A stretch of DNA of 64,000 bases from Rhodobacteraceae bacterium EhC02 (GTDB lineage Bacteria > Pseudomonadota > Alphaproteobacteria > Rhodobacterales > Rhodobacteraceae): positions 1 to 64,000 of the forward strand of contig LXYH01000023.1 of NCBI GenBank assembly GCA_001650895.1, written 5' to 3'. How positions within the stretch are numbered: the first letter of the stretch is position 1; the number at the start of each line of letters is the position of its first letter. Shown here in pieces: positions 1-64,000 of the stretch. The notes beneath the pieces are model-generated. The model was not told the DNA's origin, did not search any database, and saw only the letters and a program-made list of their open reading frames with translations. The position numbers were made by a program, and so were the translations under genes.

Positions 1-111
1 ATTAGGACGCTAACCGGGTCAGTTCTCGGTGGAAATCAACACTGTCGGTGGTAAAGAAGCGGTAACGACATCCGTGCAATCTGATCCGAGACAGAAATTT
101 CGGAGAACCGG

Positions 112-1917
112 ATGTCCCTTGCGCCGTTGCCCATCAACAGCTCCAGATCGCTGCCCCTGCCTTCGGAGGGGCTGACAGCTGCACGTACAAGCGGTGATCC
201 CGCCCAGGGTTCGGCGCATCTCATCCTGGCGGATCTGCCCGATTTCGCTGAAATGATGACACATATCGGCAAGGGCGTGTCCGCGCCGATGGACCTTGAG
301 GGCAAGGAATGCTGTTCCGGCCCTGACCTGCAGGCGATAGCGGGAAAAAGCACTGCCTCAAAAGAGGATTCGCCGACTGACAGCACCCTTTCGGCAGCCG
401 AGGAACCGCTGATTGCAGCGGCATTTTCCGAAATGCATGGGGCTGCCACGCAAGATGTGCCCAGCGCGGATTCAAGCGACCCCGGTCTCGCTGTTCCGCA
501 GGTGGCTGAGGTTCCTGTCCAACCTGTGAAATCTGCACCATGGCACCCAAATCTGGCCGAAAATGCCGTATCAGAGAAGCATCTGAACCAATCCGGCCGT
601 GCGGAGGCCAGTCGACAGATGCTTGACGGTGATGAAGCTTCGATCGACCCCTTGGCTGTGGCGACGGTGCAGGGTGGTGCAACCAAGGTCAGGGACCGGG
701 TCATATCCTTGCAGGAATTCACCTTTGTCGACGGTGCGGCGCGGAACGGCTTGCCCAGCACGCCGCATGAAGATGCGACGCCGGCGCCATATCCTGTCAC
801 TGCCGCCGCACGAACCGAGGTCGATACTTTCCCCCGTGATGATCGCAACGCATCGCCTCGACCCAAAACAGAGACTGACTCGCCCCAGAAGATACAGCTG
901 ACAGCTGTCGCCGACCCAACCGGAACCGAGGAGCCTTCTTCACGTTCCCTATCCCGACGCGATTCGACAGTGGGGCAGCAGGAGGTGGCTTTGTCCCTGC
1001 AGAAGGGATCAAGCACCTTGCTGCAGCCCTCTGAAACGGGCGAAAGGACCATGGTCAGGCTCGATTCAGCCGCTCTGGCTTCACCGAAAGCGGCCTCATC
1101 CTGGCAAGGTGCGGTTTTAACGGTTGTGGGGTCGCAGGGCGCTGAAACCCAGGCGACAGCCAGCAACCGGGGCCGACCGCAAACTGCGCCGGGACCAGCG
1201 ACATCAATGGTGCCGGTGCAGCCAATACCGCCCGTGGCAATCGATGATCTGGCCCGGGACGCAGGGCGTGCAGAAATCCAGGTGCCGCCGCACCAGTCCG
1301 AAAGACCTGAAATGCAAAGGCACAAGCCGACTGTCCCCATTGTGGCGTCAGCACCAAGGATTCAGGATATGGCACCCTTTGGGGCAGTTCTGGCCGGGTA
1401 CCCCTTGGTGACCGGGGCAGCGGCCGTGGACGGGCACAAGACAGAGGAAACCCCAGAGGGCCTGTTGACAGCAGCCATCGGCCCCGCGGGTGCGGCGCCG
1501 CGTCCGGATGTGGCCATGCCGCGAATCGATTTGCCACGACATGTCGCGCAACAGGTTGCAGATGTGGCGACGCGTGCCGCCGATGGGCCGGTTGACCTGC
1601 ATCTGAACCCTGAGGAATTGGGGAAGGTGCGGATCAGCATGGCCATGGCCGACGGTGGAATAACCGTCACCATTCAGGCGGAACGGCCGGATACGCTCGA
1701 CCTGATGCGTCGGCACATAGATCAGCTTGCGCAGGAATTCCGCCATCTTGGATACGGGCTGATCAGTTTTTCCTTTGGCCAGCAGAATCAGGGGCAAGAC
1801 AATCAATCGAATGGCGGCCCCAATCAGGCCGCGTCGGCTGCACCGGAAGATCAGCCCGGGACCATCCTTTTGGATGGCGGGCAAGGCCAGAAAAATGGCC
1901 TCGACATGCGGATATAG
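112..1917 (+). CDS. fliK: Flagellar hook-length control protein FliK
   Basis: Probable FliK, the secreted molecular ruler that sets hook length and triggers the switch of export specificity in the flagellar type III apparatus. The 601-residue protein has a long, low-complexity, Pro/Ala/Thr-rich N-terminal part without recognisable domains, as is usual for FliK. A conserved C-terminal hook-length domain lies at about residues 490-565, with the family core LHLNPEELGKVRI followed by an amphipathic stretch ending in HLGYG. The tail is Gln/Asn/Gly-rich. ATG at 112 follows GGAGAA. It lies 9 bp before flgD, so the two are very likely co-transcribed. The family call rests on the C-terminal domain and the flgD neighbour; the N-terminal half would not identify it. 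Bases 1-111 hold no gene I can support. Confidence 0.88.
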   Translation: MSLAPLPINSSRSLPLPSEGLTAARTSGDPAQGSAHLILADLPDFAEMMTHIGKGVSAPMDLEGKECCSGPDLQAIAGKSTASKEDSPTDSTLSAAEEPLIAAAFSEMHGAATQDVPSADSSDPGLAVPQVAEVPVQPVKSAPWHPNLAENAVSEKHLNQSGRAEASRQMLDGDEASIDPLAVATVQGGATKVRDRVISLQEFTFVDGAARNGLPSTPHEDATPAPYPVTAAARTEVDTFPRDDRNASPRPKTETDSPQKIQLTAVADPTGTEEPSSRSLSRRDSTVGQQEVALSLQKGSSTLLQPSETGERTMVRLDSAALASPKAASSWQGAVLTVVGSQGAETQATASNRGRPQTAPGPATSMVPVQPIPPVAIDDLARDAGRAEIQVPPHQSERPEMQRHKPTVPIVASAPRIQDMAPFGAVLAGYPLVTGAAAVDGHKTEETPEGLLTAAIGPAGAAPRPDVAMPRIDLPRHVAQQVADVATRAADGPVDLHLNPEELGKVRISMAMADGGITVTIQAERPDTLDLMRRHIDQLAQEFRHLGYGLISFSFGQQNQGQDNQSNGGPNQAASAAPEDQPGTILLDGGQGQKNGLDMRI

Positions 1918-1926
1918 GGACTGAAA

Positions 1927-2580
1927 ATGACACCCATCGATACCATCGGCACACGCCCCACGGTGCAGGCTGCGCAATCGGCGCCGGCCCCTGTCATCAA
2001 CTCGGATTTTGAGACTTTCCTGAAGATGCTGACGACGCAGCTCAAGAACCAGGACCCTCTCAACCCTATCGAATCCTCCGATTTCGCAGTGCAGCTCGCG
2101 ACCTTTTCGTCGGTGGAACAACAGGTCATGACAAATGATCTCTTGACCGGGCTGTCGGGCCAGATGGGTCAGATGGGCATGGCGCAACTGGCCTCCTGGG
2201 TCGGGATGGAAGCGCGCGCGCCAATGCCGGCCCGGTTCGATGGCTTTCCCGTCAGCGTCTACCCGACGGTGTCGCGGACGGCTGATGCGGCCCGTATCGT
2301 CATTCGCGACGCGCAGGGTTCGGTTGTCGAAAGCCTTCCCCTGTCACCGGATCAGCAGATGTTCGAATGGACGGGCCGCGACGCCGCAGGTCAGTTCTTT
2401 CCGTCCGGGCTCTATGCTTTCGAGGTTGAAAACTACAGTGCTGGCGACCTGACCAGCACCACCACCGCAGAGGTTTATCATCGCATCGAAGAGGCGCGGC
2501 TTGATGCGGGCCGCACCATCCTTGTCATGGAAGGGGGCGCCAGTATCGACGCGGCACAGGTCAAGGCCTTGCGCAATTGA
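1927..2580 (+). CDS. flgD: Flagellar hook capping protein FlgD
   Basis: FlgD, the scaffold cap on the growing hook that lets FlgE subunits polymerise. The protein has 217 residues, normal for the family. The N-terminal signature FLKMLTTQLKNQDPLNPI (about residues 30-48) is the most conserved FlgD segment and is followed by the SSDFAVQLATFSSVEQQ region. The C-terminal half contains the FlgD Ig-like/Tudor part, with FEWTGRDAAGQFFPSG. Translation starts 9 bp after the fliK stop, so the pair forms the end of a flagellar operon that continues to the left of the window. The sequence shows no signal peptide, as expected for a type III export substrate. Confidence 0.95.
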   Translation: MTPIDTIGTRPTVQAAQSAPAPVINSDFETFLKMLTTQLKNQDPLNPIESSDFAVQLATFSSVEQQVMTNDLLTGLSGQMGQMGMAQLASWVGMEARAPMPARFDGFPVSVYPTVSRTADAARIVIRDAQGSVVESLPLSPDQQMFEWTGRDAAGQFFPSGLYAFEVENYSAGDLTSTTTAEVYHRIEEARLDAGRTILVMEGGASIDAAQVKALRN

Positions 2581-2712
2581 GATTGCCTTGATCTTTTCTG
2601 GGCTTTCGCGGAAGGACAGTCTAGGTCACGACAAGCATATCGACCCGACATATCCCGGACCCGGGGTCGCGATTGTGCGAAGTGATGAAAACCCTGGCGG
2701 ACTTCGGCGCGC

Positions 2713-3648
2713 ATGCCTGATCATTCACAGTCTCGGAACATGCCGCCGCCCGCACTTGTCACGGAACTGATCCGCACCGGCCAGATCCTGCCGGATCAAG
2801 GATGGACTGTCCTGCTTGGCGGTCGAACCAACCAGATATGGAAGGTCGAGGATCCGAGGGGCGCGCGTGTGGTGAAACGCTATGTCAGGGCCGCAGGGAC
2901 GCCGCTGTTCCGCAATGACCCGTCCGCAGAACTGCGCGTTCTTGCTGCTCTGCGCGCGACCGGTCTGGCGCCCCGGGCGCTGTGTGAGGCCGGAACACCT
3001 GCCGACCCGGTTCTTGTCTATGTTCATCAGGCCGGACAGGTTTGGCGCGAAGGTCCCCAAAGGGTGGCAAGAACCCTCAAGGCGCTGCATGAACAACCCG
3101 TCACAAAGGATTTGACGGATTTGCCCGCGGCGCCGGACGGATCTGATGCGCTGGCCCAGCAGGCACTGGCGATGCTGGCAGATCTGCCCGTGTCGCAGGC
3201 GGCGCGGCTTCCGCAACCTGCGCCGATCCTGCATGTGCCCCCCTCGCGCGTGCGGTGCCTGCTGCATGGTGATCCGGTGCCGGACAATCTTGTCTGTCCC
3301 GCCGATGATCCCGCGGCGCCGCCTGTCCTGATCGACTGGCAATGCCCGGCCCTGGGTGACCCCGTTCTTGATCTGGCCATATTCCTGTCGCCGGCGATGC
3401 AACAGATCGCGCGCGGTTGGCCATTGTCAGCGGACGAAAGACGTCTTTTCCTGAGGGCATATGACGATCCGGCGACCGAGCAGCGGTTGCATGCCCTGCA
3501 ACCCGTTCTGCATTGGCGCATGGCGGCCTATTGCCTGTGGAAAATGCATCAGGACAGGCCCGATTTGGCCTATGGTCCCGCCCTTGCGGCAGAATTGGCG
3601 GCGCTGCAGGGTCTTGCGAACCAGCCGATCAGGCCAGAAAAACCATAG
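2713..3648 (+). CDS. Phosphotransferase family protein (APH/choline-kinase fold)
   Basis: A 311-residue protein of the aminoglycoside phosphotransferase/choline-kinase superfamily. The catalytic loop reads HGDPVPDN (about residues 185-192), and the Mg-binding stretch is IDWQCPALGDPVLDLA (from about residue 207). The N-terminal lobe has a plausible ATP-binding Lys in RVVKRYV. The substrate cannot be read from the sequence; members act on choline, sugars, lipids or small metabolites as well as drugs, so this is not a resistance call. ATG at 2713 has no good ribosome-binding site, and ATG 2740 (MPPPALVTEL) is an alternative start. The 3' end overlaps the 3' end of the convergent ubiB by 20 bp. 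The 132 bp between flgD and this gene shows no clear terminator. Confidence 0.8.
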   Translation: MPDHSQSRNMPPPALVTELIRTGQILPDQGWTVLLGGRTNQIWKVEDPRGARVVKRYVRAAGTPLFRNDPSAELRVLAALRATGLAPRALCEAGTPADPVLVYVHQAGQVWREGPQRVARTLKALHEQPVTKDLTDLPAAPDGSDALAQQALAMLADLPVSQAARLPQPAPILHVPPSRVRCLLHGDPVPDNLVCPADDPAAPPVLIDWQCPALGDPVLDLAIFLSPAMQQIARGWPLSADERRLFLRAYDDPATEQRLHALQPVLHWRMAAYCLWKMHQDRPDLAYGPALAAELAALQGLANQPIRPEKP

Positions 3649-5164
3649 CGGCGATCGTCCCGCCTGCGCCCGTCACCGCCCCCAGACCAATCCAGAGCAG
3701 GGGGGCCCAGCGGTTCGGGCGCGGTTCGGCATCGCCGGCCGTGGCCTGCCGGATCAATGCGGCCTCCACGAGGCCCGGCAACCTTGGACCGAAACGCGCC
3801 ATCACCTGCGCGGTCTTTCCCAGATCACGCAGCACGGCGCGCGGGCCGATGCTCTGCTTGATGTAGTCCTCGACGATCGGTTTCGCGACCTGCCAGATGT
3901 TGATCTGCGGATAAAGGCTGCGGGCCACGCCTTCGACCACCACCATTGTGCGCTGCAGCAGGATCAGTTCTGTCCGCGTTTCCATGCCGAAACGTTCTGT
4001 TACATCAAACAGATAGCTCAGCAGCCGCCCCATCGAGATCTGGGTGGCGTCCATCCCGAAGATCGGCTCTCCCACCGCGCGCAGGGCGCGGGCGAATTCA
4101 TCCACATCACGATTCGCAGGCACATAGCCCGCTTCGAAATGCACTTCGGCCACGCGCTTGTAGTCCTTGCGGATAAAGCCGAACAGGATCTCGGCATAGA
4201 CGCGGCGGGTATACTCGTCGATATGGCCCATGATCCCGAAGTCATAGGCGATGATATCGCCATTCGCCGCGATCTTCAGGTTCCCCTGGTGCATGTCCGC
4301 ATGGAAAAACCCGTCGCGCAAAGCGTGGTTGAGAAAGAGTTGCAGCACCCGTTCGCCCAGCACGCGCCGGTCATGCCCGGCCGCATCTATGGCGGCATTG
4401 TCGCCCAATGGGACACCTTCGACCCAGGTCATCGTCATCACGCGACGGCCCGAGAACATCCACTGGATTTCAGGCAATCCAAAACCCGCATCCGACGCAG
4501 TATTCGCCGCGAATTCCGAGGCTGAAGAGCTTTCAAGCCGCAGGTCAAGCTCTCCAAGGACCACGCCCTCGAAATGGGTGATCACATCGGTGGGGCGCAG
4601 ACGCCGCGAGGCAGGCGACAGGAATTCGATCATCCCGGCTGCGAAATAGAATGCGTCGATATCCTTGCGGAAGGCGCGTTCGATCCCCGGCCGCAGGACC
4701 TTGACGGCCACATCCTCGCCGGTGTCGCGCAAGCGGGCGCGATGCACCTGCGCGATCGAGGCGGCGGCAACGGGTGGCCCGAATTCGGAAAACACCTCGT
4801 CCACGGGCAGTTCAAGTTCCGCCTCGACGCTGGCCTTGGCCTGTTCGATCGAAAAGGGCGGCAGCTTGTCCTGCAGCACGCGCAACTGCACGGCCAGTTC
4901 GTCGCCCACCACATCCGGGCGTGTCGACAGGACCTGTCCGAACTTGATGTAGGCCGGGCCCAGCGCCGTCAGGGCACGGGTTGCGGGTGGCATGGTGACA
5001 TCGCCCTTGATGCCCAGCCAGCGGAACGGCCAGACCATGCCGCGCAACACGATCCGCACCAATCGCGGCGCGCTCAAGGCGTCCAGCACAACCTCCATCG
5101 CGCCGGTCCGCTCAAGCGTGGCACCGGTGCGGATCAGGCGCCAGATGTTGTGAGGTCCGCGCAT
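3629..5164 (-). CDS. ubiB: 2-polyprenylphenol 6-hydroxylase accessory kinase-like protein UbiB
   Basis: UbiB of the ABC1/ADCK/UbiB atypical kinase family, required for ubiquinone biosynthesis. The enzyme class name (hydroxylase) is historical; the family is an ATPase/kinase-like membrane-associated accessory protein. The 511-residue protein shows the family KxGQ region (KFGQVLSTRPDVV), the Ala-rich nucleotide loop (AAASIAQVHRA), and the HADMHQGNL and YDFGIMG motifs corresponding to the catalytic and metal-binding loops. A hydrophobic segment at the extreme C-terminus (LGAVTGAGGTIAAMVFLA) fits a membrane anchor. It begins one base after the ubiE stop, and both are read leftward as a quinone operon. 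Confidence 0.95.
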   Translation of the reverse strand: MRGPHNIWRLIRTGATLERTGAMEVVLDALSAPRLVRIVLRGMVWPFRWLGIKGDVTMPPATRALTALGPAYIKFGQVLSTRPDVVGDELAVQLRVLQDKLPPFSIEQAKASVEAELELPVDEVFSEFGPPVAAASIAQVHRARLRDTGEDVAVKVLRPGIERAFRKDIDAFYFAAGMIEFLSPASRRLRPTDVITHFEGVVLGELDLRLESSSASEFAANTASDAGFGLPEIQWMFSGRRVMTMTWVEGVPLGDNAAIDAAGHDRRVLGERVLQLFLNHALRDGFFHADMHQGNLKIAANGDIIAYDFGIMGHIDEYTRRVYAEILFGFIRKDYKRVAEVHFEAGYVPANRDVDEFARALRAVGEPIFGMDATQISMGRLLSYLFDVTERFGMETRTELILLQRTMVVVEGVARSLYPQINIWQVAKPIVEDYIKQSIGPRAVLRDLGKTAQVMARFGPRLPGLVEAALIRQATAGDAEPRPNRWAPLLWIGLGAVTGAGGTIAAMVFLA

Positions 5165-5165
5165 C

Positions 5166-5918
5166 TCAGATCTTCCAGCCGGAATGCAGGGCGGCGATCC
5201 CCAGGCTCAGGTTGCGGTATTTGGCCTGCTCGAATCCGGCAGTGCGCACCATGCCAAGAAATGTCTCTTGGTCAGGAAACTTCCGAATGGATTCAACAAG
5301 ATACTGATAGCTGTCGCGATCGTTCGCAATGATCTTGCCCATCGTCGGGATCACGTTGAAGGAATAGCGGTCATAGGCCCATTGCATGGCCGGATTCGGG
5401 ATCTGGCTGAATTCCAGCACCATCAGCCGTCCGCCCGGCTTGAGAACGCGGTACGCCTCGTTCAGGGCCTCCTGCGGGCGGGTCACGTTCCGGATGCCAA
5501 AGGAAATCGTGTAGACGTCGAAGGTGTTGTCCTCGAAGGGCAGCGCCATCGCATCGCCGACGACCCAATCCAGCATCCCGGCCATCTGCTCGGCCTCGGC
5601 GCGCTTGCGACCTTCGATCAGCATCGGTTCGGTCAGGTCCAGCACCGTGGCATGGGCATATCCGGCGCGCTTGAGATAGCGAAAGCTGATGTCGCCCGTA
5701 CCGCCCGCCACATCCAGCAGCCTAGTGCCGGCGCGCGGGGCCAGCCAATCCATCATCGCATCTTTCCAGATACGGTGGATGCCCATGGACATCACATCGT
5801 TCATCACATCGTATTTCGACGCGACAGAGCCGAAAACGCCGCGGACACGCCCGGCCTTTTCCGACTCCGGGACATCCTGAAACCCGAAATGCGTTGTTCT
5901 GTTGTCTTGCTCGTCCAT
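5166..5918 (-). CDS. ubiE: Ubiquinone/menaquinone C-methyltransferase UbiE
   Basis: SAM-dependent class I methyltransferase that performs the C-methylation step of ubiquinone biosynthesis on the demethoxy-benzoquinol ring. The protein has 250 residues, the usual length. Motif I is [13 protein letters not shown]; the family signatures FGIRNVT and [16 protein letters not shown] follow. The N-terminus [12 protein letters not shown] and the segment [17 protein letters not shown] are typical of alphaproteobacterial UbiE. It is upstream of and nearly abuts ubiB on the minus strand, and is divergent from mutM across a 108-bp interval that must hold both promoters. Confidence 0.96.
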
Positions 5919-6026
5919 CTGGCCTTGCCGTTCCTTGTTCTCATCCTTCTTATAGGGCGCGGGCAGGGGGCTGCAATGCGCCCCTTGTCGCGTTCATCGT
6001 CGCAGTCATGCCCATAAGGTCGCCCC

Positions 6027-6878
6027 ATGCCCGAATTGCCCGAGGTTGAAACCGTCCGCCGTGGCCTTGCCCCGGTGATGGAAGGGCAGGTGATCGCAGA
6101 GGCGCGTGTGAACCGCCCGGATCTGCGCTGGCCATTCCCCCCCGGCATGGCGGCGCGTCTGACAGGTCGCCGGGTGCTGCGGCTGCGGCGCCGGTCGAAA
6201 TACATCCTGGCCGATCTTGATAGTGGCGAGACCCTTTTGATCCACCTCGGCATGTCGGGGCGGATGCTGGTCTCGGGCGATCCGCTGGGGCGCTTCGTGC
6301 ATGATCACCCGGCGGCGGAAAAACACGATCACGTCGTGCTCGACATGGACAATGGCGCGCGCATCACCTTCAACGATCCGCGCCGTTTCGGCGCGATGGA
6401 CCTGCTTGAGACCGCCACGGCAGAGCAGCACAAACTGCTGGCGCTGATCGGGCCGGAACCCCTGGGCAACGATTTCAGCGAGCCCTACCTGGTCGCGGCC
6501 TTCAAGGGGCGCAACACGCCGGTGAAATCCGCGCTTCTGGATCAGCGGATCGTGGCGGGTCTGGGCAACATCTATGTCTGCGAGGCGCTGTTCCGGTCGC
6601 GTATCTCGCCGCGTCGCAAGGCAGGGCAGATTGCCGCAACCCGTGTTGCCGCACTGGTTCCGATCATCCGTCAGGTGCTGGCCGAGGCGATCGAGGCGGG
6701 CGGCTCCTCCTTGCGTGATTTCCGGCAGGCCGATGGCGAACTGGGCTATTTCCAGCACAGCTTCGATGCCTATGGCCGCGAAGGCGAACCCTGCCGCGCG
6801 GCTGGCTGTACGGCGACCATCGCGCGCATCGTGCAATCGGGGCGGTCGACCTTCTATTGTCCCCAATGCCAAAGATAA
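6027..6878 (+). CDS. mutM: Formamidopyrimidine-DNA glycosylase (Fpg/MutM)
   Basis: Bifunctional DNA glycosylase/AP lyase that removes 8-oxoguanine and formamidopyrimidines. The protein has 283 residues. After Met removal the N-terminus is [13 protein letters not shown], giving the catalytic Pro and adjacent Glu. The conserved Lys of the beta-lobe lies in [11 protein letters not shown], and the H2TH region in [17 protein letters not shown]. The C-terminal zinc finger has four Cys (C-x4-C ... C-x2-C, ending YCPQCQR). Nothing essential is missing. It is divergent from ubiE and followed 64 bp later by an enoyl-CoA hydratase gene on the same strand. Confidence 0.97.
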
Positions 6879-6942
6879 CTTGATCCGCGCGACCAAGCTG
6901 ATACTCAATCGGGTCTGTCGAAAACAAGCGAAAGCAGAATTC

Positions 6943-7719
6943 ATGGCCTATGAGACGATCATCGTCGAAGTAGAAGACCACGTCGCCCTTATCACGCTCA
7001 ACCGCCCGCAGGCCCTGAACGCGCTGAACGACCAGCTGCTGCGCGAGCTTGCGGATGCGCTGACCGGGTGCCAGAACAATGACAAGGTGCGCTGCATCGT
7101 CATCACCGGTTCGGAAAAGGCCTTTGCCGCCGGGGCCGACATCAAGATGATGGCCGAGAAATCCTTTGTGGATGTCTTTGCGGATGACCTCTTCACGCCT
7201 GAAAGCGAACAGATCCTGCGCGTGCGCAAGCCGATCATCGCGGCCGTGTCCGGTTATGCGCTGGGCGGCGGGTGCGAACTGGCGATGATGTGCGATTTCA
7301 TCATTGCCTCCGACACCGCCAAGTTCGGCCAGCCCGAGATCAACCTGGGCGTCGTTGCGGGCCTTGGCGGCACGCAGCGCCTGACCCGCGCGATCGGCAA
7401 GGCCAAGGCGATGGACATGAACCTGACCGGCCGCTTCATGGATGCCGAAGAGGCCGAGCGTTCGGGCCTCGTGTCGCGCGTCGTGCCCGCCAAGAAGCTG
7501 ATGGAAGAGGCGATGGGCGCGGCCCAGAAGATCGCAGAGAAAAGCATGATCACCGTCATGGTCGTCAAGGAAGCGGTGAACCGCTCGTTCGAGACGACCC
7601 TGCGCGAAGGCCTGCTGTTCGAACGCCGCGTGTTCCATTCGCTCTTTGCCAGCGAAGACCAGAAAGAAGGCATGGCCGCCTTCATGGAAAAGCGCACACC
7701 GCAGTTCCGCGATCGCTAA
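6943..7719 (+). CDS. Enoyl-CoA hydratase (crotonase family)
   Basis: 258-residue crotonase-fold hydratase that adds water across trans-2-enoyl-CoA in fatty-acid beta-oxidation and related acyl-CoA pathways. The N-terminal hallmark is [15 protein letters not shown]. The first oxyanion-hole region is [11 protein letters not shown], and the second, [18 protein letters not shown], carries the first catalytic Glu position; the second Glu lies in [20 protein letters not shown]. Reading upstream in frame gives non-homologous residues, so I start at [11 protein letters not shown] strong terminator follows. The position just upstream of the rpsT-dnaA block is common in Rhodobacterales; here a methyltransferase gene lies between. 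Confidence 0.93.
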
Positions 7720-7735
7720 GACCTGCCAGAATCGG

Positions 7736-7765
7736 AAAAAGGGGCGGCTGGACCGCCCCTTTTTT
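7736..7765 (+). terminator. Rho-independent terminator after enoyl-CoA hydratase gene
   Basis: Stem GGGGCGG (7741-7747) and CCGCCCC (7753-7759), with loop CTGGA, is flanked by AAAAA on the left and TTTTTT on the right. This makes a canonical intrinsic terminator 17 bp past the stop codon. It separates the hydratase transcript from the downstream methyltransferase gene. Confidence 0.9.
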
Positions 7766-7844
7766 CATGCAACCTGCGGTATTGCCTTGGCTCTTGCGCG
7801 CCACTACCTTGAACACAGTTTGGTTTGGTACATGGTGGCAGGGT

Positions 7845-9437
7845 ATGGGCAATCACCTTTATTACGGTGACAACCTCAAGGTATTGCGCGAATCCATCAA
7901 GGATTCATCGGTCGATCTGATCTATCTCGATCCGCCCTTCAATTCGAACGCCTCTTACAACGTGTTGTTCAAGGGGCCGCAGGGTAACGACAGCACCGCG
8001 CAGATCGAGGCGTTTGACGATACATGGCAATGGGGCGAAGAGGCCGAGACCGCCTTTGCCGAGGTGCTGCGCTCCCCCAACGGTGCCGCCGCCGAGATGC
8101 TGCGCGCCATGCGCGCCTTTCTGGGCGAGAATGCGATGATGGCCTATCTGGCCATGATGGCCGTGCGGATGCTGGAACTGCACCGCGTGCTGAAACCCAC
8201 CGGATCGCTCTACCTGCACTGCGATACTACAGCGAGCCACTACCTCAAGATTCTGCTGGATGCGGTGTTTGGCCCGCAAAACTATGGAAACGAGATATCT
8301 TGGGTTAGATCGCAGCCTAAGTCTCACAACAGCAGAAACTTTGCCAAATCCCGCGATATCATTCTCAGATATACAAAAAGCGGAAACGCATTCTTCCGAA
8401 AAGTTTTCAAAGCGCATGACCAAGCATACTTGGAGAAATTCTATCGGTTCTCTGAGCCTGATGGTCGACGTTACCAATTGGGTGACTTGACCAATCCAAA
8501 CAAGAACCGTCCGAACCTAACCTATGAGTTCTTAGGCGTTCATCGGGTTTGGAGATGGACTAAAGAACGAATGCAGGCCGCATATGAAGCGGGCATGATC
8601 GTTCAGTCTTCTCCCGGTTCAATTCCAAGAGTTAAGAGATATCTTGATGATCTCGAAGGAACTGCGGTTGATGATAATTGGTCGGATATCGAACATTTGC
8701 ATGGTTCAAACCGCGAAACCCTCGGCTACCCCACCCAGAAACCTGTCGCCTTGCTGGAACGTATCCTCAACGCCTCCTCCAATCCCGGCGATGTGGTGCT
8801 TGATCCCTTCTGCGGCTGCGGCACCACGGTCCATGCGGCGCAGAAACTTGGGCGGCAATGGATCGGGATCGATGTTACCCATCTGGCCATCGGCCTGATC
8901 GAAAAACGCCTGCGCGATGCCTTTGAAGATGTCGCCTTCACCACCCACGGTGTGCCCACCGATCTGGGCGGCGCTAGGGCCCTGGCCGAGGCCGACAAGC
9001 ATGAATTCGAAAAATGGGCCCTGTCCCTGATCGACGCGACCCCCGGCAACATGGGCAAGAAGGGTGCGGATGGCGGTTTTGACGGCAACAAGTATTTCGG
9101 CAAATCGAACCGTGCCATCGTATCGGTCAAGGGCGGTAGGAACGTCGGGGTCGGCATGGTGCGCGATCTGGATTCGGTCACAACCCGCCTCAAGGCCGAT
9201 GTCGGCATCCTGCTGACGCTCGAACCACCCACCAAACCCATGCAGGCCGAAGCCGCCGCCGCCGGCCATTTCGAACTTGATGGCTTCTCTGCCGTCCCCC
9301 GCCTTCAGATCGTCACCATCGACGAGGCGCTGAAACTGCGCGACCGCTCCATTCGCCTGCCCGCGATGCGCGCCGACATGTTCCGCAAGGCTGCCCGTGA
9401 AGGCGACGGCGGGCGGCAGGCTAGTCTGGACCTCTGA
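7845..9437 (+). CDS. Solitary beta-class DNA methyltransferase with probable fused PD-(D/E)xK-like C-terminal domain
   Basis: 530-residue amino-methyltransferase. Motif IV is near the N-terminus (LDPPFNSN, residues 28-35). The SAM-binding motif I comes late (DPFCGCGTT from about residue 320), then GIDVTHLAIGLIEKRL. This order is the beta-group, typical of type III Mod and adenine/cytosine-N4 enzymes. The middle, about residues 146-290 (the expected target-recognition domain), is encoded by DNA of about 45% GC by my count, against about 62% in the sample counted just downstream. The C-terminal 140 residues contain FEKWALSLID, then GADGGFDG (407-414) and AIVSVKGG with K429. This pattern resembles a Mrr/PD-(D/E)xK nuclease core, with Ser before the Lys in place of the usual acidic residue or Gln. 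No separate restriction gene is adjacent. Start chosen at MGNHLYYGDN; upstream in-frame sequence overlaps the terminator. It is not CcrM-like in length or N-terminus. Confidence 0.85.
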   Translation: MGNHLYYGDNLKVLRESIKDSSVDLIYLDPPFNSNASYNVLFKGPQGNDSTAQIEAFDDTWQWGEEAETAFAEVLRSPNGAAAEMLRAMRAFLGENAMMAYLAMMAVRMLELHRVLKPTGSLYLHCDTTASHYLKILLDAVFGPQNYGNEISWVRSQPKSHNSRNFAKSRDIILRYTKSGNAFFRKVFKAHDQAYLEKFYRFSEPDGRRYQLGDLTNPNKNRPNLTYEFLGVHRVWRWTKERMQAAYEAGMIVQSSPGSIPRVKRYLDDLEGTAVDDNWSDIEHLHGSNRETLGYPTQKPVALLERILNASSNPGDVVLDPFCGCGTTVHAAQKLGRQWIGIDVTHLAIGLIEKRLRDAFEDVAFTTHGVPTDLGGARALAEADKHEFEKWALSLIDATPGNMGKKGADGGFDGNKYFGKSNRAIVSVKGGRNVGVGMVRDLDSVTTRLKADVGILLTLEPPTKPMQAEAAAAGHFELDGFSAVPRLQIVTIDEALKLRDRSIRLPAMRADMFRKAAREGDGGRQASLDL

Positions 9438-9597
9438 TGCCTTGTATTTTTGCGGTTTCCAAGCGGTGCGAAATCCCGTAAGGACGCCGCTACATGCGCG
9501 TGAGACCCGCTCTGGTCAGAATCAGCCGGTTGATGAAACCCGGTCCGGGCCTTTTGCGCGATAGATATTCAACTGACCCGGAAAGTGGGAAAACATC

Positions 9598-9861
9598 ATG
9601 GCAAATACGCCCCAGTCCAAGAAACGCGCCCGTCAGAACGAAGCCCGTTTCGCCGTCAACAAAGCCCGTCGTTCGCGCATCCGTACCTTCATCCGCAAGG
9701 TCGAAGAAGCCATCGCATCCGGTGACAAGACCGCAGCCGCAGCCGCGCTGCAGGCTGCCCAGCCCGAAATGATGCGTGGCGTCACCAAGGGTGTGTTGCA
9801 CAAAAACACCGTTGCCCGGAAGATCTCTCGCCTGGCTGCACGGGTCAAAGCACTGGGCTGA
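9598..9861 (+). CDS. rpsT: 30S ribosomal protein S20
   Basis: 87-residue S20, a primary 16S rRNA-binding protein of the small subunit. It starts [20 protein letters not shown] and continues [19 protein letters not shown], with the expected basic helical-hairpin composition. Length is standard. It sits between the methyltransferase gene and dnaA, the usual place in Rhodobacterales, and has its own intrinsic terminator. The 160 bp upstream carries no second gene; the start is preceded by GGAAAGTGGGAAAACATC. Confidence 0.97.
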
Positions 9862-9881
9862 ACCACCTAACTGATTGAGTC

Positions 9882-9921
9882 AAAAAGCGTCGCCCGCGGT
9901 TCCGCCGGGCGGCGCTTTTTT
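9882..9921 (+). terminator. Rho-independent terminator after rpsT
   Basis: AAAAAGCG (9882-9889) and CGCTTTTTT at the far end enclose a CGCCCG/CGGGCG stem, giving a long GC-rich hairpin followed by a run of six T. It lies 20 bp after the rpsT stop. Confidence 0.9.
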
Positions 9922-10379
9922 GCGTTTGATGGGCGTCGTCACGGGCCCGAGAGATTCTTTTTCGAAAAGCGTGAGTCAAGGTCATAGTTCGGTTGCTTAG
10001 GCTTCTCGGCAATTGGTAATTTCACCCTGCGAGTCACTTCGCCCTGGGGGGACAGGGGTGCTGAGATGCCTTGTTTTCAAGGTGTATCGGCTTCGGCAAA
10101 CAGAGGAAAAAGCCATGATTGGGCATGGCTTCAAATCTGACTGCCGGACACTGCGGATGCGGTGAACCAGGTCCTTCTGAATGTGCATTGTGTGTGCGAG
10201 TGCGTGTTCGTCATCCTATGGGACAGGATGCCGTTTCCGTGCCAGGCGCGATGTGCTGATCGGTCATGAATTTCGGGTCTTGCATCATTGTCACTGCGGC
10301 AATGATCACGCCCTTTGTATGTCATGAACCCGGGGTCTTGTGATGTTGCGGGACTTGAACAGGTGGGACTTGGGGTAGA
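9922..10379 (+). other. 458-bp dnaA upstream region with three short inverted repeats; no gene
   Basis: No coding region is supported here. I see three hairpin-capable inverted repeats: AAGCCATG/CATGGCTT (10110-10117 and 10124-10131), CATCCT/AGGATG (10212-10217 and 10225-10230) and ATCATTG/CAATGAT (10284-10290 and 10300-10306). Two GANTC sites (GAGTC at 9973 and 10031) are present, and a third lies just upstream at 9877. I found no TTATCCACA-like DnaA box, so I do not call an origin. The interval must hold the dnaA promoter and leader. Confidence 0.6.
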
Positions 10380-11744
10380 ATGACGAAAGAACAATGGGGA
10401 CAGCTGCAGCGGAAACTTCTCGGCACTGTAGGCAAGAACAACTATGCCAACTGGATTGAGCCGCTGGAGTTTTCCGATATCTCTGAGGGCGTCGCCACGT
10501 TTCATGTCCCGACCAACTTTCTGGGCAACTACGTTGCGCAGAATTTCGGTGACCTGATTCTGCATCAGCTGACTGAATCCGGCCAGGTTGTGCGCCGCGT
10601 GAATTTCCGCGTTGCGGCCAATTCCGCGCAACGCCCGGCGGTCGAATCGGTGCCTGCCCCCCTGACCGAAGCCGCCCCCGTGGCCGCGCTTTCAACGGAC
10701 CAGTTGCCCGGCGCACCCCTGGACAGGCGCTTCACCTTCGACAGTTTCGTGGTGGGCAAGCCGAACGAGCTGGCCCATGCCGCCGCGCGCCGCGTGGCCG
10801 AAGGCGGGCCGGTCACGTTCAACCCCCTGTTCCTTTACGGGGGCGTCGGTCTTGGCAAGACCCACCTGATGCACGCCATCGCATGGGAACTGCAGACAAA
10901 GCGGCCCGACCTGAACGTCGTCTACCTGTCGGCGGAACAGTTCATGTACCGTTTCGTGCAGGCGCTGCGTGACCGCAAGATGATGGATTTCAAGCAGATC
11001 TTCCGCGCGGTCGATGTGCTGATGGTGGATGACGTGCAGTTCATCGCCGGCAAGGACAGCACGCAAGAAGAATTCTTCCACACGTTCAACGCGCTTGTGG
11101 ACGGCAACAAGCAGATCATCATTTCCGCGGATCGCGCCCCCGGCGAGATCAAGGACCTCGAGGACCGGATCAAGTCGCGCCTGCAATGCGGCCTGGTCGT
11201 TGACCTGCACCCCACCGATTACGAATTGCGTCTCGGCATCCTGCAATCCAAGGTCGATGCCTACCGCCTGCAATATCCGGGGCTCGAGATTTCCAACCAG
11301 GTTCTGGAATTCCTGGCGCATCGGATCAGCACCAATGTGCGTGTTCTCGAAGGCGCGCTGACGCGGCTTTATGCCTTCGCCAGCCTTGTCGGCCGCGAGA
11401 TCACGATGGAACTGACCCAGGATTGCCTGGCCGATGTCCTGCGCGCCTCCGAGCGCAAGATCACGATCGAGGAAATCCAGCGCCGCGTGTCCGAGCATTA
11501 CAACATCCGCCTGTCCGACATGATCGGGCCCAAGCGTGTGCGCAGCTATGCGCGTCCGCGCCAGGTGGCGATGTATCTGTGCAAGCAACTGACCAGCCGC
11601 TCCCTCCCCGAGATCGGGCGCCGGTTCGGCGGGCGCGATCACACTACGATCATGCACGGCGTGCGCCGGATCGAGGAACTGCGCATTCAGGATGGGCAGA
11701 TCGCCGAAGATATCGAGATGCTGCGCCGCACACTCGAGGCCTGA
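10380..11744 (+). CDS. dnaA: Chromosomal replication initiator protein DnaA
   Basis: AAA+ ATPase that binds DnaA boxes and opens the chromosomal origin. The protein has 454 residues. Domain I begins MTKEQWGQLQRKLL. Domain III has Walker A GGVGLGKTHL (about residues 155-164), Walker B LMVDDVQFIAGK and the sensor region IISADRAPGEIKDLEDR. Domain IV ends with the DNA-binding signature GRDHTTIMHGVRRIE. Nothing is missing. It is followed by dnaN, recF and gyrB on the same strand. The 458-bp upstream leader and the GANTC sites there suggest control by methylation state or leader structure, as known in some alphaproteobacteria, but this is inference. Confidence 0.98.
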   Translation: MTKEQWGQLQRKLLGTVGKNNYANWIEPLEFSDISEGVATFHVPTNFLGNYVAQNFGDLILHQLTESGQVVRRVNFRVAANSAQRPAVESVPAPLTEAAPVAALSTDQLPGAPLDRRFTFDSFVVGKPNELAHAAARRVAEGGPVTFNPLFLYGGVGLGKTHLMHAIAWELQTKRPDLNVVYLSAEQFMYRFVQALRDRKMMDFKQIFRAVDVLMVDDVQFIAGKDSTQEEFFHTFNALVDGNKQIIISADRAPGEIKDLEDRIKSRLQCGLVVDLHPTDYELRLGILQSKVDAYRLQYPGLEISNQVLEFLAHRISTNVRVLEGALTRLYAFASLVGREITMELTQDCLADVLRASERKITIEEIQRRVSEHYNIRLSDMIGPKRVRSYARPRQVAMYLCKQLTSRSLPEIGRRFGGRDHTTIMHGVRRIEELRIQDGQIAEDIEMLRRTLEA

Positions 11745-11765
11745 GCCTGTTTCATCGCCTTGGCA

Positions 11766-11799
11766 GACCGACTTGGGGCTTTTTGTATCCAAGCCGGTC
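11766..11799 (+). repeat. Imperfect inverted repeat between dnaA and dnaN
   Basis: GACCGACTTGG (11766-11776) and CCAAGCCGGTC (11789-11799) can pair over 11 positions with a single A-C mismatch and a 12-nt loop. No T-run follows, so it does not look like a simple intrinsic terminator. It lies 22 bp after the dnaA stop and may be an mRNA-stabilising or attenuating structure. Confidence 0.5.
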
Positions 11800-11938
11800 T
11801 CTCGGCACTTGACGACCCTCATTTTCCACCCGAAAACGCAAGAAAAGCCTTGAGTGGGCAGGTATTTGGGATACCTTGCCCATCCCGGCATCGCTGGGCG
11901 ACCAGGGCGCAAGGCCGGTAGCGGATAGGAGCGACGGA

Positions 11939-13057
11939 ATGAAACTCAGCATCGAACGCGGAACGCTTCTGAAAGCCGTGTCGCAGGCGCAATCGGTTGT
12001 CGAACGGCGCAATACCATTCCGATCCTTGCCAATGTGCTGATCGAAGCCGAAGGAAATACCGTGACCTTCCGCGCCACAGACCTTGACATCGAGGTGCTG
12101 GACAAGGCCCCCGCGCAGGTCGAACGCGCCGGATCGACGACCGTGTCGGCCGTCATGCTGCACGAGATCGTTCGCAAGCTGCCGGATGGATCGCTGGTGA
12201 CCCTGTCCGATGACAGCGCCGCGGGTCGGCTCAGCGTGCAGGCGGGCCGTTCGCATTTCAACCTGGCGACCCTGCCCAAGGAAGATTTCCCGGTCATGGC
12301 CTCGTCGGATTACGCCAGCAATTTCAGCGCCCCGGCGGGTGTGCTGCGGCGGCTGTTCGACAAGTCGAAATTCGCCATCTCGACCGAAGAGACCCGGTAT
12401 TACCTGAACGGCGTCTACATGCATGTGGCCGATGGCGAAGGCGGCAAGGTGCTGCGCTGCGTGGCGACGGATGGGCACCGTCTGGCCCGGATCGACGCGC
12501 CGCTGCCGGCCGGCGCCGAGGCGCTGCCCGGCGTGATCGTCCCGCGCAAGACCGTGGGCGAATTGCGCAAGCTGCTGGATGACGATGATACGCAGATCGC
12601 GGTATCGGTGTCCGAAACCAAGGTGCGTTTTGCAACGCCGTCGATCACCTTGACCTCCAAGGTGATCGACGGAACCTTCCCCGACTACACCCGCGTGATC
12701 CCACAGGGCAACACGCGCCGGCTTGAGGTTGACGCGCGCGACTTCGCGGCCGCCGTCGATCGTGTGGCCACGGTGTCGTCCGAACGGTCGCGCGCCGTGA
12801 AACTCTCATTGGACGAGGACCGTCTGGTTCTGTCCGTGAACGCGCCCGACAGCGGTGCCGCCGAGGAAGAGCTTGCCGTCGCCTATGGGGATGAGCGTCT
12901 GGAAATCGGGTTCAACGCCAAGTACCTGCTGGAAATCGCCAGCCAGGTGGATCGTGAGAACGCTGTTTTCATGTTCAACTCGGCTGGCGATCCGACATTG
13001 ATGCGCGAAGGCAATGACATGTCGGCGGTCTATGTCGTCATGCCGATGCGGGTGTGA
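11939..13057 (+). CDS. dnaN: DNA polymerase III subunit beta (sliding clamp)
   Basis: 372-residue processivity clamp that encircles DNA and tethers polymerase III and repair enzymes. The N-terminus MKLSIERGTLLKAVSQAQSV and the segment RRNTIPILANVLIEA are characteristic. The three clamp domains run through VTLTSKVIDGTFPDYTRVIP-like sequence, and the C-terminus YVVMPMRV forms the partner-binding end. ATG 11939 is chosen because AGGAGCG lies just upstream and the protein then aligns with the family start; an earlier in-frame ATG at 11876 adds unrelated residues. It lies between dnaA and recF. Confidence 0.97.
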   Translation: MKLSIERGTLLKAVSQAQSVVERRNTIPILANVLIEAEGNTVTFRATDLDIEVLDKAPAQVERAGSTTVSAVMLHEIVRKLPDGSLVTLSDDSAAGRLSVQAGRSHFNLATLPKEDFPVMASSDYASNFSAPAGVLRRLFDKSKFAISTEETRYYLNGVYMHVADGEGGKVLRCVATDGHRLARIDAPLPAGAEALPGVIVPRKTVGELRKLLDDDDTQIAVSVSETKVRFATPSITLTSKVIDGTFPDYTRVIPQGNTRRLEVDARDFAAAVDRVATVSSERSRAVKLSLDEDRLVLSVNAPDSGAAEEELAVAYGDERLEIGFNAKYLLEIASQVDRENAVFMFNSAGDPTLMREGNDMSAVYVVMPMRV

Positions 13058-13097
13058 CGGGCGCACTGCGCTGTCCTGAAAAACGAAAGGCCGGGGC

Positions 13098-14201
13098 GTG
13101 TCTGGCCTCTTTCTGACCGAACTGACCCTGTCGCATTTCCGCTCGCATCGCGGCGGTCATCTGGCATTGGACGGGCGCCCCGTCGCGCTTTACGGGCCGA
13201 ACGGGGCGGGCAAGACCAACATTCTGGAAGCCGTATCGCTGTTTTCGCCCGGTCGCGGCCTGCGCCGGGCCAGTGCGGCGGATATGGCGCGGCGTCCGGA
13301 ATCGCTGGGCTGGAAGATCACCGGCATCCTGCGCAGCCTGCATCAGGTGCATGAGGTCGCCGTATGGTCCGAAGAAGGGGCTGCACGGCAGGTCACGATC
13401 GATGACAAGGCGGCCACGCAACTGGCCCTTGGCCGGATTGCCCGTGTCCTCTGGCTGGTCCCCGCGATGGATCGGCTCTGGATCGAAGGGGCAGAAGGGC
13501 GGCGGCGGTTTCTGGATCGCATGACCATGAGCTTCCTGCCCGATCATGCGGATGTCAGCCTGACCTATGAAAAGGCCATGCGCGAGCGCAACCGCCTGCT
13601 GAAGGATCAGGTCCGCGATACGCATTGGTATGGCGCGATCGAGGCGCAGATGGCCCGCGCCGGGGCCGCGATCCATGCCAACCGTCTTGCGGTGCTGGAC
13701 CTGTTGCGCGCAGCGCAGGACAAGGCCGAAACCGCCTTTCCCGCCGCAGAACTTGACCTGCAACAGACCGAAGGCAGCATGCCGGACACCGAATCCGATC
13801 TGCTGGATGCACTGCGCGAAAGCCGGTTTCGCGATCTGGCCGCCGGGCGCAGCCTTGTGGGGCCGCACCGCAGCGATCTTTACGCGGTCTATGCCGCCAA
13901 GGGTGTGCCCGCGTCGGATTGTTCCACCGGTGAGCAGAAGGCGCTTCTGGTATCCCTGATCCTCGCCAATGCGCGCGGCCTTGCGCGTGACTTCGGCGCG
14001 CCACCGCTGCTGCTGCTGGATGAGGTCGCGGCCCATCTGGATGCCAACCGCCGCGCCGCGCTTTACGACGAGATCTGCGCGCTGGGCGCACAAGCCTGGA
14101 TGACCGGCACCGGGCCCGAGCTTTTCGATACCATCGCCACGCGCGCGCAGATGTACGAGGTGACGGAAGAGGCTGGAACATCGGTGATTTCGGCGCGATA
14201 A
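13098..14201 (+). CDS. recF: DNA replication and repair protein RecF
   Basis: SMC-like ATPase of the RecFOR pathway, loading RecA at gaps. The protein has 367 residues. Walker A is YGPNGAGKTNILEAVS near the N-terminus, the ABC-type signature is STGEQKALLVS, and Walker B is LLLLDEVAAHLD. The segment GRSLVGPHRSDL is also a family mark. The start is GTG (SGLFLTELTLSHFRSH). It lies 40 bp after dnaN, so the two are probably one transcript. Confidence 0.96.
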   Translation: MSGLFLTELTLSHFRSHRGGHLALDGRPVALYGPNGAGKTNILEAVSLFSPGRGLRRASAADMARRPESLGWKITGILRSLHQVHEVAVWSEEGAARQVTIDDKAATQLALGRIARVLWLVPAMDRLWIEGAEGRRRFLDRMTMSFLPDHADVSLTYEKAMRERNRLLKDQVRDTHWYGAIEAQMARAGAAIHANRLAVLDLLRAAQDKAETAFPAAELDLQQTEGSMPDTESDLLDALRESRFRDLAAGRSLVGPHRSDLYAVYAAKGVPASDCSTGEQKALLVSLILANARGLARDFGAPPLLLLDEVAAHLDANRRAALYDEICALGAQAWMTGTGPELFDTIATRAQMYEVTEEAGTSVISAR

Positions 14202-14240
14202 TACGGCACGGTATCCGCCGTGTCTTCCGAAAGCCCCACC

Positions 14241-14861
14241 ATGACCGCTTCGCCCGCCGATCTGCTGCTTTATGCAGGTGCCATCCTGATCCTGTTCCTG
14301 ACACCCGGTCCCGTCTGGGTGGCGCTCACGGCGCGTGCGCTGTCTGGCGGCTTTGCCTCGGCCTGGCCTCTGGCGGTTGGGGTGGTGCTGGGCGATATCC
14401 TGTGGCCGCTGCTGGCAATCCTTGGCGTCGCCTGGATCGTGTCGGTCTTCGAAGGTTTCATGACCGTGATGCGCTATGTCGCGGCGGGGATGTTCCTGTT
14501 CATGGGGGCGATGCTGATCCGCCATGCCGGCCATACCATCGGCACCGACAGCCGCCTGACACGTCCGGGCCGCTGGGCCGGTTTCATGGCGGGCGTCGCG
14601 GTCATCATCGGCAACCCCAAGGCGGTGCTGTTCTACATGGGCGTTCTGCCCGGTTTCTTCGACCTGACGCAGATCACCTGGGCGGATGTCGCCGCGATCC
14701 TTGCCATTTCATGTGCGATCCCCCTGATGGGCAACCTTTTGATGGCGCTTTCGGTGGACCGGGCGCGGCGTCTTCTGACCTCGCCCGCGGCCCTCAGGCG
14801 CGTCAATGTCGTGGCCGGAATCCTTCTGTGCCTCGTGGGGCTGATAATCCCCTTCGTCTAG
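14241..14861 (+). CDS. LysE family amino-acid/metabolite exporter
   Basis: 206-residue inner-membrane protein with about six hydrophobic segments. The LysE/RhtB signature is at the N-terminus (LILFLTPGPVWVALTARAL), and the second conserved block is VIIGNPKAVLFYMGVLPGFFDL. Family members export amino acids or homoserine lactones; the substrate cannot be inferred. ATG 14241 gives the usual family N-terminus (MTASPADLLLYAG); a GTG at 14220 would add seven residues. It is inserted between recF and gyrB, which often lie together in other bacteria. Confidence 0.88.
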   Translation: MTASPADLLLYAGAILILFLTPGPVWVALTARALSGGFASAWPLAVGVVLGDILWPLLAILGVAWIVSVFEGFMTVMRYVAAGMFLFMGAMLIRHAGHTIGTDSRLTRPGRWAGFMAGVAVIIGNPKAVLFYMGVLPGFFDLTQITWADVAAILAISCAIPLMGNLLMALSVDRARRLLTSPAALRRVNVVAGILLCLVGLIIPFV

Positions 14862-14881
14862 CGCAAAATATGGGGCAATGA

Positions 14882-17356
<2,475 letters not shown>

Positions 17357-17362
17357 CGATCG

Positions 17363-17387
17363 AAAAGGGGGCGAAAGCCCCCTTTTT
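17363..17387. terminator. Terminator between gyrB and the convergent serine hydrolase gene
   Basis: AAAAGGGGGC, loop GAAA, GCCCCCTTTTT is a perfect hairpin with a stable GAAA tetraloop, A-tract on the left and T-tract on the right. It can terminate transcription from both directions between the converging genes; its right edge touches the stop codon of the minus-strand gene. Confidence 0.9.
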
Positions 17388-18400
17388 CACACCCGCGCAG
17401 CCGGGATCACCGCCTCTTTGATCAGGCGCATGATATCCCCGAAATAGCCCTGGCTGCGCGCCGGGCGGGTCGGGTCCGATGTCAGGGCCATCGACAGTTC
17501 CAGCCCCGGCACGATGCAGATCACCTGCCCGCCATAGCCGCGCGCCAGCGCATAGTCCTGCCCTCCGGCGCGGCCAAGAAACCAGCCATAGCCGTAATCA
17601 AGACCGGAAAACGGCGAGCTTGTCCGCGCCCGCAACGAGGCCGCGACCCAGTCACTGCTCAAGACGCGCGCACCGTCCCAGACACCGCCGGACAGATAGA
17701 CCTCGCCGAACCGGACCATGTCTGAAAGGGTCAGAGCCATCTCGTTGCCGCCCAGGTAGCGACCTTGCGGATCGCGGGTCCATGCTGGAATCTCGATTCC
17801 CAACGGTTTGCCAAGACGGCTTCGGGCCAGTGCCAGCAGACTGGCGCCGCCGACCTCGGCCAGAACCGCACCCAGCACATGAAAGCTTCCCGTGGAATAC
17901 AGCATCCGGCCACCCGGTTCCGCCACGAAAGGGCGCAACAGCGCGTCCGCGACCCAATCGCGGCTGCTGATCCAGGACCCGTAATTCTGCCCCGATGTGC
18001 GTTCCAGCCCGGCCTGCATGGTCACAAGGTTCTCGACCGTCAGCGTCCCGACACGCGGATCGGCCCCTGCCGGAATAAGGCGCGGCGCTACCTCCGAAAG
18101 CGACGTGGTCACGTCTGGAATCTCGCCCCGATCCAGCGCTGCCCCGGTCAGCGCGGCAACGATCGTCTTGGACACGGATTTTAAAGGAACGGCCCGATCC
18201 AGCCCCGGACCCCGGAATCGCGCGGCCAGAACCTGCGATCCGCGGATGCTGATCATCAGGGCATGGCATTGCTCCAACGCGCGCGCCCGGTCCGTGACGG
18301 CCTGCCATGGATCGGCCTGCCCCAATGCGGGACTTGCCAGCAAGGCAGCACTTGCGGTCATCATGCTGCGGCGGGTCATGGGGGCGGAATGTTTGCTCAT
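17387..18400 (-). CDS. Serine hydrolase, class C beta-lactamase-like
   Basis: 337-residue exported protein of the beta-lactamase/DD-peptidase (class C-like) family. A twin-arginine-type signal is visible: TRRSMMTASAALLASPALGQA. The SxxK catalytic motif is SVSK (in PLKSVSKTIVAAL), and the tyrosine motif is probably YSTGSFH. The third (KTG-type) motif is weak, perhaps GYGGQ near the end. Most such proteins are esterases or peptidases rather than true beta-lactamases, so no resistance is implied. Start chosen at ATG 18400; an in-frame TTG lies three codons upstream. It is divergent from the aminotransferase gene. Confidence 0.82.
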   Translation of the reverse strand: MSKHSAPMTRRSMMTASAALLASPALGQADPWQAVTDRARALEQCHALMISIRGSQVLAARFRGPGLDRAVPLKSVSKTIVAALTGAALDRGEIPDVTTSLSEVAPRLIPAGADPRVGTLTVENLVTMQAGLERTSGQNYGSWISSRDWVADALLRPFVAEPGGRMLYSTGSFHVLGAVLAEVGGASLLALARSRLGKPLGIEIPAWTRDPQGRYLGGNEMALTLSDMVRFGEVYLSGGVWDGARVLSSDWVAASLRARTSSPFSGLDYGYGWFLGRAGGQDYALARGYGGQVICIVPGLELSMALTSDPTRPARSQGYFGDIMRLIKEAVIPAARV

Positions 18401-18518
18401 GTCGACCAACCTATGCCCAAGACCCGCCTGTGCCAGTCAGAAAACCGTGAAGGCGCATCCGCTTGCATCAGGCGGCATTTATGTATCCCTTGAACGGGCA
18501 GAACCGATGGAGAAGCGG

Positions 18519-19706
18519 ATGTCACCCCATTTCGCGCAGAGGATGGAAAAGGTCGAACCTTCGGCCATCAAGGAACTTCTGGCGCTGGGGGCTGACCCCG
18601 CGATCATTTCCTTCGGGGGTGGGTATCCGGATGCCAGCCTGTTCCCCGCCGCCCAACTCGAGCAGGTGTTTCGCGATGTGATCAGCGCGCCCGGCGGGGC
18701 CGCGATGCAATATGCCCCCTCGGACGGCTTGCCGCGCCTGCGCGAACAGATCGCGGACCTGATGCGCGCGGATGGGACCGACTGCCGCCCCGAGGATGTT
18801 CTGATCCTGCAAGGATCGCAGCAAGGCCTTGATTTTGCAGCAAAGATGCTGGTCGATCCGGGTGATGTCATCGTGACCGAAGACCCGACTTTCCTGGGCG
18901 CGCTGATCGCCTTCAACCCCAGCCAGCCGCGCTATGTCGCGATACCGATGGATGCGGACGGCATGAAGATGGATGCGCTTGACGCGGCTTTGACGGCCAA
19001 TCCACGTGCGCGCATGATCTATACGGTGCCGGATTTTCAGAACCCGACCGGCGTGACCCTGTCGCTGGAGCGCCGCAAGCGTCTGATCGAACTGGCCAAC
19101 CGGCATGATGTGATCGTGCTGGAAGACACCCCCTATCGCCACATACGTTTCGCGCGCGAAACCCTGCCCACGCTTAAATCGCTGGATACGCAGGGCCGGG
19201 TGATCCATCTGGGCAGCTTTTCCAAGGTCCTTGTGCCGGGTCTGCGGATCGGATGGGCCGTCGCCGCGCCGGAATTACTGGACAAGATGGCGCTGCTAAA
19301 GGTGGCGGCGGATACCCAGACCTCGACCTTGAACATGGCGGCGGCCAGCCTTTTTCTGGATCGCTACGATCTGAACGCCCATATCGCGATGCTCCGGCGC
19401 AGCTACCGGCAGAAGAAAGAGGTGATGCTGGACGCGATCCGTCAGCACTTCCCGCAGGATGTGACCGTGACGGACCCGGAGGGCGGTCTGTTTACCTGGG
19501 CGACTTTTCCCGAAGGATTCGATGCCACCGCCTTCATGCGTGATGTGGCGCTGCCGCAGGCGCGGGTGGCCTATGTGCCGGGTGCCACCTTCTTTCCAGT
19601 GCATGAACAGCCCAATCATGCGCGCATCAACTATTCCGCCCAGTCCGAGGACCGGATCCGCGCCGGCATTGCCGCGCTTGGCAAGGCGATCAAGGCCGGG
19701 GGTTAG
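18519..19706 (+). CDS. PLP-dependent aminotransferase class I/II (2-aminoadipate/MocR-type fold, no HTH)
   Basis: 395-residue fold-type I aminotransferase similar to 2-aminoadipate and aromatic/branched aminotransferases of the LysN/MocR subgroup, but without the GntR DNA-binding domain. Motifs include ISFGGGYPDASLFP near the N-terminus, ILQGSQQGLDFAAKML, YTVPDFQNPTGVTLS, and the PLP-lysine region HLGSFSKVLVPGLRIGWAV. The C-terminal segment RINYSAQSEDRIRAGI fits the family. Start taken at ATG 18519, because GGAGA lies 5 bp upstream; ATG 18507 is possible. Substrate is not determined by context. Confidence 0.87.
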   Translation: MSPHFAQRMEKVEPSAIKELLALGADPAIISFGGGYPDASLFPAAQLEQVFRDVISAPGGAAMQYAPSDGLPRLREQIADLMRADGTDCRPEDVLILQGSQQGLDFAAKMLVDPGDVIVTEDPTFLGALIAFNPSQPRYVAIPMDADGMKMDALDAALTANPRARMIYTVPDFQNPTGVTLSLERRKRLIELANRHDVIVLEDTPYRHIRFARETLPTLKSLDTQGRVIHLGSFSKVLVPGLRIGWAVAAPELLDKMALLKVAADTQTSTLNMAAASLFLDRYDLNAHIAMLRRSYRQKKEVMLDAIRQHFPQDVTVTDPEGGLFTWATFPEGFDATAFMRDVALPQARVAYVPGATFFPVHEQPNHARINYSAQSEDRIRAGIAALGKAIKAGG

Positions 19707-19822
19707 ACCTTTTCGCGACAACTGTCCTTGACCTTCCCCTTGGAAGACCTATCTGGCCCGGGTTTCGCGTTTCCAGAAATCTGTTGCGACTCCTTTCGAT
19801 AATGGTTACCCAAAACTTGTTC

Positions 19823-20003
19823 TGGTCCGGGCGGGTATCCGTCCGGTTAAAATGGGAATCCGGTGCGTGACCGCAAGGTGACAAATCCGGGACTGCCCCC
19901 GCAACTGTAAGCGGTGAGCGACGCCGAAACACGTCACTGGGGAGCGAACCCTGGGAAGACTCGGCCAAGCTTTGACCCGCGAGTCAGGAGACCTGCCAGA
20001 ATG
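19823..20003 (+). promoter_or_regulatory. Cobalamin (AdoCbl) riboswitch
   Basis: A full cobalamin aptamer is recognisable. Conserved blocks in order are GGTTAAAATGGGAATCCGGTG (20 bases of it from about 19845), GACCGCAAGGTGAC, the B12 box GCCCCCGCAACTGTAAGCGG, and the closing GAGTCAGGAGACCTGCC at about 19981-19997. It starts about 120 bp after the aminotransferase stop and ends about 145 bp before the btuB ATG, in the sense orientation for btuB. Known riboswitches of this class repress translation or cause early termination when adenosylcobalamin is abundant, so the whole downstream operon should be induced under B12 shortage. A weak hairpin GGAGGAG/CTCCTTCC (about 20077-20094) could be the expression platform. 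Confidence 0.95.
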
Positions 20004-20146
20004 ATCACCCTATCCGGACGCGGGGTGCGTCGTGGATAACGGTTTTTCCGTAGTGGTGGCATGCGCACCGTCTGCGGAGGAGTCTCTCCTTCCAATGACA
20101 CATACTGGATTTGGTCACGCCTTTCGGGGCGTTTACGGAGAACAAG

Positions 20147-22066
20147 ATGAGATACCCCCTTTCCCTGATGGCAATCCTGCTGGCAGGCACTGCCCCCGTT
20201 GTCGCGCAGGATGCGCCGATCATCGAACTGGATGAGATCGTTTTTTCGGGCGGCCTGACGCCTTTCGTGGCGGATGCCTTTGGCCGCACGGTCAGTGTGA
20301 TCACATCCGATGATATCGAGGAGCGTGGCTTGCGCAGCGTTCAGGATGCCCTGCGTGCCGTTCCGGGCGTGTCGGTGTCCAGCGTCGGCGCGAACTATAC
20401 CCAGGTTCGTCTGCGTGGCGGTGAAAGCAACAACGTGGTCATCCTTGTGGATGGTGTCGAGCTTGGCGGCGGCGGCGAAGAATACATCCTCTCGGGTCTC
20501 GAGACCGCGAATATCGACCGGATCGAGGTTCTGCGCGGACCCCAATCCGTATTCTATGGCTCCAACGCCTCAAGCGGGGTGATCAACATCATCACGCGCA
20601 GCCCGCAGCAGGGTGTCGAATATGGCGGCGCGGTCGAGGCTGGAAACGGTTACTCGGCTTCGGGGTATGTCTCGCAGCGGACCGAGCGCATGGGTCTTGG
20701 CCTGACCTTCAGCCGGTTTGACGACGAGGGCTTTGATGCCTCGGGCGATGGCGGGGAAAAGGATGGTACGCGCCGCACCACGCTTGGCTTGACCGGCGAC
20801 TGGAAGGCGACCGACGATCTGACCTTCGGCTTCAACATTCGCCGTTCGGACGAAGATTATGACTACGACGTCAACAGCTTTACCGCGATGACGGCGGATG
20901 AATACGTGGTGGACGAGCGCGACGCGCTGAGCGAACGCGAGGAGATCACCGCCCGCGTCTATGCCGAGTACGAGATGCTTGATGGACGTCTTTCGCACAA
21001 CCTGTCCTATTCGCTGAGCCGGTTTGACCAATCGAGCGAGGATGCGGTGCAAGGGACCTATGACCTTGATGGCGAGACCCGCAGCCTCAAGTACCGGGCA
21101 AGCCTTTCGCTGGACGGTCAGCCCGTGGCCGATGCGCGGCAACTGCTGAACCTTCTGGTCGAAGATGTGCGAGAAGAGACATCGACGACTTTCGTGCCCA
21201 CGACCCGGCGTGAAAGCACATCGATCGCCCTTGAATACCGCGCTTTCCTTGATGGCGGTCTGGATATTCAAGCGGGTGTTCGCCACGACATGAACGATAC
21301 GTTCAAGGATTTCACCACGTGGAACGTCGGTCTGTCCTGGCGGATACCCGATACCGGCCTGCGGCTGCATGCTTCGGCGGGAACGGGTGTCGTGAACCCG
21401 AACTTCTTTGAAAACTTCGGGGGGTCCTTCGGCTACATCTCGAACACCGCGCTCAAGCCCGAGCAGAATCGCGGTTTCGACATCGGCATCGAAGCGGCAT
21501 TCCTCGAGGGTCGCGGATTGATCGACGTGACCTATTTCAACGAAGAGCTGACGGATGCGATTTCGGACACGGCCGGTGTTGCGGGGCCGGGGGGCACATG
21601 TACGCCAAGCGCAGGTGCTGCAACGACATGCTATGTGAACCTTGCGGGCAAAAGCCCGCGCGAAGGCGTGGAGGTCAGCGCCTCGTTGCAGGCGACGGAA
21701 GATCTGAGCCTACGTCTTGCCTATACCTATCTTGATGCAAAAACCCCTTCGGGCGCGCCTGCGACCCGTCGCCCGGAACATGAGCTTGGGCTGGGTGCGA
21801 CCCTGAAAACCTTTGGGGGCAAGGGAAGCGTCACAGCGGATCTGCGCCATGTTTCAGGCAGTTTCGACACGCAGTTCTTCGGCGGTTTCACCACCGAGAG
21901 ACTGCCGGATTTCACGACTGTCAACCTGTCGGCATCCTATGATCTGACCGAGAACCTGGCGCTGACCGGGCGGGTCGTGAACCTGTTCGACGAGGATTAT
22001 TCTGAAAGCTGGGGCTACGCCTCGCGCGGCAGAACAATCTATGTCGGCATCCAGGGCAAGTGGTAG
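20147..22066 (+). CDS. btuB: TonB-dependent vitamin B12 receptor BtuB
   Basis: 639-residue outer-membrane TonB-dependent receptor for corrinoids. A Sec signal peptide is visible (MRYPLSLMAILLAG...AQDAP). A plausible TonB box follows (IELDEIVFSG). The plug domain has QDALRAVPGVSVSS, VRLRGGESNNVVILVDGVEL and RIEVLRGPQSVFYGSNASSGVINI. The barrel ends with an aromatic residue (GIQGKW), as needed for outer-membrane insertion. ATG 20147 has GGAG 6 bp upstream. The riboswitch upstream and the transport and cbiZ genes downstream make B12/corrinoid the substrate. Confidence 0.95.
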   Translation: MRYPLSLMAILLAGTAPVVAQDAPIIELDEIVFSGGLTPFVADAFGRTVSVITSDDIEERGLRSVQDALRAVPGVSVSSVGANYTQVRLRGGESNNVVILVDGVELGGGGEEYILSGLETANIDRIEVLRGPQSVFYGSNASSGVINIITRSPQQGVEYGGAVEAGNGYSASGYVSQRTERMGLGLTFSRFDDEGFDASGDGGEKDGTRRTTLGLTGDWKATDDLTFGFNIRRSDEDYDYDVNSFTAMTADEYVVDERDALSEREEITARVYAEYEMLDGRLSHNLSYSLSRFDQSSEDAVQGTYDLDGETRSLKYRASLSLDGQPVADARQLLNLLVEDVREETSTTFVPTTRRESTSIALEYRAFLDGGLDIQAGVRHDMNDTFKDFTTWNVGLSWRIPDTGLRLHASAGTGVVNPNFFENFGGSFGYISNTALKPEQNRGFDIGIEAAFLEGRGLIDVTYFNEELTDAISDTAGVAGPGGTCTPSAGAATTCYVNLAGKSPREGVEVSASLQATEDLSLRLAYTYLDAKTPSGAPATRRPEHELGLGATLKTFGGKGSVTADLRHVSGSFDTQFFGGFTTERLPDFTTVNLSASYDLTENLALTGRVVNLFDEDYSESWGYASRGRTIYVGIQGKW

Positions 22067-22917
22067 GACGTCGTTCATACGCAAGGCCCCTGCGCCGCCC
22101 CAATCTGGCGGTGCAGGTGGCTTGCACGCTTCTTTTGATGGCAGGCGCGGCGCAGGCCGATGCGCCTGCCCGTGTCGTGTCGATGAACCTTTGCACCGAT
22201 CAGCTGGCGATGATGCTGGCGGATGAGGGGCAGCTGATCTCGGTCTCGCATATCGCGCTGGATCCGCTGGCTTCGCCCATGGTTGCGGAGGCCGAAAAAT
22301 ATCCGGTGAACCACGGTCAGGCCGAGCAGATCTTTGCCATGCGCCCCGATCTTGTTCTGGCCGGTGTCTATAGCGATCCCTATACCGTGGGCCTGTTGCG
22401 GCGTCTGGGGGTCGAGGTCGTGCAATTCCCGCTGGAACGGGATTTCGACGCGATCCGGTCCAATATCCTCAAGATGGGCGAGGTCCTTGGGCGGGACATC
22501 CATGCGCAGGCCATGGTTGCGCAGTTCGACAGCGACCTGGCCCTACTGCAGGCGGACAGCGGGGCGGTGCCCTCGGCTTTGCTGCATTATGCCAACAATT
22601 ATACCTCGGGCGACAAGTCGCTGGCGCATGAAATCCTGATCGCTGCGGGGTTGAGCAATGTCACGGTGGATGCCGGAATGACCTTTGCGGGATCCGTGCC
22701 GCTGGAACGGCTGGTGCTGCTGATGCCGGATCTCGTGGTGTCGGGGCAGGTCTATCCGGGTGCGTCGCGCGCCGAAGAGGTGTTGCACCATCCCGCCTTG
22801 CGCAGTTTGCGCGCGCGACAGGACGGTGCGGCGCTGACCGATGCGGAATGGGTCTGCGGCACGCCGCTGGTGCTGCGTGCGGTTGCGCGGCTTGTTTACA
22901 TACGGAGGCGTATGTAA
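22060..22917 (+). CDS. btuF: Periplasmic corrinoid-binding protein (BtuF-like) of ABC transporter
   Basis: 285-residue class III (BtuF/FhuD-type) substrate-binding protein. An N-terminal signal peptide is seen (LAVQVACTLLLMAGAAQA). The mature start RVVSMNLCTDQLAMML and MRPDLVLAGVYSDPYTVGLL are typical of the cobalamin/ferric chelate family. The GTG start at 22060 overlaps the btuB stop by 7 bp, indicating translational coupling. It should capture corrinoids delivered by BtuB and hand them to the permease encoded next. Confidence 0.87.
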   Translation: MVGRRSYARPLRRPNLAVQVACTLLLMAGAAQADAPARVVSMNLCTDQLAMMLADEGQLISVSHIALDPLASPMVAEAEKYPVNHGQAEQIFAMRPDLVLAGVYSDPYTVGLLRRLGVEVVQFPLERDFDAIRSNILKMGEVLGRDIHAQAMVAQFDSDLALLQADSGAVPSALLHYANNYTSGDKSLAHEILIAAGLSNVTVDAGMTFAGSVPLERLVLLMPDLVVSGQVYPGASRAEEVLHHPALRSLRARQDGAALTDAEWVCGTPLVLRAVARLVYIRRRM

Positions 22918-23909
22918 TGCGCCTGCGGACCCCCCTGACCCTTGTCCTGATCTTTCTGTGTCTTGCCCTGTTCGGGATGTCGATCCTGATCGGTCCGGCC
23001 GGGTTGAGCATGGCCGACACCTTGCGCGCGGTCTTTCTGGGTCAGGGCGAGGCCGCGACCCTCGTGATGCGCGAGATCCGCCTGCCCCGCGCGATTCTTG
23101 CCGTTCTTGTCGGTGCTTCGCTTGGGCTGGCCGGGGCTGCGATGCAGGGATATCTGCGCAACCCGCTGGCCGAGCCGGGATTGATCGGGGTATCCGGCTC
23201 TGCTGCGCTGGGGGCCGTGATCGCCTTGCAGACCGGTCTGGTTGCCGCCTGGTGGCTGGCGCTGCCGCTGGCGGCGCTGGCTGGTGCCTTGGCGGCTGTG
23301 CTGCTGATCCTGTTGCTGGCCGGCCCGCGTGGATCATCCCTGACGCTGATCCTTGCCGGTATCGCGGTCAGCGCCTTGGCGGGGGCGATGACGACACTGG
23401 TTCTGAACCTTTCGCCCAACCCTTTCGCGGCAAGCGAGGTTGTGTTCTGGATGATGGGGTCGTTGTCGGACAGGTCATTCGATCATGTGCTGGTCGCGCT
23501 TCCGTTCATGTTGATCGGCTGGGTCCTGATGCTGTCACTTGGGCGCGCGCTGGATGTCCTGACCCTGGGCGAGGATGCGGCGGCCACGATGGGTGTCTCG
23601 GGCATACGGACCCGTATGTTTTTGGTCCTCGGCATCGCGTCCAGCGTGGGGGCGGCGACCGCCGTGGCGGGCGCGATCGGGTTTGTCGGTCTGGTCGTGC
23701 CGCATGTGTTGCGGCCCTTCGTGGGGGCGCGGCCTTCGGCGCTGCTGTGGGCCTCGGCGCTGGGGGGGGCGGTCATGGTACTGGCTGCCGATCTTGCGGT
23801 GCGCCTGATCCTGCCGGATCGCGATCTGAAGCTGGGGGTCCTGATGGCGATCATCGGTGCACCGTTCTTCCTGCACCTGATCTACAAGACGCGGGGCGAG
23901 ATCCGATGA
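22917..23909 (+). CDS. btuC: Corrinoid ABC transporter permease (BtuC/FecCD family)
   Basis: 330-residue polytopic inner-membrane protein of the BtuC/FecCD family, about ten membrane segments. Family signatures are LPRAILAVLVGASLGLAGAA, MQGYLRNPLAEPGLIGVSGS, and GAIGFVGLVVPHVLRPFVG before the ATPase-coupling end. The ATG overlaps the btuF stop by one base (TAATG), with GGAGG just upstream. It forms the translocation channel and couples to the ATPase encoded next. Confidence 0.93.
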   Translation: MRLRTPLTLVLIFLCLALFGMSILIGPAGLSMADTLRAVFLGQGEAATLVMREIRLPRAILAVLVGASLGLAGAAMQGYLRNPLAEPGLIGVSGSAALGAVIALQTGLVAAWWLALPLAALAGALAAVLLILLLAGPRGSSLTLILAGIAVSALAGAMTTLVLNLSPNPFAASEVVFWMMGSLSDRSFDHVLVALPFMLIGWVLMLSLGRALDVLTLGEDAAATMGVSGIRTRMFLVLGIASSVGAATAVAGAIGFVGLVVPHVLRPFVGARPSALLWASALGGAVMVLAADLAVRLILPDRDLKLGVLMAIIGAPFFLHLIYKTRGEIR

Positions 23910-24661
23910 CCCTGCTTGCCATCGAAAAGCTGACTGTGCTGCGTGGCGAATGCCCCGTCGTCGATCACGTCGACCTGTCGGTCGGTGCGGGCGAATGCGT
24001 GGGCCTGATCGGGCCGAACGGGGCGGGCAAGACAACCCTGATGCGGGCGGCGCTGGGGCTGGAGCGTTTCAAGGGCACGTCCAGTCTTGCCAGGATGAGC
24101 GCGCCCGAACGTGCGCGCGCCGCAGCCTTTCTGCCGCAATCCCGCCAGATCGCCTGGCCGGTCGATGTCGAAACGCTGGTCAGTCTTGGGCGTGTGCCGC
24201 ATCTGCCACGCGGTGGCACGATCAGTGCCACGGACCGGGATGCGATCGAGCAGGCCTTGCATCGCCTTGGTCTGGACGGGTTCCGGCAGCGCATCGCCAC
24301 GCATCTGTCGGGTGGTGAACAGGGGCGCGTGCTGATCGCGCGCGCATTGGCGCAACAGACACCGCTTCTTCTGGCGGATGAACCGATTGCTGGCCTTGAT
24401 CCGGCGCAGCAGATCGCGACCATGCAGGTCTTTGCGGAACTGGCGCGCGAGGGGCGGGCGGTGGTCGTGTCCCTGCATGACCTGGGGCTGGCCGCGCGGC
24501 ATTGCACGCGGCTGGTTCTGATGCATCAAGGGCGCGTCGTTGCCGATGGTCAACCCGACGAGGTTCTGACGCCTGAACTTGTGGCGCAGGTCTTTAGCGT
24601 TTCGATCTGGCGTCAGGACAGCCCGATGGGGCCGGTGTTTCAGCCGATGGATGTGTTGTGA
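23906..24661 (+). CDS. btuD: Corrinoid ABC transporter ATP-binding protein
   Basis: 251-residue ABC ATPase. Walker A is GPNGAGKTTLMRAALG, the ABC signature LSGGEQGRVLIARAL, and Walker B LLLADEPIAGLDP; the H-loop His is in VVVSLHDLGLAARH. ATG overlaps the permease stop by four bases (ATGA). It powers import through the preceding permease; the BtuD name follows from operon context. Confidence 0.93.
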   Translation: MTLLAIEKLTVLRGECPVVDHVDLSVGAGECVGLIGPNGAGKTTLMRAALGLERFKGTSSLARMSAPERARAAAFLPQSRQIAWPVDVETLVSLGRVPHLPRGGTISATDRDAIEQALHRLGLDGFRQRIATHLSGGEQGRVLIARALAQQTPLLLADEPIAGLDPAQQIATMQVFAELAREGRAVVVSLHDLGLAARHCTRLVLMHQGRVVADGQPDEVLTPELVAQVFSVSIWRQDSPMGPVFQPMDVL

Positions 24662-25329
24662 TGCAGCTTTGTCTTGATCACCCCTGGCTGACCCTGGACC
24701 TTGGCGACACCATGCGCCTGATCAGTTGGGCGCCGCATCGCGGCGGGCTGACGACGGCGCGTCACATCCTGTGGCGCGAGGTGCGCAATGCCGACCTGAC
24801 GGAAGATTTCGATGTGCTGGCCTGGCTGAAGCAGGAATGCGCGGCGCGCGGCATGGCCGATGCCGTGGCCATGCTGACATCGCGCAAGATCGCGACGTTC
24901 AGCCGTGCAGAACGCGTGGTCGGGACGGTGCGCGCACAGGCCGTGGCAACCGTGGGGCTGTCGAATTCCGAACGCGCCGGAGACGACATGTCCCCCAGCG
25001 ATGCGCCGCGATCCGGTTACGGCACGATCAATATCGCCGTCATGATCGACCTGCCCCTTGATGATGTCGGCCTGATCGAGGCGCAAAGCATTGCAAGCGC
25101 GGCAAGGACGGCAGCGGTGCTCGAGTCCGGCGCGATGTCGCTGGATGGTCCTGCCACCGGTACTGGCACGGATTGCATTGTTGTCGCGGCGCCTGCCGGT
25201 GAAATGCCGTTTTGCGGGCTTCATACGCCGCAGGGCAAGGCGATTGCCGCAGCGGTTTATGCTGCTGTGCGCGCGGGTGCGGATCAATGGATCGCCGAAA
25301 CAGGGGGAAAACCCTATGATCTTGGCTGA
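24661..25329 (+). CDS. cbiZ: Adenosylcobinamide amidohydrolase CbiZ
   Basis: 222-residue protein matching the CbiZ family, which cleaves the amide linking the aminopropanol arm of adenosylcobinamide to release adenosylcobyric acid, so that the corrinoid can be rebuilt with a new lower ligand. Family-like segments are HRGGLTTARHILWREV, AMLTSRKIATFSRAE, VATVGLSNSERAGD and GTGTDCIVVAAPAGEMPFCG. In Rhodobacter sphaeroides CbiZ is known to be central to cobamide remodelling. ATG overlaps the stop of the ATPase gene by one base (TGATG); a GTG three bases earlier is possible. It is the only biosynthetic-type enzyme within this transport operon. Confidence 0.9.
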   Translation: MQLCLDHPWLTLDLGDTMRLISWAPHRGGLTTARHILWREVRNADLTEDFDVLAWLKQECAARGMADAVAMLTSRKIATFSRAERVVGTVRAQAVATVGLSNSERAGDDMSPSDAPRSGYGTINIAVMIDLPLDDVGLIEAQSIASAARTAAVLESGAMSLDGPATGTGTDCIVVAAPAGEMPFCGLHTPQGKAIAAAVYAAVRAGADQWIAETGGKPYDLG

Positions 25330-25371
25330 ACGGTGGATCCGCATGTGCGGACATGGGAAAGCGGTGGCAAG

Positions 25372-26016
25372 ATGATGGACCTGGGTCTCATGACCAGTCT
25401 TATCGGGCGCGGCGGTGTCGTGATGTGGATCATCGCGGTCCTGTCCGTGCTGACGCTGGCCCTGATCCTGTGGAAGGTCTGGCGGTTGGCGCTTGGCGGC
25501 ATGTGGCAGCGCGCGCAGGCTGATGATGCCGTTGCCCGGTGGCTATCGGGCGATGCCGGTGCGGCGGTTGCAATGCTGGACAGGCCGCGCGGCGTGCGGT
25601 CCCGCGTGCTGGGGCATGCCATGCGTGCCCTGCGTGACAAAGGACTTGATCGTGACGCTGCCCGCGATGACATCCTGCGTGTGGCGCGGCGTGAACTGGC
25701 CGAGGCCCGCAGCGGTTTGCGCGCGTTCGAACTGATCTCGACCATCGCGCCCTTGCTGGGCCTGCTGGGAACGGTTCTTGGGATGATCACGGCGTTTCAG
25801 GCGCTTCAGACCTCGGGCGCGCAGGCCGATCCGACGATCCTTGCCGGTGGCATATGGGAGGCGCTGCTGACCACGGCGGCGGGCATGGCGGTCGCCATTC
25901 CGGCGGGTGTCGCGCTTGTCTGGTTCGAAAGCCTTGCGGACGGGCTGCAAGCCGATCTGGAGGATGCGGTGACCCGATTGCTGATCCGCGATCCATCGCG
26001 GCAGGTGGGGTCATGA
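25372..26016 (+). CDS. exbB: MotA/TolQ/ExbB proton channel protein (ExbB)
   Basis: 214-residue proton-channel protein that with ExbD uses the proton motive force to energise TonB. Three membrane segments are visible: [18 protein letters not shown] near the N-terminus, [20 protein letters not shown], and [19 protein letters not shown]. The polar family residues Thr and Pro of the pore helices are present. Start taken at ATG 25372; a weak ribosome-binding site leaves 25375 possible. It is 42 bp after cbiZ, the widest gap between genes in the operon, and overlaps the following exbD by four bases. Confidence 0.9.
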
Positions 26017-26393
26017 TCTTTACCATCGACAGCCCCCGGCCACGGCGCCAGCCCAGCCTGACCCCGATGATCGACGTGGTCTTTCTGCTGCTGGTGTTCT
26101 TCATGCTGGCGTCGCGCTTTGGCCAGGAGGCGCAGGTGCCCCTGATGCTTGGCGGCGCGGGCCAAGCCTATTCCGGGCCGCCCCGCCTGATCGACGTGCT
26201 GCCCGAAGGCCAGCGGCTGAACGGTGTCGATCGCAGCATGGACGACCTTTTGGCCGACCTGGCCAGATTGACCACGCAGTCCACGGATACGATCATTCTG
26301 CGCGCACGCGACGGGGCCGAATTGCAGCATCTTGTTGCGGTCATCACGGCGCTGCGCGAGGCGGGTTTTACCGCGCTGGCGGTGCTGCCGTGA
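26013..26393 (+). CDS. exbD: Biopolymer transport protein ExbD (first copy)
   Basis: 126-residue single-pass inner-membrane protein. The essential segment is [21 protein letters not shown], with the proton-carrying Asp in the membrane. The periplasmic domain follows with the typical [15 protein letters not shown] and [19 protein letters not shown] segments. ATG overlaps the exbB stop by four bases. Works with ExbB as the energising motor for TonB. Confidence 0.9.
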
Positions 26394-26800
26394 TGCAGGG
26401 CCGTTTCCGGATACCAGGCGCGCGCCGACGCCGGGCCCCTGCCGAGGCGCTGGTGCCGATGATCAATGTCGTCTTCCTGCTGCTGATCTTCTTCCTCATG
26501 AGCGCGACCATCGCGCCGCCGGATCCGTTCGATGTGACCCTTCCGGGCGCGAGCGCACAGGATAGCGCCGATCCGTCCGGCCCGGTGGTGCTGCATGTCT
26601 CTGCGGATGGAGAAATGGCCCATGGCGATCTGCGCGGGGATGCCGCATTCGCGGCCTTGATGTCGGCCGGGGATGATCGCCCGGATACCGTTGTTCTGAG
26701 GGCGGATGAAGGGCTGGATGGCGCGGTTTTTGCGGGCATTCTGGCGCGGCTGGCGGCGGCTGGCGTCGGTGACGTTGACCTGACGGTGAACCACAGATGA
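26393..26800 (+). CDS. exbD: Biopolymer transport protein ExbD (second copy)
   Basis: 135-residue second ExbD/TolR-type protein. The membrane segment is VPMINVVFLLLIFFLMSATI: the position of the first copy's Asp is Asn (PMIN against PMID). This residue is normally essential for proton flow, so this copy may not carry protons by itself. The periplasmic part has PDTVVLRADEGLDGAVFAG. It starts one base inside the stop of the first exbD and overlaps tonB by four bases. Confidence 0.88.
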   Translation: MQGRFRIPGARRRRAPAEALVPMINVVFLLLIFFLMSATIAPPDPFDVTLPGASAQDSADPSGPVVLHVSADGEMAHGDLRGDAAFAALMSAGDDRPDTVVLRADEGLDGAVFAGILARLAAAGVGDVDLTVNHR

Positions 26801-27654
26801 AGGGGTTGTTCGAATTCACGGGCTTTGCGGGGCTGGCGCTGGCGCTTCACGTGGCGGCGTTCCAGGGCCTTCCCGAAGGCAGCCAGAGCGCCGGTTCCGG
26901 GGGTGATGCGCTTGTGACCGTGGTATCCGCCTCGGCCAGCCTGTCGGATATGGTTGCCGTCTGGGATCGCCCGCCCGTGGTGGATCAGCTTGTGCCGGCG
27001 GCCTTGCCGCCGGTTGCGCCGCCCATTGCGGATGCACCGCCCATGCCCGTGCCGATGCCTGTGCCGCAGATGCGCCCTGCTGCGCCGCTTCGGCCGGCCC
27101 TGGCGTTGCCGCCCGCGCCGGATCGTCCGCTGTCCGACATATCCTCTGCGCAGCCGGACCAGCCGCCTGTTGCGCAAGACGCGCCGGTTGCGACCGTTCG
27201 GCCAAAGGCACGACCGGAGCCTGCGCCGCGTGAAAAGGCGAAGGCATCCGCCACGGCGGCTGCACCCTCTCCGCAGCCTGCGCAGGCCAGCCAGCCTGCC
27301 AGAACCGCAGCGGGCAGTGGTGCGGCCTCTGCGCGTGGAACAAGCGGGCCATCGGATATGGCCACGCTGACGGCCGGGGCGCGTCAGTCATTGCTGGCGG
27401 AATGGGGCGGAAAGATACGCAACCGTATTGATCGGGCCAGGCCACAGGGATCGGGCCGCGGAACCGTCACCGTCCTGATGACGGTTCGGCGCGACGGGGT
27501 GATCCAGAATGTCAGTATCGCCAAGTCCTCGGGCCAGCCATCGCTGGATCAGATTGCCCTGCGCACGGTGCAAAAGGCCGGACCGGTCCCGGCGGCGCCT
27601 GCGGCCTTGACCGATCCCTCCTACAGTTTCCGCCTGCCGGTGCGCTTCGACTGA
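26797..27654 (+). CDS. tonB: Energy transducer TonB
   Basis: 285-residue TonB. It has an N-terminal membrane anchor (TGFAGLALALHVAAFQG), a long Pro/Ala-rich span of the periplasm (about residues 55-170) and the C-terminal TonB domain from about residue 200 (LLAEWGGKIRNRIDRARP, then TVTVLMTVRRDGVIQNVSI and SYSFRLPVRFD). It is the last gene of the riboswitch-controlled operon, overlapping exbD by four bases. It most likely serves BtuB of this operon. Confidence 0.9.
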   Translation: MKGLFEFTGFAGLALALHVAAFQGLPEGSQSAGSGGDALVTVVSASASLSDMVAVWDRPPVVDQLVPAALPPVAPPIADAPPMPVPMPVPQMRPAAPLRPALALPPAPDRPLSDISSAQPDQPPVAQDAPVATVRPKARPEPAPREKAKASATAAAPSPQPAQASQPARTAAGSGAASARGTSGPSDMATLTAGARQSLLAEWGGKIRNRIDRARPQGSGRGTVTVLMTVRRDGVIQNVSIAKSSGQPSLDQIALRTVQKAGPVPAAPAALTDPSYSFRLPVRFD

Positions 27655-27659
27655 CGAGG

Positions 27660-29291
27660 TCAGCGCGCGGCCGCACGGGCGGTGGCGCGCGCCCCGCGTA
27701 TCATGTCGGCGGCCTTTTCGGCGATCATGATCGTGGGCGCGTTGGTATTGCCGCCAACCAGTGTCGGCATGACCGAGGCATCGACCACGCGCAGCCCGTC
27801 CAGCCCGTGTACCCGCAATTCGGGATCGACCACGGCAAGGGGGTCCGTGCCCATTTTGCAGGTGCCGACCGGGTGATAGATCGTGTCGGCCCGGCTGCGG
27901 ATGTGATCCTCCCATTCCGCGTCCGTCAGGCCGTCCGGCAGAAAGAGTTCCTTGTGCCGATACCTGTCCATGGCGGGGGCCTGCATGATGGCGCGGGTCA
28001 TCTTTGCGCCCTTGATCATCGTTTCAAGGTCGCGCGGATCGGACAGGTATTGGGGGTCGATGCCGGGTGCCGCCATCGGGTCGGCGGATTGCAGGAACAC
28101 CGCGCCGCGCGAATGCGGGTGCAGCACGCAGACATGGCAGGAAAACCCATAGCCCAGATGCAGTTTGCGGGCGTGATCGTCCACGATCGAGATGACGAAA
28201 TGCAACTGGATGTCCGGGCGATCCAGCGCCGCGTCGGTCTTGAGAAAACCTGCCCCTTCCGCGAAGGGGGTTGCAATCATGCCGGTCCCGTCCTTGCGCC
28301 ATTGCAGCATGTGCCTGAGCAGGTTGACGGTGCCTGTCAGACCGATCCCGAAATTATCCGTATCCTTCGATTTGTAGGCGAGGATGAAATCAAGGTGATC
28401 CTGCAGGTTCTGTCCGACGCCCGGCAGTTCGTGCACCATGGCGATGCCGTGCTTCTTGATGTCCTCGGCGCGGCCAACGCCGGACAGCTGCAATAGCTGC
28501 GGCGAGTTGAACGCACCGCCGCAAAGGATCACCTCGCGTCGGGCTTCCACCTTCTTGTCCTCGCGGCCCTGCCGATAGCTGACGCCGGTGGCGCGCTTGC
28601 CCTGGAACAGGATCCGCGTTGCATGGGTGCCGGTCAGAACGGTCAGGTTCGGCCTGTGCATGACCGGGTGAAGATAGGCCGCCGCCGCCGAACAGCGTTC
28701 GCCGTTGCGGGCCGCATCATGATACTGGGTGACCTGGTAGAGGCCCACGCCCTCTGTTTCGCCGGTGTTGAAGTCGTCGCGCAGCCGTTGCTGCATCTGG
28801 TTTGCAGCCTCGACAAAGGCATGGGTGATCGGACGGGGGCTTTTCTGATCCGAAACCTGCAGCGGTCCGCTGCCGCCGTGATCCGGATTTGTCCCGCGTT
28901 CGTTGTTCTCGGCCCGGCGGAAATAGGGCAGGACCTCTTGCCATGACCAGCCCTTGCAGCCCTGATCGGCCCAGCCATCATAATCCTTGCGATGCCCGCG
29001 CACGTAAAGCATGGCATTGATCGCCGAGGATCCACCCAGGCCCTTGCCGCGCGGCTGATACCCCTTGCGCCCCTTCAGGCCGGGTTGCGGCACGGTTTCA
29101 TAGGCCCAGTTGCCCAGTTTGGGCCGCCCCGGCAGCACGGCAACAACAGCAGCAGGTGCGCGCACCAGCAGGCTTTTGCCCGATCCCCCGGATTCCAGCA
29201 GGCAGACGGTGACGTTCGGGTCCTCTGTCAGACGCGATGCAAGGGTTGATCCGGCAGATCCCCCGCCAACGATCACATAATCAAAGCCCAT
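27660..29291 (-). CDS. GMC family oxidoreductase (choline/alcohol dehydrogenase-like)
   Basis: 543-residue FAD-dependent GMC oxidoreductase. The N-terminal dinucleotide fold is [21 protein letters not shown] signature regions are [20 protein letters not shown] and [16 protein letters not shown]. The C-terminal active-site part is [21 protein letters not shown]. The closest named relatives are choline dehydrogenase and long-chain alcohol dehydrogenases; substrate is not shown. The start at ATG 29291 is preferred because GGGAGG lies just upstream; an ATG at 29312 would put that site inside the gene. Converges with tonB with five bases between the stop codons. Confidence 0.88.
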
Positions 29292-29441
29292 CGTGCCGCC
29301 CCTCCCTGACATGGTTCAAGTCAAACAGACAAGCGGTCGGCACGTCCAGCGTTCATTCTGTCCGGCCCTCATGGAGGATGAAATAGTATTGGCGCAAACG
29401 GGTATCCGCTGTGCTTGCGTGGGCAATGCGGTCTTGCGGCA

Positions 29442-31742
29442 TCAGAACAGGAAATCATCCGCTGTCAGACGTAACGCATCGAAATCGGCAAGGATCACGA
29501 GGTCCGGGCCAGCGGCTGCGGTGCGGATCACGGTGTCCGCGTTGAACTGGGTGATCTGAAGGCCAGAGAATCCTGTGACGCCGGACTGATCCGCGAAGAC
29601 GATCCTGTCCTGTCCCTGTTCGAAGGCCGCGACCACGTCGCGCCCGAAGCCCGGACGAAAGACGAAGTGATCCGCGCCTGCCCCGCCCGACAGCCAGTCG
29701 TTGCCCGCGCCACCCGACAGGGTGTCATTGCCCGGCCCGCCGATCAGGGTGTCATTGCCCGTGCCACCGCGCAGCATGTCATTGCCGCGTTCACCGAAAA
29801 GAAAGACGGCATCGGTCAGGGTGCTTGCATCCAGCGTGTCATTGCCGCTGTAGCCATGGACACGTTCGACCCCGCGCCATCCGGCAAGGTTCAGGTCTAC
29901 GCCTGCGCCCTGGTAGATCTGGGCACGGTCGCTGCCGGTTGTGCCGCTATCCTGCACCCTGTCGAAGGCATCGACCATGTAGAGGTCGGCACCTTCGCCG
30001 CCATCCATCGTATCGGCGCCGGTCCAGCCGATCAGCGTATCGTCGCCCGCCCCGCCGGTCAGCCGGTCATCCCCGGCAAGCCCTGTCAGCGTGTCGTTGC
30101 CCGCCGCGCCATTCAGCGTGTCAGCGCCATTGCCGCCTGTCAGCCTGTCATTTCCAGCGCCGCCCAACCGGGACATCCCGAGAGGTGGCAGTGGTGGCGG
30201 TGCGGGCTGTGTGTCCCCGCCACTGTCGGCCAGCGATCCGACGGGCGCGCGGGTCAGGTTCAGAACCGAGGTCCACAGAACCTCGGTCCGGGACAGTCCC
30301 GTGCCCGAGGCGCTGCGCAGTTCGAGGGTTTCGGTGCAAAACCCCAGTTCCGCGCCCCAGCTGCGGGTGTCGATCCGCAACTGATCAGCCGAGGACAACC
30401 CGACCCAGGCACTGAGGTCCAGACGGTCCTGGCCGGGCTGAAAGTCGGTGATCACATCAGGCGTGCCATCCGCGGTCAGGATGAACATGTCCGCACCAGG
30501 GCCGCCCGTCATGCGGTCGCTGCCCGCGCCATCCATCACGACGTCATGTCCCGCGCCACCGTCGATCGTATCCGCCCCTGCACTGCCTGCAAGGATGTCA
30601 TCCAGTGTGCCGCCCGTCATGGCCTCGGCAGAGGCCGTGCCGATCTGGGTCAGGCCACGGTTCGGCGTATCGACGGCAAGCCGCGTGATGCCGGGTTCGG
30701 TTTCACTTGTCGCAAAGATCCGCAGACCCTGCCCCCTGTCGAACCCGGCGATGCTGGAGACATTGGCAAGAGTTGCGCCGACCGTGTCGGCCATGCTGTC
30801 GAGGTGAAGCAGCCGCCCGCCGGGCAGCAGCAGAAAGGCGGACAGACCGTCATCCGCACCGCCCGCAAGGATGAAACTGCGGTCTCCGACGGTGACCGCC
30901 TCAAGCGTTGTGACGCGATGGAAGCGGGTCGTCAGGTCGTCCAGAACGTGATCGACCGGGGTCAGCGCGCCGCCTGCGCCAACAGAGAAGACGCTGAGCG
31001 AGGAGCTGAGGGTCGAGGCAAGCACGACAAATTGCTCGCCGCCAATCTGCACCGATGCCATGGCTGACGGTGCATCGATGCCAAGGCCCTGCGCGGCGCC
31101 GAATTCCGAGACAGTCCGCAGGGCGCCGCCCTGTTCGACCCGGTGGACCGCCACGGCATCCGCCGTTGCATGGCTGGTCACAAGATAGTCCTGGCCCTGC
31201 ATGGTGATCGCAAGGATGTCGCTGACCCTGTGAGCGGCACCCACCCCTGTTAGGGCAACTGGCTGGGCCGCGAACTGGAGCATGCCTTGCTGGTCCAGCC
31301 GCATCAGCCCGGCGCTGGCGAGGCTTGCGAAGACATAGGGAACCTCGCCGAAGCGGGCCTGGGCGAGGCCGGTGATCTGCCCCAGGTTCTGGCCCGCGGC
31401 ACCGATGGTGGTCATGGTGCCCAGGTCGCCAGAAGGCAGGATCGGAATGGCCGGCAGACCCGTATCGCGCAGGCCCAGCGTGGCCAGAACGGTCTGACCG
31501 CCCGCCTGCAGCAGCGCGAGGTCTGGCGCGATCAGTTGCGCCATGTCGGCCGCTGTCCCCTGGGTCCTGATCAGCCCGCCCGATGTTGCGTCGAAAGCGG
31601 CAAGCCCGCCGCCCGCCCGTGTGGTCGAGACCAGAACACGGCCAGCGGAACCCGCCAGAATTTCCAGATCCGTGATCCCTGTGACAAATCGCGATGTGCC
31701 GCTGCCCAGCACATCGTCGAACGTGATCCGATAAAGACCCAT
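29442..31742 (-). CDS. Secreted RTX (hemolysin-type calcium-binding repeat) protein
   Basis: 766-residue protein. The first about 360 residues have no membrane segment and a repeating beta-strand pattern like a propeller (repeated hydrophobic strand-Gly-Gly units). Three blocks of Gly/Asp nonapeptide RTX repeats follow, at about residues 371-417, 524-586 and 646-696, with units such as GGAGNDRLTGG and GGPGNDTLSGG. These repeats bind calcium and fold after export. The C-terminus ends DADDFLF-like (LTADDFLF), as type I secretion substrates do in Rhodobacterales. No secretion transporter gene lies alongside, so the export partner is elsewhere. Function of the N-terminal part is unknown. Not called a toxin. 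Confidence 0.85.
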   Translation of the reverse strand: MGLYRITFDDVLGSGTSRFVTGITDLEILAGSAGRVLVSTTRAGGGLAAFDATSGGLIRTQGTAADMAQLIAPDLALLQAGGQTVLATLGLRDTGLPAIPILPSGDLGTMTTIGAAGQNLGQITGLAQARFGEVPYVFASLASAGLMRLDQQGMLQFAAQPVALTGVGAAHRVSDILAITMQGQDYLVTSHATADAVAVHRVEQGGALRTVSEFGAAQGLGIDAPSAMASVQIGGEQFVVLASTLSSSLSVFSVGAGGALTPVDHVLDDLTTRFHRVTTLEAVTVGDRSFILAGGADDGLSAFLLLPGGRLLHLDSMADTVGATLANVSSIAGFDRGQGLRIFATSETEPGITRLAVDTPNRGLTQIGTASAEAMTGGTLDDILAGSAGADTIDGGAGHDVVMDGAGSDRMTGGPGADMFILTADGTPDVITDFQPGQDRLDLSAWVGLSSADQLRIDTRSWGAELGFCTETLELRSASGTGLSRTEVLWTSVLNLTRAPVGSLADSGGDTQPAPPPLPPLGMSRLGGAGNDRLTGGNGADTLNGAAGNDTLTGLAGDDRLTGGAGDDTLIGWTGADTMDGGEGADLYMVDAFDRVQDSGTTGSDRAQIYQGAGVDLNLAGWRGVERVHGYSGNDTLDASTLTDAVFLFGERGNDMLRGGTGNDTLIGGPGNDTLSGGAGNDWLSGGAGADHFVFRPGFGRDVVAAFEQGQDRIVFADQSGVTGFSGLQITQFNADTVIRTAAAGPDLVILADFDALRLTADDFLF

Positions 31743-31914
31743 CCCACACTCCCCCGGCCCCCCGGCCGTTTACTCACCACGGTCAAGATGGAAGGGTGGC
31801 GGTTAAGGCGGGCTTGCGGGACTGTGGCCAAAGCGGGGCATTTGGACAGGATTTTACCGGATGACCCAGCGGCTGCCCTGCCTGCCGGTGTTGGCGCGGG
31901 GCCGTTCCGGCGGC

Positions 31915-33834
31915 TCAGGCGATTCGCGAGGGATCGATCTTTGTTGCGACATCCTGCGTCTCGCTGCCGCTTTCGGCGCGTTCGACCCAGCGCCTGAGCA
32001 GGGCGTTCATGCTGTCCATGTCGCGCGTTTCGATCCCCAGGCGCAGCGACTGCATCAAGGACGCCATTTCGATCTCGGACAGGTGGGATTCCTGCGCGCG
32101 CATGATCTTGGGGTGCGGTGTCGTGAGCATGTCCGAGCCGATCAGCAGTTCTTCATGAAGTTTCTCGCCAGGGCGCAGACCGGTCACCACGATTTCGATA
32201 TCGCCGTTCGGGTTGTCGGCATCCCGTACCGTATGGCCCGAGGCTTCGATCATCTGTCGGGCGACCTTTCGGATCGGAACCGGTGCGCCCATGTCCAGAA
32301 CAAAGACATCCCCCCCGCGCGAGAATGCCCCGGCGACCAGCACCAGCCGCACAGCCTCGGACAGGGTCATGAAATAGCGCGTCACATCGTCATGGGTCAG
32401 GGTCACCGGACCGCCCCGCGCGATCTGTTCCTGAAACAGCGGGATGACGGACCCCGATGATCCCATGACATTTCCAAAACGGACGATCGAGAACTGTGTC
32501 GTCGTCGAACGTGTCGCAAGATCCTGCAGGATCAGTTCGGCAAGCCGCTTGGAACAGCCCATCAAGCCCACGGGTCTGACCGCCTTGTCGGTCGAAATCA
32601 GCGTGAAGCGTTCCACATGTGCGGCACGCGCCGCATCGGCCAGCACCTTCGTGCCAAGGACGTTATTGCGCAGGCCTTCGATTCCGTTGGCTTGTACCAG
32701 CGGCACATGCTTGTAGGCGGCCGCGTGCAGGATCACCTCGACATCATGTGCGGCAAGGGTATGGCGCACCAGGGAAGCCTCGCAGACCGAGCCGAGGACG
32801 GGCACGATGTCCACGGGTCCTGAAATCTCGGCCAGTTCCTGCGTGATCCGGTAGAGCGAGAGTTCGCAGTGATCCAGCAGGATCAACCGCGCCGGTCCGG
32901 CCTGCAGCAGCTGGCGGCAAAGTTCCGATCCGATGGACCCGCCGGCCCCGGTGATCAGGATATTGCGCCCGGTATAGGTGTCGCGCACGCCGGGCAGTTC
33001 ATCTTCCATCCGGTTGCGGCCCAGCAGGTCGGACAATCTGACCGGCGGAATCTGGCGGGCCAGTGCGCCCGGGCGCACAAGGTCGGCGAAGGATGGAAGG
33101 ATGTGCACATCGCAGCCGCTGTTTTTCAGGCGGCTGGCGATTCGGCCCTGTATGGACTGGCTGACCGAGGGCATGGCCAGAACGATGGTGTCGATCGCCT
33201 TGCTGCGCAGCAGATGATCCATGTCAGCCGGGGGATAGACCGTCAGCCCGCCGATCCTGAGGCTTTGCAAGGCGGGATTGTCATCGACGAAGGCGACTGT
33301 CTGCACTTCGATATCGGTGGCAAGTGCCGCCGCCAGCTGCTGGCCGGTCTGGCCGGCCCCGTAGATCAGCACCCGCTTGCGCATCTTCTGTTGCTTGTAG
33401 ATCTGCATCAGCACGGCCTTCAGGATCAGCCGCGCCCCGACGGTCATGATCAGGAAAACCATCGACAGCACCGGAAAGACGCCAAAGGGCAGAAGCCCGC
33501 CCGCCATCTTGTCGACCAGCATGGCCGCCGCACCCAGCGCCATCCCGATCGAGGACGAATTCAGCAGGCTGGACAGCTGATAGGCGTTCAGCTTCACCCG
33601 GTCGAGGCCAAGGTAGACGGTCATGACGCAGGTCAAACCCATCGCCGCGACCACATGCGGCGCAAGACCGCCCGCGCCATAGGGCTGCGACAGCCCGCCC
33701 GTCACAAGAAGGATCGCCAGCAAGAGACCAAGCGCCGCAGCCGCTGCATCCAGGCAAAGCAGAATGAACCGCTTCTGCTGCCTGGTCAGCGATATGCAGA
33801 ATTTCAGGATTTCTTGACGCACTTGCCGATCCAA
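31915..33834 (-). CDS. Membrane-bound nucleotide-sugar dehydratase/epimerase (CapD/WbpM/FlaA1-like)
   Basis: 639-residue protein of the large WbpM/PglF/CapD-type family, which converts UDP-sugars (often UDP-GlcNAc to a 4-keto-6-deoxy sugar) for capsule or O-antigen synthesis. The N-terminal part has four hydrophobic segments, then a CoA-binding-like Rossmann segment (RVLIYGAGQTGQQLAAAL). The SDR domain starts at about residue 290 (ILITGAGGSIGSELCRQL). The catalytic region is STDKAVRPVGLMGCSKRLAE, with Met in place of the usual active-site Tyr, as known in this subfamily. It is downstream of the sugar transferase gene, on the same strand. Confidence 0.9.
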   Translation of the reverse strand: MDRQVRQEILKFCISLTRQQKRFILLCLDAAAAALGLLLAILLVTGGLSQPYGAGGLAPHVVAAMGLTCVMTVYLGLDRVKLNAYQLSSLLNSSSIGMALGAAAMLVDKMAGGLLPFGVFPVLSMVFLIMTVGARLILKAVLMQIYKQQKMRKRVLIYGAGQTGQQLAAALATDIEVQTVAFVDDNPALQSLRIGGLTVYPPADMDHLLRSKAIDTIVLAMPSVSQSIQGRIASRLKNSGCDVHILPSFADLVRPGALARQIPPVRLSDLLGRNRMEDELPGVRDTYTGRNILITGAGGSIGSELCRQLLQAGPARLILLDHCELSLYRITQELAEISGPVDIVPVLGSVCEASLVRHTLAAHDVEVILHAAAYKHVPLVQANGIEGLRNNVLGTKVLADAARAAHVERFTLISTDKAVRPVGLMGCSKRLAELILQDLATRSTTTQFSIVRFGNVMGSSGSVIPLFQEQIARGGPVTLTHDDVTRYFMTLSEAVRLVLVAGAFSRGGDVFVLDMGAPVPIRKVARQMIEASGHTVRDADNPNGDIEIVVTGLRPGEKLHEELLIGSDMLTTPHPKIMRAQESHLSEIEMASLMQSLRLGIETRDMDSMNALLRRWVERAESGSETQDVATKIDPSRIA

Positions 33835-34041
33835 TCAAAACGCGGATCAACGAAGGTGCGGCCGTCTTGTGCGGCAACCGGCCCCGACATGCCGGTTCAC
33901 AAGGCGGATCTTCCTGATCCAGAACTCATAAAAACCACTGGACTGCCAAACCCGAAAAACGATTGGCCGGCAGTCTTCGTCAGGCCCTCACATCACATCT
34001 ACCCCACATATTCCATATTAATGTGACATCATATGGTGCCT

Positions 34042-34650
34042 TCAAGGTAAAAAGAATCTGAAGGCGGTCGCCAATATAAGCCGGAAATCCAGACAGATGC
34101 CTCTTTTTTCGGCGTAGATCAGATCCAGCCGCGCCTTTCTGGGAACACAGCGGCGGGTATAGACCTCTTCGGTTTCTTGCGGGGTGGCACAGTTTTTCAG
34201 CAACCGTTCTTCGGTCCGGTGATAGACGAGCGTGGCAAGGCCGGTCAGGCCGGGGCGCTGTTTCAGGACCTCGGCATAGAGAGAGGGGAACAGTTCGACA
34301 TAGCGGCGCAACGGGGGTCTGGGGCCGACAAGGCTGATGTCGCCCCGCATGATATTGACCAGTTGCGGGATCTCGTCCAGCCGGGTCCGGCGCAGGATAT
34401 GGCCCATGCGCGTGATCCTGTCCGACTTGTCGCCACCTGACACGCCCACATCGCCGGCAACGGGGCGCATGGTGCGGAATTTCCACAGGTGAAAGCTGAT
34501 GTCAGGCGTCTTCATGCGTTCGGAGACGTGGAACACGGGTCGCCCGTCGACCAGCAGGATCATCAGGGCGATCACCAGCGCCACGGGCCACAGAACCAGC
34601 GCCAGAAGCCCCGCGACCAGCAGATCAAAGCCGCGTTTTGCGGGGTTCAT
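34042..34650 (-). CDS. Initiating bacterial sugar transferase (undecaprenyl-phosphate)
   Basis: 202-residue polyisoprenyl-phosphate hexose-1-phosphate transferase, the enzyme that starts assembly of an exopolysaccharide or glycan on undecaprenyl phosphate. One N-terminal hydrophobic region (LLVAGLLALVLWPVALVIAL), then KFRTMRP, LRRTRLDEIPQLVNIMRGD, and SLVGPRPPL, the conserved core. Start chosen at MNPAKRGFDLL; the longer frame overlaps the upstream gene. ATG overlaps the stop of the epimerase gene (ATGA), so the pair is translationally coupled. Confidence 0.92.
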   Translation of the reverse strand: MNPAKRGFDLLVAGLLALVLWPVALVIALMILLVDGRPVFHVSERMKTPDISFHLWKFRTMRPVAGDVGVSGGDKSDRITRMGHILRRTRLDEIPQLVNIMRGDISLVGPRPPLRRYVELFPSLYAEVLKQRPGLTGLATLVYHRTEERLLKNCATPQETEEVYTRRCVPRKARLDLIYAEKRGICLDFRLILATAFRFFLP

Positions 34651-35525
34651 CGCGTCACCCCCCAAGCGGGCGACCAGCCTGCCATCAAATCGGGGGCTGC
34701 GGCGCTGATGTCGGTCTGCCCGATGCATCGGCGCAGGCGGGATGTGTCCAGTTCAACCAGCGGCACGGCGGTGGCGGGTGCTGGACGCCAGGCCAGATCA
34801 AGCCCGGCATGGCGCACAAGGTCGGCCATGTCCGTCGCGCCGGTCGCCGCAAGGTTGATCACGCGGGGCAGCGCGTGCGATGGGCCATCGACAAGCCATG
34901 CGATGGATCGCGCCAGGCCTGCCGCGGACAGAAAGCTGCGGCGCGGCCCTGTCCCGTCCGCGAATCGGTCAAGCGTGACCGCGGTGCCGTCTTGGCTGGC
35001 CTGCGCCATCGCCCGCGACAGGCTGTCGGCGCCGATCACGTTGCCGATGCGCATGACGATGTTCCACGGCCCCTTCGGATCGCGGTCCTGTTCGGCGGCG
35101 ATGGCCTGTTCCATGTCCAGTTTGGCCTGTCCATAGGCGTTGATCGGTGCGGGGATATCGGTTTCGGCCAGAGGGTCGGGACCCGGTCGATAGACCGCCG
35201 CGCTGGAACAATGCAGAACCCGGTCGGCACCGGTTGCGCGGGCAATTCCGATCGCGCGCAGGGCCAGTTCGGTGTTGTCGCCAAGCGCGTCTGGCCTGTC
35301 TGCACGCACCCCCCAGAGCGCCACGACGGCGCGGGTGCGCGGAAGCCTGCGGGTCAGCGCGGACAGATCGTCCCGGGCAGACCAGTCAAGCACCGGGACA
35401 GCACCCCGGTGGCGGGCCTGCCAGGTCACATCCTGCCTGTCGCGCCAATGGTGGCGCAGCAGCTTTCCCAATTGTCCGGTGCTGCCCAGCACAAGAACCG
35501 GTGCATCGTGTCTTTGATGCGTCAT
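34647..35525 (-). CDS. NAD-dependent epimerase/dehydratase family protein
   Basis: 292-residue extended SDR protein with N-terminal Rossmann motif VLVLGSTGQLGKLLRHH, catalytic Ser and YxxxK (SSAAVYRPG and INAYGQAKLDMEQAI). Such enzymes modify nucleotide-activated sugars; the exact substrate is not visible. Start at ATG 35525 (MTHQRHD); an in-frame GTG lies one codon earlier. It is the first gene of a three-gene leftward group with the sugar transferase and the CapD-like protein, and is divergent from the Wza-like gene. Confidence 0.83.
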   Translation of the reverse strand: MTHQRHDAPVLVLGSTGQLGKLLRHHWRDRQDVTWQARHRGAVPVLDWSARDDLSALTRRLPRTRAVVALWGVRADRPDALGDNTELALRAIGIARATGADRVLHCSSAAVYRPGPDPLAETDIPAPINAYGQAKLDMEQAIAAEQDRDPKGPWNIVMRIGNVIGADSLSRAMAQASQDGTAVTLDRFADGTGPRRSFLSAAGLARSIAWLVDGPSHALPRVINLAATGATDMADLVRHAGLDLAWRPAPATAVPLVELDTSRLRRCIGQTDISAAAPDLMAGWSPAWGVTR

Positions 35526-35627
35526 CACCCATACTCAAGGCACACTCGTTACATTAGGCCTGTCTAACATCTGCCCATGGTTATAGAAAGCGGGTTGACG
35601 TTCGCCTGTGCCGTTGTGGAGAGTTGT

Positions 35628-36743
35628 GTGGTGGTTGGTTCCTTGAGGTTGATCGCGGCTGTGCTGGCCTGTTTGTCCATCTCCGGCTGCACGCTGCCCA
35701 GGGGGGCGGCCCTGACCGGGGAAATCCTGCGCGAACAGCAAAGCGACACGCCCACGTTCCAGATCGTGCCGGTGACCCGCGCAAACCTGCCGGGGATCGC
35801 GGGCTGGCCCGTCACGGGCTGGTCGGGCGGCTATCGCTGGCTGGACGCGACGCGCGGCCCTGACAGCCCGCTGGTGCGTCAGGGGGACAGTATCGACCTG
35901 GTGATCTGGGACAGCCAGGAGAATTCGCTTCTGACCTCGCAGGCCGAGAACCGCGTGGTGCTGAACGGGATATCCGTATCGCCAGAGGGCCATATCTTCG
36001 TGCCCTATCTGGATGAGATCGGCATTGCCGGGCTGACCCCCGACCAGGCGCGGCGCAAGATCCAGGATGCGCTGATGCCGATCGTGCCGTCGGCGCAGGT
36101 GCAGCTGGCGGTGACCGGCGGGCGACAAAGCTCGGTCGATCTGGTCGCGGGGGTGGCGCGACCGGGAACCTATCCCTTGCCTGACCGGAACCACACGATC
36201 CTGTCGGTGATCGCCGCGGGTGGCGGTATCAGCCCGGGGTTGCGCAATCCGCTGGTCCGGGTGATCCGCGAGGGCCGCAGCTATGAAATCCGGGCCGATC
36301 GCCTGTTTTCCGAAGCGGCCCGCAACGCGGTTCTGCGCGGGGGCGACAAGATCGTGATCGAAGAGGACAGCCGCTATTTCACCTCGCTAGGGGCGACGGG
36401 GACCGAACGCCTGATCCATTTCGAGAAGGAGGACATCACCGCGCTTGAGGCCTTGTCGATCATTGGCGGGCTGACGGACAGCCGCGCCAATCCCAAGGGG
36501 GTGATCATCCTGCGCGATTTCAAACCGTCCCAGGTGCGAACGGATGGCCGCGGGCCAAGCCAGGCGCAGGTGATCTATACCTTCGATCTGACCACGGCGG
36601 ACGGACTTTTCGCGGCTAGGGGGTTCCGGGTGAATCCAAGGGACACGGTTCTTGCGACCGAATCCCCCGTCACCTCGGCGCAGACGGTCGTGGGGCTGCT
36701 GGGCTCTCTTGTCGGGCTGGCGGGGCGGGTCGGCAGTTTCTGA
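35628..36743 (+). CDS. Polysaccharide export lipoprotein (Wza/GfcE-like)
   Basis: About 371-residue outer-membrane polysaccharide export protein. A lipoprotein signal is evident (LRLIAAVLACLSISGC), with the lipidated Cys. The PF02563-type domain contains LVRQGDSIDLVIWDS and ISVSPEGHIFVPYLDEIGIAG; SLBB-like domains follow (ARPGTYPLPDRNHTILSVIA and RLIHFEKEDITALEALSI). The start is uncertain: GTG 35628 follows GGAGAG by 5 bp and gives a normal lipoprotein signal; ATG 35577 would add 17 residues and has no visible ribosome-binding site. It is divergent from the three sugar genes and probably exports their product. Confidence 0.86.
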   Translation: MVVGSLRLIAAVLACLSISGCTLPRGAALTGEILREQQSDTPTFQIVPVTRANLPGIAGWPVTGWSGGYRWLDATRGPDSPLVRQGDSIDLVIWDSQENSLLTSQAENRVVLNGISVSPEGHIFVPYLDEIGIAGLTPDQARRKIQDALMPIVPSAQVQLAVTGGRQSSVDLVAGVARPGTYPLPDRNHTILSVIAAGGGISPGLRNPLVRVIREGRSYEIRADRLFSEAARNAVLRGGDKIVIEEDSRYFTSLGATGTERLIHFEKEDITALEALSIIGGLTDSRANPKGVIILRDFKPSQVRTDGRGPSQAQVIYTFDLTTADGLFAARGFRVNPRDTVLATESPVTSAQTVVGLLGSLVGLAGRVGSF

Positions 36744-36814
36744 CCGCGCAGACGCGCGGCAACGCCGGCCATGCCTTCGAGCTTGCGGGACAACGTTGTG
36801 CGGGAAAGTATCAC

Positions 36815-36891
36815 TGGTCGGGCTGAGAGGATTCGAACCTCCGACCCCCTGCTCCCGAAGCAGGTGCGCTACCAGGCTGCGCTACAGCCCG
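36815..36891 (-). tRNA. tRNA-Pro (CGG)
   Basis: 77-nt tRNA on the minus strand, CCA encoded (TGG at 36815-36817 on the plus strand). The acceptor stem is CGGGCTG/CAGCCCG. The anticodon arm is CCTGC-TTCGGGA-GCAGG, so the anticodon is CGG, decoding CCG. The T arm contains GGTTCGAATCC. It lies between the Wza-like gene and the Na/Pi cotransporter gene, in the opposite orientation to both. Confidence 0.97.
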
Positions 36892-37043
36892 ACCGTGAGA
36901 CAGGCGCTTAAACCCGTCGCAGTGGATTTGCAAGGGTGGAGTTGCGCCCATGTCCGGGGGATCGCATGCCGGGCAGGGGGGCTTGCCGATGTGCCCTTGT
37001 CGTCCCATTCTGGCAGCAGGGGGCGGGAGATGGTGAAACCTCG

Positions 37044-38666
37044 ATGACTGGCGGCCTCATGACGATCCTTGGCGGGATCGGGATGTTCCTGTTCGGCATG
37101 AAGATCATGACGGATGCGCTGCGCGAGGCCGCAGGCAGCCGGTTGCGCCACCTTCTGTCGCAGTTCACCACGACACCGCTGGCGGGCGTGCTGACCGGGA
37201 CGGCGGCTACGGCGGTGGTGCAATCCTCAAGTGCGACGACGGTGATGACCATCGGCTTTGTCGGGGCTGGTCTGCTGAGCTTTCCGCAGGCGCTGGGCGT
37301 GATCTACGGGGCCAATATCGGGACCACGGTCACCGGATGGATCGTGACCCTGTTCGGGTTCAAGCTGAAACTGGGCAGCCTGGCCTTGCCGGCGCTGTTC
37401 GGGGCCAGCCTTCTGGCCTTGCTGGGGCAAGGCGGCTGGGCGCGGCTGGGGCGGGTTCTGGCCGGGCTGTGCCTGCTGTTCATCGGGCTGGACATGATGC
37501 AGGCCGGGGCGGCTGGGTTCGGCGATCGGTTGACGCCCCAGACCCTGCCGCAAGGCGGTTTGCTGGGGGATCTGCAACTGGTGCTGCTGGGGCTGGCGGT
37601 GACGGTGGTGATGCAATCGTCCAGCGCCGCGATGGCGGTGGCCCTTGTGCTGCTGGGCAGTGGCGGCATCAGTTTCGAGCAGGCGGCCGCGATGGTAATC
37701 GGGATGAACCTTGGCACGACGGTGACGGCGATTCTGGCCAGCGTGGGCGGTTCGGTGACCATGCGGCAGACGGCCCTGGCCAATCTTCTGTTCAACGCAG
37801 GAACCGCGCTGCTGGCCTATCCGCTGCTGGTGCTGGGTGGTCCGGTGCTGACCCGGGCCGCCGATGCCGCCGGAGAGACCACGGCGCTGGTGCTGTTTCA
37901 CACCGGGTTCAACCTCGCCGGTGCGCTGATGTTCCTGCCCTTCACGGCGGCCTTTGCGCGCCGGGTCGAACGGATGGTGCCTGACCGTTCCGCACGGGTC
38001 AGGCCCGGCGGGCTTGACCTGGCGCTGGATCCCGCGCTGCTGAAGGATGAAGGTGCCGCCATGGATGCCGTGCAGACCGCTTTGGGCCGTGTGGCGCGGC
38101 ATGTCTTTGCGGCGCTGGGGCGTGCGCTGGCACCGGTTTCGGACATGCGGGGCCTTGCGACCGTCGAAGATGTTGCCCGCCCTGCGCTGGCCGAGATCGA
38201 GGACTATGTCACCCGGATCAACCTGCCGGATGGCAAGCCCGCCGAGCGTGACCGCTATGGTGCGCTGCTGCATCAGGCGGATCACCTGGAGCGATTGATC
38301 AAACGGCTGGAACGCCGTTCGGTGGTGCCTGTGCTGCTGTCGGATCCGGCCTTGTCGCGGCTGTCCCGCACCTTGGGGGCGACCTTGCGCCGTGCTGCCG
38401 ATCCGGCGGTCGATGGGCTGGAAGCCGACCGCCTGCGGCGCCTTGCGCAGCGGATCGAGGGGCGGACCCGGCAACATCGGCGCGCGACATTGCTGCATGA
38501 GCATGTCGGGCTGATCAGCGTGGCCGAGATGTTTGACAGGACGGATGCGATGCGCTGGCTGCGCCGGGTCGCCGAACACACAGCGCGCATCGCGCATTAC
38601 AACGGCTGGATGCCGGGTGTGACGGACAGGCAGGCCCCGGACGCGCCGGGGCCTGCCATGACGTGA
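37044..38666 (+). CDS. Na/Pi cotransporter family protein
   Basis: 540-residue member of the Na+/phosphate cotransporter (PNaS/NptA) family. Two repeats carry the family QSSS motifs: VVQSSSATTVMTIGF and VVMQSSSAAMAVALV. The second half also has GMNLGTTVTAILASVGGS. The C-terminal about 200 residues (from VRPGGLDLALDPALL) are cytoplasmic and helical, like the PhoU-type tail often seen in bacterial members. Start at MTGGLMTILGG, after which the membrane segments begin. Converges with leuB; the stop codons touch. Confidence 0.92.
   Translation: MTGGLMTILGGIGMFLFGMKIMTDALREAAGSRLRHLLSQFTTTPLAGVLTGTAATAVVQSSSATTVMTIGFVGAGLLSFPQALGVIYGANIGTTVTGWIVTLFGFKLKLGSLALPALFGASLLALLGQGGWARLGRVLAGLCLLFIGLDMMQAGAAGFGDRLTPQTLPQGGLLGDLQLVLLGLAVTVVMQSSSAAMAVALVLLGSGGISFEQAAAMVIGMNLGTTVTAILASVGGSVTMRQTALANLLFNAGTALLAYPLLVLGGPVLTRAADAAGETTALVLFHTGFNLAGALMFLPFTAAFARRVERMVPDRSARVRPGGLDLALDPALLKDEGAAMDAVQTALGRVARHVFAALGRALAPVSDMRGLATVEDVARPALAEIEDYVTRINLPDGKPAERDRYGALLHQADHLERLIKRLERRSVVPVLLSDPALSRLSRTLGATLRRAADPAVDGLEADRLRRLAQRIEGRTRQHRRATLLHEHVGLISVAEMFDRTDAMRWLRRVAEHTARIAHYNGWMPGVTDRQAPDAPGPAMT
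38629..38657. repeat. 12-bp perfect inverted repeat at Na/Pi cotransporter-leuB convergence
   Basis: GGCAGGCCCCGG (38629-38640) and CCGGGGCCTGCC (38646-38657) are separated by ACGCG. It falls in the last codons of the cotransporter gene, 10 bp before the leuB stop. The stem is very stable but has no T-run, so it could act as a factor-dependent or pause-type terminator in both directions. Confidence 0.6.
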
Positions 38667-39773
38667 TCAGAGCGAGGCGTCCAGCGCCGTGACGATGGCA
38701 TCGCCCATCTGGCCGGTGGACACGGGCGCGCCGCCTTCGGGGCCCATCAGGTCAGCGGTGCGCAGACCATCGGCCAGCACCTTGGCCACGGCGCCCTCGA
38801 CACGGTCCGCTTCCGCGCCCATGTCGAAGCTGTAGCGCAGCGCCATCGCGAAGCTGAGGATACAGGCGATCGGGTTGGCCTTGCCCTGACCCGCGATATC
38901 CGGGGCCGAGCCGTGCACGGGTTCGTACAGGGCCTTGGGCCTGCCGTTTGCCATCGGTGCGCCAAGGCTGGCCGACGGCAGCATGCCCAGCGAGCCGGTC
39001 AGCATCGCGGCCAGGTCCGACAGCAGGTCACCGAACAGGTTGTCGGTCACGATCACGTCGAACTGCTTGGGCCAGCGGGTCAGCTGCATCGCGCCCGCAT
39101 CGGCATACATGTGGCTGAGTTCCACATCGGGATATTCGGTGTCGCCGATGCGCTGCACGACTTCGCGCCACAGCACGCCCGATTCCATCACGTTGGCCTT
39201 TTCCATCGAGCACAGCTTGTTGCCACGCTTGCGGGCCAGTTCAAAGGCGGAACGGGCGACGCGCTCGATCTCGGATTCGGTGTAGCGCTGGGTGTTGATG
39301 CCCACACGCTCGTTGCCTTCCTTGAAGATGCCGCGCGGCTCGCCGAAATAGACGCCGCTGGTCAGTTCGCGCACGATCATGATGTCGAGGCCCGCGACCA
39401 CATCCTTTTTCAGAGAGGAGAAATCGGCAAGCGCGTCAAAGCACTGCGCCGGGCGCAGGTTGGCGTAAAGGTCCATTTCCTTGCGCAGGCGCAGCAGGCC
39501 GCGTTCGGGCTTCACGCTGAAATCAAGGCTGTCGTATTTCGGCCCACCCACGGCACCCAGCAGAACGGCGTCCACCTCCTGTGCCTTGGCCATGGTATCG
39601 TCATGCAGCGGGGTGCCGTGCTTGTCATAGGCGCAGCCGCCCACCAGGTCCTCGGACACGTCGAAGGTCACGCCGCGCTTGGCGCCGTACCAGTCGATGA
39701 TCTTGCGCACTTCGGCCATGACTTCGGGGCCGATTCCGTCACCGGCGAGGATAAGAAGCGAGGGGTTGGTCAT
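38667..39773 (-). CDS. leuB: 3-isopropylmalate dehydrogenase LeuB
   Basis: 368-residue NAD-dependent dehydrogenase that oxidatively decarboxylates 3-isopropylmalate in leucine synthesis. Begins [18 protein letters not shown]; the substrate-binding region is [19 protein letters not shown], the catalytic lysine/aspartate segment is [15 protein letters not shown], and the metal-binding Asp lie in [12 protein letters not shown], followed by the NAD-binding region [17 protein letters not shown]. Start at MTNPSLL; the longer frame is not family-like. leuC and leuD are about 4-6 kb upstream on the same strand, separated by four other genes. Confidence 0.97.
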
Positions 39774-39859
39774 TGCGGTCTGTCCCTTGTGACATTTGTT
39801 CGGCACTGGCCTAGCGATTGCGCGACGAAGGGTCAAGAAAGCACGCAGTGCAGATCGGC

Positions 39860-40774
39860 TCAGTGGGGCGGTCGGCCCTGCACAAGGCGGGGGGCAAGGC
39901 CGTCGGCCAGCAAGTCCCAGACGCGGGCGATCCGGGGGGTGTTGCGCATCGCCTGGGGGGCCGCCAGCCAGACCGGCAGATGCGGCAACTCGAGGCCAAG
40001 GTCCAGTTCGACCATGTCCGGTATCCCGCCCAGGATGCCGACCTGCGCGAAACCGATGCCGCAGCCTGCCTGGACAAGTGCCATGTAGGTCGTCTGGCTG
40101 TCACAGCGGATCACGAACATCTCGCGCGTGGCGGGCCAGCCCATGGCGCGCATGTGGCGCAGGATCAGATCGTTGCGGTCATAGCCGATCAAGTCGTGAT
40201 CCATCAGATCCGTCGCCTGCTGCGGCCAGCCGTGCCGGTCCAGATAGCCCCGGCTGGCAAAGACGCCCAGCCGCAGGTCGCCCAGATGCCGGGTGATGAT
40301 GTCAAGCTGCGTGCTGCGATACATGCGCACGGCGATGTCCGCCTCGCGGAACAGCAGGTTGTCGCTGCTGTCGCTTGCGATCAGTTCGATCTGGATCAGC
40401 GGTTCGGCCCGCCTGATCTCTGCGATGATCGGCGGCAGGACATAGTGGGCGACGACGGTGCTGGCCGTCAGGCGCACGGTGCCGCGCAGATCCTCGGTCT
40501 GGCCGGCTGCGGTCAGCGCGAAGGCGTTCATCGCCTCGGCCATCTGGCGGGCATGGGGCAGAAGCGCCGCGCCGCTGTCGGTCAGTTCCAGACCGCGCGG
40601 GCGGCGCAGGAACAGCGGCAGGTCAAGCGATGCCTCGATCTGCCGGATCTGGCGGCCAAGCGTGGGCTGGCTGGTGCCCAGCCTGCGCGCGGCGGCGGAC
40701 AGGCTGCCGGTATCCGCCACCGCCAGAAAGGCGCGGATCAGGGACCAGTCCAGCCTGTCGATGTTGTTTGCCAT
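39860..40774 (-). CDS. LysR family transcriptional regulator
   Basis: 304-residue LysR-type regulator. The N-terminal winged helix-turn-helix is [25 protein letters not shown] followed by [16 protein letters not shown] (shown in parts), and the rest is the effector-binding periplasmic-fold domain. It is divergent from an SDR gene with a 94-bp shared interval holding a 14-bp palindrome at its start codon; LysR regulators commonly control the divergent neighbour and themselves. The effector is not known. leuB lies 86 bp downstream on the same strand. Confidence 0.92.
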
Positions 40775-40786
40775 TCAATATTGAAT
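40773..40786. promoter_or_regulatory. Palindrome ATTCAATATTGAAT at the lysR start
   Basis: A perfect 14-bp palindrome overlaps the lysR start codon by two bases in the divergent lysR-SDR interval. The position and symmetry fit an autoregulatory operator for the LysR protein, though the classical T-N11-A core must be shown by binding assays. It is AT-rich compared with its surroundings. Confidence 0.5.
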
Positions 40787-40868
40787 ACATGATCTGCAGT
40801 TTCAGGCAATTTCTATTCGCTTGCGTTTGAATGATCCTGTGATCATCGGACATGCCAAGGAGGTTCCC

Positions 40869-41756
40869 ATGACCCGGACGGTTTTGATTTTGGGCAGCAA
40901 CGGAAAGATCGGCTATCACAGCGCCAAGGCTTTTGCGGCGGCGGGTTGGGCGGTGCGCATCTATCGACGCGGTACCGACATGACGGCGGCGGCGATGGGG
41001 GCGGATGTGATCGTCAACGGGCTGAACCCGCCCGCTTATCACAACTGGGCCAGCCTGATCCCCGCGATCACGGCGCAGGTGATCGCTGCCGCCAAGGCCA
41101 GCGGCGCGACCGTGATCCTGCCGGGGAATGTCTATAATTTCGGAGATACGGGCGGGGTATGGTCCGAGACGACGCCGCACCGTCCGGTCAGCCGCAAGGG
41201 CCATATCCGCAAGGCGATGGAGGCGCAGTATCGCGACAGCGGGGTGCAGACCATCATCCTGCGGGCAGGAAATTTCATCGACCCGGAGGGCAATGGCGAC
41301 ATCATGCGCCTGTTCCTGTTGCGCGGCATCGCGCAGGGGCGGATTACAAGCGGCGGCGCACCCGATGTGATGCAGGCCTATTGCTTTGTGCCCGACTGGG
41401 CGCGGGCCGTCGTTCAGCTGGCCGAGAAACGCGCGGCACTGGCGCGTTTCGAAGACATCCCTTTTCCGGGGCACGCCTTCACCGTGAACGCCCTGCGGGA
41501 CCGGCTGCAGGCGCAGCTTGGGCGTCCGCTGAAGGTCGTGCGCTTTCCCTGGTGGATGATGCGCCTTGCCGGGCCCTTCTGGGAACTTGCGCGGGAATTG
41601 ACCGAGATGCGGTATCTCTGGGATACGCCGCACCAGCTTTGCGCTGACAAGTTCACGCGCCTCCTGCCGGATTTCGTGCCCACGCCGCTGGATCAGGTCA
41701 TGCTGGCGGGCGTGCCTGCGACGGTGACGGGGGCAGGTCTGGCGCCTGCCGTCTGA
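40869..41756 (+). CDS. NAD(P)-binding SDR-like epimerase
   Basis: 295-residue extended SDR/NmrA-like protein with N-terminal Rossmann motif VLILGSNGKIGYHSAKAF. It lacks an obvious standard YxxxK, having GVWSETTPHRPVSRKGHIRK in the equivalent stretch. A hydrophobic patch VRFPWWMMRLAGPFWELAREL lies near the C-terminus. ATG 40869 has AAGGAGG just upstream, so it is preferred to the earlier in-frame ATG. Divergent from the LysR gene, probably its target. Function unknown; a reductase or sugar/quinone-modifying role is possible. Confidence 0.8.
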   Translation: MTRTVLILGSNGKIGYHSAKAFAAAGWAVRIYRRGTDMTAAAMGADVIVNGLNPPAYHNWASLIPAITAQVIAAAKASGATVILPGNVYNFGDTGGVWSETTPHRPVSRKGHIRKAMEAQYRDSGVQTIILRAGNFIDPEGNGDIMRLFLLRGIAQGRITSGGAPDVMQAYCFVPDWARAVVQLAEKRAALARFEDIPFPGHAFTVNALRDRLQAQLGRPLKVVRFPWWMMRLAGPFWELARELTEMRYLWDTPHQLCADKFTRLLPDFVPTPLDQVMLAGVPATVTGAGLAPAV

Positions 41757-41765
41757 AGGCTGCTG

Positions 41766-42902
41766 TCAGGGCCAATCCAGCGTCACGCTGACCAGTCTGT
41801 GATGGCTGGCGGCCTGCACCGTGTCGGCAAAAGGGCTGCCCGGTTCGGGCCAGAGCACTGCGGCGGACAGCACCGTCAGGTCTGCGGATGGCAGAACCAG
41901 ATCGACCCGCAGCCCGGATGGTCCCGGTGCTGGCCAGCTTGCGGTATGCAGGGCGGGATCGCCGCGACCGCCACCGTCGGCCAGCCGCCCACCCGCGCTT
42001 TCGGGCTGCGGGTCCTGCAAGCGCGGATCAGCCAGAAGGGCCTTCATCGCATCCGGGCGCCCTTCGCTATCGGCGGGGTCCATGTTGCTGTCACCGATCA
42101 GCACGAAACGACCCTGAGGAGGGGGTGCGAGGCGTCCATCCAGATAAAGGCTCCAGAATCGCGCCTCATCATGGTTGCGCCGACCATTGTGGTCTTCGGG
42201 GCCGTCAAAGACCGGGGGCGTGGCGTGGAAGGCCAGAAGGTGAAGATCCTGCCCGCCTATGGTGATCGGCACGGTCCAGTGGCCCGTGGTCGACAGGCGT
42301 TGCACCGCCATGGCCTGAGGCGTCAACAGGGGCTGGCCATCCGGCAGCGTCAGCAGCGCCCCGGGCAGGTCGCGCCAGAGCAGGGCGCTGTGATCCTGCA
42401 CCCTGTCGGCCCTTACCGGGTATCTGGACAGGATCGCCATGCCGCCCTGCCCGGCAAACTCTGCATATCCCTGCGCATCGCGGGCGCTGCCCGTGCGCCC
42501 GTCACCATCAAGGTCAAGCCCGGTCGACAGGCCACGGTTCGGCGCCAGCGCATGGATATGAGGATAGGGAACACCGGCCCGCGCCACCGCATCGCGCAAC
42601 GCCGCCAGGGTGATCAGGTCATGGTCGTAATCGACGTCAAGCAGCAGCAGGATATCCGGTGCGGCATGGGCGATCACGGCGACGACCGCTTGCACCTGTG
42701 GATCGCGGTTCCCCCGGATGTCGCGCAACAGCAACCCCGGACCCTTGCGCGCAAGGTTGGTGTGAAAGACGGCGATATCAAGCGGTTCGGACCGCACAAT
42801 GCCTGCTGGAAGCGCTGCTGTCAGGCAGAAGAGCAGAAGCAGAAGAAGGCGCGCGTTGAGGGGGATCGCCGCGCGACCCGCCCCCGGTATTGCCTGCGTC
42901 AG
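41766..42902 (-). CDS. Endonuclease/exonuclease/phosphatase (EEP) family exported protein, start uncertain
   Basis: A protein of the EEP fold, exported: a hydrophobic signal (ARLLLLLLFCLTAALPAG) precedes LDIAVFHTNLARKGPG. EEP motifs include DILLLLDVDYD, HLLAFHATPPVF, FVLIGDSNMDPADSEG and the terminal ASHHRLVSVTLDW. Substrate unknown. No ATG, GTG or TTG lies at a sensible place: the frame is open to an ATG at 43025 inside the upstream gene, but those residues are not signal-like. CTG at 42902, overlapping the upstream TGA (CTGA) and preceded by AGGT, would give TQAIPGAGRAAIPLNA before the signal. I use that position, with low confidence in the start only. Confidence 0.75.
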   Translation of the reverse strand: MTQAIPGAGRAAIPLNARLLLLLLFCLTAALPAGIVRSEPLDIAVFHTNLARKGPGLLLRDIRGNRDPQVQAVVAVIAHAAPDILLLLDVDYDHDLITLAALRDAVARAGVPYPHIHALAPNRGLSTGLDLDGDGRTGSARDAQGYAEFAGQGGMAILSRYPVRADRVQDHSALLWRDLPGALLTLPDGQPLLTPQAMAVQRLSTTGHWTVPITIGGQDLHLLAFHATPPVFDGPEDHNGRRNHDEARFWSLYLDGRLAPPPQGRFVLIGDSNMDPADSEGRPDAMKALLADPRLQDPQPESAGGRLADGGGRGDPALHTASWPAPGPSGLRVDLVLPSADLTVLSAAVLWPEPGSPFADTVQAASHHRLVSVTLDWP

Positions 42903-43732
42903 ATGACCTGCAGGCTTTCGGCTGCGGCATAGGTGCGGCGGCGCTTGTTCTCGATCATGGAGGCGATCCGCCCCATGGCAATGCCGCGCATCATCAGGCT
43001 GGCAGGCAGGAAAGCCCATAGGCACATCGTCCAGATCAGGGTTTGAGGCCGTGCAAGCGCCGCGACATTCACATAGTCCGCGGCGGCAACAACCAATGCT
43101 GGCAACATGAATGGCAGCAAGAATCCTAAGATCAGGTTAAGGCGTGCATGCCCTCTGAGGCGCGCAACCACGTCCCCGCCCGAGGTTGCATCGAACATGG
43201 GCAGGTTGATCCAGACATTGAAGGCGCCATTGCGGGCGGGCCAGCCGTAGACATGCACCATCGTCAGGAAGATGAGGACCATCACCATGGAGAGGGTATA
43301 GCAAACCCCGGCGGCCATCCGGAGCGCATTGACCGCCGCATCGGGCATGTCCGCCGGCAGCATCAGCACCGCCAGACGCACCGGCGAATAGGGGAAATCC
43401 GATATGTTGCCAAGAATCACGCTGATCGAGGTCATGATATGGGTCAACGTGCCGGGATCGCTTTTTCCGCGAAACAGCATCGCCAGGATCAGGACGGCGG
43501 TGAAGATCATGCCAAAGCGCAGACGGTTGTAGGGCGGTGCATGGCGGAAGGCCACGAGGCTTGGGTATTCGGAGTTGTATTCGATCATCACCAGACCGGC
43601 CGCGATCAGCGCCAGCAGCATGACGAATTGTGACCCGTCAATGCCGATGCCGGAAATCAGCATCGACGGCATGGCCACCAGCAACGCCATGAAAAGGGCG
43701 CGCAACACGGCGCCGGTCAGTTGTCCGATCAC
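42899..43732 (-). CDS. Rhodobacterales-type multi-pass membrane protein of unknown function
   Basis: 277-residue integral membrane protein with about seven hydrophobic stretches, including ALFMALLVAMPSMLISGIG, FVMLLALIAAGLVMI, RFGMIFTAVLILAMLF and MVMVLIFLTMVHVYGW. No enzyme motif is recognised. The C-terminal tail MIENKRRRTYAAAESLQVI is cytoplasmic-like and basic. It is upstream of and probably coupled to the EEP gene (4-bp junction) and lies between that gene and leuD. Function not known. Confidence 0.7.
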   Translation of the reverse strand: MIGQLTGAVLRALFMALLVAMPSMLISGIGIDGSQFVMLLALIAAGLVMIEYNSEYPSLVAFRHAPPYNRLRFGMIFTAVLILAMLFRGKSDPGTLTHIMTSISVILGNISDFPYSPVRLAVLMLPADMPDAAVNALRMAAGVCYTLSMVMVLIFLTMVHVYGWPARNGAFNVWINLPMFDATSGGDVVARLRGHARLNLILGFLLPFMLPALVVAAADYVNVAALARPQTLIWTMCLWAFLPASLMMRGIAMGRIASMIENKRRRTYAAAESLQVI

Positions 43733-44065
43733 TGTTCATCCCTTTCAAACTGGCCGGTCCCGATACGTAGCCGGGCCCTGTTTCCAACTTGAATCCACCA
43801 ATTCTGGCGGCTTGCCTCAATCTTGCCCAATTTTTGCCTTCTTTCATCAAGGGCCTCAACCCATGGATACATTTCAACTTAAATTTGGGGCGATTTGATG
43901 GTCGGACTGGTGCCGAAATGTACCATCAGTGGAAGAAATTTTGGCCTTTTTTCCGACATTTACAACATGTTGTGGCTGTCGCTGCCCGGCACACAAACGA
44001 AACAGGCCGCCCATAAGGCGGCCTGTGATCACGGTTCGCGGTATTGCCCGACGCCGGGCCCTTGG
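43733..44065. other. 333-bp AT-rich interval with no supported gene
   Basis: Relatively AT-rich stretch between the membrane-protein gene and leuD, both on the minus strand. I see no convincing gene; a 67-codon plus-strand frame there has no family resemblance. It contains a perfect palindrome ACAACATGTTGT (43962-43973), suitable for an operator, and the leuD terminator. The membrane-protein promoter should lie here. Confidence 0.6.
44002..44026 (-). terminator. Rho-independent-type terminator after leuD
   Basis: ACAGGCCGCC (44002-44011), loop CATAA, GGCGGCCTGT (44017-44026) is a perfect 10-bp stem. On the minus strand the sequence that follows is TTCGTTTGTGTG, a moderate T-rich tail. It lies 39 bp after the leuD stop. 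Confidence 0.75.
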
Positions 44066-44671
44066 TCAGACCCAGGGGCGCTGTGCTGCCATCTTTGACT
44101 CGTAGGTTTCGATCGATGCGGCCTTTTCAAGGGTCAGGCCGATGTCGTCGAGGCCGTTCAGCAGGCAATGCTTCTTGAAGGCGTCCACCTCGAACGAGAA
44201 GACTTCGCCATCCGACGAGGTGATGGTCTGTGCCTCAAGATCCACTTCGATCCGGGCATTCGCGCCCTTTTCGGCATCCTTCATCAGGATGTCCACCTGC
44301 TCTTGCGGCAGCGCGATCGGAAGGATGCCGTTCTTGAAGCAGTTGTTGAAGAAGATGTCGGCGAAGCTGGTCGAGATCACGCAGCGAATGCCGAAATCCA
44401 GCAGCGCCCATGGTGCGTGTTCGCGCGACGAGCCGCAGCCGAAGTTGTCGCCCGCGACCAGGATCTGCGCATCGCGATACTGCGGCTTGTTCAGCACGAA
44501 ATCGGGGATTTCCTTGCCTTCGCCATCATAACGCATCTCGTCGAACAGGTTCACGCCAAGACCGGACCGCTTGATCGTCTTGAGGAACTGCTTGGGAATG
44601 ATCATGTCGGTGTCGATGTTGACCAGTGGCATCGGTGCGGCAATGCCGCTGAGCTTGGTGAATTTTTCCAT
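44066..44671 (-). CDS. leuD: 3-isopropylmalate dehydratase small subunit LeuD
   Basis: 201-residue small subunit that pairs with LeuC to isomerise 2-isopropylmalate. N-terminal [21 protein letters not shown] and [27 protein letters not shown] are characteristic, and the central [14 protein letters not shown] fits the family. Length is normal. It lies 82 bp downstream of leuC on the same strand; a terminator follows. Confidence 0.97.
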
Positions 44672-44753
44672 TGTCTCTATCCTGTCTCATGTGCCGCGCG
44701 TCGGCCCCGTGATCCTTGATCGAAGGTCACGGGACCGGGACGGGGCGTCCAGA

Positions 44754-46157
44754 TCACATCAGTTCGCGCACATCGGTCAGGTGACCGGTGACGGCAGCCG
44801 CTGCTGCCATTGCGGGGCTCATCAGGTGCGTGCGTCCGCCGCGGCCCTGGCGACCCTCGAAGTTGCGGTTCGAGGTCGCCGCGCAACGCTCGCCCGGCTG
44901 CAGCTGGTCGGGGTTCATCGCCAGACACATCGAGCAGCCGGCCAGACGCCATTCAAAGCCCGCGTCGATGAAGATCTGGGCCAGACCCTCCTCTTCCGCT
45001 TGCGCACGGACAAGGCCCGAGCCGGGCACGACCATGGCGCGTTTCACGGCGATCTTCTTGCCCTTTAGGATTTCGGCGGCGGCGCGCAGATCCTCGATCC
45101 GGCCATTGGTGCAGGAGCCGATGAAGACCGTGTCGATCTTGATCTGGTTCAGCGGCGTGCCGGGTTCCAGGCCCATGTATTCCAGCGAGCGCTTGGCTGC
45201 CTCGACCTTGCCGCCCTTGAAATCCTCGGCGGCTGGGACCTTGCCGGTGATCGGCAGCACGTCCTCGGGGCTGGTGCCCCATGTCACGACCGGCGCGATA
45301 TCCTCGCCCTTGATGGTCACGACCTTGTCCCAATGGGCGTCCGCGTCGGAATAAAGCGTCTTCCACCAGGCCAGCGCCGCTTCCCACTGTGCGCCCTTGG
45401 GGGCGTGCGGGCGACCCATGACATATTCATAGGTCTTTTCGTCCGGCGCGATCAGGCCGGCGCGCGCGCCGCCTTCGATGGCCATGTTGCAGACGGTCAT
45501 GCGCCCTTCCATGGACAGGTCGCGGATCGCCTCGCCGCAATATTCGATCACGTAGCCGGTGCCGCCGGCGGTGCCGGTGTGGCCGATGACCGACAGGGTG
45601 ATGTCCTTGGCGGTCACACCGGGGCGCAGCTTGCCGGTGATCTCGACCTTCATGTTCCTGGATTTCTTCTGGATCAGCGTCTGGGTGGCCAGCACGTGTT
45701 CCACCTCGGATGTGCCGATACCATGGGCCAGCGCGCCGAAGGCGCCATGGGTCGCGGTGTGGCTGTCGCCGCAAACCACGGTCATGCCGGGCAGGGTCCA
45801 GCCCTGTTCCGGGCCGACGATGTGCACGATGCCCTGACGGACATCCGACACCGGGTAGTAATGGATGCCGAAATCGGCCGCGTTCTTGTCCAGCGCCTCG
45901 ACCTGGATGCGGCTATCTTCGGTCATGGTGGCGGCATTGGCGCGGTCCAGCGTGGTCGGCACGTTGTGATCCGGCACGGCGATGGTCTTGTCCGGGGCGT
46001 GAACCTTGCGGCCCGACATGCGCAGACCTTCGAAGGCCTGCGGGCTGGTCACTTCGTGCACGAGGTGGCGGTCGATATAGAGAAGGCAGGTGCCATCGTC
46101 GGCTTCGTGGGCGACATGGGCATCCCAGATCTTGTCATAGAGCGTTTTGGGGGACAT
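44754..46157 (-). CDS. leuC: 3-isopropylmalate dehydratase large subunit LeuC
   Basis: 467-residue aconitase-family large subunit carrying a [4Fe-4S] cluster. Hallmarks: [37 protein letters not shown] (cluster Cys) and [13 protein letters not shown] (two cluster Cys), then [15 protein letters not shown] near the C-terminus. Starts [15 protein letters not shown]. It is the first gene of leuC-leuD on the minus strand; a leader of about 260 bp lies between it and the divergent mscS-like locus. Confidence 0.97.
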
Positions 46158-46202
46158 TGGTCCTCTCCCTTTTGGCTGGTGTTCTGGCTGTAGACGTAGA
46201 AA

Positions 46203-46304
46203 GACGGGGTGCAGCCCTTATAGGCGGGCCAGCACCGTCAGGGATGCCCCGAAGAAGCGTTCGCGCAGCCGCGCGCGGTCATCCATATCGAAAATGCGTC
46301 TCAT
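46203..46304 (-). promoter_or_regulatory. Possible leuC leader: 28-codon reading frame overlapping a hairpin
   Basis: On the minus strand, ATG 46304 opens a 28-codon frame ending ASLTVLARL at TAA 46220-46218. Its last seven codons include three Leu, the final one CTA, a rare codon in such DNA. The end overlaps a hairpin: GACGGTGCTGGCCC (46239-46226) with GGGCTGCACCCCGTC (46217-46203), small bulges allowed, followed by TTTCT. The layout resembles an amino-acid attenuator for leuC, but there is no ribosome-binding site before the ATG and no Leu run as strong as in classical leaders. Confidence 0.35.
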
Positions 46305-46419
46305 GGCTTGTGGGATACTATGGCTGACCGAGTCTCGCAAGGCCCGCGACAGTGGCGGTTGGCGCGGGACTTGCCGGAGCCACCCTGTCATGCGAGGCTG
46401 TCTACATGAAGGATTCAAG

Positions 46420-47754
46420 ATGAACACCGGCGCTTCCGGCGATACCGCGCTGGAGATCGTCCTGGGCCTGGTGGCCCGGATGGAACTGTTCGTGAACGGC
46501 CTGATGCGGCCGTGGAACGCCTACCAGATCGGGATCCTGCTTGCGCTTGTCCTGTTGGCGCATCTGGCCGCGCGCCTTCTGACGCCCCGCGTCAGTGACT
46601 GGTTGCGCCAGCAGGAGGGCTGGCCGAAGTGGCGCATGCGGCTGGCAGTCACGCTGCGCAACCGACTGCGCCTGATCCTGTTCCTGGCGATGATCTGGCC
46701 GCTGGTCTGGATCATGCGTGAAGTGACCTGGCCAAGCCGGTCCTATCTGTTGGTTGTCTTCGGCAAGCTGGCGCTGGCCTGGCTGGTCATCGCGGTGCTG
46801 ACCCGGTTGATTTCCAACGGTTTCCTGCGCGGGATGGTGCGCTAGGCCGGGTGGGCCTGGGTCACGCTGTCGATCCTCGGGCTGATGGATGACGGCCGGA
46901 ACCTGCTGGACAGTATCGCGGTCGAGATCGGCACGGCGCGGTTTTCCCTCTGGCTGATGTTGCAGGCGATTGCCCTTCTGGCGCTGCTGTTCGCGCTGGC
47001 GCGGTTCATCACCGCGACGTCCACGGCGCGGATCAGGGCGAACACGGATATCAGCCCGTCGATGCAGGTGCTGGCCGTCAAGGTCTTGCAGATCGGGCTT
47101 TATGGCGCGGCCTTCTTCATCGGGCTCAAGACCGTGGGGGTGGATCTGACCGGGCTTGCCGTCCTGTCGGGTGCCATCGGCGTGGGGCTTGGCTTTGGCT
47201 TGCAAAAGGTGGTGTCGAACCTTGTTTCGGGTGTCATCATCCTGCTGGACAAGTCGATCAAACCGGGTGACGTCATCAGCCTTGGCGATACCTTCGGCTG
47301 GATCAATGCGCTGGGTGCGCGCTATGTCTCGGTCGTGACGCGGGACGGGCGGGAATACCTGATTCCGAACGAGGACCTGATCACCGGGCAGGTGGTCAAC
47401 TGGTCCCATTCCAATGAATTCGTGCGGCTGGATATCCATTTCGGCACGTCCTACGGCGACGATCCCCATCTGGTCAGGCGCGTTGCCATCGAGGCCGCGC
47501 AGGGGGTGGAGCGTGTACTGGATTTCAAGCCTGCCGTCTGCCACATCACCGGCTTTGGTGACAGTTCGGTCGATTACATCCTGCGCTTCTGGATCAAGGA
47601 TCCGACACAGGGGCTGACGAATATCAGGGGCAATGTCTACCTGGCGCTTTGGGATGCATTCCGGGCGCATGGCATCTCGATTCCCTTCCCGCAACGCGAG
47701 GTGCGGGTGCTGGGGACCGCCGATGGCAAGGGCCTTGCGCCTGCTGGTGATTGA
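46420..47754 (+). pseudogene. Mechanosensitive ion channel (MscS family) interrupted by one in-frame TAG
   Basis: A single continuous frame from ATG 46420 encodes 444 residues if TAG at 46843-46845 is read through. The first part (MNTGASGDTALEIVLGLVAR to GFLRGMVR, 141 residues) has membrane segments. After the TAG the same frame gives AGWAWVTLSILGLMDDGRNL and continues through the MscS core, including LAVLSGAIGVGLGFGLQKVV and ILLDKSIKPGDVI (pore helix and beta domain), to 47754. The second half has its own ATG at 46885 without a ribosome-binding site. MscS channels release solutes on hypo-osmotic shock. It may be a true nonsense mutation, a sequencing error, or two separate products; only one base would restore it. 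Confidence 0.8.
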
Positions 47755-47925
47755 CTCGGGGCCCGTCAGGGTGCACAGGGCGATGCGCCGCTCATTGAGA
47801 TTTGTCCTCTGCGATGCTATCTTTGCGATGCGCCCAGCGCCGGGGCCCTGTCGGCGTGCCACAAGGAGGACAATGTCCTGTCACTCAACTTTGAAGCGGC
47901 TTCTGCCGTTCCCGTCGGTGCAGCA

Positions 47926-48303
47926 ATGACAACGGCACCGGCACAAGTCACAAGCGAAGAGCTTCTGGCGCATATCCTCAACCAGCTTGAAGACGACAAG
48001 GCCGAAGACATCGTGCAGATCGACCTGCGCGGCAAGACGGCCATTGGCGATTACATGATCATCTGCTCGGGTCGTTCCTCGCGGCAGGTATCCGCGATCG
48101 CGGAAAAGCTGGTTGATGACCTCAAGCAGACCTACGGGCGGCTCAGCCGGATCGAAGGCAAGGAAACCGGCGATTGGGTGCTGATCGACACGGGCGACGT
48201 GATCGTCCACGTGTTCCGCCCCGAAGTGCGCGAGTTCTACCAGCTTGAGAAGATGTGGATGCCCGGCGGCGCCACGAAACCCGCGGCCTCCTCGACGGTC
48301 TGA
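47926..48303 (+). CDS. rsfS: Ribosome silencing factor RsfS
   Basis: 125-residue RsfS/Iojap protein that binds L14 on the 50S subunit and blocks subunit joining during starvation. Conserved: DDKAEDIVQIDLRGKTAIGD, MIICSGRSSRQVSAIAEKL and DWVLIDTGDVIVHVFRPEVR, then FYQLEKMW. It overlaps rlmH by one base. The 171 bp upstream has no clear gene. Confidence 0.96.
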   Translation: MTTAPAQVTSEELLAHILNQLEDDKAEDIVQIDLRGKTAIGDYMIICSGRSSRQVSAIAEKLVDDLKQTYGRLSRIEGKETGDWVLIDTGDVIVHVFRPEVREFYQLEKMWMPGGATKPAASSTV

Positions 48304-48773
48304 TGCGGGTGCATGTCTGCGCGGTGGGCCGGTTGCGGACCGGCCCGGAACGCGCATTGTTCGAGGATTACATGACGCGGTTCGACCGGACCGGGCGGGC
48401 GCTTGGCCTTGGCCCGGCGCAATTGCACGAGGTCGAGGACAAGAAGGGCGGCGGCATGGCGGCCGAAGCCGCGCTGCTGGAACGGGCGATTCCCAACGGT
48501 GCGCTGATCTGCACGCTGGATGAGCGCGGGGCGCTGATGTCCTCGCCCGATTTTGCGGACAAGCTGGCGGGATGGCGCGATGCGGGGCGGGGCGATCTTG
48601 CGCTGGTCATTGGCGGTGCCGACGGGATCGCGCCGGAATTGCGGGCACGTGCCGATGCAAGCCTGTCCTTCGGAAAGATGGTCTGGCCGCATATGCTGGT
48701 GCGGGTCATGCTGGCCGAGCAGCTTTACCGCGCGGCGTCCATCCTGGCCGGATCACCCTATCACCGGGTCTGA
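48303..48773 (+). CDS. rlmH: 23S rRNA (pseudouridine1915-N3)-methyltransferase RlmH
   Basis: 156-residue SPOUT-class methyltransferase that methylates pseudouridine 1915 of 23S rRNA. Conserved: VHVCAVGRLRTGPERALFEDY, LTLDERG-like CTLDERGALMSSPDFA, LALVIGGADGIAPELR and FGKMVWPHMLVRVMLAEQLYRA. Start is ATG 48303, overlapping the rsfS TGA, which matches the standard length; a longer frame begins inside rsfS. The rsfS-rlmH pair is a frequent arrangement. Confidence 0.97.
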   Translation: MRVHVCAVGRLRTGPERALFEDYMTRFDRTGRALGLGPAQLHEVEDKKGGGMAAEAALLERAIPNGALICTLDERGALMSSPDFADKLAGWRDAGRGDLALVIGGADGIAPELRARADASLSFGKMVWPHMLVRVMLAEQLYRAASILAGSPYHRV

Positions 48774-48775
48774 GG

Positions 48776-51127
48776 TCACTCGCCGTAGGGGACCCAGATC
48801 GTCTTGATCTCGGTCGCCTGTTCCAGAAATTCAGTGCCTTCGCTTTTCGTGTCCAACCAGTCGCGGGCGGTGGCGTCATTCACCCATGTGCGCTTGAGGT
48901 TGCTGGCGCTGGCTGCCTCGATCTGGCCTGACAGCGGGGTCGAGGAAAAGCACCAGACAGCGTCCACATCCATATGCGCCGCAAGCGTGGGCGCCAGGTC
49001 GGCATGGCTGCCTGTCAGGATATTCACCACCCCGCCCGGCACGTCCGATGTGTCGAGGATCTGGTAGAAATCGGTGGCCGCCAATGGAAAGGCCTCGGAT
49101 GCGACCAGTACCGCCCGGTTGCCCATCGCGATGGCCGGACCCATCAAGGACACAAGGCCCAGCAAGGGGGCGTCATCAGGGCAGATCGCGGCGATCACAC
49201 CCAGGGGTGCGGGCATGGCCATGGCGACGCCGCGCAGGGGCACGCCCTTGACGCGGCCGTCGTACTTGTCGGCCCATGCCGCATAGGTGAACAGGCGGCG
49301 GATGCTGGCCTCGACCTCGGCCTTTCCGCCTTTGCCGCCTTGCATCGCGTCCAGCGTGGCCGCGAATTCCGGCGCGCGAGCGGACAGGTTTTCGGCGATG
49401 TAGTACAAGATCTGCGCCCGCAGATGGCCTGTCGTCGCGGACCAGCCTGCCGCACCGCGCGCGGCTTCGACCGCGTTGCGGATGTCCTTGCGGCCAGCGA
49501 CAGGCACTTGCCCCAGGGCGCGGCCCGATTTGCCATGAATGGTGCGGGAATAGCCGCCATCGGGGCGGGCCTGCTTGCCACCGACATAAAGCTTGGGCGT
49601 CCGGTCGATGCCTTCGGGGCCCGTGTCGCCCGCCTTGCCCTCGAATGGCGTGATACGCGCCAGTGCCTTGGGCTTGCCGCGCGCCCTGGTGTAGGCCGAT
49701 AGCCCTTCCCATCCACCTTCGCGGCCAAAGCCGCTTTCGCGCATGCCGCCGAAAGGGGCGGCGGCGTCGAACATGTTGGTGCCGTTGACCCAGATCACGC
49801 CGGCCGCCAATTTTGGGGCCACATCCAAGGCAAGGTTCACATTCTCGGACCACAGGCTTGCGGCCAGCCCGTAGCGGGTGTTGTTGGCCAGCTCCACCGC
49901 CTCGGATGGCGTGCGGAAGGTGGTCGAGACAAGGACAGGGCCGAAGATCTCTTCCTGCATCAGGGGCGATGCGGTCGCCAGCCCCGTGATCAGCGTGGGC
50001 GGATAGAAGCAGCCGCTGTCGGGCAGGGTGGCGTTGCTGCGGTGCACCAGCCCGCCTTCGCAGCCATCGACCAAGGCTCGGACACGGGCAAGCTGTTCGG
50101 GGCTGACCATCGCACCGATGTCGATGCTCTTGTCCAGCGGGTTGCCGATGCGCAGCTTGTCCATGCGCGCGCGCAGCCTGGTGTGGAAACGGTCGGCCAC
50201 ACCTTCCTGCACCAGCAGGCGCGAGCCCGCGCAACAGACCTGGCCCTGGTTGAACCAGATCGCATCCACCAGCCCTTCGATGGCTGAATCCATGTCTGCG
50301 TCATCGAACACGATGTAGGGGGATTTCCCCCCCAGTTCCAAGGTCAGCGCCTTGCCGCTGCCTGCCGTGGCCTGCCGTATCCGGCGGCCCACCTCGGTCG
50401 AGCCGGTAAAGGCGATCTTGTCGATGCCGGGGTGGGTCACGATCATCTCGCCCACGGCGCCATCGCCCGTGACGATGTTCACCACGCCCCTGGGCAGACC
50501 CGCCTGACGGCAGATATCGGCAAACAGCAGGGCCGTCAGCGAGGTCTGTTCCGCCGGTTTCAGCACCACGGTATTGCCTGCGGCCAGGGCGGGGGCCACT
50601 TTCCACGCCAGCATGAGCAGCGGGAAATTCCACGGAATGATCTGCCCGCAGACCCCCAGCGCCTGACGGTCGGGCATTTCGCTGTCCATCAACTGTGCAA
50701 GCCCAGCGTGGAAATAGAAATGCCGCTGCACGAGCGGTATGTCGATATCGCGGGCCTCGCGGATGGGTTTGCCGTTGTCCAGGGTTTCCAGTACCGCGAA
50801 CAGCCGGGCATGCTTCTGCACCAGACGTGCCAGCGCATAGAGATGGCGGGCGCGACCGTGGCCGCCCAGTTTCTCCCAGCGGGGCTGTGCGCGGCGGGCA
50901 GCGGCAACGGCATCATCCACATCGCCTTGTGTGGCCTGGGTCAGGGTCGCCAGAACCTCGTCCGTGGCGGGGTTGCGGCTGTCGAACCCATGGCCGGGTG
51001 CAGTAAAGGCGCCGCCGATGAAATGGCCGAAACGGTCACCCTGATCGACCAGCCAGGCCAATGCATCCGCCGCGGATTCGGGCGCTGTTCCATAGTCCAT
51101 CGTTTGGAAGATATCCTTGACGGTCAT
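48776..51127 (-). CDS. Fused two-module aldehyde dehydrogenase, ALDH16-like
   Basis: 783-residue protein made of two aldehyde-dehydrogenase modules. The first module (about residues 30-490) has the full active site: base Glu in [10 protein letters not shown] (Glu264) and catalytic Cys in [11 protein letters not shown] (Cys298). The second module, from about 510 ([18 protein letters not shown] onwards), is ALDH-like but has no Cys/Glu active-site motif. This layout is that of bacterial ALDH16, known from structural work on a Roseobacter-group enzyme (Loktanella). Start at ATG 51127 ([13 protein letters not shown]) is preferred. It is 43 bp after deoC and probably oxidises an aldehyde made by DeoC, most likely acetaldehyde. 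Confidence 0.9.
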
Positions 51128-51170
51128 GCCTTCATCGTTCCCCAAATACTCAAATGACATCCATGCCGGA

Positions 51171-52172
51171 TCAGGCCAGCGGGTGCCGCCATGCCGCCGA
51201 ATAGGCGCCGGTCACGTGATGTTCCAGCTGCCGTTCGATATCGCCCAGAAGACTGGACGCGCCGAAGCGGAACAGATCGGGTTGCATCCAGCGGGTGCCC
51301 AGTTCCTCTTTCATCAGGCTCAGGTAGACCAGCGCATCCTTGGCCTTGGAAATGCCGCCCGCGGGCTTGTAGCCGATCCTGATGCCGGTGCGTTCATGGT
51401 AATCGCGAATGGCGCGGATCATGACAAGGCTGACAGGCAGGGTCGCGTTGACCACTTCCTTGCCCGTGGATGTCTTGATGAAATCTGCGCCCGCCATCAT
51501 GCAGACAAGGCTGGCGCGGGCGACGTTGCGCAGGCTGCCCAGCTCGCCCGTGGCTAGGATCGCCTTGACATGGGCATCCCCGCAGGCGGCGCGCATCTGC
51601 CGCATCTCGTCATAAAGCGCCTGCCAGTTACCCGTCAGCACGTGCCGTCGCGAGATCACGATGTCGATCTCTTGCGCGCCGGCCGTCACGCTTTCGCCGA
51701 TCTCGGCCAGCCGCAGATGGAACGGGGACAGTCCCGCCGGAAAGCCCGTGGACACGGCCGCCACGGGTATTCCGCTTCCGGCCAGGGCTTGCACGGCGGC
51801 GGGCACCATCTCGTGATAGACGCAGACCGCGCCTACCGTGATGCCGGGCATGCCCAGCGCCGCCAGAAGATCGGGACGCACCGGCTGGCGCGCCTTGGCG
51901 CAGAGCCGCCGCACGCGGCCTTCGGTATCGTCGCCCGCCAGCGTCGTCAGATCAATGCAGGTGATCGCCTTGAGAAGCCAGGCCGCCTGATGATCCTTCT
52001 TGACCGACCGCCGCGTGCCAAGGCTGGCGGCGCGCCGTTCGATGGCGGACCGGTTGGCCTGCGCCGCACGCACCCAGTCCATATCCAGCTCCATGCCGGG
52101 ATTGCGCGGCTCTGACGCGGGCAGCGTCTGCGGCAACTGTCTGTTCCGTGTCGGGTTGGGCGTCTGTTGCAT
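51171..52172 (-). CDS. deoC: Deoxyribose-phosphate aldolase DeoC (long type)
   Basis: 333-residue class I aldolase splitting 2-deoxyribose-5-phosphate into glyceraldehyde-3-phosphate and acetaldehyde. The Schiff-base Lys is in DAHVKAILATGELGS (K203) and the second catalytic Lys is in ADFIKTSTGKEV (K233). The extra N-terminal about 80 residues place it with the larger DERA type. Start at ATG 52172 (MQQTPNPTRNRQLPQ). It is followed on the same strand by the fused aldehyde dehydrogenase, which could remove the acetaldehyde product; the interval upstream is shared with the divergent metal transporter. Confidence 0.95.
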   Translation of the reverse strand: MQQTPNPTRNRQLPQTLPASEPRNPGMELDMDWVRAAQANRSAIERRAASLGTRRSVKKDHQAAWLLKAITCIDLTTLAGDDTEGRVRRLCAKARQPVRPDLLAALGMPGITVGAVCVYHEMVPAAVQALAGSGIPVAAVSTGFPAGLSPFHLRLAEIGESVTAGAQEIDIVISRRHVLTGNWQALYDEMRQMRAACGDAHVKAILATGELGSLRNVARASLVCMMAGADFIKTSTGKEVVNATLPVSLVMIRAIRDYHERTGIRIGYKPAGGISKAKDALVYLSLMKEELGTRWMQPDLFRFGASSLLGDIERQLEHHVTGAYSAAWRHPLA

Positions 52173-52261
52173 CTTTGGCTCGTGGCGTCGGTTGGCGCAG
52201 CCTTGCACGTGCCTCAATCCGAGGCAAGCAACAGCCTGATGCCCGATCACGCGCATTTGTT

Positions 52262-52309
52262 TTGCGAATAATTCGCAATATCATTGACAAAGTTGCGAAC
52301 CGTTCTCAA
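52262..52309. promoter_or_regulatory. Two Mur/Fur-like 17-bp palindromes around a -35 element
   Basis: TTGCGAATAATTCGCAA (52262-52278) is a perfect palindrome around a central A. A second copy, TTGCGAACCGTTCTCAA (52293-52309), is palindromic with one mismatch. Centres are 31 bp apart, about three helical turns. TTGACA (52284-52289) between them and CAATAT (52307-52312) with 17-bp spacing would form a promoter for the metal-transport genes, the -10 inside the second box. Sequence and position suggest a manganese-responsive Fur-family (Mur) operator, or a related Fur-family repressor. The deoC promoter may also be in this interval. Confidence 0.7.
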
Positions 52310-52361
52310 TATCTTCGACATGTGAGTGAATTCCATCCATCCACGTTGACAAGGTGCCCTG

Positions 52362-53324
52362 ATGATCCTGAACCGACGCCACCTGCTGACTGTTCTTGCT
52401 GCAACCTTTGCCATTCCCGGCGCCGTCTCGGCGCAGGGTGCGCCGCTGAATGTCGTTGCCACGACCGGCATGATTGCCGATGCCGCCCGTCAGGTTGGCG
52501 GCGACCTTGTGGCGGTCAAGGCGCTGATGGGGCCCGGTGTGGACCCGCATTCCTATCGACAGACCCGCAGCGACATCGTGGCCATGACGCGCGCCGATCT
52601 GGTGCTGTGGCACGGACTCTATCTTGAAGCGCAGCTTGAGGGGGTCCTGCTGGATCTTGGCCGGACCCGCACCGTCGTGGCCGCCGGTGAAGCGGTGCCC
52701 GAAGCCGAGCGCATCGCGCATCCCGATTACGAGGGTCGCTTTGATCCGCATGTCTGGATGGATCCCGACCTGTGGAAACACGTGGTGCTGGCCGTGCGCG
52801 ATGCGCTGGTCGCCATCCGCCCCGAAGCCGAAGCGACGTTTGCCGCGAATGCCGAGGCGCATCTGGCCGACCTGACGCGCCTTTCGGATTACGCGGCGCG
52901 CAGCCTGTCCTCTGTCCCGGCCGAGGCGCGCATCCTGCTGACGGCGCATGACGCCTTTGGCTATTTCGGTCGGCGTCATGGTTTCGAAGTGCTGGGGATC
53001 CAGGGCATCTCGACCGAGTCGGAGGCCGGCCTGAACCGTATCGGAGAACTGGTGGATCTTCTGGTCGCGCGCAAGGTCGGGGCGGTCTTCGTCGAGACCT
53101 CGGTGTCCGACCGCAACATCCGGGCGCTGATCGAAGGCGCTGCCGCGCGTGGCCATGATGTGCGCGTCGGCGGAGAGGTCTTTTCCGATGCCATGGGGCC
53201 TGATGGCACCTATGAAGGCACGTATCTTGGCATGATCGACCATAACATCACCACCATCGCCGGGGCGCTGGGCGGCGATGTGCCCGCGCGCGGCATGGAC
53301 GGCCGCCTGAGTGCGGGGCTCTGA
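52362..53324 (+). CDS. Metal ABC transporter substrate-binding protein (TroA/MntA-type)
   Basis: 320-residue cluster A-I (zinc/manganese) binding protein with N-terminal signal MILNRRHLLTVLAATFAIPG...AQG. Ligands by motif spacing: His63 (DPHSY), His130 (DPHVWMD), His196 (TAHDAFGYFG) and Asp276 (VFSDAMG). That is a His3-Asp set as in TroA, which accepts Mn and Zn, not the His2-Glu-Asp set of PsaA/SitA. Metal cannot be settled by this alone; the Mur-like operator upstream favours Mn. First gene of a four-gene operon (binding protein, ATPase, two permeases). Confidence 0.9.
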   Translation: MILNRRHLLTVLAATFAIPGAVSAQGAPLNVVATTGMIADAARQVGGDLVAVKALMGPGVDPHSYRQTRSDIVAMTRADLVLWHGLYLEAQLEGVLLDLGRTRTVVAAGEAVPEAERIAHPDYEGRFDPHVWMDPDLWKHVVLAVRDALVAIRPEAEATFAANAEAHLADLTRLSDYAARSLSSVPAEARILLTAHDAFGYFGRRHGFEVLGIQGISTESEAGLNRIGELVDLLVARKVGAVFVETSVSDRNIRALIEGAAARGHDVRVGGEVFSDAMGPDGTYEGTYLGMIDHNITTIAGALGGDVPARGMDGRLSAGL

Positions 53325-53340
53325 TGCGAAAGCGGCGATC

Positions 53341-54153
53341 ATGGTAGCCATCAAGGACGTCAACCCGGTGCAGGCTGCCCCTCGCAACGAGGGCGTTCAG
53401 GCGCCGCCGCCTGCGCTGTCTGTGGCGGGCCTGACCGTGGCCTATGGTGAAAAGCCGGCTGTCTTTTCGGTCGACATGACGGTGGCACAGGGCACGATGA
53501 CCGCGATCGTCGGGCCGAATGGCGCGGGGAAATCGACACTGCTCAAGGCGGTTCTGGGGCTGGTCAAGCCGCTGTCCGGCGAGGTGCGGCTGTTCGGCCT
53601 TGCCTTGTCGCGGGCCCGGGACCGCATTGCCTATGTGCCGCAACGCGCCAGCGTGGATTGGGACTTTCCCGCCCGGGTGATCGATGTCGTCCTGATGGGG
53701 CTGCATCGCGAGCTTGGCCTGCTGCGCCGGGTTCGCCCCGAGCATCTGGACCGTGCCCGCGCCTGTCTGGCCCGTGTCGGGATGCAGGATTTCGCGACGC
53801 GCCAGATCGGCCAGTTGTCCGGTGGGCAACAGCAACGCGTCTTCCTGGCCCGTGCGCTTGTGCAGCAGGCCGACCTCTATCTGCTGGATGAACCCTTTGC
53901 CGGGGTGGATGCGGCCACCGAAAAGGCGATCATCGGCGTCCTGAAAGAGCTTCAGGCCGAAGGACGCAGCATCGTGGCCGTGCATCATGACCTGTCCACG
54001 GTGCGCGCCTATTTCGATCACCTGTTCCTGATCAACACCCGCGCCATTGCCGCAGGGCCCGTGGCCGATGTGTTTACCGGCGAGAACCTGCAACGCGCCT
54101 ATGGCGGGCGACTGGGCGAGGCGCAGCTGGCCGGCGGGACACTGACAGGATGA
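53341..54153 (+). CDS. Metal ABC transporter ATP-binding protein
   Basis: 270-residue ABC ATPase of the Mn/Zn/Fe importer family (MntB/SitB-like). Walker A GPNGAGKSTLLKAVLG, signature LSGGQQQRVFLARALV, Walker B LYLLDEPFAGVD, H-loop VVAVHHDLSTVRAYF. The first about 30 residues are non-conserved, and ATG 53341 (MVAIKDVNP) is preferred to an earlier in-frame ATG at 53311. It lies 16 bp after the binding-protein gene and 10 bp before the first permease. Confidence 0.92.
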   Translation: MVAIKDVNPVQAAPRNEGVQAPPPALSVAGLTVAYGEKPAVFSVDMTVAQGTMTAIVGPNGAGKSTLLKAVLGLVKPLSGEVRLFGLALSRARDRIAYVPQRASVDWDFPARVIDVVLMGLHRELGLLRRVRPEHLDRARACLARVGMQDFATRQIGQLSGGQQQRVFLARALVQQADLYLLDEPFAGVDAATEKAIIGVLKELQAEGRSIVAVHHDLSTVRAYFDHLFLINTRAIAAGPVADVFTGENLQRAYGGRLGEAQLAGGTLTG

Positions 54154-54163
54154 GCTTCTCGCG

Positions 54164-55366
54164 ATGATCTGGCAGGCCCTCACGCTGCAACTGGGTTACA
54201 ACGCCACCCTCGTGGCGCTGGGGGCAACCCTGCTTGGCATCGCGGCGGGGGTGACCGGCAGCTTCCTCTTCCTGCGCAAACGCGCGCTGGTTTCGGATGC
54301 GGTGTCCCACGCCACCCTGCCCGGTATCGGGCTGGCCTTCATCGTGATGGTCGCCATGGGTGGCGATGGCCGTTTCCTGCCGGGTCTTCTGCTTGGGGCG
54401 GCCTTGTCCTCGGGGCTTGGTCTGCTGCTGATCGCCTGGATGATGCGCCGCACCCGGCTGAGCGAGGATGCGGCCATCGGCGCGGTCCTGTCGGTCTTCT
54501 TCGGGGCGGGAATCGTTCTTCTGACGGTGATCCAGTCGATGAATGCCGGGCGCCAGGCCGGGCTTGATACCGTGCTGCTGGGATCGACCGCGGGCATGTT
54601 GCAGTCCGATGCGCTGGTGATCGCCGCAGGGGGCGCCGTCGTGCTGCTGCTGGTCCTGCTGCTGCGGCGACCCATGCTGGTCGTGGGGTTCGATCCAGAT
54701 TATGCGGCGGTCAGCGGCACCAATGTCGGGCGCATCGACCTTGCGATGATGGGGCTTGTGATGGCGGTCACGGTGCTGGGCATCACCACGGTGGGCCTGA
54801 TCCTGATCGTGGCGCTGCTGATCATCCCGCCCGTGACCGCGCGGCTGTGGACCGATCATGCGCTGCGCATGGTTGCCCTGGCCGGGGTGGTCGGCGGGTT
54901 GTCGGCCTATGTGGGTGCGGCCGTGTCGGCCACGGCCCCTGCGCTGCCGACAGGTCCGATCATCGTGCTGGCCAGTTTCGTGCTGTTCGCCCTGTCGATG
55001 ATCCTTGCCCCCGCGCGTGGTGGGCTTGCGCTGATCCGGCGGCAGATGCGGTTCCGCCGCCGCGTGCACCGTCGCCAGGGTTTGCTGGCGCTGGCCGTTG
55101 GCCAGACGATCCATGAACCCTTCACGCTGGCGCTGTTGCGGCGCGAAGGATTGGCCCGTGCCGATGGCGTGCCCACCGATGCGGGTCGTGCCGCTGCCGC
55201 CAAGGCCCTGCTGGACGAGGCGCGCTGGGCGGCCCTGCGGGCGGATCCCGCCCATGGTCTCAGCGCCAGCCGCTATGACGCGCTGACCCGGATCGAAACG
55301 GTGCTGACCCCGGACCAGATCGCGGAACTGGACCGACATCTGCCACGTCCGAGAGGTGTGTCCTGA
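54164..55366 (+). CDS. Metal ABC transporter permease with long C-terminal tail
   Basis: 400-residue permease of the ABC-3 (ZnuB/MntC/TroC) family. Membrane segments occupy about residues 1-285, with family segments RKRALVSDAVSHATLPGIGLA, LGSTAGMLQSDALVI and LLIIPPVTARLWTDH. The last about 110 residues are hydrophilic: RRRVHRRQGLLALAVGQTIH and LLRREGLARADGVPTDAGRA look like a small winged-helix domain similar to DtxR-type or MarR-type units. Standard permeases of the family are about 280-300 residues, so this tail is additional. It overlaps the second permease gene by one base (TGATG). Confidence 0.9.
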   Translation: MIWQALTLQLGYNATLVALGATLLGIAAGVTGSFLFLRKRALVSDAVSHATLPGIGLAFIVMVAMGGDGRFLPGLLLGAALSSGLGLLLIAWMMRRTRLSEDAAIGAVLSVFFGAGIVLLTVIQSMNAGRQAGLDTVLLGSTAGMLQSDALVIAAGGAVVLLLVLLLRRPMLVVGFDPDYAAVSGTNVGRIDLAMMGLVMAVTVLGITTVGLILIVALLIIPPVTARLWTDHALRMVALAGVVGGLSAYVGAAVSATAPALPTGPIIVLASFVLFALSMILAPARGGLALIRRQMRFRRRVHRRQGLLALAVGQTIHEPFTLALLRREGLARADGVPTDAGRAAAAKALLDEARWAALRADPAHGLSASRYDALTRIETVLTPDQIAELDRHLPRPRGVS

Positions 55367-56292
55367 TGGGTGCCGAATTCGTCGCCTTGTCGCTGCCGCC
55401 GCTGCTGATCGGGATCCTGGCTGCCGTTACCTGCGCGCTGCCGGGCAATTTCCTGCTGCTGCGCCGCCAGGCGCTGATCGGGGATGCCATCAGCCATGTG
55501 GTGCTGCCCGGTATCGTCATTGCCTTCCTCCTGACGGGGACGATCGCCACCCTGCCGATGCTGCTGGGGGCCGCAGGTGCGGCCCTTCTGGCCGTCGTCC
55601 TGATCGAGGGAGTGCGCCGCACGGCCCGCATAGAGGCGGGCGCGGCGATGGGCGTGGTCTTCACCAGTCTTTTCGCGGCCGGGGTGCTGCTGCTGGAACA
55701 GTCGGATACCAGCGGCGTCCATCTTGACGTGGAGCACGCGCTTTACGGCAATCTCGAAAGCCTGATCTGGCTGGACGCGACCGGCTGGGCCTCGCTTGTC
55801 GATCCCGTCGCCCTGGCGGGGCTGCCGTCCGAATTGCCGCGCATGGCCTTGGCGCTGCTGATCGTGTGTCTGGCGCTGTGGTTGATGTGGCGCCCGCTTG
55901 CGATTGCAACATTTGACGAAGGCTTCGCCGCCACGCTTGGCCTGCCGGTGCGTGCCATTGGCTTGGGGCTTGTGATGCTGGCAGCACTTGCGGCCGTCGC
56001 GGCCTTCGATGCGGTGGGGTCGATCATCGTAATCGCTATGTTCATCTGCCCGCCCGCCAGTGCGCGGATGATGACGGACCGATTGGGCGCACAGGTCGGA
56101 TGGAGCGTTGCCTTCGCCATCCTCTCGGCGGTGCTGGGCTATGTTGCGGCAGGGTACGGCCCGCTCTGGCTGGGTTTTGAAAATTCGGTCAGCGCGGCAG
56201 GCATGATCGCGACGGTGTCCGGCCTGATCCTGGGTGTCACCATGCTGGCCGGGCCGCGGCGTCACCCCGCAGGCCTCGCAAGAAAGGGTTGA
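55366..56292 (+). CDS. Metal ABC transporter permease (second)
   Basis: 308-residue ABC-3 family permease with about eight membrane segments, starting FVALSLPPLLIGILAAVTCA and including LLRRQALIGDAISHVVLPGI, GAAMGVVFTSLFAAGVLLLE, and IVIAMFICPPASARMMTDR. No extra tail. It is the last gene of the metal operon and pairs with the preceding permease to form the channel. Between this gene and the next (56293-56358) there is no clear terminator. Confidence 0.92.
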   Translation: MGAEFVALSLPPLLIGILAAVTCALPGNFLLLRRQALIGDAISHVVLPGIVIAFLLTGTIATLPMLLGAAGAALLAVVLIEGVRRTARIEAGAAMGVVFTSLFAAGVLLLEQSDTSGVHLDVEHALYGNLESLIWLDATGWASLVDPVALAGLPSELPRMALALLIVCLALWLMWRPLAIATFDEGFAATLGLPVRAIGLGLVMLAALAAVAAFDAVGSIIVIAMFICPPASARMMTDRLGAQVGWSVAFAILSAVLGYVAAGYGPLWLGFENSVSAAGMIATVSGLILGVTMLAGPRRHPAGLARKG

Positions 56293-56358
56293 GCCTGTTT
56301 CTTCTTGCTGCAAATATCCCCGCGCGGAGCGCATCCGCCCTCTCGGCACGCGCCATGG

Positions 56359-57072
56359 TCAGCGGGATTGTCCCCGCAACGCAACCAGGCCCGCGCAGGT
56401 CGCGTCCTTGGGCGTGACGCGTTCGACGGGTACGCCTTGCGCGCAAAGTGCATCGGGATAAAGGTCGTTCGGCGCCACCACGATCACACGCTGACCCAGC
56501 CAGTAGGCCCGCATGGCCGCCAGTTCGGCCCCCAGCAGATGCCCGGCCATCGCTTGCCGATCATCCATCAGCGAAGCGCTGCGCAAATGCAGGGACAGGC
56601 GTTCGGGCCGCGACATCGTATCGGCCAGCGCCTCTGCATCGGCCAGGTCTGCCGCCCCCATCGCCCGTGCCAGGCGTGGCGTCAGGGCGGATTGAAAGCT
56701 GACAACTTCGTTCGCGCTGATCTGGCACCAATGGGTGGCCTCCTGCCCCGGCAGGCAGATCACACCATCCCAGTTGGGGCGCGTGGACAGGACCCCGGCG
56801 ATCCGCAGGCGGTCGGTGGCCGGCAAAAGCCCCTGTGGCCGTGCTTGCGCCAGATCCGTCATCGGCATGGCCACGGGTAGGGCCGGGGCCGGAACCGGCT
56901 GCACGTCTTGGCCGTCCTGCACGATCATGGGTGGTACGGTTTGCGCCAGCCCGGTCAACACATCCTGCGCGGTTGCTCCGCAAGCGTGGTCAATCGGCTG
57001 CGCCCCGTCAAAGCGCCAGCCTTCTGCGCCATGGTCGTCCTGCGCGATGCCGATCCAGAAATCCTGTGTCAT
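56359..57072 (-). CDS. Degenerate 2-dehydro-3-deoxygalactonokinase (DgoK)-like protein
   Basis: 237-residue protein resembling the C-terminal two-thirds of DgoK, the kinase of the De Ley-Doudoroff galactonate path. Family-like segments: NWDGVICLPGQEATHWCQIS, NEVVSFQSALTPRLARAM, and GHLLGAELAAMRAYWLGQRV. The normal N-terminal ATP-binding DWGTS motif is absent (WIGIAQDDHGAEGWRFDG instead), so activity is doubtful. Start at ATG 57072; 57108 is an alternative. Same strand as and downstream of sulP, 53 bp away. Role unknown. Confidence 0.65.
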   Translation of the reverse strand: MTQDFWIGIAQDDHGAEGWRFDGAQPIDHACGATAQDVLTGLAQTVPPMIVQDGQDVQPVPAPALPVAMPMTDLAQARPQGLLPATDRLRIAGVLSTRPNWDGVICLPGQEATHWCQISANEVVSFQSALTPRLARAMGAADLADAEALADTMSRPERLSLHLRSASLMDDRQAMAGHLLGAELAAMRAYWLGQRVIVVAPNDLYPDALCAQGVPVERVTPKDATCAGLVALRGQSR

Positions 57073-57125
57073 GCGCCCCGAGATAGGCGCGTCGCGCCAA
57101 GGCGTCAATCCGCGCCCAAGCGGCG

Positions 57126-58901
57126 CTACACCTGCCCGCGCATGACCTTCGGTGCAAGGGCGACCATCGCATCATATTGCGATAGAAAGACCTGCCCTGT
57201 CAGATCATCAAGGAAATGACTGCGCTTCAGCCGGTCCATCACCGGGCCTTTCACCTCGGACAGGTGCAGCTTGATCCCCATGTCGCGCAGGCGGGCGTTG
57301 ATCGCCTCAAGGCTTTCCAGCGCCGACATGTCGATCTCGTTCACGGCCGAGCACATCAGGATCACATGGCGGATCGGCTGGTCGCAGCTGACCCTTGCGG
57401 TCACGTAATCCTCGAGGAAGCGGGCATTGGCGAAATAGAGGCTTTCGTCGATCCTGAGGGTCACCAGCGCGGGATGTGTTTCGACGTCGTGCCGCAGGAT
57501 ATTGCGGAAATGCTGGGTGCCGGGAACCAGGCCCACTTCGGCCACATGCGGGCGTGATGTCTTGTAGAGAAACAGGGCCAGCGACAGGATCACGCCAGCG
57601 GACACACCCATTTCGACACCAAGGCCCAAGGTAATGGCGATCGTGGTCGCGACAGCGGCGAAATCGATGCGCGAATAATCCCAGCTGCGTTTCAGGATGC
57701 TGAGGTCCACAAGGCTGAGCACGGCCACGATGATCGTCGCCGCCAGCGTGGCCTTGGGCAGGAAATGCAGCAGCGGCGTCAGCATCAGGGCCGCCAGCAT
57801 GATGCCGATGGCGGTAAAGGCGCCCGCGGCGGGGGTTTCTGCGCCTGCGTCGTAGTTCACCACGGACCGGGCGAAACCCCCGGTCACCGGGTAGCCGCCT
57901 GACAGGGCCGAGGCGATATTGGCTGTGCCAAGTCCGACAAGTTCCTGATCCGGGTCGATCCGCTGGCGTTTGCGCGCGGCCAGCGTTTGCGCGACCGAGA
58001 CGGATTCGACAAACCCGATCACCGAGATCAGCAGCGCCGAGACGAACAGCTGCCCCCAGATATCCATGCCGAAACCGGGCAGGGTGAAGGGTGGAAAGCC
58101 GCTCGGGATCGTGCCGACGATGGCAACGCCCCTGTCAGCAAGTCCCAGGGCCCAGGTGGCAAGGGTCGTCACCGCCACTGCGGCCACCGGACCGGCCTTG
58201 GCCAACAGATCGGCCGGCCGGGGGCGCAGGCCTGATCGGATCAGCAGGGGCTTCAGCCCCTTGCGGACCCAGAACAGGAAAGCCGTGGTCGTGACGCCGA
58301 TGACCAGTGTAATCGCGTTCATCTGGTCCAGCTTGCCGGCCAGGTTGTGCAGCAATTCGACCAGCGAATGCCCGCCGCCGCCGATCCCCAGGATGGTGCC
58401 GATCTGGCTGGCCGCGATCAGCAGGCCCGAGGCGGTGATGAACCCCGCGATCACCGGATGGGACAGGAAATTCGCCAGAAAGCCCAGGCGGAACAGGCCC
58501 ATCAGGGTCAGGATCAGCCCCGACATGAAGGCCAGCGTGATGGCCGCCATGGCATATTCGGCCGTCCCCTCCAGCGCCATGTTGCCGACAGCCGCCGCCG
58601 TCATCAGCGAGATCACGGCAACCGGGCCGACCGCCAGGGCGCGGCTGGTGCCGAAAATCGCATAGGCCACAAGCGGCAGGATCGAAGCGTACAGCCCCAT
58701 TTCAGCGGGCAGGCCGGCCAGCAGGGCATAGGCCAGCGATTGCGGGATCAGCATGATCGTCACGATCACGGCGGCCACCGCATCCGATGTCAGGCTGTCC
58801 CGGTCATAGCTGCCGGCCCATTGCAGGATGGGAAAGTATCTTGCGACAGGATGGTGGGCCCAGCGTGATTGCGGGCGATGCCGGGTCGGAAATCTTGACA
58901 T
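57126..58901 (-). CDS. SulP family inorganic anion transporter
   Basis: 591-residue SulP permease (sulfate, bicarbonate or related anion) with an N-terminal transmembrane core and C-terminal STAS domain. Conserved: VAAVIVTIMLIPQSLAYALL, GLYASILPLVAYAIFGTSRA, and GLGTANIASALSGGYPVTGG; the STAS domain begins about residue 455 (LVTLRIDESLYFANARFLED). The signature segment HVILMCSAVNEIDMSALESL is typical. Anion specificity cannot be read from the sequence. Divergent from uspA across 362 bp. Confidence 0.93.
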   Translation of the reverse strand: MSRFPTRHRPQSRWAHHPVARYFPILQWAGSYDRDSLTSDAVAAVIVTIMLIPQSLAYALLAGLPAEMGLYASILPLVAYAIFGTSRALAVGPVAVISLMTAAAVGNMALEGTAEYAMAAITLAFMSGLILTLMGLFRLGFLANFLSHPVIAGFITASGLLIAASQIGTILGIGGGGHSLVELLHNLAGKLDQMNAITLVIGVTTTAFLFWVRKGLKPLLIRSGLRPRPADLLAKAGPVAAVAVTTLATWALGLADRGVAIVGTIPSGFPPFTLPGFGMDIWGQLFVSALLISVIGFVESVSVAQTLAARKRQRIDPDQELVGLGTANIASALSGGYPVTGGFARSVVNYDAGAETPAAGAFTAIGIMLAALMLTPLLHFLPKATLAATIIVAVLSLVDLSILKRSWDYSRIDFAAVATTIAITLGLGVEMGVSAGVILSLALFLYKTSRPHVAEVGLVPGTQHFRNILRHDVETHPALVTLRIDESLYFANARFLEDYVTARVSCDQPIRHVILMCSAVNEIDMSALESLEAINARLRDMGIKLHLSEVKGPVMDRLKRSHFLDDLTGQVFLSQYDAMVALAPKVMRGQV

Positions 58902-59263
58902 GACAGCGCCATCCCTGCGTTTGATCTGCCCGGATATCGGGCTGTGCAGTCATATATTATGTTCTGAATGTGAATTTCAACCGCCCTTGTGCGTATCCTG
59001 CCGTTCATCACGTCCGCTGCGCAGGCCGGATGCCTGCGGGTCCTTTCCGCTGGCTGAAAGCCGGTCAGGCCAAGGAAAAAGTTTTCGCCGGTCTTCGTCG
59101 TCAAGGTCGATTGACCTGTGATTTTGGAAAAGCACGGGCGGATAGGCTGTGATTTCCGGGATTACAGGAACTCCACTTATAGGTTGCAAGGGCGCGCTGC
59201 GCTAAACTGACGCGGTATCTTTCGATAGATATACCCCGCTGGATCAACAAGCAGGAGGGACAG
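58902..59263. other. 362-bp interval between sulP and uspA; no gene seen
   Basis: Divergent intergenic region. It is AT-rich near the sulP end (CATATATTATGTTCTGAATG). I see no convincing coding sequence; short frames of 60-104 codons have no family resemblance. A modest inverted repeat GGTATCT/AGATATACC surrounds 59214-59235, 30 bp before uspA. AGGAGGGACAG immediately before 59264 is a strong ribosome-binding site for uspA. Confidence 0.55.
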
Positions 59264-59698
59264 ATGTCTGCAAAACTCATCGTCGGCTACGACGGCAGCG
59301 CGGCGTCCGACAGGGCGCTCGACTTTGCCATGGGCCGGGTCAAGCTTCAGGGCGGCACCGTCGTTCTGGTTCACGTGCTGGAGTGGTCGCCCTATTCGTT
59401 CCTGACCCCCAGTGAACTGGAGGAGCGGCACAAACGCCGCACAGAAGAGCTGGAGCGCGCCGAGAAAGCCCTCATTGCGCCGGTGCTGGAAAAGGTCCGG
59501 GCGCAAGGCATCGAGGCCGAAAGCAAGATCCGTTACGGGCATATCGCCGAGACGATCTGCAACATCGCCACGGAACTGGGGGCGGTGCAGATCGTGATCG
59601 GTCGCAATGGTCACACGACCTTGGGCAGCCGGATCTTCGGGTCGGTTGCGGGGCATCTTGCCCAGGCGTCGCCGGTGCCCTGCACCATCGTGCCATGA
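59264..59698 (+). CDS. Universal stress protein (UspA family)
   Basis: 144-residue single-domain Usp protein that binds ATP and aids stress survival or regulates transport partners. The ATP-binding motif is present: G-x2-G-x9-G(S) in [16 protein letters not shown]-terminus [20 protein letters not shown] fits the family. It precedes the AGCS symporter by 19 bp, so the two form a probable operon; regulation of the transporter by Usp is an inference. Confidence 0.93.
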
Positions 59699-59717
59699 GC
59701 AGCGACAGGAGAAACAG

Positions 59718-61271
59718 ATGACACGGATTTCCCTTTCAACGGCGCAGGCCGTTCTTGCTGCCATGGCAGCCATGTTCCTTTCGTCGGTGCCCGCGCGCGC
59801 GCAAACGATCGACGAGACAGTCAACCAGATCTTTGCCGATTCCACCGGCTGGTTTGTCAGTTTCATCTTTGCTTCGATCCCCGGCACATCGATCGCGTGG
59901 ATCGTGGTCTGGCTGGTGGTGGCGGCAACCGTTTTCACCCTTTATTTCGGGTTCATCCAGTTCCGGGTGATTGGCCATTCGCTGGCCCTTGTCAGCGGCA
60001 AATACTCGGACCCCGACGATGCAGGCGAGGTCAGCCATTTCCAGGCGCTTGCCACGGCGCTGTCGGGCACGGTCGGTCTGGGCAATATCGCGGGTGTCGC
60101 GGTGGCGGTCAGCATCGGTGGCGCGGGCGCGACCTTCTGGATGATCCTTGCGGGTCTTCTGGGGATGGCGTCCAAGTTCACCGAATGCACATTGGGTGTG
60201 AAATACCGCAACGAATACCCAGACGGGCGGGTGTCTGGCGGGCCGATGTACTACCTGACCAAGGGCTTTGCGGAACGCGGCCTGCCGGGGGGCAAGTTCC
60301 TTGCGGTGCTGTTTTCCATCTTCTGCGTGCTGGGTGCGCTGGGTGGCGGCAACATGTTCCAGGCGAACCAGGCGCATCAGCAGCTGTCCGGCGTGTTCGG
60401 TGAATATCCCGGCTGGATCACGGGGGTCGTCTTTGCGGCGATCGTCTTTGCGGTGATCGTGGGCGGGATCAAGTCGATCGCGCGTGTGACCGAAAAGGTC
60501 GTGCCATTCATGGGGGTTCTCTATGTCGGCACCGCCTTGGTCATCATCCTGATGAACGCCGATATGGTCGGTTCCGCCTTCGGCCAGATCTTCAACGGGG
60601 CCTTTACCGGCAACGGGATCGTGGGCGGTGTCATCGGCGCGCTGATCCAGGGCTTCCGCCGGGCGGCCTTTTCCAACGAGGCCGGCGTCGGGTCTGCGGC
60701 CATCGCCCATTCGGCGGTGCGCACGAAAGAGCCGATCACCGAAGGTTTCGTGTCGCTGCTGGAGCCTTTCATCGACACGGTGGTGATCTGCACCATGACG
60801 GCGCTGGTGATCATCATCACGGGCCAGTTGGTGACGGATCCCGAAACCGGGCTTTACGTAATCAACGAGGCCGGACAGGTGACGACGGCAACCGGCGCGA
60901 CGGGCGTCGGGCTGACCTCGGCGGCGTTCGAATCCGCCTTTTCGTGGTTCCCCTACATCCTTGTGGTCGCGGTGGTGCTGTTCGCCTTCTCGACCATGCT
61001 CAGCTGGTCCTACTACGGGCTGAAGGCATGGACCTTCATGTTCGGCGAGGGGCAGGTGCAGGAACTGACCTTCAAGGTGATCTTCTGCGTCTTCATCGTG
61101 ATCGGCGCGGCGGCCAGCCTTGGACCGGTGATCGACTTTTCGGATGCGGCGATCTTTGCCATGGCCGTGGTCAATATCGCGGGTCTCTACTTCCTGATGC
61201 CGATTGTGAAGCGCGAGCTTGAAAGCTACCTGCGGCGCCTTAACTCAGGAGAGATAAGGCGGTTCAAGTGA
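59718..61271 (+). CDS. Alanine/glycine:cation symporter family protein (AGCS)
   Basis: 517-residue AGCS (DagA/AlsT-type) transporter using Na+ or H+ to import alanine, glycine or related amino acids. The family signatures include [39 protein letters not shown] and [20 protein letters not shown]. About ten membrane segments, after an N-terminal hydrophobic region ([16 protein letters not shown]) that looks like a cleavable signal. ATG 59718 with AGGAG 9 bp before is preferred. Followed by a bidirectional terminator. Confidence 0.93.
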
Positions 61272-61305
61272 CTGTTCTTTATCGGTTGTTCGGTAACGAG
61301 TGCAA

Positions 61306-61330
61306 AAGGCCAGGGTATGACCCTGGCCTT
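61306..61330. terminator. Bidirectional terminator between AGCS and aminotransferase genes
   Basis: AAGGCCAGGG (61306-61315), loop TATGA, CCCTGGCCTT (61321-61330), a perfect 10-bp stem between converging genes. Extra A before (AAAA) and T after on the opposite strand let it work in both directions. Confidence 0.8.
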
Positions 61331-61353
61331 GTTCGTGTGATCCGCGCCGTTGA

Positions 61354-62706
61354 TCAGGCCGCCGCGAAACCGGCATCCAGGGCGGACAGAATCGTGTTCA
61401 CCTCGGCTTCGGTGATGGTCAGAGGCGGTGACATCAGGATGTTGTGCATCCCCAACCGTACCATCGCGCCCGCCTGATAAGCCGTCTTGTGAATGCGCTT
61501 CATGGTGGGTGTGTCCATCGGCGTTTTCGCGGCCTTGTCGCTGACCAGTTCGATGCCGGTCATCAACCCGCGTCCGCCGCGCACATCGCCGATGATATCG
61601 TATTTCTCGGCCAGTTTCAGAACGCCTTCGTAGAGTTGGGTTCCGCGCGGGCCTGCATTGGCGGCGGTGTTCAGGCGCTGTGTCTCGGACAGGCAGGCAA
61701 TGACGGCGGCGGCACCCACGGGATGGGCCGAATAGGTATAGCCGTGGAAGATGGCGCCTTCGCCGGTCGTATCCTTTTCGAAGACATCCGCGACCTTCTG
61801 GTTCACCAGCGTCGCACCGACCGGGAAATAGCCCGAGGTGATGCCTTTGGCAGTGCTCATCATGTCGGGTTGCACACCCCAATGCCGCGCGCCCGATGCA
61901 TCGCCGGTGCGTCCGAACCCGGTGATCACCTCGTCCGAGATCATCAGGATGCCGTGGCGGTCACAGATGTCGCGCATCAGTTTCATGAAGCTTTTGTGCG
62001 GCACGATCACGCCGCCGGCGCCCTGGATCGGTTCCATGATGAAGGCCGCGATGGTGTTGGCCCCCTGGAATGCGATCTCGTCCTCCATCGCGGCGGCGAT
62101 GTTCTGGGCCAGTTTCGCGCCATCCGACTCGTTGAACGGGTTGCGATAGGTATAGGGGCTGGGCAGGTGGAAGCAGCCCGGCAGCATCGGCTCGTAATTC
62201 AGGCGGAAGCGGTTGTTGCCATTCACCGATGCCCCGCCGAAATGGGTGCCGTGGTAGCCTTTCTTGAGGCTGAGAAACTTGGTCCGTGTCGGCTCTCCGC
62301 GCAGGCGGTGATACTGACGCGACAACCGCAGGCAGGTTTCCACCGAATCCGACCCACCCGAGGTGAAGAAGGCGCGCACCATGCCGTCGGCTTCGAAGAA
62401 TTCGCGCACCATGTAGGACGCCTCGATCGCGGTCGGGTTGGTTGTGCCGCCAAAGGCCGAGTAATAGGGCAGATCGTAAAGCTGCCTGGCGATGGCATCC
62501 TTGACCGCGTTGTTGGAATAGCCAAGGTTCACGCACCACAGCCCGCCGACGGCATCCACAACCTTGTGGCCGTCGATGTCGACGATATGCACGCCCTCGG
62601 CCCCCTTGATGATCGTGGGGGTGTTGTTCTGCAGGTCGCCGGGGTGACCCATCGGATGCCACAGATGGCGGGCATTGTTCTCTTTCAGGAAGTTGTCGTC
62701 TTTCAT
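61354..62706 (-). CDS. Class III aminotransferase (omega-aminotransferase)
   Basis: 450-residue PLP enzyme of the class III family, transferring amino groups from terminal amines (polyamines, beta-alanine, taurine, gamma-aminobutyrate) to pyruvate or 2-oxoglutarate. Starts KDDNFLKENNARHLWHPMGH. Signatures: FFTSGGSDSVETCLRLSRQ, LKKGYHGTHFGGASVNGN, SDEVITGFGRTGDA and the PLP-lysine segment TAKGITSGYFPVGATLV. The divergent glutamine-synthetase-like gene makes polyamine (putrescine) catabolism the best guess. Substrate not proven. Confidence 0.88.
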   Translation of the reverse strand: MKDDNFLKENNARHLWHPMGHPGDLQNNTPTIIKGAEGVHIVDIDGHKVVDAVGGLWCVNLGYSNNAVKDAIARQLYDLPYYSAFGGTTNPTAIEASYMVREFFEADGMVRAFFTSGGSDSVETCLRLSRQYHRLRGEPTRTKFLSLKKGYHGTHFGGASVNGNNRFRLNYEPMLPGCFHLPSPYTYRNPFNESDGAKLAQNIAAAMEDEIAFQGANTIAAFIMEPIQGAGGVIVPHKSFMKLMRDICDRHGILMISDEVITGFGRTGDASGARHWGVQPDMMSTAKGITSGYFPVGATLVNQKVADVFEKDTTGEGAIFHGYTYSAHPVGAAAVIACLSETQRLNTAANAGPRGTQLYEGVLKLAEKYDIIGDVRGGRGLMTGIELVSDKAAKTPMDTPTMKRIHKTAYQAGAMVRLGMHNILMSPPLTITEAEVNTILSALDAGFAAA

Positions 62707-62868
62707 GGGCGCAGCCCTCCGAGTCGCAGCGTGAGAATGATTTGATCAAATCTGGCACCGCCCTGCGCAACTGTCCATAGACAGCAAGGTGACAGCCAGA
62801 AGCATCGTTGACAGCTTCAAGACCATGGCACAGGCTTTGCCGCGAAGGATATGGGGAAAGGGCATGCC

Positions 62869-64000
62869 ATGGCGGGATTGATGACATTCGAGGGGCTGAA
62901 ATCCGCCGTGGCCGGAGGCACTGTGGACACTGTGTTGGCCTGCATCGTCGACATGCAGGGCCGGTTGCAGGGAAAGCGGTTCGTGGCGCAGCATTTCGTG
63001 GACAGCGCCTGGCAGGAAACGCATTGCTGCAACTACCTGCTGGCAACGGATCTGGCGATGGCCACACCTGACGGCTATGCCTCGACCAGTTGGCAGGCAG
63101 GTTACGGCGACTACATGATGAAGCCGGATCTGGGCACGATCCGCCCGATGCCATGGCTGGAGGGCACGGTGATGGTGATGTGCGACATCATGGATCACCA
63201 TGGCCATCACGAGATTTCCCATTCGCCCCGCGCCATGCTGAAGCGGCAGATTGCCCGCGTCGAGGCACTGGGCCTGACCCCGATCATGGCGACAGAGCTG
63301 GAGTTTTTCCTGTTCGCCCGGTCCTTCAAGCAGATCGCGGCATCGGGCTTCCGTGACCTGGAACCGATCAGCGACTACAACGAGGATTACAGTATCCTTC
63401 AGACCAGCCGCGAAGAACATGTGATGCGGCCCCTGCGCAACCATCTTTATGCGGCAGGCATCCCGGTCGAAAACTCCAAGGGCGAGGCCGAGGCGGGGCA
63501 GGAAGAGCTGAACATCCGCTATGCGCCCGCGATGGACACGGCCGATCACCACACCATCGCCAAGCATGCCGCCAAGGAGATCGCGGATCAGCAGGGGCAC
63601 GCGGCCAGCTTTTTGCCGAAATGGCATCAGGACCGCGTGGGAAGTTCATCCCATGTGCATCAGTCGCTATGGAGGGACGGTGAAAATGCGTTCTTCGATC
63701 CGGATGCCGAATTCGGCATGTCGGAGCTGATGCGCAAATACATGGCCGGACTGATCCGCTACGCGCCCGACATGACCGTGTTCATGGCCCCCTATATCAA
63801 CAGCTACAAACGGTTCTCCAAGGCGACATTCGCGCCGACCAAGACGGTCTGGTCGGTGGACAACCGGACCGCAGGCTTCCGCCTGTGCGGCGAGGGCAGC
63901 AAGGCAATCCGCGTGGAATGCCGTATCCCCGGTTCGGACATGAATCCCTATGTGGCGATGGCCGCCATGCTGGCCGCAGGTCTGGCCGGTATCGAGGAAG
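62869..64000 (+). CDS. Glutamine synthetase family protein, probable gamma-glutamylpolyamine synthetase (partial, cut by window end)
   Basis: First 377 codons of a glutamine-synthetase-family protein. It lacks the exact GlnA motif order but shows GS metal and ATP elements: TELEFFLFARSFKQI (metal Glu), NSKGEAEAGQEELNIRYAPA, SFLPKWHQDRVGSSSHVHQS and NRTAGFRLCGEGSKAIRVE. Non-GlnA family members couple ATP and glutamate to amines, as PuuA does to putrescine. It begins MAGLMTFEGLK at 62869 with GGGGAAAGG before; an in-frame ATG at 62851 is possible. Divergent from the class III aminotransferase. The C-terminus is outside the window. Confidence 0.82.
   Translation, partial: MAGLMTFEGLKSAVAGGTVDTVLACIVDMQGRLQGKRFVAQHFVDSAWQETHCCNYLLATDLAMATPDGYASTSWQAGYGDYMMKPDLGTIRPMPWLEGTVMVMCDIMDHHGHHEISHSPRAMLKRQIARVEALGLTPIMATELEFFLFARSFKQIAASGFRDLEPISDYNEDYSILQTSREEHVMRPLRNHLYAAGIPVENSKGEAEAGQEELNIRYAPAMDTADHHTIAKHAAKEIADQQGHAASFLPKWHQDRVGSSSHVHQSLWRDGENAFFDPDAEFGMSELMRKYMAGLIRYAPDMTVFMAPYINSYKRFSKATFAPTKTVWSVDNRTAGFRLCGEGSKAIRVECRIPGSDMNPYVAMAAMLAAGLAGIEE

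Follow-up and report, generated by a model that had tools for sequence, protein, structure and literature searches.

Two 17-bp palindromes stand on either side of a −35 element upstream of a metal importer operon in Rhodobacteraceae bacterium EhC02, and the locus raises the question of which regulator would read them and what sets the distance between them. We addressed this question in a window of 64,000 nucleotides (positions 1 to 64,000 of contig LXYH01000023.1, forward strand) and in the corresponding upstream regions of relatives. We put the probability at close to nine in ten that the pair is the operator of sitABCD, at which Mn(II)-bound Mur would repress the operon; within this reading, the binding, the metal, the number of dimers and the exclusion of polymerase are what we infer.

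A palindrome pair frames the −35 element of a SitABCD-type operon

The importer genes are the following.

52362–53324, plus strand: sitA, periplasmic metal-binding protein of the ZnuA/SitA family (PF01297, E 2.4e-73)
53311–54153, plus strand: sitB, ABC ATPase (PF00005; the top NCBIfam hits, manganese and manganese/iron ABC ATPases, stay under their cut-offs)
54164–55366, plus strand: sitC, ABC-3 permease (PF00950, E 3.7e-53, residues 17–281 of 400)
55366–56292, plus strand: sitD, ABC-3 permease (PF00950, E 1e-41)

Together they form one four-gene operon with the make-up of SitABCD, namely a substrate-binding protein, an ATPase and two ABC-3 permeases, the sitC product carrying a C-terminal stretch that extends past its PF00950 domain. 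SitA orthologs in the family share 55–74% identity. None of sitA–D passed the cut-off of a curated NCBIfam metal-importer equivalog, the best models for SitA being AztC (189.5 bits, cut-off 350) and MntC (155.7 bits, cut-off 400), and a search of the EhC02 genome for the Nramp transporter MntH gave no match. Orthology and this absence of MntH point to manganese as the predicted substrate.

Four elements lie 5' of sitA.

52262–52278, no strand: box 1, TTGCGAATAATTCGCAA, perfect 17-bp palindrome (8/8 arm pairs), putative Mur site directly 5' of the −35 element
52284–52289, plus strand: −35 element TTGACA, 5 bp after box 1
52293–52309, no strand: box 2, TTGCGAACCGTTCTCAA, 7/8 arm pairs, putative Mur site within the −35/−10 spacer
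52307–52312, plus strand: probable −10 element CAATAT, overlapping the end of box 2

The first-pass annotation had described a perfect and a one-mismatch 17-bp palindrome with centres 31 bp apart and TTGACA between them, and direct reading of the sequence confirms this, with centres at 52270 and 52301. The two units form a 28-nt direct repeat of 79% identity. Both boxes match the alphaproteobacterial Fur form TG(C/A)-N-A-N8-CA(A/T), as given in an excerpt of PMC9409073, and both are 17-bp palindromes of the TTGCRAATnATTYGCAA type situated 5' of a predicted manganese transport gene. The −10 element was placed by its distance of 17 bp from TTGACA and by the composition of relatives at a spacer of 16–17; CAATAT itself is a weak match to the consensus and is absent from the output of a promoter scan.

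Palindrome quality and likeness within the window make a weak case by themselves. Of 17-bp palindromes with one mismatch or none, the window holds 44 and 60 dinucleotide shuffles average 42.7 each; of perfect ones, the window holds one and the shuffles average 2.0. Pairs with starts 18–45 bp apart number one in the window and 48 across the 60 shuffles (0.8 per shuffle); in none of these 48 do the two members agree at 12 or more positions out of 17, whereas the two boxes of the window do. Palindromes of this quality occur in the window at chance frequency; it is conservation that raises the pair above chance.

The pair is conserved upstream of sitA

Two sets of upstream regions were compared. 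The named set holds the best 80 of 575 relatives. The genus set takes one genome per genus (198 searched, 130 matched) and uses 88 upstream regions, 84 from strong SitA orthologs and 4 from distant ones (46–48% identity); G142, whose contig starts at the match, the window itself (G000) and matches of 28–39% identity were left out, and one region (G132) offers just 212 bases 5' of sitA. Starts of sitA were estimated from alignments. A box matrix was built from 135 sites of the named set and applied to both sets; it scores box 1 of the window at 27.6 and box 2 at 22.9.

At least one box was found in 85 of the 88 genera, two boxes in 71 and two at 27–32 bp in 67; the corresponding numbers among the 80 named relatives are 70, 65 and 56, counts that are not independent events because the sets overlap (L055 and G151, for instance, are identical in boxes and flanks) and the genera are related. 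In dinucleotide shuffles, a box turned up in a mean of 1.35–4.35 sequences per set and two boxes in a mean of 0.1 or fewer, never at 27–32 bp. In the 38 genera with a spacing of 30 or 31 bp, the mean share of the commonest base is 0.87 in box 1 and 0.95–0.97 in TTGAC, against 0.38 in the upstream flank. Loss of the second box in relatives, which the first-pass annotation had named as telling against an operator pair, was not what the comparison returned, given the 71 genera that keep two. A single box stands in 14 of the 88 genera, three of them with a distant SitA, so a second box is dispensable.

These single-box genera bear on whether box 2 alone might be the working operator, with box 1 an auxiliary site, a site of second affinity or one with a positive role. 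The position of box 2 would by itself be enough for occlusion, and an excerpt of PMC6956336 describes a nearly perfect Mur box in the −35/−10 spacer of Rhodobacter sphaeroides sitA. We nevertheless consider this arrangement unlikely, as box 1 equals box 2 in strength (mean score 22.6 versus 22.0), is the stronger of the two in 40 of 67 pairs and is kept in most genera. Where one box remains in G106 and G110, it is the perfect TTGCGAATAATTCGCAA, and the alignment of G110 and L072 places box 1 as the one retained, with the box-2 position degraded. The reading that we carry forward is that of a two-box operator.

Among the outputs of three degenerate pattern searches of the 4.09-Mb genome, boxes 1 and 2 are the sole sites that score above 20. 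The next best, at 18.8, is CTGAAACTCATTCGCAA, 11 bp before a gene for a VIT-family (PF01988) transporter (L237:1501–1517, equivalent to G000:C32:27813–27829). Of the 30 loci scanned (45 genomes matched), that of EhC02 alone has this site, and those of the 29 relatives do not. The idea of a wider Mur regulon in EhC02 was considered and set aside, the best further site of the three pattern searches being limited to EhC02 among these loci. Such searches miss some weak sites, and the weakest accepted sitA boxes score down to 13.4, so a few single sites of 13–19 may exist elsewhere in the genome.

Spacing follows promoter geometry rather than helical phase

The first-pass annotation had placed the palindromes three helical turns apart on the same face of the DNA and took this to be the layout of cooperatively binding dimers. 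The window's own 31 bp fits three turns. Among the genera, however, spacings of 27, 28, 29, 30 and 31 bp occur in 1, 15, 13, 21 and 17 cases, respectively, and the step from 28 to 31 bp corresponds to about 100 degrees around the helix. The search of other genomes for the same spacing thus returned a common pair but the 31-bp distance in 17 genera only, the others having 27–30 bp. With 28, 29, 30 and 31 bp all common and almost evenly spread, helical phasing as a conserved constraint is rejected, and cooperativity across one face is weakened as the cause of the spacing.

The promoter offers a closer guide. Of 68 genus-level pairs (spacing 27–34 bp), 61 have TTGA between their boxes, and in 55 of these 61 it follows box 1 by 5 bp; the longer TTGAC is usually found between the boxes too. 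With three exceptions, pairs spaced 28, 29, 30 and 31 bp have 1, 2–3, 3 and 4 bp, respectively, between TTGAC and box 2, and nearly all variation in spacing falls in that gap. At spacings of 30 and 31 bp most relatives have the probable −10 element CATATT, which overlaps the last three bases of box 2 and would thereby account for box 2 often ending in CAT and not CAA; at 28 bp, −10-like bases lie just beyond box 2. Box 2 occupies the −35/−10 spacer, and the boxes are not confined to one face of the helix. The spacing tracks the geometry of the promoter and not an exact count of helical turns, which corrects a tempting inference.

An alternative register, with TTGAC before box 1, is seen in 5 of 68 genus pairs (G079, G151, G158, G160, G185) and 6 of 56 named pairs (L025, L034, L040, L049, L055, L056), and neither register in 2 of 68 and 1 of 56. 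In the genus pairs of this kind (spacing 28–34 bp), it would be box 1 that occupies the spacer, with box 2 beyond the −10 element. It is conceivable, though we hold it only tentatively, that the two boxes are one conserved unit usable in more than one promoter register; if so, Mur dimers would interact across a flexible gap without strict helical phase.

Box presence follows Mur across genomes

Three Fur-family genes were identified in the EhC02 genome: a Mur-like gene (L001), an Irr gene over cut-off (L002) and a Zur-like gene (L003), the last below the Zur cut-off and with neighbours that by eye resemble znuA and znuC.

G000:C59:32017–32439, minus strand: Mur-like gene (PF01475, E 1.5e-38)

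In phmmer comparisons the Mur-like protein matches 5fd5 (E 9.8e-53) and 4ray (E 9.4e-56), which we take to be a Rhizobium and a Magnetospirillum protein, respectively. It passed no curated NCBIfam equivalog, and the name Mur therefore depends on orthology.

Mur was sought in the genomes of the genus set and in four Ruegeria genomes of the named set. An ortholog is present in 78 of the 88 genera and every one of these 78 has at least one box: 63 have a pair at 27–32 bp, 4 a pair at another spacing and 11 one box. Neither Mur nor a box was found in G004, G015 and G030, where the best hits of the Mur search (E 6e-9 to 2e-8) fall at Irr genes. A different Fur-type protein is found in G001, G018, G074 and G162, also with one or two boxes. 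Across genomes the presence of boxes follows that of Mur; the exceptions are G119, G147 and G159, in which the pair is present and no Mur was found, in assemblies that are 78, 73 and 89% complete.

Given that Irr and the Zur-like protein are Fur-family paralogs in the same genome, and that the SitA family covers both zinc and manganese, the boxes might instead be read by another metalloregulator, whether Zur, Irr or a DtxR-type MntR. We regard this as very improbable. The genomes G004, G015 and G030 encode an Irr that passes its cut-off and a protein most similar to Zur (under the Zur cut-off, as in EhC02), yet have neither Mur nor boxes; the boxes do not follow Zur or Irr. According to an excerpt of PMC3413700, the sitA upstream region of R. 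sphaeroides was not bound by Irr. No match to a DtxR-type protein passed the cut-off in the EhC02 genome, and sit loci that adjoin an MntR gene have no boxes.

The last point can be put in numbers. A divergent MntR gene lies beside sitA at ten loci (G004, G015, L020, L043, L048, L051, L061, L065, L087 and L092), none with a box, while one or two boxes stand at all five loci where a Fur-family gene lies within 200 bp (Fisher p 3e-4, a guide only, as the loci are related). The eight named loci among the ten include three of Thalassospira and two of Filomicrobium; the G015 protein is over the NF008273 cut-off, and the other MntR-type neighbours are 61–73% identical to it. Outside this count stands L093, with a Fur-family gene 2.3 kb from sitA and two boxes 102 bp apart. 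Box-less loci without the MntR arrangement are those of Guyparkeria, Halomonas and the distant SitA of G030. Such a natural swap of Mur for MntR, repeated among the relatives, would tie the sites to their protein.

A Fur-family gene that differs from the usual Mur is the divergent neighbour of sitA at five loci (G001, G074, G162, L046, L064), with one or two boxes between the genes; L046 has two boxes at 24 bp. Identity to the protein of G001 is 76% at G074, 74% at L046 and 51% at L064, and these divergent genes may encode a locus-bound Mur subtype.

Conservation and co-occurrence with Mur thus support, as far as sequence comparison goes, the first-pass proposal that the palindromes are paired operators flanking the −35 element, through which a Fur-family protein would repress the metal importer. 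They also go beyond that proposal in narrowing the regulator, best read as Mur over Irr or Zur. The comparison gives a genus-by-genus picture of the operator of the main manganese importer across a large bacterial family.

The divergent deoC gene probably has its own promoter

On the other side of the boxes lie two features.

51171–52172, minus strand: deoC (TIGR00126, E 1.6e-43, above cut-off; likely start ATG at 52172)
52205–52227, minus strand: promoter-like block toward deoC, TTGCC-N13-CGTGC, 34 bp from box 1; outside the operator

The open frame of deoC extends back to 52256, and its start was taken from alignment with relatives. A divergent deoC within 400 bp of sitA is found in 28 of the 88 genera, and the deoC–sitA neighbourhood is therefore old. 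Downstream of deoC, on the minus strand at 48776–51160, is a gene whose 794-aa product contains two stretches of aldehyde dehydrogenase (PF00171).

It had been suggested in the first pass that a repressor at this interval could reach both transcripts, in which case manganese would also control deoC. The pair at 27–32 bp does accompany 23 of the 28 divergent deoC genes. However, of 55 genera in which the stretch covered upstream of sitA (1.5–2.5 kb in most) holds no deoC, 40 have the pair as well. The pair is thus roughly as frequent without deoC as with it, and 40 of the 67 pair-bearing genera have no deoC nearby. A TTGCC-N13/14-CRTGM block, a pattern written after the alignment was seen, matches in 16 of the 28 genera whose deoC is divergent and not in the other 12; mononucleotide shuffles gave 0.17. 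We interpret the block, separate from the boxes in the window, to mean that deoC probably has its own promoter outside them; reach of the pair to deoC is unsupported, and we think a shared operator improbable.

A model for manganese control of sitABCD

The boxes, their conserved promoter register and their co-occurrence with Mur are observed here, and they would fit a simple scheme. Mur carrying Mn(II) would occupy each box, most simply as one dimer per box, with one dimer directly 5' of the −35 element and the other across the −35/−10 spacer. RNA polymerase would be excluded from the sitA promoter by the bound Mur, and as manganese drops, Mur would come off and the importer would be made. Any cooperativity between the dimers must allow spacings of 28–31 bp.

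Comparison with known systems

A two-site layout is reported for Mur in Rhizobium leguminosarum. The original Mur-box prediction is reportedly that of Rodionov (2006), and the primary paper on Mur of Ruegeria pomeroyi is said to be Green (2013). Our literature search found no description of the paired-box layout, the primary papers likeliest to contain it being outside its reach.

Among relatives, the Ruegeria loci L032 and L041 have the same pair at 31 bp, and Mur of the four Ruegeria genomes searched is 82% identical to Mur of EhC02; Mur and sitABCD of R. pomeroyi are said, in an excerpt of PMC4334477, to be experimentally validated. A close published parallel in promoter layout is R. sphaeroides, in which, according to the same excerpt of PMC6956336 as above, the box likewise lies in the sitA −35/−10 spacer and a roughly 50-fold induction of sitA on manganese limitation requires Fur/Mur, which governs the manganese response. 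One box is mentioned in that excerpt, whereas two bracket the −35 element here. In R. leguminosarum, reporters of sitA and mntH remain high in a mur mutant (excerpt of PMC5575495); sitABCD is under the Fur-family manganese repressor Mur, as proposed here, and so is mntH, to which EhC02 has no match.

The MntR-controlled sit operons (e.g. those of Thalassospira, Thalassobaculum, G004 and G015) share the importer and have their manganese-repressor gene next door, but differ in that this gene, divergent from sitA, encodes a DtxR-family MntR and in that Mur boxes are absent. Mur control of sitA has already been reported in relatives, and the arrangement described here largely fits the known pattern.
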